Below are positions 1-39,835 of a stretch of DNA of 39,835 bases, piece after piece. The stretch spans positions 1 to 39,835 of the forward strand of contig JAODNA010000074.1 of assembly GCA_025465135.1 (NCBI GenBank), written 5' to 3'. The position numbers were made by a program, and so were the translations under genes. Position 1 is the first letter of the stretch; the number at the start of each line of letters is the position of its first letter. The stretch is from Frankiales bacterium (GTDB lineage Bacteria; Actinomycetota; Actinomycetes; Mycobacteriales; SCTD01). Below the pieces are notes generated by a model. The model had not been told where the DNA came from. It ran no database searches and saw only the letters and a list, made by a program, of their open reading frames with translations.

Positions 1-159
1 CTGGTTGTGTCCGTCTGGACGCCGGCGACGGCGGCGCTCGAGGAGCGGCTGGAGACCGCGGCGTCGAGGTTGTCGAGCAGCCCGGCCCGGATCGCGGTGA
101 GCCGGCCGAGCAGGCTGGTCGTGTCCGTCTGGACGCCGGCGACGGCGGTGCTCGAGGCG
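1..159. repeat. 114-bp tandem repeat, left portion
   Basis: Positions 46-159 are one copy of a 114-bp (38-codon) unit, and positions 1-45 are the end of the copy that starts near the right edge. The copy boundaries are marked by CGGCT at 46 and 160. The copies are nearly identical; the one at 46-159 has a few changes near its end. The repeat is coding and keeps the reading frame. Confidence 0.9.
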
Positions 160-470
160 CGGCTGCTGGTGGTCGCGTCGACCTGGTCGACGTAGCCGCC
201 GACGGGGACCTCGAGGGCGACGTACCGGGTTGTGGTCAGCGACCCGCCGCCGTCGACGCGGACGATCAGGTCCTTGGTCGGGTTGGACGCGAAGCTGACC
301 CGGTAGAAGCCCAGGCTGATCTCGGTGACCGTGACGGCGGGGGCGCCGGCGCTGCCGTCCTTATAGGCGGCGGTGCCGGTCGGGGTGAGGCCGGTGACGG
401 GTGCGCCGCTGGTGTCACGGAAGAAGACGGCAGCGGTGCGGGCCTCGCTGGTCTGCCATCGCTCGGCCAC
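1..470 (-). CDS. Neck/fibre-like repeat protein, N-terminal part (continues at 39835)
   Basis: This is the 5' part of a gene that runs off the left edge and resumes at the right end of the window. Removing the 47-bp terminal overlap gives one in-frame gene of 849 nt (282 aa). The GTG start at 470 lies just after the stop of the upstream gene. The N-terminal ~75 residues look like a small beta-rich domain (TAAVFFRDTSGAPV, GFYRVSFASNP, RYVALEVPVGGYVDQV). A 38-residue tandem repeat follows, with a core reading TTSLLGRLTAIRAGLLDNLD. Such repeats are common in actinophage neck or minor structural proteins and probably form a trimeric stalk. The place between fibre-like genes and the head-tail connector supports a virion role; the exact role is inference. 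Confidence 0.75.
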   Translation of the reverse strand, partial: MAERWQTSEARTAAVFFRDTSGAPVTGLTPTGTAAYKDGSAGAPAVTVTEISLGFYRVSFASNPTKDLIVRVDGGGSLTTTRYVALEVPVGGYVDQVDATTSSRASSTAVAGVQTDTTSLLGRLTAIRAGLLDNLDAAVSSRSSSAAVAGVQTDTT

Positions 471-472
471 GG

Positions 473-1060
473 TCAGCTCTGGGTGATCGTGGTGGTGTAG
501 GCGATCGACACGGCGGAGGTCTTGGCGAAGGGTCCGATGATGACCCGGTTGAACATGGTGCTGGTGCCGTTGACGGTGCCGTTGAAGATCCCGGCCTCGT
601 TCCAGGTGAAGTTCGCGACGGCGGTGCCGAAGGTGCTCTTCCAGGTGGCCACGAACGCTGACCGGGAGGGGTAGGTGGCGTCGACGGTCTGCAGCAGCAC
701 GGAGCCGGTGACGGTCGGGTTGAGCTTGGTCTGGCCGGCCGCGGCCGCGGTGGAGTCGGTGCCGACGCCGATGGCGGCGAAGGCCACGATCGGGGAGCCG
801 ATCGGCATCCCCCCGAGCCGGTCGAGGTAGGCCTGCTTGCCGACGTCGACGATGAGGTTGGTGACGACGGGCGTCTCGTAGACGAGCGGGTTCTGCGGGA
901 CCTGCAGCCCGGTGCGCGGGTCCAGGCCCAGGACGATGTCCCCGCTGTAGACCGCGAAGTGGTGCCGGCCGACGACCTTGCCGTCGACGACTTGGCCCAT
1001 GGCCTCGTCGAGCTGCTGCAGGGCGAGCCCGCGGGTGTCGAGGTCGGTGAGCAGGCTCAT
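473..1060 (-). CDS. Phage tail fibre-like structural protein
   Basis: The product is 195 aa. The ATG at 1060 overlaps the upstream stop by 4 bp (ATGA), which fixes the start. The C-terminal half (TWNEAGIFNG, MFNRVIIGPF, SIAYTTTITQS) resembles the C-terminal domain of many small actinophage fibre-type proteins, in which a residue pair near NEAG is followed by a beta strand ending in a TTTITQ-like motif. The middle (AFAAIGVGTDSTAAA) also fits that type. There is no signal peptide or membrane segment. It sits in a run of structural genes between capsid and connector, so a head- or neck-attached fibre is likely. The fibre assignment rests on recalled family resemblance. Confidence 0.65.
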   Translation of the reverse strand: MSLLTDLDTRGLALQQLDEAMGQVVDGKVVGRHHFAVYSGDIVLGLDPRTGLQVPQNPLVYETPVVTNLIVDVGKQAYLDRLGGMPIGSPIVAFAAIGVGTDSTAAAAGQTKLNPTVTGSVLLQTVDATYPSRSAFVATWKSTFGTAVANFTWNEAGIFNGTVNGTSTMFNRVIIGPFAKTSAVSIAYTTTITQS

Positions 1061-1413
1061 CAGGTCGCGTCCGGGGCGGGCTGCACGGTGAGGCCGGTGA
1101 CGTCGATCGTGGGTGGCGGTGGTGGCGGCAGGGCGGGCTCGGCAGGGATGACCACCGCGGTGGTGGACTCCCAGACCTCGTGGCCGCCGCACTCGGCGCA
1201 GACGGTCGTGACCACGTGCGTCACGGGGGCGTCGGGGGCGACGTAGGTGACGGGGACGTAGACGCCTGGCTCGACCTCGACCTGCTTGGTGGTCTCGGGG
1301 CGCGTCTCGCCGGTCGCCAGGAGCAGCTTGGCGGCGTCGGGGTGCCCGCAGGGACCCCAGACGGTGTCGCTGTCGACCTGCTCGAGGCGGCTGATGCCGT
1401 CGTCGGTGCTCAC
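1060..1413 (-). CDS. Hypothetical protein with Cys pairs and a poly-Pro segment
   Basis: The product is 117 aa from a GTG start. I do not recognise a family. Visible features are WGPCGHPDAA near residue 20 and a CAEC pair near residue 72, which could bind a metal. A run of seven prolines near residue 96 is followed by a short tail. The gene overlaps the next gene by 4 bp and follows the glycine-rich gene by 14 bp, so it is cotranscribed with virion genes. It could be a linker or assembly protein for the neighbouring fibre; that is inference from position only. Confidence 0.6.
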   Translation of the reverse strand: MSTDDGISRLEQVDSDTVWGPCGHPDAAKLLLATGETRPETTKQVEVEPGVYVPVTYVAPDAPVTHVVTTVCAECGGHEVWESTTAVVIPAEPALPPPPPPTIDVTGLTVQPAPDAT

Positions 1414-1427
1414 GGTGGTCCGCTCTG

Positions 1428-2303
1428 TTAGGCGTTGAAGGTGATGCGGAGCTCGCCGCGCGCGCCGACCGCGCCGGCGCCTGGGGACGTGGCGGACCCG
1501 CCGCCTCCGCCGCCTCCGCCGCCGGCTGCGTTACCGGCGACTCCTGCAGCGGTTGTGCCGGCGCCGCCCGCGCCGGCGCCGCCGCCGGTGCCTGCTGTGC
1601 CCGCGGTGCCTGAGGCTGCTGCTCCGCCGTTGCTGGTGGGGCCTGCGCCGCCGCCTCCGCCGCCGCCGGTGCCTAGTGCTGCTCCGGCTGCTCCGGCACC
1701 GCCGGCGAAGGTGGTGGTGCCGACGTTGGCTGTGGCTTGTCCCCCGCCTCGGGCCAGGACGAGGTTGGTGGCGGAACGCAGCAACGCGGTGTTGCCGCCA
1801 GCGCCTGCGTTCGCTGCGCCGCCGGCGCCGACGACCGCGGTGAGGGTCTCCCCCGCGGTGGCGGAGATGGTTGCTCGTGCGTAGTCCCCGCCGGTGCCGC
1901 CGGTGCCGCCGTTGGTGGTGCCGGTGGCGCCGCCCTTGCCGCCGCCGTAGCACTCGACGGTGTAGTTGCCGGTGTAGGGCGGGATGAAGTTGCTGCTGCC
2001 GGCGGTGGCGTAGAAGACCTGCATGGTCTGCGCCTCGGTCGGCGTCGTGGAGGTCTCGCCGGGCTGAAGCAGCTCGAGCAGGTTGGCGTCGGCCGGTGCG
2101 GCCGCTGTGTCGCCGGGCTGCTGGACGTCCAGTGCGAACAGCTGGGCTTCGGTGGGCGTGGCTAGGGCGGTCTCGTCGACGGTGACGGCAACGTCGAGCG
2201 TGCCGACGGCGTCGACGGTCACAGCGGAGCCGGCAGGGGCGCCGCCCCCGCTGCCCCCTGCGAGCGGCGGTTGCGCGGCCTGCTGGGACAGGCCGTCGCT
2301 CAC
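1428..2303 (-). CDS. Glycine-rich fibre or head-decoration protein
   Basis: The product is 291 aa from a GTG start directly after the upstream stop. The first ~110 residues hold short repeats of the form PGDTAAAPADA / PGETSTTPTEA. From about residue 110 (SNFIPPYTGNYTVECYGGGKGG) the protein becomes a glycine-rich domain with several runs of 7-9 glycines and ends in ARGELRITFNA. Glycine-rich domains starting with a F-x-P-x-G-x-Y-x-V strand and ending with a short beta strand are known in phage fibre and adhesin proteins, where polyglycine-II helices form receptor-binding tips. The gene lies in the head region rather than beside the tail-tip genes. A virion fibre role is likely; a binding role is inference. 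Confidence 0.7.
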   Translation of the reverse strand: MSDGLSQQAAQPPLAGGSGGGAPAGSAVTVDAVGTLDVAVTVDETALATPTEAQLFALDVQQPGDTAAAPADANLLELLQPGETSTTPTEAQTMQVFYATAGSSNFIPPYTGNYTVECYGGGKGGATGTTNGGTGGTGGDYARATISATAGETLTAVVGAGGAANAGAGGNTALLRSATNLVLARGGGQATANVGTTTFAGGAGAAGAALGTGGGGGGGAGPTSNGGAAASGTAGTAGTGGGAGAGGAGTTAAGVAGNAAGGGGGGGGGSATSPGAGAVGARGELRITFNA

Positions 2304-2525
2304 CTACCTGGTCTCAGGCTTCTGAGCCGGGCGGGTCTCCTTCACGGGCGCCTTGGGCGGGTCGGGCAGCTCGAAGGCGGGCTGGTCCTCGTGCAGCTCG
2401 GCGTGGCCGGCGTTGACCAGGTGCAGTGCCTCGTCGTCCTGCAGGACGATCCGGCCGCCGGTCTCGGGCCAGTCCTGGCCGTCGATGGTGCCGGACATGG
2501 CGAGCTTCATCTTCACGGCGATCAC
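2304..2525 (-). CDS. Small hypothetical protein downstream of the tRNA
   Basis: The product is 73 aa. The GTG at 2525 is chosen because AAGGGGA lies about 9 nt upstream, and because a longer reading would run through the tRNA gene. The N-terminal half (MKLAMSGTIDGQDW, GGRIVLQDDEALHLVNAGHAEL) resembles a short beta/alpha fold seen in small actinophage proteins next to capsid genes. The tail is Pro/Glu-rich (ELPDPPKAPVKETRP). It may be a small head accessory protein, but I cannot name a family. Confidence 0.6.
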   Translation of the reverse strand: MIAVKMKLAMSGTIDGQDWPETGGRIVLQDDEALHLVNAGHAELHEDQPAFELPDPPKAPVKETRPAQKPETR

Positions 2526-2564
2526 GGTGTTCGTCCCCTTGCGTTGTGAGTGGTCTTGTCGAGG

Positions 2565-2640
2565 TAGCGCGGGCAGGATTCGAACCTGCGGTCTCGGGCT
2601 TATGAGGCCCACGGGGACGGCCGAGCTCCCCTACCGCGCC
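2565..2640 (-). tRNA. tRNA-Met (anticodon CAT)
   Basis: All four arms can be drawn on the minus strand. The acceptor is GGCGCGG paired with CCGCGCT (one G-U pair), the D-stem GGGG/CCCC, the anticodon stem TGGGC/GCCCG with loop CTCATAA, and the T-stem GCAGG/CCTGC with loop TTCGAAT. The discriminator is A and only CC follows, so CCA is not fully encoded. The anticodon CAT means Met, or Ile2 if C34 is modified to lysidine. It lies between the terminator after the capsid gene and the next late gene, so it is cotranscribed with virion genes. Confidence 0.92.
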
Positions 2641-2645
2641 TGGTG

Positions 2646-2682
2646 CCGGCGCCCCACCCGCGGTGGCAGGGTGGGGCGCCGG
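2646..2682 (-). terminator. Stem-loop after the capsid gene
   Basis: There is a perfect 14-bp stem (left arm CCGGCGCCCCACCC, 2646-2659; right arm 2669-2682) with a 9-nt loop. It starts 6 bp after the capsid stop codon. There is no U-tract, so it may terminate only partly or protect the 3' end of the capsid mRNA. Confidence 0.7.
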
Positions 2683-2688
2683 AGACTG

Positions 2689-3936
2689 CTAGGCGGCGTT
2701 GCCGGTGAAGACCTTCAGGGCGCCGGTCTGGTCGACGGTGATGCCGTCGGCGCGCAGGATCGCGCGCCAGGTGACCTGGTCGGTGTTGAAGGCGAACTCG
2801 TTGCTGCGCTCGAGGCGGATGCCGTTGACCATCCGGACGAAGTAGCGGCTGAAGTCACCGAAGATGACCGACTTCGCCGACAGCCCGACGGGGGCGACGA
2901 ACGGGTCGGTGACGATCGGCTTGCCCAGGAGCATGTCCGGGGCGCCCATCGTCATGGCCGGCTGGAACAGGTAGTAGCCGGCCGAGTCCTTGAGCTTGCG
3001 CAGGTTGCCCAGGCTCGAGTCCTTCATGACCCAGGCGCAGCTCTTGCTGTTGCGGTAGGGCGCGATGACCGAGAAGTGCAGGTCGATGAGGTTGTCGGCC
3101 GTGAACGCGCCAGCGACGCCGGCGCCGCCCGTGACGCCGGTGGAGGCTGACGTGACGATGCCGGTGGGCTGGCCGGTGCCGGTGCCGGTGATGGCGTGAC
3201 CGCCGAAGCCGTTGCCCAGGGCCCGGCCGAGCTCCATCGCGAGGTAGCCCTCGAGGTCGACGGAGGTGTCGGTGATGAGCTCGTTGGACAGCTGCAGCAG
3301 GATGGCGTACTTGTAGGCGCCGAGGGCGCGCTGCGTGAACGCCGGGTCCGAGGCGCTGATGGCCGAGCCCTCACCGATGATCGTGGCGGTGGAGTGCGCC
3401 GTGGTGGTGCTGACCTGGATGACCTCACCGCTGTCGGTGTTGAGCATCGTCGGGCCGGCCATCATCACACCGGAGACCTCGATGAGGTGGTCGACGAGCC
3501 GGTCGTAGAAGGACGTCTTGACGGTGTTGCCACCGGCGGTGGCGGTGCCCTTGGACAGGGCACGGGCGTCGAAGTCCATGCCGCGGTTGCGCCAGCCGGG
3601 CTTGAGCTGCCCGCCGGAGCGCAGGTCGATCGGCTTGCCGGCCGCGAGCAGCGACCGGACGGTCGGGGCGCTCTGGTCGGCGGGGGCCTCGGCCTCGGGG
3701 TCGATGCGCAGGTCGCGGAACGCCGCGTCGGCGTCGGCGCTGCGCTTGTCGGCCTCGAGGACCTCGGCGAGGCGGGTGTCGGTGGAACGCAGCTCGGTGT
3801 CGATCTGGTCCCAGGCGGTGCGCTCCTCGACGGTGAGGTCGCGCTCCTCGGCGTCGACCTTGTCGGTGATGGCGCGGGCCTGGACGACGAGCCGGTTGCG
3901 CTGCTCGAACAGGCGCTTGGCGAGTGCTGCAGACAT
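2689..3936 (-). CDS. HK97-type major capsid protein
   Basis: The product is 415 aa from an ATG at 3936 with AAGGAG 8 nt upstream. Residues ~1-95 are charged and helical (AKRLFEQRNRLVVQARAITD, EERDLTVEERTAWDQID), typical of the scaffolding delta domain that the prohead protease removes. The mature shell domain follows: DHLIEVSGVMMAGPTM, then QRALGAYKYAILLQLSNELI, GRALGNGFGGHAITGTG, and near the C-terminus FGDFSRYFVRMVNGIRLERSNEFAFNTDQVTWRAILRADG. These are hallmarks of the phage capsid family (HK97 gp5 fold). Length and position after the protease gene fit. Strong hairpins lie on both sides of the gene. Confidence 0.95.
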   Translation of the reverse strand: MSAALAKRLFEQRNRLVVQARAITDKVDAEERDLTVEERTAWDQIDTELRSTDTRLAEVLEADKRSADADAAFRDLRIDPEAEAPADQSAPTVRSLLAAGKPIDLRSGGQLKPGWRNRGMDFDARALSKGTATAGGNTVKTSFYDRLVDHLIEVSGVMMAGPTMLNTDSGEVIQVSTTTAHSTATIIGEGSAISASDPAFTQRALGAYKYAILLQLSNELITDTSVDLEGYLAMELGRALGNGFGGHAITGTGTGQPTGIVTSASTGVTGGAGVAGAFTADNLIDLHFSVIAPYRNSKSCAWVMKDSSLGNLRKLKDSAGYYLFQPAMTMGAPDMLLGKPIVTDPFVAPVGLSAKSVIFGDFSRYFVRMVNGIRLERSNEFAFNTDQVTWRAILRADGITVDQTGALKVFTGNAA

Positions 3937-3959
3937 GCAGGTTCTCCTTGGAAACGGGA

Positions 3960-3986
3960 GAAGCCCGCCGGGCGCCGGCGGGCTTC
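3960..3986 (-). terminator. Stem-loop between protease and capsid genes
   Basis: There is a perfect 12-bp inverted repeat (GAAGCCCGCCGG at 3960-3971, CCGGCGGGCTTC at 3975-3986) with a 3-nt loop. On the minus strand it is followed by TCCCGTTTCC and then the capsid ribosome-binding site. It could be a leaky terminator or an RNA processing or stability element that uncouples capsid expression. Confidence 0.6.
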
Positions 3987-4037
3987 GAGAGGTGGGTGGG
4001 GTCGTGGTGGCGGACCGCGGTGTCGCCGCGGCCCTCG

Positions 4038-4688
4038 CTACAGAGCGGTCAGCCCAAGGCGGCGACGAGCAGGCACGTCCGGTGTCGCCGGCGGCGCCTC
4101 GCTGCGCTGCTCCCCGAGGAGCTCGCCGAGGGTGTTCGTTCCAGCTGCGGCCACCACGGCCGCAAGATCGAGCCCGCGGGCCTCGGACAGCGACCGCAGG
4201 CCGGTCGTGGCGTCGAGGTAGGCGGGGCGGGTGACGGGGCTGACGTCGGCCAGGCGGGCGCGCAGGACCCGGCGCAGGGGGAAGCCCTGCTCGGTCCAGC
4301 CCCAGTCGTCCTCGTCGCAGTAGAAGCCGAAGGAGGACTGGGTGACCAGGCCGTTGCGGACCTTGGAGACCAGCGACACGGCGGTCGGGTCGTCGAGGTA
4401 GGGCACGCAGCGGTAGTCCAGGCCGGTGTCGTCGACCTGCAGCACGAGGTTCACGCCGGTCCGGCCGACGACGAGGTTCTCGTCGTGGTTGAACAGGCAG
4501 ACGACGTCGGTGCCTTCGAGGTCGCGGGTGAAGGCGCCCGGGTCGATCTCCTCGACGAAGCCGCCGAGGTTCTGGCTGAGCTTGTTGAAGACGGCGGCGT
4601 ACCCGCCGATGGCGTCCGCGGTGCCGTCGGCGCCGGCGCGGATCTCGACGGGCTGCGTCCAGAAGCGACGCTCGAGGGTCTTGGTCAT
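4038..4688 (-). CDS. HK97-type prohead protease
   Basis: The product is 216 aa; its start overlaps the portal stop by 4 bp. It matures the prohead by cutting the capsid delta domain and itself. The fold signature is visible: ATG-proximal strand (ADAIGGYAAVFN), EEIDPGAF, then FNHDE with the catalytic His near residue 68, and a Ser in SSFGF near residue 119. LADVSPVTRPAY near residue 150 is the conserved end of the core. The tail after residue ~165 is the expected variable, cleavable region. Order portal-protease-capsid is the standard HK97 order. Confidence 0.95.
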   Translation of the reverse strand: MTKTLERRFWTQPVEIRAGADGTADAIGGYAAVFNKLSQNLGGFVEEIDPGAFTRDLEGTDVVCLFNHDENLVVGRTGVNLVLQVDDTGLDYRCVPYLDDPTAVSLVSKVRNGLVTQSSFGFYCDEDDWGWTEQGFPLRRVLRARLADVSPVTRPAYLDATTGLRSLSEARGLDLAAVVAAAGTNTLGELLGEQRSEAPPATPDVPARRRLGLTAL

Positions 4689-5905
4689 GCGGCTGCTCCG
4701 GGCTCGGCGGTGTCGCCCGTCGACGCGGAGGTCGACTTGAGCTTCCCGTTGGGGGTGATGGTGATGGGGACGGCGGCGAGCTCGGTGAGCTGCTCGGGGG
4801 TGAGGGGGCGCTTGCCCTCCTCGAACCGGGCTTCGGTCGGGGTGAGCTGGTGGGAGGCGATGCCGATGGCCCGTGCCTCAAGCCGGCTCTTGAGGTCGCC
4901 GGCGAGCAGCTGCTCGGTGTTGAGCTTCACGAAGTAGGGGGCCGGGATGAGCCGGGTGAAGTGCTCCTCGAGCGCCGTGATGTACGGGGCGAGGGTGAAG
5001 GTCACGAAGTCGATCGCGCGCTGCTCACGGTTGGCGTAGGTGAGGCTGTTGCCGGCGTCTCCGCCGATCATCTCCGGGGGGACGCCGAAGATCCGCGCGA
5101 CCTGGCTGATGCTGAACCGCTGGGTCTCGAGGAACTGCGACTCGTTGGGGCTGACCTGGATGCCCTTGTACTTCGCGCCCTGGCCCAGGACGGCGATGCC
5201 GCCGCCTTGGCGCAGCTCGGTCCAGCGCTTGCGCAGGGTGTTGGCCTCGACGTCGTCGAGAGCCTGGTCGGTCTCGAGTACTCCGCTGGGCTGGCCACCG
5301 GTGTCGAACCAGTCGCTGCCGTACTGCTGGGCGGCGAGGCCGGCCTCGTAGACCTTGCGGAACTGGCCGATGGGCGACAGGCCACGGACGCTGCCGGGCT
5401 CGACGAAGGTGGCCATGTGGATGATCTCGCTGTCCGACAGCGGGCCCATCGCGCGGTAGTGGTAGGTCGCGCCGACGTCGGGGTACTGGGCGTCGTTGAC
5501 CGTCACCAGGTCGGGCTGCAGCCACGCGACCTGGCTGGGGAAGGCGGTGAGGGCCGCGTCGGTGAGGTTCGGTCCGCGCAGCGGCAAGCCGTAGGTGTTG
5601 CCGCGCAGGACGAGGCTGTTGACGGCGCGGTACTTCCACTCCCCTGGCGTCTCGCGGCGGAAGGGCGCGCGGAAGATGGGCTGGCTGCGGACCTTCTCCG
5701 CGGTGCCGTCCCCGAGCTCGCGGAACACCTCGATGGGGCAGCCGGCGACCTTGCTGCTGATCAGGCGCGCGCAGGCGTAGACGGCGACGTGCGTCATGGA
5801 GGCCTGGGTCTTGTAGCTCTCCCAGTCGCCGCCGCTGCCCCAGACGTCCTGGTAGGACACGGAGCGCTTCTCGGGGGTGGGGCTGGTGCGACGCAGCAGG
5901 CTCAC
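4685..5905 (-). CDS. HK97-type portal protein
   Basis: The product is 406 aa from a GTG at 5905 that overlaps the upstream stop. It forms the dodecameric ring at the packaging vertex. Typical portal features are the early HVAVYACARLISSKVAGCPIEVF helix, EWKYRAVNSLVLRGNTYGLPL, the IIHMATFVEPGSVRGLSPIGQFRK segment, and QFLETQRFSISQVARIFGVPPEMIGG followed by TYANREQRAIDFVTFTLAPYITALEEHF. The length is normal for the family. The C-terminal ~60 residues are polar and low in order, as often seen. Confidence 0.96.
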   Translation of the reverse strand: MSLLRRTSPTPEKRSVSYQDVWGSGGDWESYKTQASMTHVAVYACARLISSKVAGCPIEVFRELGDGTAEKVRSQPIFRAPFRRETPGEWKYRAVNSLVLRGNTYGLPLRGPNLTDAALTAFPSQVAWLQPDLVTVNDAQYPDVGATYHYRAMGPLSDSEIIHMATFVEPGSVRGLSPIGQFRKVYEAGLAAQQYGSDWFDTGGQPSGVLETDQALDDVEANTLRKRWTELRQGGGIAVLGQGAKYKGIQVSPNESQFLETQRFSISQVARIFGVPPEMIGGDAGNSLTYANREQRAIDFVTFTLAPYITALEEHFTRLIPAPYFVKLNTEQLLAGDLKSRLEARAIGIASHQLTPTEARFEEGKRPLTPEQLTELAAVPITITPNGKLKSTSASTGDTAEPGAAA

Positions 5906-6060
5906 TGGTCGTCGCCGCCGTCGTGGATGATGCCGATGGCGGTCGTGACGGTGCCGAGCAGGATCCCGCCCAGGCGCCAGTCGAAGGCGCCGACGCTGAT
6001 GCTGGTGATGGCGATGCCTGCGGCCTGCAGGACGTCGAGCAGGGAGGGTCGGCGGAGCAC
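5902..6060 (-). CDS. Small membrane protein between terL and portal
   Basis: The product is 52 aa. The GTG at 6060 lies 11 bp after the terL stop, with GGAGG just upstream. One or two hydrophobic stretches are visible (VLQAAGIAITSISVGAF and LGGILLGTVTTAIGIIHDGG). It overlaps the portal start by 4 bp, so translation is coupled. No family is recognised. A tiny membrane protein here is unusual for head genes but could be a minor virion or cell-envelope factor. Confidence 0.55.
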   Translation of the reverse strand: MLRRPSLLDVLQAAGIAITSISVGAFDWRLGGILLGTVTTAIGIIHDGGDDQ

Positions 6061-6070
6061 GAGGCCTCCT

Positions 6071-7519
6071 TCAGAGGATGAGGCCGAGCGCCCCGCCGCC
6101 GATGGCGTCGAGGCCCTTCTTGGCGAGGGTGATCGCCACGAGCGGCGAGATGTCGGTGTTGTCCTTGCGGTCCCAGGCCCAGGCGTCGCCGAGGGTCCGC
6201 TTGCGCGCGGCGAGCAGGGCATCGGTGAGGGGCTGCTGGTTGCCGCGGTGCGCGATGCGCTTGGTCTTCACGGCGTCGTACAGGGCGCCGCAGGCCTGCC
6301 CGTACTCGCGGGTGCTCACGAGGGTGAGGCGGACGCCGGCGCGCTCGAGGTCGGTGATCAGGGACCCGGCGGGGCCGGCGGGGTCGAGCATCAGCGGGTG
6401 ACTGCGGTGCTTGCGCTGGAACTCGACCATCCGCTCGACGACCCAGCTGGTGCCGGGTTCGCGTAGCGCGACCTCGAGGTGGGTGCGGCCGTCCGTGCGT
6501 AGGCCCGCGATCGCGATCGAGGCCATCGACCGGTCCGGCGGGATGTCGAGGGCGGGCACGACCCGGCCGGTGGCCTTGGAGTCTTCGTCGATGCAGGCTT
6601 CCCAGTCGTCCATGGGGATGACGGCTTCGGTCCGGCTGTCGCTCCAGACCGAGAGGCGTTCGCGGGCGAACTCCTCGGCCGGCAGTGCCTGGCGTTCCTT
6701 CTCGATGAAGTCCTCGGTGAGCCGGTAGCCCAGGGCCGGGTTGGCGTCGGCCCAGGCCTGCCGGTCGTCCATCCAGCAGCCGGTGCGGCTGAAGTGGTGG
6801 TCGCACTTGTCGTCGTCGCACTCGCCGGGCTCGGCGGAGTACTCCAGGTACGCCAGGGACTTGGCATCGCCGGCGATGCCTCGGACCCGGACGGCGTTGA
6901 GCTGCTCGCTGTCGACCATGCCGGCGCTGCTGGCGTACCAGATCTGCGGGTTGGGGCGGGCGGCCATGGTCGGCATGAGGGCGGCCATCGCGGCCGGTCC
7001 GAGCTCGTAGGCCTCGTCGAGGATGATCAGGTCGCCGCTGAAGCCGCGGCCGGAGCCCTTGGACCGGGCGAGGAAGCGCAGGCGGGCGCCGTTGTGGAGC
7101 TCGATGCCCTGCTCGCCGTTGGCCTCCCGGATGGCCTTGACCTGGGCCATGAGCTCGGGGCTGTTCTTGACGACGCTCTTGATGCGGAGGAAGGCCTCGG
7201 CGGCGGTCTTGAACTCGTGGGCGGTATGCACGATGAGGCGCTCACCGAACAGGAACAGCCCGGCGAGCTCGCGGGCCATGAGGATCTCGCCCTTGCCGTT
7301 CTGCCGGCTGACGACCAGGCCGACCTCGAACGAGGTCCACTTGCCGTTCGGGGCTTCGCCCAGGGAGTCCAGTAGGCAGTGCTGCTGCCAAGGGTCGAGG
7401 TGGACGCCGTTGGCTTCGCACAGCTCGATCGCTTCGGTGCCGCTGCTGTAGCCGTAGGCCGGGACGCTACGAACCCGGGCGAGCTGCGAGCCTCTCAGCT
7501 CGACGGCGCTGAATGTCAT
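6071..7519 (-). CDS. terL: Terminase large subunit
   Basis: The product is 482 aa and is the ATP-driven packaging motor with a nuclease domain. The N-terminal ATPase shows the Walker A variant SRQNGKGE (residues ~71-78), an adenine-binding LDPWQQHCL segment before it, and Walker B DLIILDEA (~163-170) followed by a coupling motif in YASSAGM (~195). The C-terminal RNase H-like nuclease starts near PALDIPPDRSMASIAIAG (acidic residue at the end of strand 1) and includes MLDPAGP. This is the HK97-like group common in actinophages. It overlaps terS by 53 bp; the start ELRG...RVRSVPAY is the usual N-terminus. Confidence 0.96.
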   Translation of the reverse strand: MTFSAVELRGSQLARVRSVPAYGYSSGTEAIELCEANGVHLDPWQQHCLLDSLGEAPNGKWTSFEVGLVVSRQNGKGEILMARELAGLFLFGERLIVHTAHEFKTAAEAFLRIKSVVKNSPELMAQVKAIREANGEQGIELHNGARLRFLARSKGSGRGFSGDLIILDEAYELGPAAMAALMPTMAARPNPQIWYASSAGMVDSEQLNAVRVRGIAGDAKSLAYLEYSAEPGECDDDKCDHHFSRTGCWMDDRQAWADANPALGYRLTEDFIEKERQALPAEEFARERLSVWSDSRTEAVIPMDDWEACIDEDSKATGRVVPALDIPPDRSMASIAIAGLRTDGRTHLEVALREPGTSWVVERMVEFQRKHRSHPLMLDPAGPAGSLITDLERAGVRLTLVSTREYGQACGALYDAVKTKRIAHRGNQQPLTDALLAARKRTLGDAWAWDRKDNTDISPLVAITLAKKGLDAIGGGALGLIL

Positions 7520-7859
7520 TCGTGGCGCTCGCCTTCGGCTTCTCGGGTTCGGCCGGCGGGCGCGCCTTCTCCAGCTGCGCGATGAGGCCCTTCAGCGCGG
7601 TGGCCTGCTGCCGGGCCTCGGCCAGGGCGCCGTCGACGACGACCTGGACCTCGCGGCCGCCGTCGTCGACCTCGCGGAAGGTGATCCACTCCGCGGACCG
7701 GCCGGTCAGGATCGCGTCGAGCTGCTCGAGGCGGTCCGCGATCCGGCAGGCCTCCTCGGCGAGCAAGTCGGCGAGCGGGTCGAAGACCTTCCCGCCGGCG
7801 TGCAGCTGGCTCCAGAGCTTGCGGCCGCGGGGACCTAGGGCGCGGGAGCGGGCTGGCAT
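7467..7859 (-). CDS. terS: Terminase small subunit
   Basis: The product is 130 aa from ATG 7859; a longer in-frame reading upstream is Arg/Pro-rich and is noise. It begins PARSRALGPRGRKLWSQLHAG and contains EEACRIADRLEQLDAIL, then a beta-like segment with WITFREVDDGGREVQVVVDGAL, and an amphipathic C-terminal helix (ARQQATALKGLIAQLEKA). This matches actinophage terS proteins in layout: LW helix, ADRL helix, then an oligomerisation helix. It would recognise the packaging site. Position just before terL supports the call. Confidence 0.88.
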   Translation of the reverse strand: MPARSRALGPRGRKLWSQLHAGGKVFDPLADLLAEEACRIADRLEQLDAILTGRSAEWITFREVDDGGREVQVVVDGALAEARQQATALKGLIAQLEKARPPAEPEKPKASATNDIQRRRAERLAARPGS

Positions 7860-8038
7860 GTGACCTCGGCGGGCAGGTCGACTTCGAGCTCGTCGACGAC
7901 GACGGTCAGGGCCGCGGTCGTGATGCCTACCGCGTCGACGTGCAGGTCGATCGACAGGACGTCGGTGCGGGCGATGCCGTCGACCTCGACGTGCGCGGCC
8001 CAGCCGTGCAGGTGGTTGTTGCGGATCCGGAGCTTCAC
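7835..8038 (-). CDS. Small hypothetical protein before terS
   Basis: The product is 67 aa from a GTG that overlaps the upstream stop (GTGA). It overlaps the terS start by 25 bp. The sequence is beta-rich (MKLRIRNNHLHGWAAHVEVDG, TTAALTVVVDELEVDLP), with no cysteines until near the end and no membrane segment. I do not recognise it. The tight overlaps on both sides support it as a real gene. Confidence 0.6.
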   Translation of the reverse strand: MKLRIRNNHLHGWAAHVEVDGIARTDVLSIDLHVDAVGITTAALTVVVDELEVDLPAEVTCQPAPAP

Positions 8039-8241
8039 CGCGGCGTCGGCGCCGGCGTGGCGTACTGGTCACAGACGGCTGAGGGCAGCCACAGCCAGCT
8101 GGTGGTGCACGTCTTCGCGCAGGTGGTGATCGGCTGCATCCGGTTCTCCAGATGCGAGTGCAGGCAGTGCCGGGCCGGCTGGCAGCCGATGAGGCTGGTC
8201 AGGACGAGGGCGGCGCCGGCGATCGCCCGGGCGACCCTCAC
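8035..8241 (-). CDS. Putative small lipoprotein
   Basis: The product is 68 aa from the GTG at 8241, chosen because it overlaps the upstream stop (GTGA). The N-terminus MRVARAIAGAALVLTSLIGC is a classic lipoprotein signal: basic start, hydrophobic core, and lipobox LIGC with Cys20. The mature part has four more cysteines (HC, TTC, KTC, VC) and a Pro-rich end (ATPAPTPR). It would be anchored in the outer face of the cell membrane. Phage lipoproteins are often superinfection exclusion factors; that role here is inference. It lies among late genes just before terS. Confidence 0.6.
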   Translation of the reverse strand: MRVARAIAGAALVLTSLIGCQPARHCLHSHLENRMQPITTCAKTCTTSWLWLPSAVCDQYATPAPTPR

Positions 8242-8441
8242 GACAGCCAGCTCGCGACGTGGACGATCGCGTGGGCGGCGCCGCCGATGGCGAGTCCGGT
8301 GACGGCGGCGCGCTGGAGCGGGTCGCGGCACCATGTCGGGACGAAGAGCCGGTCGAGCTCGCGGCGGGCGGCGCGGATGTCGCGGGTGAACTCGGCGGTG
8401 TCAGCCTTCAGGCTGACCGTCACGGAGGGCTGGGGTGCCAC
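8238..8441 (-). CDS. Small membrane-anchored protein
   Basis: The product is 67 aa from a GTG start with GGAAGGACGG upstream. Residues 1-32 (SVTVSLKADTAEFTRDIRAA) resemble the N-terminal region of phage tail tape-measure-type proteins, and residues ~44-66 form a hydrophobic helix (VTGLAIGGAAHAIVHVASWL). It overlaps the lipoprotein gene by 4 bp. The function is unknown. Confidence 0.55.
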   Translation of the reverse strand: MAPQPSVTVSLKADTAEFTRDIRAARRELDRLFVPTWCRDPLQRAAVTGLAIGGAAHAIVHVASWLS

Positions 8442-8549
8442 TGGCGGGCCGTCCTTCCGGTCTGTGCACGAGTGCGGGGAGAGAAACGGGCCTGCGTTGC
8501 GGGTCCGCAGCCGTGCGCCCCGAAAAACGGTTCGATCTGCTGGGTGCCC

Positions 8550-8843
8550 TCACCAGTCCTGGGAGGTCGGCATGGGGGCTGCAGCTGCCTTCTTGCCCCA
8601 CCTGCGCTTGGCCCCGAGCACTGCCCCTGCTCTGCGGTTGCAGCTGGCGTGGGTGATGCGGTCACCGACCGTGCCACCCAGTGCGCGTGGGATCGTGTGG
8701 TCGAGATCCAGGGCCTGTCCCTGCAACATCGGCGCACCACACATGGGGCAGGGCCTGCCGTACGCACCTGGCAGTAGGCGCTTCCTGCGTGCCTGGTGCT
8801 TGTAGCCCAGGCCCTTGGCGGTGGCGCTAGTGCTCGAGGCCAC
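8550..8843 (-). CDS. HNH endonuclease
   Basis: The product is 97 aa from a GTG start. The zinc-stabilised HNH fold is clear: CPMCGAP near residue 33, then LDLDHTIPRALGG (catalytic DH) and ITHASCNRRAGA with Asn and the closing Cys. The C-terminal tail is basic. HNH proteins next to terS/terL in HK97-type cos phages take part in cos cleavage and packaging, which is the likely role here. In contrast to a free homing nuclease, it sits as a short conserved unit in the late operon. Confidence 0.9.
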   Translation of the reverse strand: MASSTSATAKGLGYKHQARRKRLLPGAYGRPCPMCGAPMLQGQALDLDHTIPRALGGTVGDRITHASCNRRAGAVLGAKRRWGKKAAAAPMPTSQDW

Positions 8844-8922
8844 GTGCCCACCGGTGCACGTACCAGGCCGCCACCATCAGCAGGGTGCAAGGGCCGAGCA
8901 CGAAGACGTCGAAGGGCCTCAT
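8827..8922 (-). CDS. Very small membrane protein
   Basis: The product is 31 aa from ATG 8922 and overlaps the HNH start by 17 bp. The sequence (MRPFDVFVLGPCTLLMVAAW, then YVHRWARGLEH) has one short transmembrane stretch followed by a basic, His-rich end, so the C-terminus would face the cytoplasm. It is too short for homology to be judged. Codon use and the tight spacing make it plausible. Confidence 0.45.
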   Translation of the reverse strand: MRPFDVFVLGPCTLLMVAAWYVHRWARGLEH

Positions 8923-8956
8923 GTGCAGGCCTCCAACGCAGAAGTTCCAGGGCTAA

Positions 8957-9000
8957 CCCCTCACTCGCCGCTGCTCGTCAGCGCGGGTCCTGGTGAGGGG
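8957..9000. other. Nested inverted repeat upstream of HNH/terS
   Basis: The outer arms CCCCTCAC (8957-8964) and GTGAGGGG (8993-9000) enclose an inner stem CGCTG (8969-8973) / CAGCG (8979-8983). It lies in an 86-bp gap between coding regions, just upstream of the HNH-terS-terL block. It could be a terminator, an RNA element, or part of the packaging (cos) site; the sequence alone cannot decide. Confidence 0.5.
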
Positions 9001-9008
9001 CGCCCCGT

Positions 9009-9176
9009 CTAGGAGACCGCCCGCAGTGGGTTGCGGCGGTCAGGGTGGGACGTGCAGAGAAGCGGCTTGCCATCGTCGTCGACGCGGCACCTGGTGCAGG
9101 TCAGCCAGTGCTCTGCTCGAGCACGGCCGCCGAAGTGGACCGCCGCGGCGTCAGCCAGCTGGCGGTCGGTGAGCAT
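9009..9176 (-). CDS. Small Cys/His protein
   Basis: The product is 55 aa from ATG 9176. The N-terminal helix (MLTDRQLADAAAVHFG) is followed by WLTCTRCRVDDDGKPLLCTSHP, where CTRC and CTSH could hold one zinc ion. It starts 3 bp after the upstream stop, so it belongs to the same transcript. No family is recognised. Confidence 0.6.
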   Translation of the reverse strand: MLTDRQLADAAAVHFGGRARAEHWLTCTRCRVDDDGKPLLCTSHPDRRNPLRAVS

Positions 9177-9179
9177 GAG

Positions 9180-9479
9180 CTAGGCAGACCGCTCGAGCAC
9201 CACAGCGCCTCGACGCAGATGCGGAGGCAGCGCCAGCGACGCCCGGACAGCGTCGACGGTGCAGGCGGCGGTCTTCTTGGGCCCGAGGGCCGTGCGCGCG
9301 AGCGCGACGTCGAACTTCGCGTAGGGCGTCTCGCTGTACGTACAACCGCGGTACGTGGTCAGGCGCTTGCTCGCGCAGTGGGCCTTCAGGGTCTTCTTGG
9401 CCTCTTCGAGCTGCTTGCTGACGGCGTCGACGACGGGCTGGTCACGCAGGAAGATCTCGAGCGCTTCGGACAGCTTCAA
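9180..9479 (-). CDS. Hypothetical helical protein
   Basis: The product is 99 aa from a TTG start at 9479 preceded by GGGAG, and its start overlaps the upstream stop. The first 40 residues are helical and charged (SEALEIFLRDQPVVDAVSKQ, LEEAKKTLKAHCASKR), followed by YRGCTYSETPYAKFDVALAR and a C-terminal helix. The pattern (helix, then a short beta element, then helix) is like small phage proteins of unknown function. It is in the first part of the late operon. Confidence 0.7.
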   Translation of the reverse strand: MKLSEALEIFLRDQPVVDAVSKQLEEAKKTLKAHCASKRLTTYRGCTYSETPYAKFDVALARTALGPKKTAACTVDAVRASLALPPHLRRGAVVLERSA

Positions 9480-9643
9480 CGTGTGCTCCCGGTGTGCGCC
9501 CCCGCACAGGCGATTGTGCAGGAAGGCTGTGACACCGGCGCGGAAGCGCCGATGAGCGTGACGGTGATTCCGCAGGAATCACAGCGGGCGTTGTGCCAGC
9601 GGCCGCTGCGGTGCGTGGAGACGATCGCCCAGGCGTGCTTCAC
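9476..9643 (-). CDS. Small zinc-ribbon-like protein
   Basis: The product is 55 aa from a GTG at 9643 that overlaps the upstream stop. It shows STHRSGRWHNARCDSCGITV, with a CDSC knuckle, and later PSCTIACAG, which may complete a zinc site. Longer in-frame readings upstream are not supported. The 15-bp palindrome GATTCC-N3-GGAATC falls on the codons for DSCGI, inside the knuckle. Confidence 0.6.
   Translation of the reverse strand: MKHAWAIVSTHRSGRWHNARCDSCGITVTLIGASAPVSQPSCTIACAGAHTGSTR
9565..9581. repeat. Dispersed palindrome, copy 1
   Basis: The sequence reads TGATTCCGCAGGAATCA. With one more base on each side the arms GTGATTCC/GGAATCAC are 8 bp around GCA. It is the same 15-mer core (other orientation) as at 24633 and differs by one base from that at 37007. 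It lies in a coding sequence. See the findings for a possible ParB-site role. Confidence 0.75.
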
Positions 9644-9813
9644 GGTGCGCCCTTGTACTTGGCCGGATCCGGGAGCTTCGGGCCGGCGTGCGCTCGGGCC
9701 TGGGCGGACTTGCAGCAGCCGCAGCCGGGGCAGCCCTTGCAGGCCTCGTGGACGGTCTGCCGGCACGGGTCGCAGACCGGTCCGCAGCTGGGGACGCTCG
9801 AGGGATCTTCCAC
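9640..9813 (-). CDS. Cysteine-rich small protein, first gene of the late operon
   Basis: The product is 57 aa from a GTG at 9813 with GGGAGGT 8 nt upstream. Eight cysteines lie in 25 residues: SCGPVCDPC near residues 9-17, then ACKGCPGCGCC near 24-34. This suggests one or two bound metal ions. The C-terminus is Lys/Pro-rich (HAGPKLPDPAKYKGAP). It is the first gene after the early terminator, so it may be the first late product. No family can be named. Confidence 0.65.
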   Translation of the reverse strand: MEDPSSVPSCGPVCDPCRQTVHEACKGCPGCGCCKSAQARAHAGPKLPDPAKYKGAP

Positions 9814-9954
9814 GGCAAGGACCTCCCGAGGTGGCTTGTGGCCCGTTCGCGGTCAGCGCGTGGAGCCCTACGCAGGGGGTGTTCGGCTCTCGTCGCAACG
9901 GAGCCCCGCCGGCTGGATGGCCGGATCAACGCCGGCGTGAGTCCTGAAACGACG

Positions 9955-9982
9955 AAGGCCGGACCCTGTGGGATCCGGCCTT
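9955..9982 (-). terminator. Intrinsic terminator of the early operon
   Basis: The arms AAGGCCGGA (9955-9963) and TCCGGCCTT (9974-9982) are extended by CCC/GGG around a 3-nt loop. On the minus strand the stem is followed by CGTCGTTTC. The same TTCGTCGTT-type tail follows the late terminator at 25843-25880. It lies about 110 bp after the last early gene. Confidence 0.8.
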
Positions 9983-10091
9983 GAGTCGCGGACACACCTC
10001 TGCCGCGTTGCCTGAGACGATGCGGCACCGCGCGCGGCCGCGTCAAGCAGAACCGCCCAAGTGGGCGACTTGTCCGTGTATTCGGGTGCGC

Positions 10092-10919
10092 TTAGCCCGC
10101 TTCGGCCCACCTGCTGAGCTTCTCGTCGGTCACCTGTCCGCGGCCCCGTACGTCCGGCTCGTCGACCTCGATCCACTGCGCGCGCCAGTCGGCCGCGGCG
10201 CCCTCGGGCCTGGTCGTGAGCCACTCCCAGCAGTGCCGCATCCCGCCGGCGGTGCGGCAGAACGGGTTGACGCAGACGGCCCGGTCCTCGTCGCTGATGA
10301 CGCTCTGCGGCTCGTAGCACTTCGGGCACTGGCTGCGGCCGGCCGAGAAGCGCGAGCCGAGCATCATGCTGGCGGCCCGGGTCGCCAGCCGTGAGGCCTC
10401 TTCCCGTACGAACCGGAACAGGAAGTCGTCGCCGGCGATCGCGACGATGGAGCTGCGCAGGAACGCGATCGCGGCGAGGACCGAGGGCATCGGCTCGAGG
10501 ATGTCGTCGAGGGCCTGGCGCTCGCGGAACACCGGGCCGGCCTTGAGCGCGCGCCGGACCGAGTCCTCCATGCCGAGCACGGTGGGCTCGAACCCGGGCT
10601 GGTAGTTCTCGACGTCGTCGAGCTCGGCGTCGGTGCAGCGGTCCTGGCTGGACTCCCCCGTCCAGTACGAGCCGCCGATGAAGTCCAGGGCCTCGGCGTT
10701 GAACGGCAGAGCCGACCCCGGCTTGCCGCCGCCGGCGCCGCCGATCGACCGGACCATCGGCCACTGCTTGACCTCCGGGTAGAGCCACGCGAGGCCGCGG
10801 TGCTCCACTCCGTTGTCGTCGATCGACGCGTCACCCAGCAGCTGCTCGAGCAGCTGCACGCGTCGGTCGTGCTCGTCGTTGACGGCCTGCAGGCTTGCTC
10901 TTGCTTCAGCGGATCCCAT
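10092..10919 (-). CDS. Hypothetical protein with a zinc ribbon
   Basis: The product is 275 aa from ATG 10919. The N-terminal half is helical. Near residue 195 SQCPKCYEPQS and, about 20 residues on, AVCVNPFCRTAGG form a four-Cys zinc ribbon, followed by HCWEWLTTRPEG. The segment PMPSVLAAIAFLRSSIVAIAG is moderately hydrophobic. Similar zinc-ribbon proteins of unknown role occur in early regions of actinophages. As the last gene of the early operon, after the initiator, it might act in replication or transcription; this is inference. Confidence 0.75.
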   Translation of the reverse strand: MGSAEARASLQAVNDEHDRRVQLLEQLLGDASIDDNGVEHRGLAWLYPEVKQWPMVRSIGGAGGGKPGSALPFNAEALDFIGGSYWTGESSQDRCTDAELDDVENYQPGFEPTVLGMEDSVRRALKAGPVFRERQALDDILEPMPSVLAAIAFLRSSIVAIAGDDFLFRFVREEASRLATRAASMMLGSRFSAGRSQCPKCYEPQSVISDEDRAVCVNPFCRTAGGMRHCWEWLTTRPEGAAADWRAQWIEVDEPDVRGRGQVTDEKLSRWAEAG

Positions 10920-11042
10920 GGAAGTCCCACCCCGAATGTTCAGTTATCCCCCGCCTGATCACGGTGTCACGCTGTGTGGCCCGCTGTCTCCTCTGGGTGA
11001 GGACTTGGTACGAACGGACTAGGACAACCGGGGTCGAAGCGG

Positions 11043-12056
11043 TCAGAAGCGAGCCGCCACGACTGACGATGGGTGACAGGCCGGGCACGGGCGCAGCGGC
11101 CGGTCCTCGTCGTCGACGACGTACCGCGCTCCCCCGCGGTGCCCATCGCAGGCACCGCATGGCGGCGGAATGGTCGGCGACGGCGACCGTTCCACGTCGC
11201 CGTCGACGTCGCGCTGAGCGCTGGTGTAACCGGTGCTGTAACCGGCCGAGCCTGCGGGAATGGTCGCCCCGGCCGACCGTTTCGGAAGCAGGAGCTCCCA
11301 GGGCGTGATCCACGCTCGAGCCGAGCGTGGCGCGCCCTTGGCGAGCACGCAGGCGATGGCCTCCTGGACGAGCGCCTCGAGGCCGCAGAGCTCGAGCTGG
11401 GCGGCGATCATCGCGGCCTGTGGTGGCTCGAGGTCCCAGGGCACCGCGGCGGCACGGCGGTCGACGGCGTGCTTCAGCTCGAGCAGCCGCTTGTCCACAG
11501 CCGGAGCCGTCGATCTGCGCGCCGGCTTCGCGCGGCTAGCGCGCAGCGCTGCCGGTTCTGGTTCTGGGTCAGGTTCTGGGTAGGGGGGCGTAGCTCTCCC
11601 CCTTTCCTCCTCCTTTCCTCCCCCTTTACGCCCCGCTTTCTTGGGCAGATAGGGGGCGCTACGTCCCCTATCTGGAAGAGTGTCCACATCGTCGTCCACA
11701 GCGGGCTCGGTGTCCCCGTCGCTCGCGGTGGAGCGCTTGCGCTGGCTCGGTGGCCAGGCCAGGTCCCGCACGACGTCAGGGTCTCTGCCCATGACGACGG
11801 CGTACTCGTTGTGCCTTCCTCTGCCGGGCACGGTGGGCCGGCGTACGAGCAGGAGGCCCGCGGCCTCGAGCTCCTTGATGACGTCGCTGACGGTCTTCTT
11901 GTCGCACCGGGCAAGCTCGGCGATGCGGGGCCGGCCCGGGAACGCGCGGACGCCCTGGTCGTTGGCGGCGTCGGCGATCGCCCACAGGACGCACAGCTGC
12001 GTCCTGTCGGTGATCGGGCTCTCGTAGAGGACCCAGGTCGTGCAGCGCTGGCTCAC
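11043..12056 (-). CDS. Putative replication initiator with winged-helix domain
   Basis: The product is 337 aa from a GTG at 12056 with a strong AGGAGGT site. The N-terminal ~95 residues form a winged-helix DNA-binding domain (TDRTQLCVLWAIADAANDQG, PRIAELARCDKKTVSDVIKE, LEAAGLLLVRRP), as in phage initiator and replisome-organiser proteins. A low-complexity linker (residues ~100-180, Lys/Glu/Pro-rich) leads to a helical C-terminal domain (PQAAMIAAQLELCGLEALVQEAI) and a last Cys pair set (CGACDG, PCPACHP). The layout matches lambda O-type initiators, where the origin lies in the linker-coding DNA. The candidate origin is found exactly there. Confidence 0.75.
   Translation of the reverse strand: MSQRCTTWVLYESPITDRTQLCVLWAIADAANDQGVRAFPGRPRIAELARCDKKTVSDVIKELEAAGLLLVRRPTVPGRGRHNEYAVVMGRDPDVVRDLAWPPSQRKRSTASDGDTEPAVDDDVDTLPDRGRSAPYLPKKAGRKGGGKEEERGRATPPYPEPDPEPEPAALRASRAKPARRSTAPAVDKRLLELKHAVDRRAAAVPWDLEPPQAAMIAAQLELCGLEALVQEAIACVLAKGAPRSARAWITPWELLLPKRSAGATIPAGSAGYSTGYTSAQRDVDGDVERSPSPTIPPPCGACDGHRGGARYVVDDEDRPLRPCPACHPSSVVAARF
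11491..11700. other. Candidate replication origin inside the initiator gene
   Basis: This stretch has DnaA-box-like 9-mers at 11491-11499 (TTGTCCACA, an exact actinobacterial consensus), 11680-11688 (GTGTCCACA) and 11692-11700 (TCGTCCACA). It also has a 34-nt pyrimidine-only tract at 11594-11627 with two copies of CCTTTCCTCC. A perfect 10-bp inverted repeat CAGATAGGGG/CCCCTATCTG spans 11646-11674. Two copies of a TAGGGGG-type motif occur at 11581 and 11650. The cluster is in the linker-coding part of the gene. Confidence 0.5.
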
Positions 12057-12136
12057 CTGGTACCTCCTGTCATCTGGATCTGGGCGGCCTTCATCGGCGC
12101 GGCACGGTGGCCGCGCTCGGGAGCGGGTTGGTTCAC
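12053..12136 (-). CDS. Possible leader peptide before the initiator
   Basis: A 27-aa reading frame starts with a GTG at 12136 that overlaps the previous stop, and ends in a GTGA overlap with the initiator start. It contains the initiator's AGGAGGT site near its end. It may serve translational coupling more than encode a functional peptide. Support is weak. Confidence 0.25.
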   Translation of the reverse strand: MNQPAPERGHRAAPMKAAQIQMTGGTR

Positions 12137-12252
12137 GTGGTCATGCGCCGCCTCTCGGGCATGGGTGAGAAGCGCGCGTCGACGGTGCGACGGCGCGCGG
12201 TGACGGCTGCAGCGGGTGGCCCGCGCACCGAACGGTGATTCTGTGCAGTCAC
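12133..12252 (-). CDS. Possible small basic protein
   Basis: A 39-aa frame starts at a GTG that overlaps the stop of the gene before it (GTGA). It is Arg-rich (SVRGPPAAAVTARRRTVDAR, PERRRMTT). It continues the run of overlapping genes but has no clear ribosome-binding site or recognisable domain. Confidence 0.3.
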   Translation of the reverse strand: MTAQNHRSVRGPPAAAVTARRRTVDARFSPMPERRRMTT

Positions 12253-12410
12253 GACGAGCCTTGGGCGGTGATGACCGCAGCCATCAGCTGCATGGCCTGC
12301 AGGTCAGTGAAGCCGGCCGCGACCAGCGATACGAACCACTCGTGCAGCGACAGCGACGCCTCGGACAGGGCGGTGAACGGGTCAGCGCCTGGCGTTGCTC
12401 CTTGGGTCAT
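12249..12410 (-). CDS. Small helical protein
   Basis: The product is 53 aa from ATG 12410 (ATGA overlap). The sequence reads PFTALSEASLSLHEWFVSLV then AGFTDLQAMQLMAAVITAQ: two amphipathic helices. This pattern (a short N-terminal polar part, a helix, then GFT-x-xQAMQLM) is common in tiny actinophage proteins of unknown role. It is in the early operon upstream of the initiator. Confidence 0.6.
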   Translation of the reverse strand: MTQGATPGADPFTALSEASLSLHEWFVSLVAAGFTDLQAMQLMAAVITAQGSS

Positions 12411-12718
12411 CGCTGCCTCTTCGCCCGGGCCTTGTAGATCGGCACGACGACCTGTCCCTTCGTCGACGCCGGCTTGCCGCAGGTCGCGAAGTGCGGAAGG
12501 TGCAGGTGCTCGTGGGTGGCGCAGGGCAAGTCAGCGCTGACGATGCGGGCCTGCGCGCGGCCGGCGCCGTCGACGTGCACAGCGACGTTGCCGGCGACGT
12601 CCTGCTCGAGGTCGAGCGGCATCGCCTTCCCAGCTGCCGTCCTCGCGAAGAAGATCCGGGCACCACAGCCAGCACGCCCACAGGTCACGGCGAGGCGCTC
12701 GAGGAACAGCTGGCTCAT
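12407..12718 (-). CDS. Hypothetical protein, possible metal-binding site
   Basis: The product is 103 aa. ATG 12718 is chosen because it overlaps the upstream stop (ATGA). The sequence VTCGRAGCGARIFFARTAAG is a Cys pair followed by a strand with FARTxxGKAMPLD, a form of a small phage zinc-ribbon domain. Later ADLPCATHEHLHLPHFATCG adds Cys and His residues that could complete the site. The C-terminus is basic. A nucleic-acid-binding role is possible. Confidence 0.65.
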   Translation of the reverse strand: MSQLFLERLAVTCGRAGCGARIFFARTAAGKAMPLDLEQDVAGNVAVHVDGAGRAQARIVSADLPCATHEHLHLPHFATCGKPASTKGQVVVPIYKARAKRQR

Positions 12719-12930
12719 CGGCTGCACTCTTGCCAGACCGCACCGAAGACACCGGGGTGCAACGGGTTCTCCAGGTGGGCCGCCGTCTTCCGGTACAACG
12801 CTGGACGTCCTTGGGCCTGCTCAACGTCGTTGCGCGCCTGCAGCACGCCGGCGAAGTACCACCAGCCCGGGCCGTAGCCCGAGCCCGTCAGGACCTCGAC
12901 GGGCTTTCCGTCGAAGGGTTGCGCGGTCAC
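12715..12930 (-). CDS. Small hypothetical protein
   Basis: The product is 71 aa from a GTG at 12930 that overlaps the upstream stop. It has a beta-like, aromatic N-terminal half (KPVEVLTGSGYGPGWWYFAG) followed by a polar segment and a Trp/Cys-containing end (GVFGAVWQECSR). No family is recognised. Overlaps of 4 bp at both ends support it. Confidence 0.6.
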   Translation of the reverse strand: MTAQPFDGKPVEVLTGSGYGPGWWYFAGVLQARNDVEQAQGRPALYRKTAAHLENPLHPGVFGAVWQECSR

Positions 12931-13184
12931 AGCGGTCGCGTATTGACGATGCGAGGACCGTCCCCGCTCCCGGCAACCTCGGGGTGGCTAGCGCACAGTC
13001 GGCAGATGCCCTTCCCGACCCCTGGAACGTCGGTCGGGATGCTCGCCCCGTTCCACTCATGCCCCCCGTGCTCACGCCCACAGAGGTTGCAGGGGAGCCA
13101 GAAGTAGCCACCCGAGCGCGCCCAGGCGCGGTGCATCCACCGAGGGAGCAGCGATAGGCGGTGTGCCGCCCCAGCGCCTGTCAT
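12927..13184 (-). CDS. Small zinc-finger protein
   Basis: The product is 85 aa from ATG 13184. A zinc site is likely from LPCNLCGREHGGHEW (CNLC and His) and GKGICRLCASHP (CRLC and His). The aromatic WARSGGYFWLPC segment precedes it. This Cys2-His-type arrangement is typical of small early actinophage proteins that have no assigned function. Confidence 0.65.
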   Translation of the reverse strand: MTGAGAAHRLSLLPRWMHRAWARSGGYFWLPCNLCGREHGGHEWNGASIPTDVPGVGKGICRLCASHPEVAGSGDGPRIVNTRPL

Positions 13185-13459
13185 GAGAGGTACTCCTGTC
13201 CCCAGGCAACCGCAGCCAGGAGGGCCTCCGCGATCTTGGTCGCGTTCGTGCCATCGAAGTCGGCCGACAGCCTCTCCACCGGCTTGGCCTTCTCGCCCTC
13301 GTCCCAGTCCTCCGGGCGGCGCTCAATCGTGAGGTAGACGTGTCCCGTCTCTTCGCCGTCGATCGTAACGCTGACCTCGACGGTGAGCACGCTGTCGTCC
13401 TCAGCCAGATCGAGCACCAGGCGCGGGCCGTGCGACGTCCCAGCGAGCGGGTCAGTCAT
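13181..13459 (-). CDS. Small acidic hypothetical protein
   Basis: The product is 92 aa. ATG 13459 is chosen over an upstream start that would read through another gene in a different frame. It is acidic and beta-rich (GPRLVLDLAEDDSVLTVEVS, GHVYLTIERRPEDWDEGE) with a C-terminal helix (NATKIAEALLAAVAWGQEYL). The fold cannot be named from sequence alone. It overlaps its neighbours by 4 to 8 bp. Confidence 0.65.
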   Translation of the reverse strand: MTDPLAGTSHGPRLVLDLAEDDSVLTVEVSVTIDGEETGHVYLTIERRPEDWDEGEKAKPVERLSADFDGTNATKIAEALLAAVAWGQEYLS

Positions 13460-13628
13460 TGGGCCAACTCCCAGTCTGGCGGAAGCATAGGACGGCATCC
13501 ACGACGTAGGTCGCGCCGTCCCGCCGCATGAAGTAGTCCGCCACCTGGCGAAGAACCTCTTCACGGACCTCCTCGGGGATCGGACGATAGGTCTCCTTCC
13601 GCACCGAAGGCAGGTTCGGTGCCGTCAT
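13452..13628 (-). CDS. Small hypothetical protein
   Basis: The product is 58 aa from ATG 13628 (ATGA overlap with the upstream stop). It shows a conserved-looking core RPIPEEVREEVLRQVADYFM followed by GATYVVDAVLCFRQTGSWPND. It may be a helical, dimeric protein. No function can be given. Confidence 0.6.
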   Translation of the reverse strand: MTAPNLPSVRKETYRPIPEEVREEVLRQVADYFMRRDGATYVVDAVLCFRQTGSWPND

Positions 13629-14080
13629 GCCGCGCACCTGGTGCAGATGCCTGGGTCAGCGGTCCACCAGCACCCGCCAAGGCAGGCTTGGGACTCGGTG
13701 CAGCCGCACTCGCGACAGCGCCGCTCCACGAGCTCGAGCAGTGTCTCGTCCTCGCGTGTGAGTGCGACCACGTACGACAGGCCGGCCTGTGCTGCAGCTC
13801 CTCGAGGTCCGAGGCTGTCGACTAGGTCTTTGGCTGCCTGGTGAGTCGCGCAGGACAGCAGCTGACCCTGAAGCCGGCACGCCATGGAGTGCTGCATCTG
13901 CCAGCCATCCTCCTGGAAGGTAAGGAAGTGCTCAGGCTGCAGCGACTCGAGCGCATCGACCACCAGCTGCGCGAGGCCTTCGTCGGACCCGTGGCCCTCG
14001 TTGGCGTCCTGGGCGTCGAGGCCTGCGCGCAGCGCCGCGCTGATGACCTCGAGCACCGAAGGCGGCGTCGGCGACGTCAC
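13625..14080 (-). CDS. Hypothetical protein with C-terminal zinc-binding motif
   Basis: The product is 151 aa from a GTG at 14080 (GTGA overlap). The N-terminal ~100 residues are helical. The C-terminus reads RRCRECGCTESQACLGGCWW then PGICTRCAA. This CxxCGCT-x-x-x-AC-x-GC-xW-x-PG-x-CxxC arrangement is a recurrent phage and plasmid zinc-binding element of unknown role that is often found at the end of early proteins. The gene is in the early operon, so a regulatory or DNA-associated role is possible. Confidence 0.75.
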   Translation of the reverse strand: MTSPTPPSVLEVISAALRAGLDAQDANEGHGSDEGLAQLVVDALESLQPEHFLTFQEDGWQMQHSMACRLQGQLLSCATHQAAKDLVDSLGPRGAAAQAGLSYVVALTREDETLLELVERRCRECGCTESQACLGGCWWTADPGICTRCAA

Positions 14081-14307
14081 CGAAGCCCCAGGAGTCTGAG
14101 GAGGGCTGCGGTCGCTGTCCGTTCGCCCGTTGGGAAGCGCAGGACCTCGAAGTCAGGCTGGTCGGGGAGGCCGCGCCACACGCCCTGGCATCCACTACCT
14201 GCGCAGGCGTGCTCGAGCTCGGCATGGCCAGCTGGCTTCGAGCACACGCAGTAGTCCGCCTGCGCGCCACAGGTGGGCTGCACCGAAGGGGAACTAGGTG
14301 CGGTCAC
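14077..14307 (-). CDS. Small Cys-rich protein
   Basis: The product is 76 aa from a GTG at 14307. It contains PTCGAQADYCVCSKPAGHAE and HACAGSGCQGVW, giving five cysteines and two histidines that can bind zinc. The pattern CSKPAGHxxLEHAC is the common actinophage form of C-x-x-P-x-GH-x-x-x-H. The C-terminus is a helix rich in leucine (TATAALLRLLGLR). The start overlaps the upstream gene by 14 bp. Confidence 0.65.
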   Translation of the reverse strand: MTAPSSPSVQPTCGAQADYCVCSKPAGHAELEHACAGSGCQGVWRGLPDQPDFEVLRFPTGERTATAALLRLLGLR

Positions 14308-15004
14308 TGAAGACCTCCTCGAGGAGGTCGGCGTCCTTGGCTCCGTCGAAGAGCTGACCTCTGAAGGTGACGAAGGTGCCGAAGCTCGAGCCCGACGCGA
14401 CCATGCGTTCGGCCGCCTCGCGGCGCCATGGATCCTGGTCCCAGTCGATGCCGTGCTGGACCAGGTGCTCGACGAGCTCAGCTGAAGTCGCGAACACCGG
14501 GGTGACCGGGGTGCCCTCGCTCACGGTCTCGTACAGGCACCAGCCAAGCTCGTCAGCCGGCACGTCGAAGTCGGGCATGTACCGGTCCGAGTCGGGACGG
14601 GTGCCGGCGTACTTCTCGTAGGGGTAGTGCTCGAGCACCTCGGCCGCCGAGGTGAGGAAGACCGCGCGCTCGAAGGTGTTCCCGTCCGCCGCGTAGATCT
14701 GGTAGGCGACGGGCTCGTCGCGAGTGCCGTCGCCGTTGAGGTAGCCGTCAGGCCCGTGGTAGTTCAGCAGGAACGCGATGTGCTCGTGCGTCCCCTCGTC
14801 CCACTGTCGCTTCCCCTGGTCCCACTCCTCCTGCCGCGAGGACAGCGGGCCCGCGAAGAGGGCCTGGAACATCTCATCAGGCCCGTGCAACCGCGACTCG
14901 GGACCGCCACGGTGTGCTCGCATCTCCTGCTGGAAGCGCCAGTGGGGGTTGGGTTCGACCGGATGCTTCCAGTCGACAGGAACACGGCGGACCTCGCGGC
15001 TCAC
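14294..15004 (-). CDS. Hypothetical protein of the SREVRRVP type
   Basis: The product is 236 aa. GTG 15004 is preferred to the ATG at 15019 because it gives the usual 4-bp overlap and the conserved-looking N-terminus SREVRRVPVDWKHPVEPNPH. Proteins with this N-terminus are frequent in phages of actinobacteria and have no known role. Other notable segments are REEWDQGKRQWDEGTH-like charged repeats and a C-terminal FASGSSF-like strand (MVASGSSFGTFVTFRGQLFD). It is acidic with no cysteine cluster. Confidence 0.75.
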   Translation of the reverse strand: MSREVRRVPVDWKHPVEPNPHWRFQQEMRAHRGGPESRLHGPDEMFQALFAGPLSSRQEEWDQGKRQWDEGTHEHIAFLLNYHGPDGYLNGDGTRDEPVAYQIYAADGNTFERAVFLTSAAEVLEHYPYEKYAGTRPDSDRYMPDFDVPADELGWCLYETVSEGTPVTPVFATSAELVEHLVQHGIDWDQDPWRREAAERMVASGSSFGTFVTFRGQLFDGAKDADLLEEVFSDRT

Positions 15005-15360
15005 CGCTCGTCGTCCCATGCCTGCATGGCGTTCTTCACCATGTCGACCGCTTCACGACCCCGGCTCGTGCGCAGTCGGAGTGAGAAGACGGGGCAGCAC
15101 GTGGACGAGGTGTCGCGACCGCTGACGGTCACTGCCGTGAGCAGCATCCCGATGGGCATGCCGGGGGTCTTGCCGGCGACCTCGGCCGCGTGCGCCTTCC
15201 TCTCGTCCTCTGCGCTCGCCTTGTCGATCGCTGCGCGTACCTCGTCGGAGGTCATGGTCGGTGGCGTGAGACAGAAGCGGTCCCACGGGCACGTGGCACA
15301 GAGCATGGCGGGCGCGGCCCCCGCAGCTAGGGCCTGCTGCACCTTGGCGTAGTCGTTCAC
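15001..15360 (-). CDS. Hypothetical protein with Cys-containing N-terminus
   Basis: The product is 119 aa from a GTG at 15360 (GTGA overlap). The segment MLCATCPWDRFCLTPP resembles an early zinc or iron-binding motif (CATC...C), and the centre holds a CCPVFSLRLRTSRG stretch with two further cysteines. Helix EVRAAIDKASAEDERKAHAA lies between them. Four to five well-placed cysteines (CxxC...C, CC) could hold an Fe-S cluster or zinc; this is inference. Confidence 0.65.
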   Translation of the reverse strand: MNDYAKVQQALAAGAAPAMLCATCPWDRFCLTPPTMTSDEVRAAIDKASAEDERKAHAAEVAGKTPGMPIGMLLTAVTVSGRDTSSTCCPVFSLRLRTSRGREAVDMVKNAMQAWDDER

Positions 15361-15815
15361 GCGATCTCGCCGGTGTAGTCGGGGTGCTTCGCCTCGAGGT
15401 GCCGACGCAGCTGCACGAAGGATCGCTTACAGCACGGGCACAGCGCCGCGGCTGCGCGCTTCTTCGCCTTGGTCGCGACGCCCTTGTACGCCGCGGCCTG
15501 GCGGTCACTGGCTTCACGCCGCTCGCGCTCGCGTAGTGCGCGGGTGTTGGCGGCCGCGAGCTCCTGGCTGAGCTGCTCGGCGCGCTTCTCCTCGGCACGA
15601 CGAGCGGCCCTCTCCCGGTCGAGCTCGTCCTTGCACCAGGCGTTGTTGTGCCCGTTGGGGCACGTGAAGTTGTCTCCGTCCCGCCGGCGTCGCTTCTCGT
15701 AGTCCTCGGTGATGCCGAAGACGACACCGCAGTTGGCGCAGTCCAGGACGTACAGCGCCAGCTCCATGGTGATGCCCTGGCGCCCGCTGATCCGGATCTT
15801 CTCGGTCGTGGCCAT
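15357..15815 (-). CDS. Coiled-coil protein with zinc ribbon and C2H2 finger
   Basis: The product is 152 aa from ATG 15815 with AAGGAG upstream. The N-terminal YVLDCANCGVVFGITEDYEK and NFTCPNGHNNAW form a Cys/His zinc ribbon. Residues ~63-105 are a charged coiled coil (DRERAARRAEEKRAEQLSQE). The C-terminal CPCCKRSFVQLRRHLEAKHP is a textbook C2H2 zinc finger (C-x2-C-x9-H-x4-H). The layout, metal site at each end of a coiled coil, recurs in actinophages and suggests binding of nucleic acid by a dimer. Confidence 0.8.
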   Translation of the reverse strand: MATTEKIRISGRQGITMELALYVLDCANCGVVFGITEDYEKRRRRDGDNFTCPNGHNNAWCKDELDRERAARRAEEKRAEQLSQELAAANTRALRERERREASDRQAAAYKGVATKAKKRAAAALCPCCKRSFVQLRRHLEAKHPDYTGEIA

Positions 15816-16046
15816 CTAGGTCTCCTTCTCGATCGACACGAGGTAGCTGCCGCTGGGTGCGGTGATGCGGATGGCGTCCATGAAGCCGCCGGCGCCGTCG
15901 TGCTCGGGCACGACGTCGTGGGTCGAGATCCCGTCGCCGGTGGGGGCACGCAGTAGGGCACCCAGGACCCACCCGATGCGCAGTGCGTGGTCGCCGTCGA
16001 CAGGGTGCTGTGGGGTGCGCACCGAAGCGGCCTTCGGTGCAGTCAT
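15816..16046 (-). CDS. Small hypothetical protein
   Basis: The product is 76 aa from ATG 16046, chosen for its ATGA overlap with the preceding stop. Its stop is directly followed by the next gene's start. It contains a helix (ALRIGWVLGALLRAPTG) and beta segments (MDAIRITAPSGSYLVSIEKE). No cysteines or membrane segment are seen. The role is unknown. Confidence 0.6.
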   Translation of the reverse strand: MTAPKAASVRTPQHPVDGDHALRIGWVLGALLRAPTGDGISTHDVVPEHDGAGGFMDAIRITAPSGSYLVSIEKET

Positions 16047-16972
16047 CGTCGCCACCATCGCGGCGGAGAAGCCGGGCCCTTGTTGTAGTCCATCGCCTTC
16101 GCCGCGAGCAGCGCCTGCCTGCGGGTGAGCGGACCGATGGGCTGCGCGTACTGCTGCGTGAACGGAGTCGGCGCAGCAGACGCCTTGAGCGCGGGGTTGG
16201 CCTCGGCCCAGCCGAGCTGGGCAGTCATCGCCGCCACCAGCTGCGCCGACATCCTGTCGAAGGCGGCCGCCAGGGCAGCGCTGTTGTACGCGAAGCTGCT
16301 CGAGCTCACCATCAAGGTGGGACCGCGCTGGGTGTCCCTCATCTGCTTTTGGACGTTGGCGTAGCAGCTGCGGTCGCAGTGGTGCGTGATGAGGCTGCTC
16401 ATGTCCTGCGGCGGGTACAGCCCCACGAGGTCCTCGACGTCGCCCATGAGACGGAGCCCAAGGCCGAGCATCTCCGCGACGGGCCGTGGGAGGTAGCGCA
16501 GCCTCTCGCGTGCACCCTGGGTCCGAGGCGCGATCGCGAGGAGCTTCACCTTCTCTGCCCGGAAGCCGTGGGTGCCGAGGATGACCCGGCCACTGGCTTC
16601 GAAGACGCCGAAGAAGTCGGCCCTGACGATGCGGTGGTCGTCTGGGTCGTACCAGCCGTAGAAGCCGCATGCACACGCTGCGTCGGGTGACGCGTGCCGA
16701 TCCGGCTCCGGTCCCAAGGCGCCCAAGACGTAGTCATTCATCGCGTACGACCGCCCGCAGCCGCAGGGGCACTCGACGCCGTTTCCCTCCATCCGGGCCT
16801 TGGCGCGGTCGTACTGCACGACGTTCGCGCAGGCCGCGGTGTCCTGCAGCTTCCAGATGTGATTGACCCCGGTGGAGGACAAGCCCTCCGGGGTGAGAGC
16901 GAAGGTTCGGTAGCCGCGCAGCGCGGCGGGCACCAGCTGGGGGTCGCCCTGGAACAGCGACTGGACGCTCAT
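16043..16972 (-). CDS. Zinc-binding hypothetical protein
   Basis: The product is 309 aa from ATG 16972 (ATGA overlap). It begins PALRGYRTFALTPEGLSSTG followed by HIWKLQDTAACANV, a pattern recurrent in actinophage and actinobacterial proteins in which a Cys/His cluster follows. The CPCGCGRSY and ACACGFYGWYDP segments form the metal site. The middle (ADFFGVFEASGRVILGTHGF, RAEKVKLLAIAP) is a conserved-looking beta region. The C-terminal 100 residues are helical. Proteins with this N-terminal type have no assigned function. Confidence 0.7.
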   Translation of the reverse strand: MSVQSLFQGDPQLVPAALRGYRTFALTPEGLSSTGVNHIWKLQDTAACANVVQYDRAKARMEGNGVECPCGCGRSYAMNDYVLGALGPEPDRHASPDAACACGFYGWYDPDDHRIVRADFFGVFEASGRVILGTHGFRAEKVKLLAIAPRTQGARERLRYLPRPVAEMLGLGLRLMGDVEDLVGLYPPQDMSSLITHHCDRSCYANVQKQMRDTQRGPTLMVSSSSFAYNSAALAAAFDRMSAQLVAAMTAQLGWAEANPALKASAAPTPFTQQYAQPIGPLTRRQALLAAKAMDYNKGPASPPRWWRR

Positions 16973-17175
16973 GCCGGGACCAGGTCCGGCTGCTCGGCCG
17001 GTGCGGGCGCGGCCGGCGTGGTGACGGGCTGCTCCTCGGGCAGAGGCTCGAACTGGACTTCCTTCTGCGGCTCGCCGATGTCGGCCATCGCTGTCTCCTT
17101 CTTCCTCGGCTGGTGCTGGCAGGGGCAGCCGCGACAGAGGTCGTGCTCGTCCTCCGAGCAAGCAGGGCAGATCAC
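16969..17175 (-). CDS. Small protein with Cys cluster and acidic-Pro tail
   Basis: The product is 68 aa from a GTG at 17175 (GTGA overlap). The start MICPACSEDEHDLCRGCPCQ holds five cysteines (CPAC, C-x2-C-x-C). After residue 29 an in-frame ATG at 17088, with AAGAAGGAGACAGCG just before it, could start a second product of 39 aa (MADIGEPQKEVQFEPLPEEQ and a Pro-Ala tail). The sequence therefore allows two nested proteins. Confidence 0.6.
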   Translation of the reverse strand: MICPACSEDEHDLCRGCPCQHQPRKKETAMADIGEPQKEVQFEPLPEEQPVTTPAAPAPAEQPDLVPA

Positions 17176-17411
17176 GAGGACCTGCTGATGTAGCGGTCGA
17201 TGGAGGCCGTGATCCGCTTGTCCATGGCCTCGTTGGCGTGGATGACGGCCACCGAGGGGAGCTCGCTCAGGACGGCAGCCAGGACGAGCACGGCGAGCGC
17301 GATGGTCAGCAGGGCGAACTCGAGCGCGTAGGGATCCTCGGTCCAGATGGCGAGCACGGTGCCCAGGGCTTCGCCGGCCAGTGCCGACAGAGCAAAGCCT
17401 GTTCGTCGCAA
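17172..17411 (-). CDS. Small membrane protein
   Basis: The product is 79 aa from a TTG at 17411 with AAGGGAACG upstream. Two hydrophobic segments are visible (ALSALAGEALGTVLAIW near residues 7-23 and LEFALLTIALAVLVLAAVL near 30-48). A charged C-terminal tail follows (ANEAMDKRITASIDRYISRSS). It is preceded by a hairpin that separates it from the upstream gene. It is probably an inner-membrane protein of the early region; its role is unknown. Confidence 0.65.
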   Translation of the reverse strand: MRRTGFALSALAGEALGTVLAIWTEDPYALEFALLTIALAVLVLAAVLSELPSVAVIHANEAMDKRITASIDRYISRSS

Positions 17412-17437
17412 CGTCGTTCCCTTCAGGTTCAGCTCGC

Positions 17438-17462
17438 CCCGCCCGGCCTGAAACCGGGCGGG
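17438..17462 (-). terminator. Stem-loop in the early operon
   Basis: There is a perfect 9-bp stem CCCGCCCGG (17438-17446) / CCGGGCGGG (17454-17462) with a 7-nt loop. It stands just after the stop of the gene at 17483-17788. There is no U-tract, so it may attenuate more than terminate. Confidence 0.5.
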
Positions 17463-17482
17463 ACGAGAGCCGAGGTATCCGC

Positions 17483-17788
17483 CTAGGAGGTCGGAGCCGG
17501 GTCGGGGGTCGGGGCCTCGGCGGCGGCCGGAGGCTCGCCCGTGGGGGCCGCAGCGGACGCGGCGGGCAGCTCGGGCCAGGCCCAGGACCCGTCGGTCGCG
17601 ATGTAGCCGCTGGCGCCGCTGTCGGTGAACAGGCAGACCGACAGCGATGTCTCCAGGTCGCGGATCACGACTCCCGGGAACGTCCGGCCGTCGGGGTAGG
17701 TGACGTGCACGGTCCGCCCCATGGTCGGACGTGGGCCGGTGACCTGCTCGCCGGTCTGGGTGTCGCCCTCGAAGGTGGTGCTGTCCAT
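17483..17788 (-). CDS. Small hypothetical protein
   Basis: The product is 101 aa. ATG 17788 is chosen because GAGAGGAA lies upstream. The central part (GRTVHVTYPDGRTFPGVVIR then DLETSLSVCLFTDSGASGYI) looks like a small beta-barrel fold, possibly SH3-like. The C-terminal 35 residues are a Pro/Ala-rich tail (AAPTGEPPAAAEAPTPDPAP). The gene is flanked by hairpins downstream. No function is assigned. Confidence 0.6.
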   Translation of the reverse strand: MDSTTFEGDTQTGEQVTGPRPTMGRTVHVTYPDGRTFPGVVIRDLETSLSVCLFTDSGASGYIATDGSWAWPELPAASAAAPTGEPPAAAEAPTPDPAPTS

Positions 17789-17840
17789 GCTGTTCCTCTC
17801 GTCGTGCATCGGGATCGGGTCGTGCGTCAGGGGTGCGCCG

Positions 17841-18071
17841 TCAGGAGACGGCGCGGATCTTGGCGAAGCCCTCCGGGTGGGCCTGGGCGTAGGCGAGGGA
17901 CTCGCGCAGTGCGACGGCGCGGTGCATCGCCTGCTCCTCGGCGGTCCAGGCCGGCGCCGAGTAGTCGAGCGCCTCCTGCATGACCCACTCGCGGCGGTAG
18001 TCCTTCAGCGGCCGGGTGTAGCGCTCCGCCTCGAGCTCGCGCAGGACCTGCGCCAGGGCGTCGCCGCTCAC
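17841..18071 (-). CDS. Small helical hypothetical protein
   Basis: The product is 76 aa. The GTG at 18071 overlaps the upstream stop (GTGA), so it is preferred to a longer start. The sequence (DALAQVLRELEAERYTRPLK, WVMQEALDYSAPAWTAEEQA, HRAVALRESLAYAQAHPEGF) is helical and amphipathic. It is in the run of genes next to the ParB-like gene. The role is unknown. Confidence 0.6.
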   Translation of the reverse strand: MSGDALAQVLRELEAERYTRPLKDYRREWVMQEALDYSAPAWTAEEQAMHRAVALRESLAYAQAHPEGFAKIRAVS

Positions 18072-18346
18072 CGCGAGCCCATCCGGTACTGGCCAGGCCA
18101 CTGGTCATCGCGCACCAGGCCGAGCGGTCCGGTGGCCGGGCCGCGGCGGGGGGCTGCACGCGGCCCGGCGACCGAGGGAGCCGGGACCAAGGTGCAACGT
18201 ACGGGGTCAGGGACTCGCTCGGCGGTAGCGCGCGCGCTGGTCCTTCGTGCGATCGCAGCCCGCCGCTCGCTCACCAGCACCGCGGCGAACAGGCCGACCG
18301 CCCACAGCAGCGTCCAGCCGCCGATGATCAGCCGCTCGGCGGTCAT
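18068..18346 (-). CDS. Small membrane protein with basic tail
   Basis: The product is 92 aa from ATG 18346 (ATGA overlap with the ParB-like stop). One N-terminal membrane segment (LIIGGWTLLWAVGLFAAVLV) is followed by an Arg-rich cytoplasmic tail (SERRAAIARRTSARATAERV). Such a protein could anchor something at the membrane next to DNA. Neighbourhood with the ParB-like protein is suggestive but nothing more. Confidence 0.55.
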   Translation of the reverse strand: MTAERLIIGGWTLLWAVGLFAAVLVSERRAAIARRTSARATAERVPDPVRCTLVPAPSVAGPRAAPRRGPATGPLGLVRDDQWPGQYRMGSR

Positions 18347-19701
18347 GGCTGCAGTCCGATCGTCGACTGCCAGGCGTCGAAGGCATCCCGTGGGAACGGG
18401 TGGCTCTCGTGCAGCCGGACGACGTAGGCGGCGAGCAGCCGGAACTTGCCGAGCTGCCCGTGAGCCGCGAGGTAGGCGTCGCCGAGCTCGTCCTCGTTGG
18501 CGTCGACGCCTACCAGCGCCAGGGTCGGCTCGTCGAGGAGGTCGGCGTTGAGCTTGAGGTCCTCGAACAGGCCCTCGATGACGAGGTCCATGAGGGCTGC
18601 GTTGCCCTTCACGCTGGGCTTCGCCGACAGGGCCGCGGTCAGCGTTGCGAGGCGCTCCGCAGCCAGGCGCTCCTGCTCGAGGCGCGCGGCCTCGGCCTTC
18701 TCGCGCAGGCGCTCCTCAGCCAGGCGGTTCTTCTTCTGGGCGGCGGTCTCCGTCGCCGGCTCAGCGAAGCTGCCGCCCTTCGGCGCCGGCGGAGGCTCGG
18801 ACTTGTGGCTGTTCGGGCGGAGGCAAACCTCGATGAGCTTGGGCTTGCCGTAGGAGTGCACGCCGTACGCGTGGCAGTCGAGCTTGCGGTGCTTCGCCGG
18901 CGTCGTGCGCGACTTCAACGGGTACTCGGAGATGATGTTCGAGTAGCTGACCTCCTCCATCCACCTGTCGCCCCGGGTCTCGACCAGGTCCTTGAGCTCG
19001 CTGATCTGCGTACGACGGTCGATCCGGTCGACGGCGCTGGCGACCATCACCTCGACGCTCTGCCGCATCCCGCGGCGCCGGTCGGCGATGACCCTGCTGA
19101 GCTCTTCCGGGGCGTCGGCGATCGGGCGCAGCGCGCGGGCCTCTTCGATCGTCACGACGTTCTCGAGGACCGCGTCGACGACCGCGGCCGGGAGCTCGAG
19201 CAGGCTCAGGCGCTTGTTCACGTAGCTCTGGCTCTTCGTGACGAGCCGGGCGATGTCGCGCTGGGAGTGGCCGAGGTCGGCGAGCTGCTTGAAGTCCGCT
19301 GCCTCCTGCAGCGGGGTGAGGTCCTCGCGCTGCAGGTTTGCCACGATGCGGGCGGCGATCGCCTTCTCGTCGACGAGGTCCTCGCGGACGTTGCACCACG
19401 CCGCTGCATGGCCCAACTGCAGCAGCGCCTTGCGGCGCCGGTGGCCGGACTGGATGACGAACCGCTCCCCCGCCGGCGTGACGGTGAGCGGCTCGAGCAA
19501 ACCGAGCTCGTCGATCGACTCGGCCAGGTCGGCGACGTCGCCGACCGGCTCGCCGCCGCGGTTGGCCGGGTTGTCGTCGAGGAGTGCCAGGGCGAGCAGC
19601 TGCACCGACGGTGAGGACCCAGCTCCGGCCGTCGGTGCAGCCGGCTTGCGGGGTGATTCCGCTGTCATCACGGCGCCGAGGTCCTCGGCGAGCGTCGTCA
19701 T
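18343..19701 (-). CDS. ParB-like partition/nuclease-domain protein
   Basis: The product is 452 aa from ATG 19701. Residues ~33-130 form a ParB N-terminal (ParB/Srx-like) domain: LLALALLDDNPANRGG, ADLAESIDELGLLEPLTV, then SGHRRRKALLQLGH, the form of the CTP-binding Arg patch, and NLQREDLTPLQEA. Residues ~145-165 are a helix-turn-helix of the KorB/ParB type (GHSQRDIARLVTKSQSYVNK). The second half has a coiled coil (AEERLREKAEAARLEQERLA) and an unrecognised C-terminal domain. No parA gene is visible. Known family roles are DNA partition or gene regulation; binding to the GATTCC palindromes is an inference. Confidence 0.85.
   Translation of the reverse strand: MTTLAEDLGAVMTAESPRKPAAPTAGAGSSPSVQLLALALLDDNPANRGGEPVGDVADLAESIDELGLLEPLTVTPAGERFVIQSGHRRRKALLQLGHAAAWCNVREDLVDEKAIAARIVANLQREDLTPLQEAADFKQLADLGHSQRDIARLVTKSQSYVNKRLSLLELPAAVVDAVLENVVTIEEARALRPIADAPEELSRVIADRRRGMRQSVEVMVASAVDRIDRRTQISELKDLVETRGDRWMEEVSYSNIISEYPLKSRTTPAKHRKLDCHAYGVHSYGKPKLIEVCLRPNSHKSEPPPAPKGGSFAEPATETAAQKKNRLAEERLREKAEAARLEQERLAAERLATLTAALSAKPSVKGNAALMDLVIEGLFEDLKLNADLLDEPTLALVGVDANEDELGDAYLAAHGQLGKFRLLAAYVVRLHESHPFPRDAFDAWQSTIGLQP
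19654..19670. repeat. Degenerate copy of the dispersed palindrome, in parB-like gene
   Basis: The sequence TGATTCCGCTGTCATCA matches 14 of 17 positions of TGATTCCGCAGGAATCA. It is in the coding start of the ParB-like gene, about 35 bp after its ATG. The first half-site TGATTCCGC is exact and the second half is degenerate. It could be a weak autoregulatory site, or chance. Confidence 0.35.
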
Positions 19702-20033
19702 GCCGTCACCGTCATCAGCCGGGCGACGTTGCGGAGCAGTCGTACGACGTCGGCCTGGCCGATGCCGGGCCGGTCCTGCCAGGCCACGAGGTCGGTGAGC
19801 TTGGGGTTGCCGACGCCGAGGAACCGTTCGACCTCGTAGCGGGCGAAGAAGGCGTCCTGGTTGTGGCCGTCGGCCGCGGCGTTGATCGCCTCGGCGACGC
19901 ACAGCCGGCCGCGGTCGTCGCGGGACTGGTACTTGGTCCAGCCCTGGGTCTCGAGGATCCGGGCCGCGGTGAGCAGGGTCGCCCGGATCCCGGCGACCGT
20001 CGGGACGGGGGCGAGCGGCGCGGTGGTGCTCAT
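19698..20033 (-). CDS. Hypothetical protein of the DUF6197-like type
   Basis: The product is 111 aa from ATG 20033. The layout IRATLLTAARILETQGWTKY then SRDDRGRLCVAEAINAAADG and a C-terminal LVAWQDRPGIGQADVVRLLR fits a small family found in actinobacteria and their phages, in which a Cys after RGR lies in a helical domain (the name DUF6197 is from memory). It overlaps both neighbours by 4 bp. Function is not known. Confidence 0.65.
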   Translation of the reverse strand: MSTTAPLAPVPTVAGIRATLLTAARILETQGWTKYQSRDDRGRLCVAEAINAAADGHNQDAFFARYEVERFLGVGNPKLTDLVAWQDRPGIGQADVVRLLRNVARLMTVTA

Positions 20034-20392
20034 GGCGCGAGCGCCGCGTCGAGGGCCCTCACGCCGTCGGTGGAGAAGTTGCCCAGGCCGCGGCGGATCG
20101 CGATCGCGTCGATGCCCGCCTGGAAGAACTCCCCGCCGAGGGAGATCGCGAAGTAGGTGAAGTCGAAGCCGTCCGTGCATCCGGACCACAGGGCCAGGGC
20201 GAGCTCGACCAGGCAGCGCTCGCCGGACGACCAGCCCTTGCCCAGCAGCCGGTCGACGTCGATCTCGCGCCGGCTGATGTCGACGTGCTGCAGGGCCCGG
20301 TCGCCGAGCGGCGCCAGGGCGACGAGCACCGAGTACAGCTCGGAGTCGCCTGTCGGCAGGAGCGGTGACACTCCCGCGGTGGTGGTGGTCAT
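20030..20392 (-). CDS. Hypothetical protein
   Basis: The product is 120 aa from ATG 20392 with AAGGGA upstream. It contains DSELYSVLVALAPLGDRALQ, then WSSGERCLVELALALWSGCT and a C-terminal ISLGGEFFQAGIDAIAIRRG. The pattern of the middle helix (GERCLVELALALW) occurs in small actinobacterial proteins linked to mobile elements. It is a soluble, acidic protein. It follows the hairpin at 20465, so it may be the first gene of a sub-operon. Confidence 0.65.
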   Translation of the reverse strand: MTTTTAGVSPLLPTGDSELYSVLVALAPLGDRALQHVDISRREIDVDRLLGKGWSSGERCLVELALALWSGCTDGFDFTYFAISLGGEFFQAGIDAIAIRRGLGNFSTDGVRALDAALAP

Positions 20393-20464
20393 GGTGCTGG
20401 TCCCTTCGGGTCGGATGGTGCGAGGCTTCGTGCTGGGCGTCGGGTTGGTCCCTTCCGCCCATGT

Positions 20465-20496
20465 GCGGCGCCCCCGGACCTGACCGGGGGCGCCGC
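20465..20496 (-). terminator. Stem-loop between switch genes and early genes
   Basis: There is a perfect 13-bp stem GCGGCGCCCCCGG (20465-20477) / CCGGGGGCGCCGC (20484-20496) with a 6-nt loop, but no U-tract. It separates the cro-xis-20502 cluster from the long early operon and may act as an attenuator. Confidence 0.65.
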
Positions 20497-20501
20497 ATGG
20501 C

Positions 20502-20720
20502 TCAGTCGGACCGCTCGAGCACGACGACGGCCATGGCGGTCACGCGGAGAAGCTCCGGGGTGAAGGAGTGGAGCGGCCGGCCCGTGGCCTCGATCAAGTA
20601 GCGGCAGCGCCTCGCACCGCCACAGACCTCGATCGTCGGGACCCACTGGTCTCGGTCGTAGAAGGTCTCCGCGGCGAGCTCGCCGGCGAGGTCGAGCACG
20701 TCGACGTACGCGGCCGTCAC
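20502..20720 (-). CDS. Small hypothetical protein
   Basis: The product is 72 aa from a GTG at 20720 that overlaps the excisionase stop (GTGA). It contains DLAGELAAETFYDRDQWVPT then IEVCGGARRCRYLIEATGRP and a C-terminal strand (VTAMAVVVLERSD). Two cysteines are four residues apart from a basic group. No family is recognised. It lies directly downstream of the putative excisionase. Confidence 0.6.
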   Translation of the reverse strand: MTAAYVDVLDLAGELAAETFYDRDQWVPTIEVCGGARRCRYLIEATGRPLHSFTPELLRVTAMAVVVLERSD

Positions 20721-20992
20721 GACACGCGCCGGACGGCAGCCCGGCTGCCTGGCGTCTTGGCGCGCTTCAGCGCCAGGCCATCACGGATCAAAGGCTGGCG
20801 GAGCTCGGTGCGGCTGGCCTCGACGAAGGCGGCGACGTCGGCCGCGTCGAAACGAAGGGTCCGACTCCCCCACCGGATCCCACGGAGCTTCCCGGCCTGT
20901 ACGAGGTCGTAGACGACCTCCTTCGTGACGGCCAGGTGCTCGGCGACGGCATCAGGCGTCAGGAGGGCCTGGCCGAGGTCTGGGGCGGTCAT
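20717..20992 (-). CDS. Excisionase-like helix-turn-helix protein
   Basis: The product is 91 aa from ATG 20992 (ATGA overlap). Residues ~10-62 fit the MerR-like helix-turn-helix of the excisionase family: LTPDAVAEHLAVTKEVVYDL then VQAGKLRGIRWGSRTLRFDA and ADVAAFVEAS. In this family the recognition helix is followed by a wing with RxG...RF. It may be the recombination directionality factor for the integrase. It sits three genes from the integrase, across the switch. It could also be an early regulator only. Confidence 0.8.
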   Translation of the reverse strand: MTAPDLGQALLTPDAVAEHLAVTKEVVYDLVQAGKLRGIRWGSRTLRFDAADVAAFVEASRTELRQPLIRDGLALKRAKTPGSRAAVRRVS

Positions 20993-21216
20993 GCGGGCAG
21001 GACGGTCGGCCAGACGAAGAGGTCAGCGACCTCGACTTCCAGGGCGGCGGCAATGCGCAGACGAAGGTCGTCCCCAGCGCTGACAGCACCTCGCTCGATG
21101 AGGCTGAGGTGCTGCTGGGTCGTGCGCACCTTCTCGGCGAGGTCCTTCTGGGTCCAGCCCCGATCGCGTCGACGCCTGACGATCTCCTCGCCCCAGAGCC
21201 GAGTGGGTGTATCCAT
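20989..21216 (-). CDS. Cro-like XRE-family regulator
   Basis: The product is 75 aa. ATG 21216 is chosen because a minus-strand -35-like TTGACG sits at 21252-21247, at the right distance for a leaderless transcript beginning at this ATG. A longer GTG start would put the promoter inside the gene. The XRE helix-turn-helix is clear (EEIVRRRRDRGWTQKDLAEK, RTTQQHLSLIERGAVSAGDD, RLRIAAALEVEVADLF). It faces the repressor gene and would act as a Cro-type repressor of lysogeny. Confidence 0.8.
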   Translation of the reverse strand: MDTPTRLWGEEIVRRRRDRGWTQKDLAEKVRTTQQHLSLIERGAVSAGDDLRLRIAAALEVEVADLFVWPTVLPA

Positions 21217-21263
21217 GACGTGCACGTTGACACGTGGTCGCGTGTACGTCAACACTAGATGGC
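21217..21263. promoter_or_regulatory. Divergent switch promoters and operators
   Basis: Two -35-like boxes face each other in this 47-bp gap: TTGACA at 21227-21232 (plus strand) and TTGACG at 21252-21247 (minus strand). Both predict leaderless mRNAs that begin at or within a few bases of the start codons (21264 and 21216). Good -10 boxes are not seen. The outer half sites GTTGAC and GTCAAC (21226-21231, 21248-21253) are inverted, and CGTGTACG occurs twice (21241 and 21263), giving likely operator half sites. Confidence 0.6.
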
Positions 21264-21650
21264 GTGTACGCGTTAGACGGGTCGCCGTTGGTGTTCTTCC
21301 ATGAACACGTGTCTTTCGGTGATCTGCTGCGCTCCAAGCGGCAGCAACAGGGGCTCACCCAAGCCGAGCTGGCACTTGCGCTCGGCGTGCAGCAACAGGC
21401 CGTCGGCCGCTGGGAGCTCGACAAGGACCTGCCGCGACGAGAGACGATCCGCCTCATCGCCCATCGATTGAGCATGTCGGGCTCGGAGATCGCGGTCGCC
21501 CTGGGCTTCGTCGACGAGCATGAGGAGGGGCCCTCGCAGGAGTTCGTCCCACTGCCCCCAGGCATCCACCTGACGCCGCTGCAGCGAGCGGCGATCGACT
21601 CCGTGCTGAACGCGTTCCTCGAGAGCGCCACGATGAGCAACGTCGGATGA
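21264..21650 (+). CDS. XRE-family immunity repressor
   Basis: The product is 128 aa if the GTG at 21264 is used; GTGs at 21234, 21291 and 21309 are also in frame. I choose 21264 because of the promoter spacing. The helix-turn-helix occupies residues ~18-80 (FGDLLRSKRQQQGLTQAELA, LGVQQQAVGRWELDKDLPRR). The C-terminal ~45 residues are not a LexA-like protease domain, so it is not a self-cleaving repressor. The last part (HLTPLQRAAIDSVLNAFLES) may form a dimerisation helix. It is alone on the plus strand against the Cro-like gene, as in a lambda-type switch. Confidence 0.8.
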   Translation: MYALDGSPLVFFHEHVSFGDLLRSKRQQQGLTQAELALALGVQQQAVGRWELDKDLPRRETIRLIAHRLSMSGSEIAVALGFVDEHEEGPSQEFVPLPPGIHLTPLQRAAIDSVLNAFLESATMSNVG

Positions 21651-21665
21651 GGGTGCTGACCGATC

Positions 21666-22145
21666 ATGGCTGACCGCAAGTCGTTCGCAGAGATCCGCGC
21701 GGAGCAGGAAGCGAAGCGAGAAGCCAAGCGGGAAGCCAAAGCGGCAACGCCGGACGCCCAGGCGAAGGCCGAGCAGGCCGAGACGAAGGTCGCAGACGCG
21801 CAGACCAAGATCCTCGCCGCACGTGAGGCGGCGCGTGCAGCTACCCCCGTCGGCCAAGCCGAGGCCGCGCACGCCAGAGGCCAAGGGTTCTTCGAGGTCC
21901 AGCTTGAGGTGGCGACCTCGCAGAGGGACGTGACCATCGCCGGCAGCACTGACAAGAGCCGTACCAGCTCTCACGCCGGCACGCTCTCCTCAATCGAGGC
22001 AGTCGGCTGGCGGCTGGAGCACGTCGGCTACGTGTTCCAGGTCACCGGCGAGTCCTCCCGGGACAAGTTCGTCGCGTCGGGTCAGCAGGTCGCTGTGAGC
22101 GGCAAGACAGTCGGGATCTACCTGTTCCGCCGGCTTGGCGCCTGA
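21666..22145 (+). CDS. Coiled-coil protein between repressor and integrase
   Basis: The product is 159 aa. Residues 1-60 are a charged helix rich in Ala, Glu and Lys with repeats (AKREAKREAKAATPDAQAKA). The C-terminal half (LSSIEAVGWRLEHVGYVFQV, TGESSRDKFVASGQQVAVSG, KTVGIYLFRR) matches a small conserved domain I recall from actinobacteria and their phages, with no assigned function. It is cotranscribed with the repressor, so it is probably made in lysogens. A superinfection or host-fitness role is possible but unproven. Confidence 0.7.
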   Translation: MADRKSFAEIRAEQEAKREAKREAKAATPDAQAKAEQAETKVADAQTKILAAREAARAATPVGQAEAAHARGQGFFEVQLEVATSQRDVTIAGSTDKSRTSSHAGTLSSIEAVGWRLEHVGYVFQVTGESSRDKFVASGQQVAVSGKTVGIYLFRRLGA

Positions 22146-22148
22146 CCC

Positions 22149-23381
22149 GTGGCCAGCATCCGACGCCTGCCTCGCGATGATGACGAGCGCCGGGCTCATG
22201 CCGAGGACCCCGACGTTCCTCTCACCGGCCGATGGCAGGTCCGGTACCGGGACGTCGACAACAAGCAGCGCGGTGCCTCCTTCGCCACGAAGGACGAGGC
22301 CAAGCAGTACCGCGCGAAGGTCGAGTCCCAGCTGTACGACGGGGACTGGGTGGATCCGGCGTTCGGTGAGGCGACCGTCGGTGCCTGGCTGAAGCTGTGG
22401 AGCGAGTCGCGGATCCTCGCCCGTACGACGGCGGCCGCTGAGGAGTCGCTGCTGAAGAACCACGTCGTGCCGGCGTTCGGCAAGGTCCCGCTGAACCGTG
22501 TGACGAAGCTGCGAGTGCAGACCTGGGTCGCGTCGATGGAGAGGCAGGGCCTGTCCCCCGCGACGGTGAGCAAGGTCTACCGGCTCCTGGCCACGGCCCT
22601 GGCGGACGCCGTCGAGGAAGGGCTGCTGCGCCAATCTCCGTGCCGCAACATCGACCTGCCGGCGGCGTCCATCGATGAACGCGTCTTCCTCACCACCGAG
22701 CAGGTCGGCGTGGTCGTAGCCGAGCTCCCCCGCCGCTACCGCGCGCTGGTGCTCTTGGCGTACTTCAGCGGCCTCCGCTGGTCGGAGCTCGCTGGCCTGC
22801 GCGTGAAGCGCCTCGACATGCTCGGCCGCAAGCTCGAGGTCGCCGAGGTTGCCCAGGAAGCCCGCGGCTTCATCACGTTCGGCCCGCCGAAGTCGAAGGC
22901 TTCCCGGCGCGTGGTGACCCTGGGCCAGGGCGTCGTCGACGAACTCGCCCTTCACCTGGCCATGTACCCGGCCGGCCGCGAGGACCTGGTGTTCACCGCG
23001 GCCCGGGGCGGTGCGATGTCCCGGACGATCTTCGCCCGACGGGTACTCCGTCCCGCCGTGACCGGCGCCATGGTCCGGCTCTGGGCTGTCGACCAGGGCC
23101 TGCCCGTCAGTGCGGCCGGGACGAAGATCGAGCCGGAGCTGCTCGAGGCATGGGAGCGCGCCGGCTCCCCCCACCTGATGCCGTGGCCGACGTTCCACTC
23201 GTTCCGGCACTCCCACGTCGCGGCGCTCATCGCCGACGGCAACCCGATGAAGGCCATCCAGGCCCGGATCGGCCACGGCTCGATCAAGGTCACGATGGAC
23301 ACGTACGGCCACCTCGAGGAGAGCGTCGACGAGGACCTGCTCGCAGCCCTGGACCGCCGCGCATCCAGCCTCGGCCTGTAG
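22149..23381 (+). CDS. int: Tyrosine integrase
   Basis: The product is 410 aa from a GTG at 22149, 3 bp after the previous stop. It catalyses attP x attB recombination. The N-terminal arm-binding domain (GRWQVRYRDVDNKQRGASFA, EAKQYRAKVESQ) is followed by a core-binding domain (~75-165) and the catalytic domain. Catalytic residues are R210 (FSGLRWSE), a Lys near 248-250, H350 and R353 (HSFRHS), H376 (RIGHGS), and nucleophile Y386 (DTYGHL). The length is normal for phage integrases. attP lies 165 bp downstream in a tRNA-Val 3' end. Confidence 0.95.
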   Translation: MASIRRLPRDDDERRAHAEDPDVPLTGRWQVRYRDVDNKQRGASFATKDEAKQYRAKVESQLYDGDWVDPAFGEATVGAWLKLWSESRILARTTAAAEESLLKNHVVPAFGKVPLNRVTKLRVQTWVASMERQGLSPATVSKVYRLLATALADAVEEGLLRQSPCRNIDLPAASIDERVFLTTEQVGVVVAELPRRYRALVLLAYFSGLRWSELAGLRVKRLDMLGRKLEVAEVAQEARGFITFGPPKSKASRRVVTLGQGVVDELALHLAMYPAGREDLVFTAARGGAMSRTIFARRVLRPAVTGAMVRLWAVDQGLPVSAAGTKIEPELLEAWERAGSPHLMPWPTFHSFRHSHVAALIADGNPMKAIQARIGHGSIKVTMDTYGHLEESVDEDLLAALDRRASSLGL

Positions 23382-23486
23382 ACCGTCCTCTTCCGTCCGG
23401 CAGCCTGACAGGGGCCTCGCGCGCGCGAGCCCGTCTACTGAACCAAGGTAGAGGTCACGGCCTCGGCGGTCGACACCGCGAGCCCG

Positions 23487-23506
23487 TGTGGATGACGATG
23501 TGGATG
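23487..23506 (+). repeat. Left arm-type repeats of attP
   Basis: Two direct copies of TGTGGATG start at 23487 and 23499, 12 bp apart. They lie about 40 bp left of the tRNA-like core. A similar pair lies to the right. Flanking paired repeats in one orientation are what arm-type integrase sites look like. Confidence 0.6.
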
Positions 23507-23546
23507 CTGCGCAGGTTGGCCGCTCTGACCTGGCCTTTTCCTCCGC

Positions 23547-23592
23547 CCTGACACGGAAGAGGTCACAGGTTCAAGTCCTGTATCGCCCACCA
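23547..23592 (+). other. attP core: 3' half of tRNA-Val(GAC)
   Basis: The segment carries an anticodon loop CTGACAC (anticodon GAC), the 3' side of the anticodon stem GGAAG, the variable region, a complete T-arm (ACAGG TTCAAGT CCTGT), the acceptor strand ATCGCCC, A73 and CCA. The 5' half of the tRNA is missing. Phage integrases commonly use tRNA 3' ends as core sites, restoring the tRNA after integration. The attB is predicted in a host tRNA-Val(GAC) gene. Confidence 0.88.
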
Positions 23593-23661
23593 AGCAAGAC
23601 CCGGTTCACGCTCAAGCGGTGTGCCGACAGAGGGTCTATCCCGGTCGGTGTGCCGAGGCCT

Positions 23662-23680
23662 CGTGGATGGAATGTGGATG
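23662..23680 (+). repeat. Right arm-type repeats of attP
   Basis: CGTGGATG at 23662-23669 and TGTGGATG at 23673-23680 are spaced 11 bp. They are about 70 bp right of the core and match the pair at 23487-23506. The second copy overlaps the start of the small plus-strand gene at 23672. Confidence 0.6.
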
Positions 23681-23866
23681 GCAGGCGGTCGCTGGGTCTG
23701 GATCGAGGAGCCGACTCCGGTCGATCCGAGGGCCCGTCGTAAGCGCTGGACGACGGCCGACGAGGACGCCTGGCAGGCTCGACAGGACGCCGGCGAGCCC
23801 GAGCCGGTGCCGGTGGATCCGCGCAGCCGCAGGAAGCGACTACCCGGCGATCCGGGGGCCGGCTAG
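23672..23866 (+). CDS. Possible small basic protein after attP
   Basis: The product is 64 aa from ATG 23672 (an earlier ATG at 23621 would add 17 residues in a region of low coding quality). The sequence has an internal repeat: EPTPVDPRARRKRWTT and EPVPVDPRSRRKRLPG, about 34 residues apart. It is Arg/Lys/Pro-rich and unlike any family I know. It overlaps the next minus-strand gene tail to tail by 27 bp. Its start overlaps an arm-type repeat. Confidence 0.4.
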   Translation: MWMAGGRWVWIEEPTPVDPRARRKRWTTADEDAWQARQDAGEPEPVPVDPRSRRKRLPGDPGAG

Positions 23867-24067
23867 CCGGTCGGCGGCGTCCGCGAGCTCGCGCTGGCCC
23901 GGGCCGGCGAGCCAGACGTGGACGGCTTCGGCCGCGACCTCGGCGGGCGTGGTGCCGCGGCCGCGGAGGTGGGCCAGGACGGCGAGCCGTTCGCGGTCCT
24001 CGTCCTCGAGCACCACGATCACCGGTCGCACTCTGGCGGCCACTGCGCGTCCTCTCGTCGCTTGCAT
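23840..24067 (-). CDS. Small ribbon-helix-helix-like regulator
   Basis: The product is 75 aa from ATG 24067, which is preceded by a GTAC-CGTC-GTAC-type element. The sequence shows a beta strand (VRPVIVVLEDEDRERLAVLA), then HLRGRGTTPAEVAAEAVHVW and a last helix. The strand-helix-helix order resembles small RHH/CopG-like DNA-binding proteins, but the match is not strong. An autoregulator or antitoxin-like role is possible; no toxin partner is clear. Confidence 0.5.
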   Translation of the reverse strand: MQATRGRAVAARVRPVIVVLEDEDRERLAVLAHLRGRGTTPAEVAAEAVHVWLAGPGQRELADAADRLAGPRIAG

Positions 24068-24115
24068 GTACGACGGTACGCAGGAACCCCCGACATTCCG
24101 GGGACCTTTTCCTGC

Positions 24116-24132
24116 ATTCGCGAATCGCGATT
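24116..24132. promoter_or_regulatory. Overlapping palindromes in an AT-richer gap
   Basis: Two perfect 10-bp palindromes, ATTCGCGAAT (24116-24125) and AATCGCGATT (24123-24132), overlap by three bases. They sit in a lower-GC stretch between the terminator at 24165 and the RHH-like gene start at 24067. This could be an operator or promoter region for that gene. Confidence 0.45.
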
Positions 24133-24164
24133 CCTTGAAAACGCCCGAGGGCAAATGCAAGAAA

Positions 24165-24201
24165 CGCCCCGGCGCTGCCTGGTGAAGGCAGCGCCGGGGC
24201 G
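24165..24201 (-). terminator. Intrinsic terminator of the recombinase-Lsr2 transcript
   Basis: There is a perfect 15-bp stem (24165-24179 with 24187-24201) and a 7-nt loop. On the minus strand the stem is followed by TTTCTTGCATTT, a clear U-tract. It ends the minus-strand transcript that carries the second recombinase and the Lsr2-like gene. Confidence 0.88.
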
Positions 24202-24225
24202 CGTGGTGTGAAGCAGGGTGTGAAG

Positions 24226-24429
24226 TCAGCGGGTCTCGAGCTGGTCGCGGCTGGGCATCCCACGCTCGTAGCGGCGATGCGGCGGGCGGCCCTTGTTGAA
24301 GGCCTCGACGATCGTGTTGGGGACGTTGCCCTGGGCGTTGACCTGCAGGCCGCGGCCCTGTGCCCAGGATCGGACGTCGGCCATGGTGGGCGGGGGCTTG
24401 GTGGCGGTGGTTGTCGTCATGTTGACCAT
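24226..24429 (-). CDS. Truncated Lsr2-type DNA-binding domain protein
   Basis: The product is 67 aa from ATG 24429 (ATG 24420 is an alternative). The part MADVRSWAQGRGLQVNAQGN then VPNTIVEAFNKG matches the C-terminal DNA-binding domain of Lsr2, the actinobacterial xenogeneic silencer. The N-terminal dimerisation domain of Lsr2 (about 50 residues) is absent. The minor-groove triplet RGR of Lsr2 is replaced by QGN. It may be a DNA-binding fragment that competes with host Lsr2, or one that has lost normal binding. It follows the second recombinase gene by 11 bp. Confidence 0.75.
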   Translation of the reverse strand: MVNMTTTTATKPPPTMADVRSWAQGRGLQVNAQGNVPNTIVEAFNKGRPPHRRYERGMPSRDQLETR

Positions 24430-24440
24430 GATGCCCCCGC

Positions 24441-25334
24441 TCAGGCGTCGAGGAACGTCTGCAGGGCGTAGGTGGCGTGGTTGTCGAGGCGCTTGCGGCC
24501 GCGGTTGTAGCGCTGCGTCGTACGCGGGTCGGCGTGGCCGGCGCCGTCCTGGACGACGTGCAGCGGGACGCCCGCCTCGAGCGCGAGAGTCACGAACGTG
24601 TGCCGCAGGCTGTGGGGGCTGATCGGCTTGATGATTCCTGCGGAATCGACCAGCTGCTTGATGAGGCGCCACGCGCCGTAGCGGTCCAGGCCGATGAGCA
24701 GCTCGTCGTCGACGCGGCCCAGGGCGGTGACGGCGGCCGCGGTCCGGGGGGCGAGCGGCACCCGGGCGCGCTTGCCGCCCTTGCGCAGGACCTCGAGCAG
24801 GTGGTGGCCGCGGTCGTCGCTCAGGTCGTGCGCGCGGGCCCGGCAGGCCTCGCTCACTCGCAGGCCGTTGAGGGCCAGGAGGCAGACGAGGGCGTGCGCC
24901 TCGCGGCTGTGGGTGTTGGAACCTGCCAACAGCTGGCGGAGCTCGGCCGCGTCGAGGCCGAAGCGGGTGCTCTCGTCGCTGACCTTGGGCCGGCGGACGT
25001 GCGCGACGGGGCTCTTGGGCAGGACGCCTTCGATGACGAGGTAGGCGTAGAAGCCGCCGATCGCCGAGAGCTTCTGCGCGATGGTCGCCGGCGCGCGGCC
25101 GGCCTGCTCAAGTTCCCGGGCGAAGACCTGAACGTGCGCGCGCAGGACATCGAGAACCTGAACGTCGTTGCTCGAGCACCAGGTGCCCCACTGCTTGAGC
25201 GTCGTCTCGTAGGACTCCCGCGTGCGGCCGCTGTAGCCGGCCAGGAACGCCTGCGCGTAGAAGCCCGGGCCAGGGCCGGTGGGCTGCGACTGGACTGCGA
25301 CTTCGGCGCGCCCGATGAGTTCGACCTCGTACAT
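24441..25334 (-). CDS. Second tyrosine recombinase (Xer-like)
   Basis: The product is 297 aa. The N-terminal SAM-like core-binding domain spans residues ~25-105 (RESYETTLKQWGTWCSSNDV, APATIAQKLSAIGGFYAYLV). Catalytic residues are all visible: R159 (GLRVSEA), K188 or K185 (RKGGKRARVP), H241 and R244 (HSLRHT), H267 (GAGHADPRTT) and Y276 (TQRYNRG). The length of about 300 and lack of an arm-binding domain fit XerC/D-like or plasmid resolution enzymes, not a classic phage integrase. The gene lies between the Lsr2-like gene and two divergent small genes. Its target site is unknown. Confidence 0.93.
   Translation of the reverse strand: MYEVELIGRAEVAVQSQPTGPGPGFYAQAFLAGYSGRTRESYETTLKQWGTWCSSNDVQVLDVLRAHVQVFARELEQAGRAPATIAQKLSAIGGFYAYLVIEGVLPKSPVAHVRRPKVSDESTRFGLDAAELRQLLAGSNTHSREAHALVCLLALNGLRVSEACRARAHDLSDDRGHHLLEVLRKGGKRARVPLAPRTAAAVTALGRVDDELLIGLDRYGAWRLIKQLVDSAGIIKPISPHSLRHTFVTLALEAGVPLHVVQDGAGHADPRTTQRYNRGRKRLDNHATYALQTFLDA
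24632..24648. repeat. Dispersed palindrome, copy 2, inside recombinase 2
   Basis: The sequence TGATTCCTGCGGAATCG carries GATTCC-TGC-GGAATC. It is the reverse complement of the core at 9565-9581. It lies inside the second recombinase gene (codons for DSAGI). Confidence 0.75.
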
Positions 25335-25360
25335 GGCGGATCCGATCTACCGTGGCGGGC

Positions 25361-25615
25361 ATGAAGACATTCGAGGTGCAGCTGGCCGGCCCCACGACCA
25401 CGTTCCAGACGATCGAGGCCGCCTACTTCATGGACAGCCAGGGCGACATGCAGCGCGACGGCAGCGGGCGCTGGGTCGACTTCATCGGTGAGGCGGACGG
25501 CCCGCGGTCGACCGGTCCGGTGCTGGCGCGGTTCAACGCCGAGCTGGTGGTGGCCATCAAGCGCGTCGAGGCGCCAGCGCCGGCCGCGAGCACGATCGCT
25601 GGGGCCGGCGGCTGA
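25361..25615 (+). CDS. Small plus-strand hypothetical protein
   Basis: The product is 84 aa from ATG 25361 (a GTG at 25352 is in frame). It starts 26 bp from the divergent recombinase start. It is beta-rich (KTFEVQLAGPTTTFQTIEAA then YFMDSQGDMQRDGSGRWVDF) with a C-terminal Ala/Pro-rich tail. It overlaps the next gene's start (TGATG). It is one of few plus-strand genes, which suggests a moron-like unit with its own promoter in the short gap. Confidence 0.55.
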   Translation: MKTFEVQLAGPTTTFQTIEAAYFMDSQGDMQRDGSGRWVDFIGEADGPRSTGPVLARFNAELVVAIKRVEAPAPAASTIAGAGG

Positions 25616-25815
25616 TGGCGCTCGAGGACTGGCGCGGGTCGTGGCGAGGACCTGACGGCGCCTTCCTCTGCTGCCACCCGGACGGCTGCAGCGAACCGGT
25701 CGTGCTGCAGGTCGCGATCCCGCTCGTGGGCGGTGCGCCGGGCGAGACCCGGCCGGTGATGACGTGCGAGATGCATCAGGCCGTCTTCGAGCAGCTGCTC
25801 GTTGCCACGGGCTAG
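25615..25815 (+). CDS. Small plus-strand Cys-containing protein
   Basis: The product is 66 aa and begins at ATG 25615, in a TGATG overlap. It contains GAFLCCHPDGCSEPVVLQVA and later VMTCEMHQAVFEQLLVATG. The cysteines and histidines (CCHPDGC, CEMH) could form one zinc site. The last gene before the late terminator on this strand; cotranscribed with the 84-aa gene. No family is recognised. Confidence 0.6.
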   Translation: MALEDWRGSWRGPDGAFLCCHPDGCSEPVVLQVAIPLVGGAPGETRPVMTCEMHQAVFEQLLVATG

Positions 25816-25842
25816 GACGTAGGTCCTAGGAACGACGAAAGG

Positions 25843-25880
25843 GCGGGGATCCGCGCGAGGGGACGCGCGCGGATCCCCGC
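25843..25880 (-). terminator. Main late terminator
   Basis: There is a perfect 15-bp stem (25843-25857 with 25866-25880) with an 8-nt loop. On the minus strand it is followed by CCTTTCGTCGTTCC. It lies 32 bp after the stop of the last late gene. It may also slow plus-strand transcription from the genes at 25361-25815. Confidence 0.88.
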
Positions 25881-25912
25881 ACCGAATGCCGGTTAGGTGC
25901 CGGCAGTCGGGG

Positions 25913-26236
25913 TCAGGCAGCCAGGTCCGTCGGTGGGACGTCGTCGACGGGGGCGGTCGCGACGTCAGGCAGGACCTCGGAGGTGTCGACCGCCGGTACC
26001 TCAGTACCGGTGGGTACCGGTACTTCAACTGGTCCAGCAACCGGTACGTCGGCCGGCTTGGCGGTGACGGCGTGCACGCCGATGACGGCGCAGAGCGCCA
26101 CGGCGAGCTGGACGTAGTGCACGTCGGCCTTGGGGACCAGGTCCTGGGCCAGGAGGTCGGCTCCGATCGCGCCGAGGACGACCAGGGCGTGCCGGGTCGC
26201 GCTGATGATCGCGGTGAGCTTGGCGATGACGGTCAC
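25913..26236 (-). CDS. Holin-like membrane protein
   Basis: The product is 107 aa from a GTG at 26236 that overlaps the endolysin stop. Two hydrophobic segments are visible (AIISATRHALVVLGAIGADL, YVQLAVALCAVIGVHAVTA), separated by a short polar turn. The last 40 residues are a Pro/Val-rich soluble tail (ADVPVAGPVEVPVPTGTEVP). Two segments and position directly after the endolysin fit a class II holin-like protein; confirmation is needed. It is the last gene of the late operon. Confidence 0.65.
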   Translation of the reverse strand: MTVIAKLTAIISATRHALVVLGAIGADLLAQDLVPKADVHYVQLAVALCAVIGVHAVTAKPADVPVAGPVEVPVPTGTEVPAVDTSEVLPDVATAPVDDVPPTDLAA

Positions 26237-27063
26237 GTGGTGACCTTGGGCAGCTTGGACAGCGGGTGGTCGGCGCCGAGCACGTGCACGTCGGAGACGC
26301 GCAGGGCCCGGGCCCTCCACGCCGTCGCGGAGACGTAGTAGAGCTTGGAGCCACACACCTCCCACACGGCGCTGCCGCCCTTGAACTGGACGAGCATCCG
26401 TTCCTCCTTCAGGTTGGCGGTCGGCGTCGCCGGCGCGGATGCCGGCTTCGCGGGGGCCGCGGGCTTGGCGGCCGGCTTGCTGGCGGCCGCCGGAGCGCTG
26501 CGGCCCTGGAGCCAGTCGACGGTGGCGCGCAGCTGGTCGAGCGAGCCGTGGAAGACGGACTCGTCGTGCGGGCCGGAGACTCCGGCACTCTTGTCCTTGT
26601 CGGTGTTCTGCCAGAGCAGGTGCGGGCCGCGGGGCTCGGAGGCCCGGTAGGCCGCGACCCAGCGGGTGCGGTGCACGCCGGCCAGGTGCGCGCCGAAGAA
26701 GGACTCGCCGCTGTAGACGCCGGCCTTGCCACCGCAGTGGGCGTCGACCTCGCGGCACCAGGCCTCGGCGCGGGCGCTCTGGTCGCCGGTGCCTTCCTCG
26801 AGGTCGCACCAGACCATCTCGCCCGGCTGCAGCTTGCCGATGAGCTGCGCGGCCTCGCGGCCCTGCTCGGCCGCGTCCCGGTTCGCCACGACATAGCCGT
26901 AGGCCATGCGCACGCGGCTGGTCCGCCGGGCCTGGGCCCAGCGCTGGGCGAACGAACGGTCGGCACGGTGACCGTTGTGGGCGCGCAGGATCACCGCCGG
27001 CAGCTTGCGGGTGTCGACGGTCTGCTGGTACTCGCTGGTGTCGGGGATGTGGACGTCGGTCAT
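26233..27063 (-). CDS. Endolysin, GH25 lysozyme-like
   Basis: The product is 276 aa from ATG 27063. The N-terminal ~190 residues fit a GH25 muramidase fold: IPDTSEYQ (D8), VILRAHNGHRADRSFAQRWA, AYGYVVAN, VWCDLEEG (acidic residues near 87-89), AGVYSGESFF, WVAAYRASEP and LWQNTDKD. A Pro/Ala/Lys linker (~190-217) leads to a C-terminal ~55-residue domain (VQFKGGSAVWEVCGSKLYYV) that could bind the cell wall. GH25 enzymes cut the MurNAc-GlcNAc bond of peptidoglycan. It sits in the lysis cassette with two membrane proteins. Confidence 0.85.
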   Translation of the reverse strand: MTDVHIPDTSEYQQTVDTRKLPAVILRAHNGHRADRSFAQRWAQARRTSRVRMAYGYVVANRDAAEQGREAAQLIGKLQPGEMVWCDLEEGTGDQSARAEAWCREVDAHCGGKAGVYSGESFFGAHLAGVHRTRWVAAYRASEPRGPHLLWQNTDKDKSAGVSGPHDESVFHGSLDQLRATVDWLQGRSAPAAASKPAAKPAAPAKPASAPATPTANLKEERMLVQFKGGSAVWEVCGSKLYYVSATAWRARALRVSDVHVLGADHPLSKLPKVTT

Positions 27064-27076
27064 GCGGATCCTCTGG

Positions 27077-27505
27077 CTAGCGGAGCGGCAGGGTGTAGTC
27101 GCGCTCGAGCGGGTCGGCGGGGGGCGTGGGTGCGGTGACCTGCAGGTGGCCGAACAGGAACCCGACCTGGTGCTGCAGGTTGCGGACGGCGTGCCGGGTG
27201 GAGCGTCGGTCCGCTTCACCGACGGCCTCGAGCGCGCCGACGCGCTCACGGGCCTCGTTGTGTTCGCGGGTGAGGTCTCGGACGGTGGTGTTCACGTCGC
27301 CCAGGGACCGGTTGACCTCAGCGAAGCGCTTGGCCAGCGACGGCTGCTCTTCGGTGCCGTCCCCGAGGACGGCGTCGCTGATCTTCTCGAGGGCCGTGGC
27401 GGCCTTGAGGGTCCTGGCCCAGGCCTTGGTAATGATGATGCCGATGAAGGTCAGCACGGAGGCGACGGCGGCGAGGACCTGCCAGTCGAAGCTGACCCGG
27501 GTCAC
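27077..27505 (-). CDS. Membrane protein with coiled coil, possible holin or DUF2746-like
   Basis: The product is 142 aa from a GTG at 27505 (GTGA overlap). One N-terminal membrane helix (LAAVASVLTFIGIIITKAW) is followed by a long charged coiled coil (residues ~35-115: LKAATALEKISDAVLGDGTE, RSLGDVNTTVRDLTREHNEA). The shape resembles the DUF2746-type proteins next to endolysins in mycobacteriophages, which act as holins or holin regulators. It lies just upstream of the endolysin in the transcript. Confidence 0.65.
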   Translation of the reverse strand: MTRVSFDWQVLAAVASVLTFIGIIITKAWARTLKAATALEKISDAVLGDGTEEQPSLAKRFAEVNRSLGDVNTTVRDLTREHNEARERVGALEAVGEADRRSTRHAVRNLQHQVGFLFGHLQVTAPTPPADPLERDYTLPLR

Positions 27506-27759
27506 GTTGGGGTGTCCGTGGGCGCGGCGGCCGGCGCAGCGGGGGCCGGCGCAGCGGGGGCCGGTGTCGCGGGGGCCGGTGTCGCGGGGGCCGGCGGCAC
27601 GAGTTCGGCGAACCGGCTGGGGTCGGGGTTCTCGGTGGCCTCGATGACCTGGCCGACGTCCAGGGTGAAGCCGGCGTACTCGTCGTCTCCGACCTTGACT
27701 GCGGGGAAGACGCGCTGGTCCTCGCCCGTGACGTACTGGAAGCGCGCGAGCTCGGACAT
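27502..27759 (-). CDS. Small protein with Pro-Ala repeats
   Basis: The product is 85 aa from ATG 27759 with AGGAGATC upstream. The N-terminal 45 residues (MSELARFQYVTGEDQRVFPA, VKVGDDEYAGFTLDVGQVIE) look like a compact beta domain. The C-terminal 32 residues consist of Pro-Ala repeats encoded by tandem 15-nt units (27536-27597). Proteins of this type (a small domain then a PA-rich tail) often sit between tail-tip and lysis genes. The role is unknown. Confidence 0.65.
   Translation of the reverse strand: MSELARFQYVTGEDQRVFPAVKVGDDEYAGFTLDVGQVIEATENPDPSRFAELVPPAPATPAPATPAPAAPAPAAPAAAPTDTPT
27536..27597 (-). repeat. Tandem 15-nt repeats coding Pro-Ala linker
   Basis: Four near-identical 15-nt units (each with GCGGGGGCCGG as its core) lie in frame in the gene at 27502-27759. 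They encode APATP/APAAP units. Such repeats can expand or contract by slippage. Confidence 0.75.
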
Positions 27760-27788
27760 GCTGATCTCCTTGGCTGATGGGTGAGGGG

Positions 27789-27827
27789 GCCCGCCGCGAT
27801 CGCCAGCCACTTGCTGGTCCCGCGGGC
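27789..27827. other. Stem-loop between tail-tip and lysis genes
   Basis: The outer arms GCCCGC (27789-27794) and GCGGGC (27822-27827) enclose an inner stem CCAGC (27803-27807) / GCTGG (27813-27817). It lies in the 104-bp gap between the genes ending at 27864 and starting at 27759. It could separate tail and lysis expression. No U-tract is seen. Confidence 0.4.
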
Positions 27828-27863
27828 GCTCAGGTCGACGAGGCCTGAGGGTGCTTCTGCCTG

Positions 27864-29831
27864 TTAGGCGACGAGCAGCTCGTCGTAGACGCCGCCCGGG
27901 CTGAACACCTTCTGGACGGTGTAGAGGTTGCCGCCGGCGGCGCTGTTCGGCGTGACCAGCTGGCCCTGCCCGATACCGGACCCTGCCGGTACCGTGATCT
28001 TGTACGTCGCGGAGTCGTCGTCAGGCGATCCCGGCGTGTTCGTGATGGCCTCGATCGAGCAGGCGACCGGTGTACGCCCCCGGTAGTTACCGGTGCCGGC
28101 CGAGCTGCTCGCCCGAACGGTGCCGCGCACGAGCCCGGTGCCGACGGCAAGGACGATGTTCGGGTCGTCGCGATAGGTCGTCTCGCCCTGGTTGTTCGCC
28201 AGCGCCGTGATCTCGGTCCCGGACAGGACCCGGTTGTAGACCACGACCTGCTCGACGACGGAGTTGGGCTGCCCTCCGCCGTTTTGAGGCTCAAAGCCGA
28301 TCGCCGCGAAGCCAAGCGCTGCAGGAGTCGTGGCCGAGGTCGTTGTGGCGGACACGACGGCCGCCCCGTTCTTCGCGACATAGGAAGCGAGCGTCGTACC
28401 GTCAAACGTCAGCGCAACAAGGGCGAGGTCTCCAGCGGCAAAGCTCACACCGGTGGCGAGGTTCACGAAGGTGTTGGCGACCACCTTCTGGACGGACACG
28501 CCACCGGTCTGCGCGTAGAGCGCGAATCCCTCCGTGTTGCTGCCTGCCACAGCGGTCAGCCGCGCGAACAGGGCAGGCGTCCCTATCGTGGCGAAGTTCC
28601 CGCCGCACCGCAGCCACAGTGCCACTGTGACCGCGCCCGCCGACAGGCTCGGCAACGCCGTCTGGAGCGTCGTCGTCGCCCTCGTCGACGTCGACGCGTT
28701 CTCAGCTCCCGTCCAGCGGTAGGCACCTGAGGCGCTGCCCTCGTCCAGGCGGACCGCATCGATGTAGAACAAGTCACCGATGTTGGTCGCCGTGAAGTTC
28801 TGCTGCACGGCGGCGAAGGCAGCGTCGGAGGGCGCGACCGCCGTCACCGATACGCGCTGCCACACGTTGGCGACCATGGCCGGGTTGTTGGACGACACGC
28901 TCGCCGTCGACGCTGCCGCCCCAGCCGCCGTGTACCACCTGATGATCGTGTTCGCTGAAGCCTGCGCCACGCCCGGGCGGACCCACATCGATGCCGTGTA
29001 GGTCTTGCCGGGCGTCACAGCAACGCCCGCCGTGCCGACGGCGCTGCCCACTGCACAGGTTGAGGCTGCCGTCGTGGCCGTCGCAAGGAGCGACCGCGTT
29101 CCCGCGTAGAACTGCGCTGAGGAGTTTGAGAGGGTCGCCTGCAGCTGATTGATCCAGCCGCCCGTCGTGCCGTCCTCGAAGGACTGGGCAGCGGCGGGGA
29201 GCAGGTTCCCAGCGGCGTTCCAGGCGGTCGCGAGCGAGCCGTCACAGTAGGAGGTGGCGTAGGCCTTCTGCTCAATCTGCACAGCGTCGATGTTGAGAAC
29301 GTCACCTGCTGCGACAGATGCTCCGGCGAGGTAGATGGTCGCCGCCATCGTCGTGGTGCCGGCAGCAGAGGTTGCTGTGGCCGTGACGCGTGTCCAGACG
29401 TTCGGCGTGAGGGTCCCCGTGGTCACTGGGGCGTAGTTGCCGCCGCCGAAGTCGATACCCACTTGAATCTGCTTACCGGGCTTGCTGACTCGGACGTATG
29501 CAGAGATCGTGTACGTCGTGCTTGCGGCCGCGGGGATGCCCAAGTAGTAGGCACCGGGGGTGGGGAGGGCTGTAGCCGTTGCGGTCAGGCACTGTGAGCC
29601 GGTCTGCGCGAAGGCGGAGGTCGTTCCGAGGGTCGCGTTGTTCCCGCCCCAGCCCGTCACACCGGCCTCGAACGACGGGTTAGGTACGAGGTTCGTCGTG
29701 CCCTCTTCGATGAACAGGCCGTCGCCGTACCTGCCGAGGCCCTGACGGACCGGGCCCTGCAGGGTGCTGGGCTCGACGGGGCCGAAGACGTCAAGTGGGT
29801 AGAGCGTCGAGCCGAGCGATGCCAGGACCAT
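27864..29831 (-). CDS. Tail protein with carbohydrate-binding and LamG-like domains
   Basis: The product is 655 aa from ATG 29831. Two repeats of a carbohydrate-binding-module-like fold are visible: residues ~45-200 (TNLVPNPSFEAGVTGWGGNN... YTISAYVRVSKPGKQIQVGI) and ~215-370 (QSFEDGTTGGWINQLQATLS... YTASMWVRPGVAQASANTII). Residues ~385-545 form a LamG/concanavalin-like jelly roll (TVALWLRCGGNFATIGTPAL, VALTFDGTTLASYVAKNG, VEQVVVYNRVLSGTEITALA). The last ~90 residues are a separate beta domain. These folds suggest binding of host cell-wall sugars at the tail tip. Confidence 0.85.
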   Translation of the reverse strand: MVLASLGSTLYPLDVFGPVEPSTLQGPVRQGLGRYGDGLFIEEGTTNLVPNPSFEAGVTGWGGNNATLGTTSAFAQTGSQCLTATATALPTPGAYYLGIPAAASTTYTISAYVRVSKPGKQIQVGIDFGGGNYAPVTTGTLTPNVWTRVTATATSAAGTTTMAATIYLAGASVAAGDVLNIDAVQIEQKAYATSYCDGSLATAWNAAGNLLPAAAQSFEDGTTGGWINQLQATLSNSSAQFYAGTRSLLATATTAASTCAVGSAVGTAGVAVTPGKTYTASMWVRPGVAQASANTIIRWYTAAGAAASTASVSSNNPAMVANVWQRVSVTAVAPSDAAFAAVQQNFTATNIGDLFYIDAVRLDEGSASGAYRWTGAENASTSTRATTTLQTALPSLSAGAVTVALWLRCGGNFATIGTPALFARLTAVAGSNTEGFALYAQTGGVSVQKVVANTFVNLATGVSFAAGDLALVALTFDGTTLASYVAKNGAAVVSATTTSATTPAALGFAAIGFEPQNGGGQPNSVVEQVVVYNRVLSGTEITALANNQGETTYRDDPNIVLAVGTGLVRGTVRASSSAGTGNYRGRTPVACSIEAITNTPGSPDDDSATYKITVPAGSGIGQGQLVTPNSAAGGNLYTVQKVFSPGGVYDELLVA

Positions 29832-29834
29832 GGT

Positions 29835-30755
29835 CTAGAACTCCGTCGCGTTGTCGGCCGGTGCGGCGGCGCTGCCGGGGTCGGGGATGGACAGTGGTGC
29901 GACGTCGACCTGGGCCTGGGCGTAGATGGCGGTGACCTCGAGGTCGAGCGCGTCGCTCGCCGCTGCGGGCGTCCCTTGGTCGACCAGGGGTGCGAGCTCG
30001 GGGGAAGGCGCCGGCGGGAGGACCGTCGGCGGGATGCTCGGGGGGAGGTCCAGGGCATCGCTGAGCGCGGCAGGCGTTCCGGGGTCCGCGATGATCACGG
30101 CTTCCTCGACTGCCGCCTCGGGTGCTGGCGGCAGCTCGGCGAGCTCGAGATCGGTCGCGTCCCTGCTGGCCAGGTCGGTCCCGGCGTCAACGAGGGTCAC
30201 CTGGGGCACGCCCGGGGGCACAGCCGGCTCGGTGATGGCGGCGGTCTCGAGGTCGAGTGCGTCGCTCGCAACTGCGGGTGTCCCTGGGTCGATCAGGGGC
30301 GCGAGCTCAGGCGAAGGTGCCGGCGGCAGGACCGCCGGGAGGACTGGGAGGAGGTCGAGGGCATCGCTGGGCGCGACAGCTGCTCCGGTGTCGACGACGG
30401 TCGCGGCTTGCTCGACCGCCGGCAAGGCTGCCTGCGGCAGCTCGGCGAGCTCGAGGTCGGTCGCGTCCCGGCTGGCCGGTGCAGCCCCGGCGTCGACGAT
30501 CGTCACGGTGCACTTCGCAGCGACAGGAAGCAGGTCCGCGAGCACAGCGACCTCGAGGTCGACGGCGTCAGGAGCGACCGTGAAGGAGTAGCTGGTGACG
30601 GTTGCCGGCGTGGGCGTCGTGAACTCGTCGGGCTCGGTCGACAGCAGGTAGACAGCGTCGCCGTCGGCGACCAGGACGGGCTGCTTGCCGACCCAGTCGT
30701 AGAAGTTGCCGGACGGGAGCCCGCGCCCGCCGGGCGTCGTCTTGTGGAGTAGCAA
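29835..30755 (-). CDS. Repeat-rich tail-tip protein
   Basis: The product is 306 aa from a TTG at 30755 with AGGAG upstream. Residues ~1-60 form a short non-repetitive domain (TTPGGRGLPSGNFYDWVGKQ, PVLVADGDAVYLLS). The remainder is made of seven degenerate repeats of ~33 residues, each with a D-x-G...DA-x-DLE pattern. Repeats 1-3 and 4-6 match pairwise (for example two copies of LPPAPSPELAPL), so an ancestral block of three was duplicated. Similar shorter units occur at the start of the glycine-rich protein at 1428. It is likely a flexible virion spacer. Confidence 0.75.
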   Translation of the reverse strand: MLLHKTTPGGRGLPSGNFYDWVGKQPVLVADGDAVYLLSTEPDEFTTPTPATVTSYSFTVAPDAVDLEVAVLADLLPVAAKCTVTIVDAGAAPASRDATDLELAELPQAALPAVEQAATVVDTGAAVAPSDALDLLPVLPAVLPPAPSPELAPLIDPGTPAVASDALDLETAAITEPAVPPGVPQVTLVDAGTDLASRDATDLELAELPPAPEAAVEEAVIIADPGTPAALSDALDLPPSIPPTVLPPAPSPELAPLVDQGTPAAASDALDLEVTAIYAQAQVDVAPLSIPDPGSAAAPADNATEF

Positions 30756-30763
30756 GGGGGCTC

Positions 30764-31312
30764 CTACTGGCTGATGAAGAGGACGTCCATGTAGGAGGTC
30801 TGGTCTGCTGCGGAGGCGTAGGTGTTGAGCGCGCTGCCCGAGTCCTGGAAGGCGGCTAGGCACACGTAGTCGTTGACACCGAGGTAGACGATCTTGGATC
30901 CGCCGTGGGTGAAGATGTTGCTGCTCGAGGGGACACCGCCGCCGATGTTGGATCCGATCGCCGCGTTGCTGACACCGCTGGTGGTCACGGCGAGCCGTGA
31001 GCGGCGTTGCCCGGTGGTCGAGTTGGACCAGGCGACGCCCCAGGAGACGAGGTAGTAGCCGGCGGTCACGGCGGTGTACCGGTCGGTGTTCGTCACGGTC
31101 GAGTGGCCGCTGTCGCGGTCGAAGACCTCGACGTCCAGGAGCAGGTTGGTGAAGGCCCCGGTCGGGATGCTCTGGGCGACGCTCTGGTACATCTGAGCGA
31201 TGGGCAGGCCCGTCAGCAGGTAGTTGACCTGCGCGGTGAGGGCGTTGAACTGCGCCGTCGCCCGGATCGGCTGCCCTGACACGGCGGTGGTCGGGGCGGT
31301 GGGGATCGGCAC
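30764..31312 (-). CDS. C1q/TNF-like tail protein
   Basis: The product is 182 aa from a GTG at 31312 with AAGGAG upstream. Residues ~1-40 form a helical entry (TAQFNALTAQVNYLLTGLPI). The rest has the pattern of a jelly-roll head domain of the C1q/TNF type: QSIPTGAFTNLLLDVEVFDR, YTAVTAGYYLVSWGVAWSNS, TTGQRRSRLAVTTSGV and YVCLAAFQDSGSALNTYASA. Such domains occur at the tips of phage fibres. It lies between two large tail-tip genes. Confidence 0.75.
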   Translation of the reverse strand: MPIPTAPTTAVSGQPIRATAQFNALTAQVNYLLTGLPIAQMYQSVAQSIPTGAFTNLLLDVEVFDRDSGHSTVTNTDRYTAVTAGYYLVSWGVAWSNSTTGQRRSRLAVTTSGVSNAAIGSNIGGGVPSSSNIFTHGGSKIVYLGVNDYVCLAAFQDSGSALNTYASAADQTSYMDVLFISQ

Positions 31313-31327
31313 GTGCGCGCTCCTTGG

Positions 31328-33262
31328 CTAGAAAGTCCAGACCGCGTCTGAGGCGTCCCAGAGGTCGACGTCGAACAGCGCCGCGCGCGGGCTGTCGACC
31401 GGTGAGAGCAGGAAGGTGGTCAGCCACTGCGTGGGGGTGACGCGGTGCTGGATGGCCTCGACCCAGCAGTCGAGCGAGACGGTCGGCTGGTTGAGGGCCC
31501 GGCGCTTCACGGTGACGCGCGTGTTGATCTCGGTCCCCAGCGCCGCCGGCCACAGGGCGGGATTGGCGGACGGGATGATCGTCAGCGACGCAACGCGCAG
31601 GCGGGGGGTTGCGTACTGCGTGATGAGCCAGTTCGCCTGGTCGGTGGCCTCGTAGTCGTTGAGGACTCCGATGGTCCGCGGGTTGCCGCTCTTGTGGTAC
31701 GGCAGGACGGTGGTGGCGGCCCGGGCCGTGACCGTGGATCCGCCCTTGCGGCTGACCTGCTGTTCGTCGATGACGTACGAGGGGTCGTAGTCGAAGTTGA
31801 CGGTCCCGTCGTACGGGAGCTCGCCTGCGCTCTCGAGCTCGCCGAAGGTGAGCGAGGAGGTGAGGGTGGTCTGGCGGACCTGTCGGCCGCGGAACGTGAT
31901 CTTGCCGGCGCCTGAGACCCAGAGGTTGCCGAGCTCGTCGCTCGCGGCGTCCTGGATGCCTTCCAGCGCGCTCTTGCCCTCGGTGATCGCCGGGCCCATG
32001 ACGGAGACGCCAGGGCCGATGTCGTACATCGCGCTCGACCAGCCGGCGTAGCCGAGGAGCCGCGCGATGCGCGCCCCCGAGTCCTCACCGGAGTGGGCGT
32101 TGATCGTCGCGTTGTAGTGCCTGGGCGCTGCCGCTGAGATGTCGATGCTGTAGACGGCGTAGCGGGCGATCGTGCCCGGGAAGCCGTACTGCAGGTCGGG
32201 GCCCGCGGCGTAGAGCCTCGCGCCGAGGATGTGGTTGCGGAGAGCGGAGAACTGCAGCGTCGAGGGCGAGACCGTCGTGGCAACGAGCGCGCCGTCGAGG
32301 TACATCTTCACGGTCTTGCGGTCGTTGCCCAGGGTGCAGACGACGTGGTGCAGCTTGCCGTCGCAGACGCTCTTCGGTGAGGTGACCGAGGACGCGAGCC
32401 CTGCGTGGAAGGGGTAATAGACCAGCTGCCCGAACTGGTTGATGAAGAGCTCGACGTAGTCGGTGCTCGTCCCGCTCTGATGCATGAGCGTGAAGCGGCC
32501 GCTGCCGACGGGCATCACGGTCGGCGACACGAAGGTCAGCTCGATCGAGTGCGCGGTTCCGCCGGCGGGCACGAAGGTGCCGGCGGTGCTGTTGTAGGCC
32601 AGGGCGAGGGCCGAGGCGATGCGGATCTGGACGTCGCCGTTGGAGCCGGTGTTCATCTGCACGCCGGTCGAGCCGTCCGGCATTCCGGTGGCGGCGCCGA
32701 AGTTCAGGTCGCGAGCTCCGTACTTGCCGTCGATGCGGACGGCGGAGGGGTTCACGGCGGGGTTGATGGTGTCGCCGGCGCTGGTGCTGCTCGAGGGCTC
32801 GCTGAGCTTGAACAGGCAGCGGGCGCTGTCGGCGAGGCACTCGTGGTCGGCGACGGAGCGGAGCTTCTGCCCGCCGAGGATCGCCAGGGCGTCGACGACC
32901 GTGGAGGTGGTCTCGCTGAAGTTGCCGTTGGCGCTGTAGCCGACGGGCCAGCGCTCGATGAAGCCGCGGACGACGCCGTAGGTGGTGCCGTTCCAGGTCG
33001 CCTCGACCTTCAGCTCCCGGTAGAGCTGCAGCAGCCCGGCGTAGGGGCTCGAGGCGTTGGTGGGGACGTACCGGCCGTCGCGGTTGTCCCACTGCACGGC
33101 GCCGGTGCCGACCTGGCTGCGGCCCAGCTCGTACTGGCGGCCGCGCTGATGGTTGAACGCGAGCGCAGCGCCCGCCCCGGTCACGCCCTGGGTCGTCTCG
33201 ACGAACGTGCCGGGGTTGGGGGCGAACTTCACCGACACGGCCGGCCAGCCGGTGCGGCTCAT
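31328..33262 (-). CDS. Large minor tail protein with LamG-like domain
   Basis: The product is 644 aa from ATG 33262 (ATGA overlap with the tape measure stop region). The N-terminal ~110 residues resemble the first domain of distal tail or tail-hub proteins (VSVKFAPNPGTFVETTQGVT, VQWDNRDGRYVPTNASSPYA, YGVVRGFIERWPVGY). A concanavalin/LamG-like insert lies at ~195-385 (IELTFVSPTVMPVGSGRFTL, LHHVVCTLGNDRKTVKMYLD). The C-terminal half has typical tail-hub segments (GISVMG-like, NFDYDPSYVIDEQQVSRKGG) and ends VEAIQHRVTPTQWLTTFLLS. It is the first gene after the tape measure, as expected for the distal tail or hub. Confidence 0.85.
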   Translation of the reverse strand: MSRTGWPAVSVKFAPNPGTFVETTQGVTGAGAALAFNHQRGRQYELGRSQVGTGAVQWDNRDGRYVPTNASSPYAGLLQLYRELKVEATWNGTTYGVVRGFIERWPVGYSANGNFSETTSTVVDALAILGGQKLRSVADHECLADSARCLFKLSEPSSSTSAGDTINPAVNPSAVRIDGKYGARDLNFGAATGMPDGSTGVQMNTGSNGDVQIRIASALALAYNSTAGTFVPAGGTAHSIELTFVSPTVMPVGSGRFTLMHQSGTSTDYVELFINQFGQLVYYPFHAGLASSVTSPKSVCDGKLHHVVCTLGNDRKTVKMYLDGALVATTVSPSTLQFSALRNHILGARLYAAGPDLQYGFPGTIARYAVYSIDISAAAPRHYNATINAHSGEDSGARIARLLGYAGWSSAMYDIGPGVSVMGPAITEGKSALEGIQDAASDELGNLWVSGAGKITFRGRQVRQTTLTSSLTFGELESAGELPYDGTVNFDYDPSYVIDEQQVSRKGGSTVTARAATTVLPYHKSGNPRTIGVLNDYEATDQANWLITQYATPRLRVASLTIIPSANPALWPAALGTEINTRVTVKRRALNQPTVSLDCWVEAIQHRVTPTQWLTTFLLSPVDSPRAALFDVDLWDASDAVWTF

Positions 33263-35916
33263 AGTGCGAAGGCTGAGCGGCCGTTGCGTGCCTGGTAGCG
33301 GAGCTCCTGCGTCTGGATGGAGGAGTGGATCTCCTTGCCGTCGAGGTAGACGTGGGAGTGCACGACCGTCACGCCTCCCCCGCCGCCGGTGATCGGGCCG
33401 TCATAGGCCTGACGTCCGGCCTGCATGGCGTTGGAGGTGACGTACTCGCCGCCGTGGACGATGGCGAGCTGTGCGGCGCCGACCGGGCCGGGGACGTACC
33501 CGCCGTCGTTGAAGCCCAGGAGACTGCCGACCTTGCCGAAGGCGCCGCCGATCCCGCCGCCGACGCTCTTGGCCGCGCCAGCGACACTGCCGATCGCGTC
33601 GGTGATGTGCTTGGCGGCCGCGGCGATCTTCTCGAAGATGGGCCGGATCGAGTCCCACACGTCCTCGACGGTGTTCCTGATCGCCGACCACACGGTCGAC
33701 CACGCGACGTGCAGCACGGCGAGGTCGGCGTGGATGACCCGCAGGCCGTGGGTGAGGATCGCGCCGAAGATCGGCTTGATGACGTTGTAGGCGTCGCGGA
33801 CGACTCCGCTGACGGCGTCCCACACGGTGTTCCAGGACTTCGACATCTCGTGCAGGCCGGCCTGGATGACGCTCAGGCCGGTGGAGACGATCGCGTGGAA
33901 GATGCTCTTAACCACGCCCCAGACGGCCGAGGTGACGTCCTTGATGCCGTTCCAGACATCGCCCCAGTGGATCCACAGCTCGTGGATCGCGGCGATCAGC
34001 AGCCCGAGTGGCGGCATGAAGACGGCGATGATCCCGACGATCATCTGGGCGTGTTCCCGGATGAAGGACATGGCGGTGCTGAAGGTGTTCTTGATGAAGC
34101 CCCAGACCTCGTCCCAGTGCCGGTACAGCTCGTAGGCGGCGACGCCGACGGCGGCGATGAGGGCGATGAAGGGCAGGAACGGCAGCATCGCGATCGCGGC
34201 CGAGGCGACCATGCTGGCGGCCCAGACGGCTGCTTCGACGATCATCGAGCCGAAGGAGAGGAGAGCGCCGGCGGCCGCGGTGGCGAACCCGGACACCGTC
34301 TCGGCGACCCAGGCGCCCATCGAGAGCATCATCGCTACGAAGGCGGATCCGGTGCTGACGGCGGCGGTGTCGACGACGGCCTCGTAGCCGAGCCAGGTAG
34401 CGACCTGGATGGCGAACTTGGCGACCGTCTCGGCGGTCGCCATGGCGAGCTTGCTGACGTAGGCGCCGATGGCGATGACCAGCGCTCCGCCGAGGACGCC
34501 GGCGAGGGCCTTGACGACGGTGGTGTGCTGCTCGAGCCAGCCGACGACGGCCTGGATCTTCGGGATGAGCGCGCTGCCGATGGTGATGCCGACCCGCTCG
34601 ACGCTCTGCTTCATCCGGTCGAGCTGGACGTTGAGCAGCTTGCTGGTCGACTCCCAGCCCTCGACGTTCTGGCTGCCGTTGCTCAGCGACTCCGAGGTCT
34701 TCTTCGTCATCTCGTTGACGTAGGCCTGGTTGTCGCCGGTGAGCATCAGGGCGGTGTTCAGGCCGGTCGAGCCGCCGAGCATCTTCTTCAGCTCGTTGCT
34801 CATGGTGACCGCGAGGGGCGAGCCGCTCTTGAGGGCGTCGGAGAAGCCGCCGGCGGTCTTGGCGAGCTTGGAGAACTGCTGCGCCATGACGGCCTGGTCG
34901 AGCGGGAGCTTCTGGGCCTTGGTCGAGTACTCCTGCACGCTGATCGTGTTGGTGAGCAGGTCCTTGGCGAGCTGCTGCGCGGCGGGGCTCATCGCCTTCA
35001 TCGCGATGGCCATGTCGTCCGAGGCGGCCTTGCTCTTCTTGAACGTGTCGAGCATGACCAGGCCCTGGGGGCCGAGGTGGTGGCCGATCGTGGTGACCAG
35101 GTACTCGAGCGTGCCGCCGAGGCCGCGGGTGCCCAGGCCCTGGCTCAGGTCGCTGGCCGTGATGCCGAACTGGGCCATCTCCTTCACGGCGACCTTGTTC
35201 GGGGCCTGCAGGTTGCGGATCGTGTTCGCGAGCTCCTGGGTGGCCTCGGCCGCGCTGGTGCCGTGCCGGGTCAGGCCGGCGATCGCGCCGCCGACCTGGG
35301 CGAAGTCCAGGCCCGCGGCGGAGGCGATGGGCAGCACGGTCGACAGGGACCCGGCGAACTCCTCCATCGTGGCCTTGCTGCCGCCGGCCGCGGTCTTGAG
35401 GGCGTTCATCACCTGGACGCTCTTGTTCGCGCCGAGGTGGTAGGAGGCCATCACCGACGTCATCGCCGAGGTGACGGTGGACAGGTTCGCGTTCTCCTCA
35501 GCCGCGCCCTGCGAGGCAGCCTTCAGGACCCGGAGGCCGTCGCTTCCGCGGAACCCGGCCTTCTCGACCTGGTACATGCCCTCGGTGAGGTTCTGCCAGC
35601 TCGAGCCGGTCGCTGAGGCGATGTCCAGGATCCCCTTGCGGACCTTGCCCAGGCTGCTCTGCGACTCCCCCGCCGCTGTCACCAGGACGTTCGTTTCCTT
35701 CTGGAAGTCGCCGGCCATCTTCACGGACTCGATGCCGATCGCGGCAACGCCCAGGGCCACACCGATGGTCGCGGCCTTGCCGACCTTGGCGAGCTTGTCG
35801 AAGTTGGCGGAGCCCTCGGTCTCGAGCTTGGCGATCTCGGTGCGGGCTTCCTTCATCTTCGCCATGAACTCCGTGGAGCTCGCGCGGAGCTCGACGAGGA
35901 TCGGGGGCAGCGCCAT
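33259..35916 (-). CDS. Tail tape measure protein
   Basis: The product is 885 aa from ATG 35916. Its length sets tail length; by the usual ~1.5 A per residue this predicts a tail of roughly 130 nm. The N-terminal ~60 residues are coiled coil (FMAKMKEARTEIAKLETEGS). Residues ~60-350 fit the tail tape-measure core (KETNVLVTAAGESQSSLGKV, GLTRHGTSAAEATQELANTI). Several hydrophobic helices follow at ~465-620. Residues ~620-780 repeat a W-x-x-VW/W-x-x-I unit (HWDEVWGFIKNTF, HWGDVWNGIKDVT, SWNTVWDAVSGVV, AWSTVWSAIRNTV). The longest gene of the window, it lies between tail chaperones and tail-tip genes, as is typical. Confidence 0.96.
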   Translation of the reverse strand: MALPPILVELRASSTEFMAKMKEARTEIAKLETEGSANFDKLAKVGKAATIGVALGVAAIGIESVKMAGDFQKETNVLVTAAGESQSSLGKVRKGILDIASATGSSWQNLTEGMYQVEKAGFRGSDGLRVLKAASQGAAEENANLSTVTSAMTSVMASYHLGANKSVQVMNALKTAAGGSKATMEEFAGSLSTVLPIASAAGLDFAQVGGAIAGLTRHGTSAAEATQELANTIRNLQAPNKVAVKEMAQFGITASDLSQGLGTRGLGGTLEYLVTTIGHHLGPQGLVMLDTFKKSKAASDDMAIAMKAMSPAAQQLAKDLLTNTISVQEYSTKAQKLPLDQAVMAQQFSKLAKTAGGFSDALKSGSPLAVTMSNELKKMLGGSTGLNTALMLTGDNQAYVNEMTKKTSESLSNGSQNVEGWESTSKLLNVQLDRMKQSVERVGITIGSALIPKIQAVVGWLEQHTTVVKALAGVLGGALVIAIGAYVSKLAMATAETVAKFAIQVATWLGYEAVVDTAAVSTGSAFVAMMLSMGAWVAETVSGFATAAAGALLSFGSMIVEAAVWAASMVASAAIAMLPFLPFIALIAAVGVAAYELYRHWDEVWGFIKNTFSTAMSFIREHAQMIVGIIAVFMPPLGLLIAAIHELWIHWGDVWNGIKDVTSAVWGVVKSIFHAIVSTGLSVIQAGLHEMSKSWNTVWDAVSGVVRDAYNVIKPIFGAILTHGLRVIHADLAVLHVAWSTVWSAIRNTVEDVWDSIRPIFEKIAAAAKHITDAIGSVAGAAKSVGGGIGGAFGKVGSLLGFNDGGYVPGPVGAAQLAIVHGGEYVTSNAMQAGRQAYDGPITGGGGGVTVVHSHVYLDGKEIHSSIQTQELRYQARNGRSAFAL

Positions 35917-35923
35917 GCTGGCT

Positions 35924-36367
35924 CTACCTCCTGGTGGCGCGCGCGTAGGCCGTCGCGGCGATGGCTCGGAACTGGGGGTGGACGGCGTCGAGGGCCCGGC
36001 TCATGTAGCCGTGCCGGGCCTCGGCCTTGGCGCTGTAGAGGTGCACGCGCTGCCCGCGGGGGGCGACGCCTACCTGGTAGGTGCCGGGCGCGGGCCTCTT
36101 CAGGCGCTTGCTGCTGTGGATGCTCGAGCGCAGCAGTCCCTTGACGGGTGCGTTGCGGCTGACGACGAGCGGCCCGGTGCGCAGCTGCTTGCCGCTGATC
36201 GCCCCGGGGCCCTGGTACACGGGGGCGTTCTTCTTGGCCTGCTGCTTGACCTGCCGGCCGCCCTGCCTGACGGCGTACATCGTGGCCCGCTCGACCCGCT
36301 TGTCGATGAGCTTCAGCTCGCGCTGGAGCTCCTTGGCGCCGCGGACGGTGGCGTTGACGCTAACCAC
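35924..36367 (-). CDS. HK97 gp10-like tail completion protein
   Basis: The product is 147 aa from a GTG at 36367. The signature RGAKELQRELKLIDKRVERA then GGRQVKQQAKKNAPVYQGPG and a C-terminal YMSRALDAVHPQF fits the HK97-gp10-like (tail-component) family, which acts at the head-tail joint or in tail tube termination. The unusual point is position: it is downstream of the tail chaperones and directly upstream of the tape measure. In most HK97-type phages it precedes the major tail protein. Confidence 0.85.
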   Translation of the reverse strand: MVSVNATVRGAKELQRELKLIDKRVERATMYAVRQGGRQVKQQAKKNAPVYQGPGAISGKQLRTGPLVVSRNAPVKGLLRSSIHSSKRLKRPAPGTYQVGVAPRGQRVHLYSAKAEARHGYMSRALDAVHPQFRAIAATAYARATRR

Positions 36368-36521
36368 GCCCGTCCTCCGCCCTTCTGCGTTCGCGCTCGA
36401 GCTGCAGGTGCTTGTCGTGCACGGCGATGAGCCAGTCGGCCCGGTAGGCGGAGAGCTCCTCGACCTCGGACGGGGCGATCCCGAGCTCGACGACGAGCCG
36501 GTAGTCGCGCCACTCCGCCAT
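36360..36521 (-). CDS. Frameshifted or separate C-terminal part of the tail chaperone
   Basis: From the ATG at 36521 the product is 53 aa (MAEWRDYRLVVELGIAPSEV, EELSAYRADWLIAVHDKHLQ). The frame is open further upstream into the preceding chaperone gene, where it reads RFPYRALADLERVLRGGRVT. This matches the T part of a G-T tail chaperone, which in tailed phages is usually made by a -1 ribosomal frameshift. No canonical slippery heptamer is seen; CACCCCGGACC (minus strand of 36595-36605) is the best nearby candidate. It may also be translated alone from the ATG. Confidence 0.75.
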   Translation of the reverse strand: MAEWRDYRLVVELGIAPSEVEELSAYRADWLIAVHDKHLQLERERRRAEDGRG

Positions 36522-36562
36522 GGGTGTGAGCTCGGTGACCCGGCCCCCTCGCAGGACCCGCT

Positions 36563-36973
36563 CTAGGTCGGCGAGGGCGCGGTAGGGGAAGCGAGGTCCG
36601 GGGTGGGCTCGAAGTTCGGCTTGAGCTCCGGGAACAGCGGCGCCACCAGTCGCTGCAGCGCGTCGTACTCGGGCCCAGGGAGGTCGGTGATCGTGTCCAG
36701 GCTGATCTCGGACTCCCGGGACCAGCTCTCCACCAGGGCCAGCGACAGGGCGTCGTTGATCTCCTGCGCGAGGTCGTAGTCCTCGTCGGACAGCACGAGG
36801 TCCTCGAGCGGCGTCTTGGCGTGCAGGGCCGCGGCGAGCGGCGACTCCTGCATGTGCTTGATGAGCTTCATCAGCGGCCGGCGGCGCTTCTCGCTGACGG
36901 CCTTGGGGTCGCGGAGCGTCACCCAGGTCGTCTCGGACAGCGGATGCTTGGTGGGCTCGGTCGTGCTGGTCAC
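36563..36973 (-). CDS. Tail assembly chaperone (G-type)
   Basis: The product is 136 aa from a GTG at 36973 with AAGGGGA upstream. It shows the pattern of actinophage tail chaperones: WVTLRDPKAVSEKRRRPLMK, then SDEDYDLAQEINDALSLALV and DTITDLPGPEYDALQRLVAP before a disordered acidic end. It sits directly between the major tail gene and the tape measure region. Its 3' end overlaps an open -1 frame that encodes the extended part at 36360-36521. Confidence 0.85.
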   Translation of the reverse strand: MTSTTEPTKHPLSETTWVTLRDPKAVSEKRRRPLMKLIKHMQESPLAAALHAKTPLEDLVLSDEDYDLAQEINDALSLALVESWSRESEISLDTITDLPGPEYDALQRLVAPLFPELKPNFEPTPDLASPTAPSPT

Positions 36974-37005
36974 AGGTGTCCCCTTGTGATCGTGGTCGTG
37001 GCAGC

Positions 37006-37022
37006 CGATTCCGGCGGAATCA
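37006..37022. repeat. Dispersed palindrome, copy 3, intergenic
   Basis: The sequence CGATTCCGGCGGAATCA carries GATTCC-GGC-GGAATC, with a 3-nt centre that differs by one base from copies 1 and 2. Unlike the other two, it is in an intergenic gap, between the major tail protein and the tail chaperone. Confidence 0.75.
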
Positions 37023-37045
37023 GCGGGGCGCGCAGGTGCGCGGAG

Positions 37046-38011
37046 TTACGCGTAGGTGCCGGAGGCCTTGGCGCTCTGGACGGTCGCCTTCACCGGCGAG
37101 TAGCCGCCGGAGGCGCCGGCGTCGGTGGTGTTCGCGATCGCGTCGTAGCTCACGTCGACGGCGACGTAGTCCTTGCCGCGGACGATCGTGCCGAGGGTGT
37201 AGGCCGCGCGGCTCATCTGAAACTTGACCTCGGTCAGCGCGGCGCCGGCGCCCTGCTGGAAGTCCAGGACCAGCGACGGCTGGCTGTTGTTGAGGTAGTT
37301 GAGCAGCTGGCTCTCGTCCTCGGCGAGGAAGGTCATCTTGCCGCTCGCAGCGACGGGGCCGCCCCAGATCTTGTAGGGGTTGGCACTGCCGTCGAGGGTG
37401 TGCACGGCCTCGACGCTGCGCTTGAGCTCGCAGGTCCCGTCGACGAGGGTCACGACGGCGCCGCCGCCGATGGTCACGACGCCCTTCCAGGCGGCGATCG
37501 GCGTGACGGCCGAGAAGGACTGCGTGGGCTTGGTCGTGGTCGTGCTGATGTTGCCCAGCGCCTTGGCGCTGTAGGACAGCAGGCCGTCGCCGGAGAACTT
37601 GAAGCTGGCCTCGCTGAACTGCATGGCCGCGAACTGGCGGGTGGTCGCGGTGTTGTAGTCCGACAGCGTGTACGACGGGGGCTGCCCGTCGCCGCTGTTC
37701 TTGACGGCGAAGGCGTGCGAGAAGGGCGCGGAGGCGCCGGTGGTCGTGACGTCACCGAGCAGGCCGGCCAGGACGTAGCCGATGGTGTCGGGGAAGACGT
37801 CGCCGGCGAAGGAGTACTCCGACATCGTCGGGCCCTGGATCTCGTTGTAGAGCTCGACCTGGCTGCCGCGCATGCCCTTGTCGGCCAGGAACATCACGGT
37901 GTCCTGGGGCGTCAGGGCGGTGACGGGGATGTAGTCGGACGCCGCGACGGCGGTGCCCTTGGTCGTCTCCTTGGCGATGCCCAGGAAGGACAGGTAGGTG
38001 GGCAACGGCAC
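37046..38011 (-). CDS. Major tail protein
   Basis: The product is 321 aa from a GTG at 38011 with AAGGAG 6-7 nt upstream; longer readings lack support. The opening LPTYLSFLGIAKETTKGTAV and SDYIPVTALTPQDTVMFLAD with KGMRGSQVELYNEIQG is typical of actinophage tail tube proteins, which keep a PTYxSFLGIAKE... start. Beta-strand-rich body, then NYLNNSQPSLVLDFQQGAGA and a C-terminal SPVKATVQSAKASGTYA. It is preceded by a 9-bp stem-loop with an inner palindrome, and followed by the tail chaperone gene. Confidence 0.9.
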   Translation of the reverse strand: MPLPTYLSFLGIAKETTKGTAVAASDYIPVTALTPQDTVMFLADKGMRGSQVELYNEIQGPTMSEYSFAGDVFPDTIGYVLAGLLGDVTTTGASAPFSHAFAVKNSGDGQPPSYTLSDYNTATTRQFAAMQFSEASFKFSGDGLLSYSAKALGNISTTTTKPTQSFSAVTPIAAWKGVVTIGGGAVVTLVDGTCELKRSVEAVHTLDGSANPYKIWGGPVAASGKMTFLAEDESQLLNYLNNSQPSLVLDFQQGAGAALTEVKFQMSRAAYTLGTIVRGKDYVAVDVSYDAIANTTDAGASGGYSPVKATVQSAKASGTYA

Positions 38012-38035
38012 GGCGGGCTCCTTGGGGCACGGCGA

Positions 38036-38066
38036 GGACCCGCATCGCCAGCTGGCGTGCGGGTCC
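38036..38066 (-). terminator. Stem-loop upstream of the major tail gene
   Basis: The arms GGACCCGCA (38036-38044) and TGCGGGTCC (38058-38066) enclose the 12-bp palindrome CGCCAGCTGGCG (38046-38057). It lies in the gap before the major tail gene. There is no U-tract; it may alter expression of the highly produced tail protein. Confidence 0.55.
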
Positions 38067-38082
38067 GGGAGGTGGGGTGGGC

Positions 38083-38532
38083 TTAGATGCGGTTCTCGAC
38101 CGCGAGGGTTAGCAGGATCCGGCAGATCCGGCCGAGGTGCTCGTCTTCCCAGGCCGGGTCGACCTCGAAGGCGTCGGGCCTGACCTGGATGTTGATGAGG
38201 CCGCCGAGTGTGGGGTCTTGGCGGACGTAGTCGACGACCGCGGCCATGAGGACCGCGCACCGTTCGTAGGTGGCCTGCGGGTCGTCGTCACCGCGGAAGG
38301 AGGAGATCTCGACGTCGAGGGTGTAGGCCTCACGAAGCCAGCCGGCGCCGCCGGTTCCTACGAGGTCCTGCGGCAGGAAGGTGCCGCGGGTGGCGCCGAG
38401 GCTGATCCAGTCGTCCTCGAGGTCGGTGGTCGGGTCGTCGTAGAAGATCGTGCACAGGTTGAGGGCTGTCAGGCCGGTGAACAGGGAGGCCTTCACCGCT
38501 GCGTGCGTCGGGACCGGGATGGTGAGGGTCAT
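38083..38532 (-). CDS. Tail terminator-like protein
   Basis: The product is 149 aa from ATG 38532 (ATGA overlap). The fold signals VPTHAAVKASLFTGLTALNL, LREAYTLDVEISSFRGDDDP then CAVLMAAVVDYVRQDPTLGG and a C-terminal WEDEHLGRICRILLTLAVEN are consistent with a tail terminator or minor capsid-type protein. Such proteins close the tail tube at its top. Its place between connector and major tail protein supports the call. Confidence 0.75.
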   Translation of the reverse strand: MTLTIPVPTHAAVKASLFTGLTALNLCTIFYDDPTTDLEDDWISLGATRGTFLPQDLVGTGGAGWLREAYTLDVEISSFRGDDDPQATYERCAVLMAAVVDYVRQDPTLGGLINIQVRPDAFEVDPAWEDEHLGRICRILLTLAVENRI

Positions 38533-39413
38533 CCGAGGCCTGGCAGGCGCTGGTTGGGCTGCAGGAGCTCACGGACCCGGTTGGGGATGCCGTAGGCCTG
38601 GGCCATCCAGTAGCCGTCCTCGCCGTTGCTGTTGACGTTGCGGTTGCTGCCGCCGAGCTGGCTGGACTGGTACATGTGCGCGGCCTGCATGAGCGACGCC
38701 AGCCGGACGTTCGGCGGGACCGCGGTGAGCCCGACCGAGGTCTGGACGATGACGGTGTCGCCGAAGTCGATGGGGACGCCCGCGGCGCCGTAGCGCCACA
38801 GCACGCCGCTGTCGGCGTCGAGGAGGTAGGACGTGGCGATGGCGGCGGCTGGGGTGGCGGCCGCGGCGAGTGCGGTGCTCGTCTTGCCGGTGTACTCGGT
38901 CACCGAGGCGACCGCGAGCAGCGGTCGTCGGCGTAGCGCGATCATCGGCTGGTTGCCGTCGTGGATCTCCACGACGGTCCGGCTGTTGATGGGCCCGGTG
39001 ATGTGCTCGATGACCGGGACGCTGGCGTCCAAGAAGCCCTGGAGCTCCGCGGCGGTGGTGTTGCTGGTGCTGCGCAGGTTGAGGTGGGTCTGGAAGTCGG
39101 TGAGGGTCGCGAAGCCGACCGTGACGCTGACGCTGGCCGTGGTCAGGACGAGGGTGTCGTCGACGTCGGCGACGGTCCCGCCTGCGTACGGGGTGGCGAA
39201 CGACAGGTAGTAGGTGCCGGCGGCCAGGGTCGCCGGGTAGGCGCCGAGGTAGATCCCGGCGGTGCCGGACGCTGTGCAGGCCGCCGCGGCGACGGCGACG
39301 ATGCTGCGGGCGGCGTCGCTGTAGATGGTCAGGACGGGGGCGCCGGTGTTGCCGGCGGAGGGGACGACGTTGAACGTCCCGGCTGTCCCGGCGATGCGGT
39401 TGACGGCCGTCAC
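38529..39413 (-). CDS. Head-tail connector protein with N-terminal beta domain
   Basis: The product is 294 aa from a GTG at 39413 (GTGA overlap). The N-terminal ~95 residues are a beta-rich domain (NTGAPVLTIYSDAARSIVAV, YYLSFATPYAGGTVADVDDT). From about residue 100 the HK97 gp6-like connector fold is visible (ATLTDFQTHLNLRSTSNTTA, AELQGFLDASVPVIEHITGP), followed by VEIHDGNQPMIALRRRPLLA and a C-terminal QAAHMYQSSQLGGSNRNVNS. The extra N-terminal domain is an unusual fusion for this family and could contact the fibre gene product just upstream. Confidence 0.8.
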   Translation of the reverse strand: MTAVNRIAGTAGTFNVVPSAGNTGAPVLTIYSDAARSIVAVAAAACTASGTAGIYLGAYPATLAAGTYYLSFATPYAGGTVADVDDTLVLTTASVSVTVGFATLTDFQTHLNLRSTSNTTAAELQGFLDASVPVIEHITGPINSRTVVEIHDGNQPMIALRRRPLLAVASVTEYTGKTSTALAAAATPAAAIATSYLLDADSGVLWRYGAAGVPIDFGDTVIVQTSVGLTAVPPNVRLASLMQAAHMYQSSQLGGSNRNVNSNGEDGYWMAQAYGIPNRVRELLQPNQRLPGLG

Positions 39414-39835
39414 GGGCCAACCTCGATCCGGGGTGTCTGGGTCACGTTGACCACGGGGTTGACGGTGATGGCGACGTCGCTGGGCCTGGCGCGGGTCGAC
39501 ACCGCGACGTCGACGAGGTCGATGGCGGCGGCGCGCAGCGCGGTGAGCCGGCCGAGCAGCGTTGTGGTGCCGGCGGTGTCGCCGGTTGCCTCGGCGTGGG
39601 TGGCGCGGCTGGAGACCGCGGCGTCGAGGTTGTCGAGCAGCCCGGCCCGGATCGCGGTGAGCCGGCCGAGCAGGCTGGTTGTGTCCGTCTGGACGCCGGC
39701 GACGGCGGCGCTCGAGGAGCGGCTGGAGACCGCGGCGTCGAGGTTGTCGAGCAGCCCGGCCCGGATCGCGGTGAGCCGGCCGAGCAGGCTGGTTGTGTCC
39801 GTCTGGACGCCGGCGACGGCGGCGCTCGAGGAGCG
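39410..39835 (-). CDS. Neck/fibre-like repeat protein, C-terminal part (from position 1)
   Basis: This is the 3' part of the gene that starts at 470. It holds the 114-bp tandem repeats, then a more diverged copy (GTTTLLGRLTALRAAAIDLV) and a unique C-terminus (AITVNPVVNVTQTPRIEVGP). The stop overlaps the connector's GTG start by 4 bp. Together with positions 1-470 the gene gives 282 aa when the 47-bp overlap is counted once. Copy number in the true genome may be higher or lower because the assembly ends inside the repeats. Confidence 0.75.
   Translation of the reverse strand, partial: RSSSAAVAGVQTDTTSLLGRLTAIRAGLLDNLDAAVSSRSSSAAVAGVQTDTTSLLGRLTAIRAGLLDNLDAAVSSRATHAEATGDTAGTTTLLGRLTALRAAAIDLVDVAVSTRARPSDVAITVNPVVNVTQTPRIEVGP
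39606..39835. repeat. 114-bp tandem repeats, right portion, with 47-bp terminal overlap
   Basis: One full copy spans 39606-39719 and a second 39720-39833. The last 47 bases (39789-39835) are identical to positions 1-47. Joining there gives three full copies across the junction. A diverged copy lies at about 39492-39605. Confidence 0.92.

Follow-up and report, generated by a model that had tools for sequence, protein, structure and literature searches.

An orphan ParB and evenly spaced parS-like palindromes in an integrase-bearing actinobacterial phage with no ParA of its own: a probable genome-wide role

The window (the whole 39,835-nucleotide contig analysed here, from a Frankiales bacterium) carries phage integration genes together with genes that recall plasmid maintenance, raising the question of whether this phage is partitioned as an episome. 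The original prediction was that a ParB-like protein, an Xer-like recombinase, a DnaA-box origin and dispersed palindromes together provide partition plus multimer resolution, in a phage that nevertheless has a clear integrase and a tRNA attP.

The features that bear on the form of the phage genome and its lysogeny are:
1..47: left end of the contig, identical to 39789-39835, closing to a circle of ~39.79 kb
20717..21650: immunity region, with divergent HTH regulators around operator-like repeats (21219-21270)
20717-20992 (minus strand), 20989-21216 (minus strand) and 21303-21650 (plus strand): the HTH regulators around 21219-21270
22149..23381, plus strand: lambda-type tyrosine integrase of 410 aa (PHROG 1, 1.3e-64) with an N-terminal SAM-like domain
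23487..23680, plus strand: arm-type repeats (T)GTGGATG, with copies at 23487, 23499, 23663 and 23673, either side of the attP core
23546..23590, plus strand: attP core, 45/45 identical to the 3' half of the host tRNA-Val(GAC) gene on contig C77

The integrase and tRNA attP were thus both present as described. The attP core matches the host attB at all 45 positions and is flanked by the four GTGGATG repeats, and two copies of TGTGGATG no more than 250 bp apart were found in 0 shuffles. The integrase encoded at 22149-23381 is the likely user of this site, and the phage would be temperate, integrating at the tRNA-Val gene. The 47 bp overlap of the contig ends lies within a 114-bp repeat, and the junction of the circularised contig is spanned by a 532-aa open frame. 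In the same assembly the tRNA-Val attB is empty and the phage attP intact. The sequenced phage DNA is therefore non-integrated, as indicated by the closed circle, intact attP and empty attB, and such a contig looks the same for virion, lytic and episomal forms.

The proposed DnaA-box origin in the interval 18343-25334 was not borne out, as the number of boxes was at the level of chance (5, with 4.5 expected). The DnaA-box-like site at 23487 was considered as part of such an origin and rejected, as it is one of the four integrase arm-type repeats. The sole cluster of DnaA boxes (11491, 11682 and 11694) was located inside the following gene:
11043..12056, minus strand: lambda-O-like replication initiator (PHROG replication initiation O-like)
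This gene also includes an 11-bp repeat present four times (11596-11640), and its region is the likely lytic origin.

Two further genes lie next to each other beyond attP:
24226..24429, minus strand: Lsr2 C-terminal-domain protein of 67 aa (PF23359, 5.5e-8), directly downstream of the Xer-like gene
24441..25334, minus strand: Xer-like second tyrosine recombinase of 297 aa (Pfam Phage_integrase, 86 bits) with no N-terminal arm-binding domain

The recombinase is genuine, with an intact R-K-HxxR-H-Y set. It shares 43-46% identity with RadFad gp36 and Maja gp28, and 34-35% with Howe gp36, Kiko gp37 and Bowser gp37. Bowser gp37 and Howe gp36 represent a second-integrase family (PMC5559632), to which the Xer-like protein belongs. 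Its scores were below the equivalog cut-offs for XerD (133 vs 330) and XerC (116 vs 335), and the best match in the phage to a dif-like consensus had 11 mismatches, the level seen in shuffles. A search for a second host attB for this enzyme gave no convincing candidate, and no attL/attR was found around the Xer-like genes of three relatives. Among 15 proviruses of isolate genomes, 12 have a gene of this family at their edge. In the genome G051, it was found in a chromosomal stretch without a clear prophage.

Family membership and the lack of a dif-like site argue against multimer resolution. MagicMan, Nyceirae, Dogfish and Bbif-1 carry ParB without the Xer-like family, and Howe and RadFad the reverse. 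As each gene occurs without the other they do not form a module, and parB itself is located in the early lytic/replication operon, outside the lysogeny cassette. Partition combined with multimer resolution was therefore not upheld. In G202 the parB gene adjoins genes for the initiator and helicase loader, and in Bbif-1 its neighbours are ssb and a gene resembling an initiator.

18343..19701, minus strand: orphan ParB of 452 aa, with a ParB CTPase fold, ParB HTH and C-terminal coiled coil

The assignment of this product as ParB-like was confirmed by Pfam HTH_ParB (47.3 bits; cut-off 22.6) and TIGR00180 (88 bits; cut-off 58.45), with ParB_N alone slightly under its cut-off (24.9 vs 26.3). The CTP boxes GHRRRKA and NLQREDLTPLQEA are conserved, GHRRxxA and NxxRxDLTPxxEA being invariant among the homologues, and the recognition helix is SQSYVNKR. 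The closest solved structures are ParB, Noc and KorB. An AlphaFold model (mean pLDDT 62) was reliable in the HTH region only, and its C-terminal part was therefore not used. The top NCBIfam match, Noc (TIGR04285), scored 92 against a cut-off of 315, and the Pfam KorB domain 18.8 against 22.3, with 34 and 24.3 in relatives. The nearest kin is only 30% identical, and the protein forms a long, poorly placed branch in a ParB tree that does not resolve the phage branches. A query of IMG/VR with the single protein gave no matches and an alignment query did.

The predicted lack of ParA was supported, as PF13614 had no match across the phage contig (C160), nor in 13 records of ParB-phage relatives. 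The host assembly encodes ParAs on contigs C72 and C170. The ParA-binding consensus (LFI)G(KR)G(LFI) is absent from the window ParB; however, ParBs encoded by parBA operons also lack the exact consensus, so this pattern does not discriminate here. Most phage ParBs have 53-85 residues ahead of the CTPase box, compared with 110-127 in the parBA ParBs.

Dispersed palindromes were also found as predicted, with 21 perfect inverted repeats vs 6.35 in shuffles, and one 15-bp palindrome, GATTCCNNNGGAATC, was present three times:
9566..9580: parS-like site 1, GTGATTCCGCAGGAATCAC with flanks, exact GATTCCNNNGGAATC, intergenic
19655..19669: degenerate site with two mismatches, close to the start of the parB gene
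24633..24647: parS-like site 2, GATTCCTGCGGAATC, exact match, within the Xer-like gene
37007..37021: parS-like site 3, GATTCCGGCGGAATC, exact match, intergenic in the tail operon

Exactly three copies (9566, 24633 and 37007) compare with ~0 expected, shuffles had a mean of 0 at up to one mismatch, and no copy was found elsewhere in the 3.66-Mb assembly. Only one of the three is within 18343-25334. Round the circle they are 12.3, 12.4 and 15.1 kb apart, rather than clustered at a par locus as parS is in ParABS systems. Two of the three have imperfect flanks. The relatives carry an exact site within parB, where the window phage has the degenerate copy. Chromosomal parS (TGTTTCACGTGAAACA) was not found in the phage at up to three mismatches.

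Genuine parB-parA operons of Nakamurella, Kineosporia, Motilibacter and Longimycelium have this palindrome next to them, and on this basis GATTCCNNNGGAATC is almost certainly the loading site of the window ParB. These operons, and that of a Dermacoccus plasmid with the variant TGAGTCCANTGGACTCA, share both ParB family and palindrome with the phage; however, they include ParA and have sites clustered beside the operon, whereas in the phages ParA is absent and the sites are spread over the whole genome. A 19-mer form adjoins parB-parA operons in six actinobacteria, with up to six sites each, and is rare, occurring in only 15 stretches in 257 Gb and in 3 of 299 genomes of the host order.

The site also follows the protein. 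It was present at 7/7 loci encoding a SQxxxxKR-type recognition helix and at 2/55 with other ParBs (P = 7e-8; the motif was chosen post hoc). Among the IMG/VR matches listed, a strong ParB match was found in 8/10 contigs treated as multi-site and 3/30 single-site contigs (P = 8e-5), or P = 0.002 among the matches listed when the model's own contigs were left out. At least 11 further ParB-bearing phage contigs each have 2-8 genome-wide copies of the site, and none has ParA. In ParB phage contigs the sites are spaced more evenly than at random (P = 0.00015, with linear contigs treated as circles), and 17/35 are intergenic vs 5.1 expected (P = 2e-6), the remaining half being intragenic, including in late structural genes. 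Bowser, Kiko, Maja and Nyceirae are cultured Gordonia/Arthrobacter phages that carry ParB in the equivalent slot, and none of them had a recurrent palindrome above shuffles, so the site network is not general to phage orphan ParBs.

Three evenly placed sites without ParA, and the same layout in at least 11 other virus sequences, indicate that the ParB clamp probably acts across the genome in a role distinct from classic partition. The orphan ParB, a product of the early lytic operon, would clamp DNA in a CTP-dependent manner, loading at parS-like palindromes (consensus GTGATTCCGNCGGAATCAC) that are distributed at roughly even intervals along the phage genome, sliding outward until most of the genome is covered, and acting without a ParA of the phage's own. 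It would most likely organise or regulate the replicating phage chromosome through long-range transcription control, anti-silencing or compaction. That such a clamp serves the replicating chromosome, and does not partition an episome, is the reading that we favour, with somewhat better than even confidence. On SCP1, ParB spreads 15-20 kb from parS (PMC13245405), a range that matches the site spacing. The long, poorly placed branch of the window ParB, the imperfect flanks of two of its sites, the degenerate copy in its own parB and the lack of such a network in the cultured phages weigh against this reading.

Two alternatives appear improbable, to about the same degree. One is partition in trans, in which ParB-parS of a non-integrated lysogen is moved by the ParA of the host chromosome or of a co-resident parBA plasmid. 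The palindrome is that of the parB-parA operons, ParAs are encoded on C72 and C170, the circular contig has an intact attP with attB empty, and SGI1 hijacks plasmid parABS via parS-like sites (PMC10954446). However, the N-terminal region that parBA ParBs carry before the CTPase box is missing from most phage ParBs, the phage sites are dispersed where those of parBA loci are clustered, the assembly has no further site copy and parB belongs to the early lytic operon. The other is local regulation, with ParB repressing or activating promoters adjacent to its sites and the spacing incidental. KorB, among the closest solved structures, uses CTP sliding in long-range repression (PMC11790492), and half of the sites are intergenic, but half are intragenic, late structural genes included, and local control does not require even spacing.

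It is very unlikely that the phage uses its ParB and parS copies to titrate or displace resident plasmids of the same parS type: parS is common to the phage and parBA operons and SGI1 does expel its helper by such means (PMC10954446), but the 19-mer is in so few host-order genomes and even dispersal would be unnecessary. Slightly less likely again is that the palindromes serve the phage repressor as operators or stoperators and co-occur with ParB by chance; repressor stoperators are dispersed in Cluster A phages (PMC5559632), but this palindrome is also found beside bacterial parB-parA operons, and its presence follows the recognition helix of ParB.

The proposed ParA-free coverage has partial parallels. 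Noc of Bacillus, a ParB relative, also has scattered palindromic sites and no ParA; however, it is a chromosomal protein, whereas the window ParB is phage-borne and far below the Noc cut-off. KorB of plasmid RK2 is a CTP sliding clamp at several operators of one replicon, as proposed here, but pairs with IncC (ParA) and KorA, neither of which is evident in the phage. The Cluster A parABS prophages RedRock and Miko are likewise temperate phages of actinobacteria that carry ParB and parS, but they have ParA and clustered direct-repeat parS, and, as elsewhere among known extrachromosomal prophages, parABS takes the place of the integrase (PMC7157519), whereas the window phage keeps an intact integrase and attP. 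Orphan ParBs are described as common in phages and mostly without known function (PMC12704722). Those of phages and mobile elements in that survey likewise have canonical ParB domains and CTP boxes, are phage-encoded and have no parA, but the survey treats proteins, whereas here putative cognate sites are spaced round the phage genome.

It is conceivable, at a little under even chances, that one group of actinobacterial temperate phages turned parBA with clustered parS into ParA-free coverage, an orphan ParB CTP-clamp at 3-8 sites ~5-15 kb apart clamping the whole replicating chromosome for organisation, expression control or protection. The ~5-15 kb spacing is close to the known spreading range of ParB. 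If true, this would show a route from partition module to genome-wide organiser. For one phage ParB clade there are now defined candidate sites, a defined layout on the genome and a sister system with ParA that shares these sites, making the question of phage ParB function directly testable; parB alone is insufficient to call a phage plasmid-like. The double-integrase group of Bowser, Howe and Utz has the same Xer-like second recombinase as the window phage, and in Bowser an orphan ParB occupies the corresponding position too, but ParB in this group differs in its recognition helix and a search for GATTCC sites gave none.

The contig that forms the window (C160) belongs to a 3.66-Mb draft actinobacterial assembly from an uncultured host. 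The two contig ends have 47 bp in common, within a 114-bp tandem repeat; once this overlap is trimmed, the junction is spanned by a reading frame of 532 aa that contains repeats of 38 aa. As the gene order terminase, portal, protease, capsid, head-tail adaptor, tail and tape measure is also continuous across the junction, C160 is a complete, closed siphophage genome of ~39.79 kb. The 114-bp (38-aa) repeat lies in a head-tail gene (39539–39835 and 1–170), where the assembly was probably cut. A phage tRNA-Met (CAT) flanked by head genes was predicted by ARAGORN at 2563–2640 (-), and a tandem pair of 306-bp near-duplicates is present in a tail or fibre gene (29925–30506). The features considered below are:

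9566, 24633 and 37007: parS-like sites
11043–12056 (-): O-like initiator gene
18343–19701 (-): parB, product of 452 aa
22149–23381 (+): integrase, 410 aa
23487, 23499, 23663 and 23673: arm-type repeats (T)GTGGATG, on both sides of the attP core
23546–23590: attP core, 45/45 bases matching the 3' half of the host tRNA-Val(GAC) in host contig C77
24441–25334 (-): Xer-like protein, 297 aa

The ParB-like protein of the original prediction was found to be a canonical ParB in domain content, with conserved CTP boxes and with ParB, Noc and KorB as the nearest solved structures, and it is divergent (~30% to its closest kin). As had also been noted, no ParA is encoded on the phage contig. The parB gene sits in an early operon, a location that points to a role in the lytic phase, and an orphan ParB is found in the same genomic position in Gordonia, Arthrobacter and Bifidobacterium phages. 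In Bbif-1, the orphan parB adjoins ssb and an initiator-like gene, and in metagenomic phage G202 the integrase and repressor genes are followed by parB, an O-like initiator gene and a DnaC-like loader gene. Neighbours of parB in Gordonia phages (L015, 13717–14754; L016, 13968–15014; L063, 15962–17002; L067, 15651–16685) belong to a single family resembling DNA polymerase sliding clamps, with conflicting annotations (FtsK, RusA, clamp). A Ku-like DNA-end-binding gene (PHROG 4873, 5e-23) lies slightly upstream of the orphan parB in IMG/VR contig G229 (L431, 5811–6662).

The dispersed palindromes were likewise upheld by a palindrome scan, in which GATTCCNNNGGAATC was the strongest recurring palindrome in the window, with three exact copies (Poisson tail 1e-10; ~3e-6 after correction by hand for words tried) against a shuffle mean of 0.0 at ≤1 mismatch. 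Flanks are imperfect at two of the three sites, and the copy within the window's own parB is degenerate. No copy was found elsewhere in the host assembly, and among 253 fetched loci exact copies beyond the window occurred only in the ParB loci L020, L070 and L075 and in L153, whose contig likewise encodes ParB. In an IMG/VR scan, where at least 10 contigs were treated as multi-site, a strong ParB match was found, among the matches listed, in 8/10 multi-site versus 3/30 single-site contigs, the two ParB-negative multi-site contigs being 24-kb and 15-kb fragments. All 11 ParB-bearing contigs among the matches listed carry 2–8 copies (≤1 mismatch) dispersed along the genome. Spacing is more regular than expected by chance (combined P = 0.00015 for the seven genomes that have three or more exact sites; P = 0.011 for the window alone), and 17 of 35 exact sites are intergenic, versus 5.1 expected. 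ParA was found in 0/13 ParB/site phage records among the matches listed, an absence that is weak per contig, as IMG/VR contigs may be incomplete, and stronger across all 13. Across 62 ParB loci, the site was present in 7/7 with a recognition-helix pattern, chosen after some members had been seen, and in 2/55 without it.

Across a 257-Gb genome collection, just 15 stretches contain the extended 19-mer GTGATTCCGNCGGAATCAC. This 19-mer adjoins parB-parA operons in Longimycelium, Nakamurella lactea, a Nakamurella MAG (5 sites), Kineosporia (6 sites, 15-mer included) and Motilibacter; one Actinomycetales MAG contig with GTGATTCCGNCGGAATCAC has parB and parA at its ends, and a Dermacoccus plasmid carries a variant, TGAGTCCANTGGACTCA, three times around its parB-parA operon. 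The palindrome is thus almost certainly the parS site of a genuine partition system. Sites in the bacterial systems cluster near the operon, whereas those of the phages are dispersed and have no accompanying ParA. Phage ParBs mostly start nearer the CTPase box than those of the bacterial operons (the start sites of two are uncertain), which would be in keeping with a lost ParA-facing N-terminus. Beyond the HTH (residues ~270–300), the ParBs of L069, L070, L075 and the window share a C-H-A ... C ... H pattern that the operon-encoded ParB examined lacks and that is possibly a metal-binding insert.

ParB-CTP is loaded as a clamp at parS and then slides. In the phage, such clamps would load at the parS-like sites and slide outward, and, given that ParB spreads 15–20 kb on plasmid SCP1 (PMC13245405), sites 5–15 kb apart would allow them to reach nearly the whole genome. 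Without ParA, useful outputs could be long-range transcription control like that of KorB (PMC11790492), anti-silencing like that of VirB (PMC10770331), or compaction.

Multimer resolution, the other half of the proposed maintenance toolkit, was not supported. The Xer-like protein retains all catalytic residues, lacks an arm-binding domain and scores far below both the XerC and XerD cut-offs, and no dif-like site was detected in a scan of the window. Its relatives, Maja gp28, RadFad gp36, Howe gp36, Kiko gp37 and Bowser gp37, are known as the second integrase of double-integrase phages (PMC5559632, PMC4982277); the partner in Maja is a serine integrase. The gene lies ≤2 kb from the provirus edge in 12/15 isolate-genome proviruses, though boundary callers may favour integrases. 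The Xer-like protein is more likely a second integration/recombination enzyme than a multimer resolvase. Immediately downstream of its gene, a 67-aa protein (24226–24429) consisting solely of an Lsr2 C-terminal DNA-binding domain is possibly an accessory factor or silencer antagonist.

The integrase and tRNA attP were confirmed, and the attP has a lambda-type layout, with the 410-aa integrase as its likely user; 0/200 shuffles brought a pair of TGTGGATG within 250 bp of each other. As the repeats bracket the core in this layout, the match at 23487 taken for a DnaA box is instead an integrase arm site. Identity of 98–100% to the core is common across the host's family, whereas other families show lower values, so the host assignment can be trusted to about the level of family. 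The attB in C77 is empty: its tRNA-Val(GAC) is complete, tRNA-Gly and tRNA-Cys lie upstream of it, and the adjoining genes are of host type. The sampled phage DNA is non-integrated; virions, lytic DNA and the predicted episome are indistinguishable without reads. An apparent Lsr2-type DNA-binding motif, LWAVDQGLPVSAAGTKIEPELLEAWERA, is inserted in the integrase catalytic domain (residues 299–341), with weak matches to PF23359 (0.008) and PHROG 1223 (0.012).

An 11-bp sequence repeated four times, CTCCCCCTTTC, lies between DnaA boxes within the O-like initiator gene (11596–11640), and is a candidate iteron-like lytic origin.
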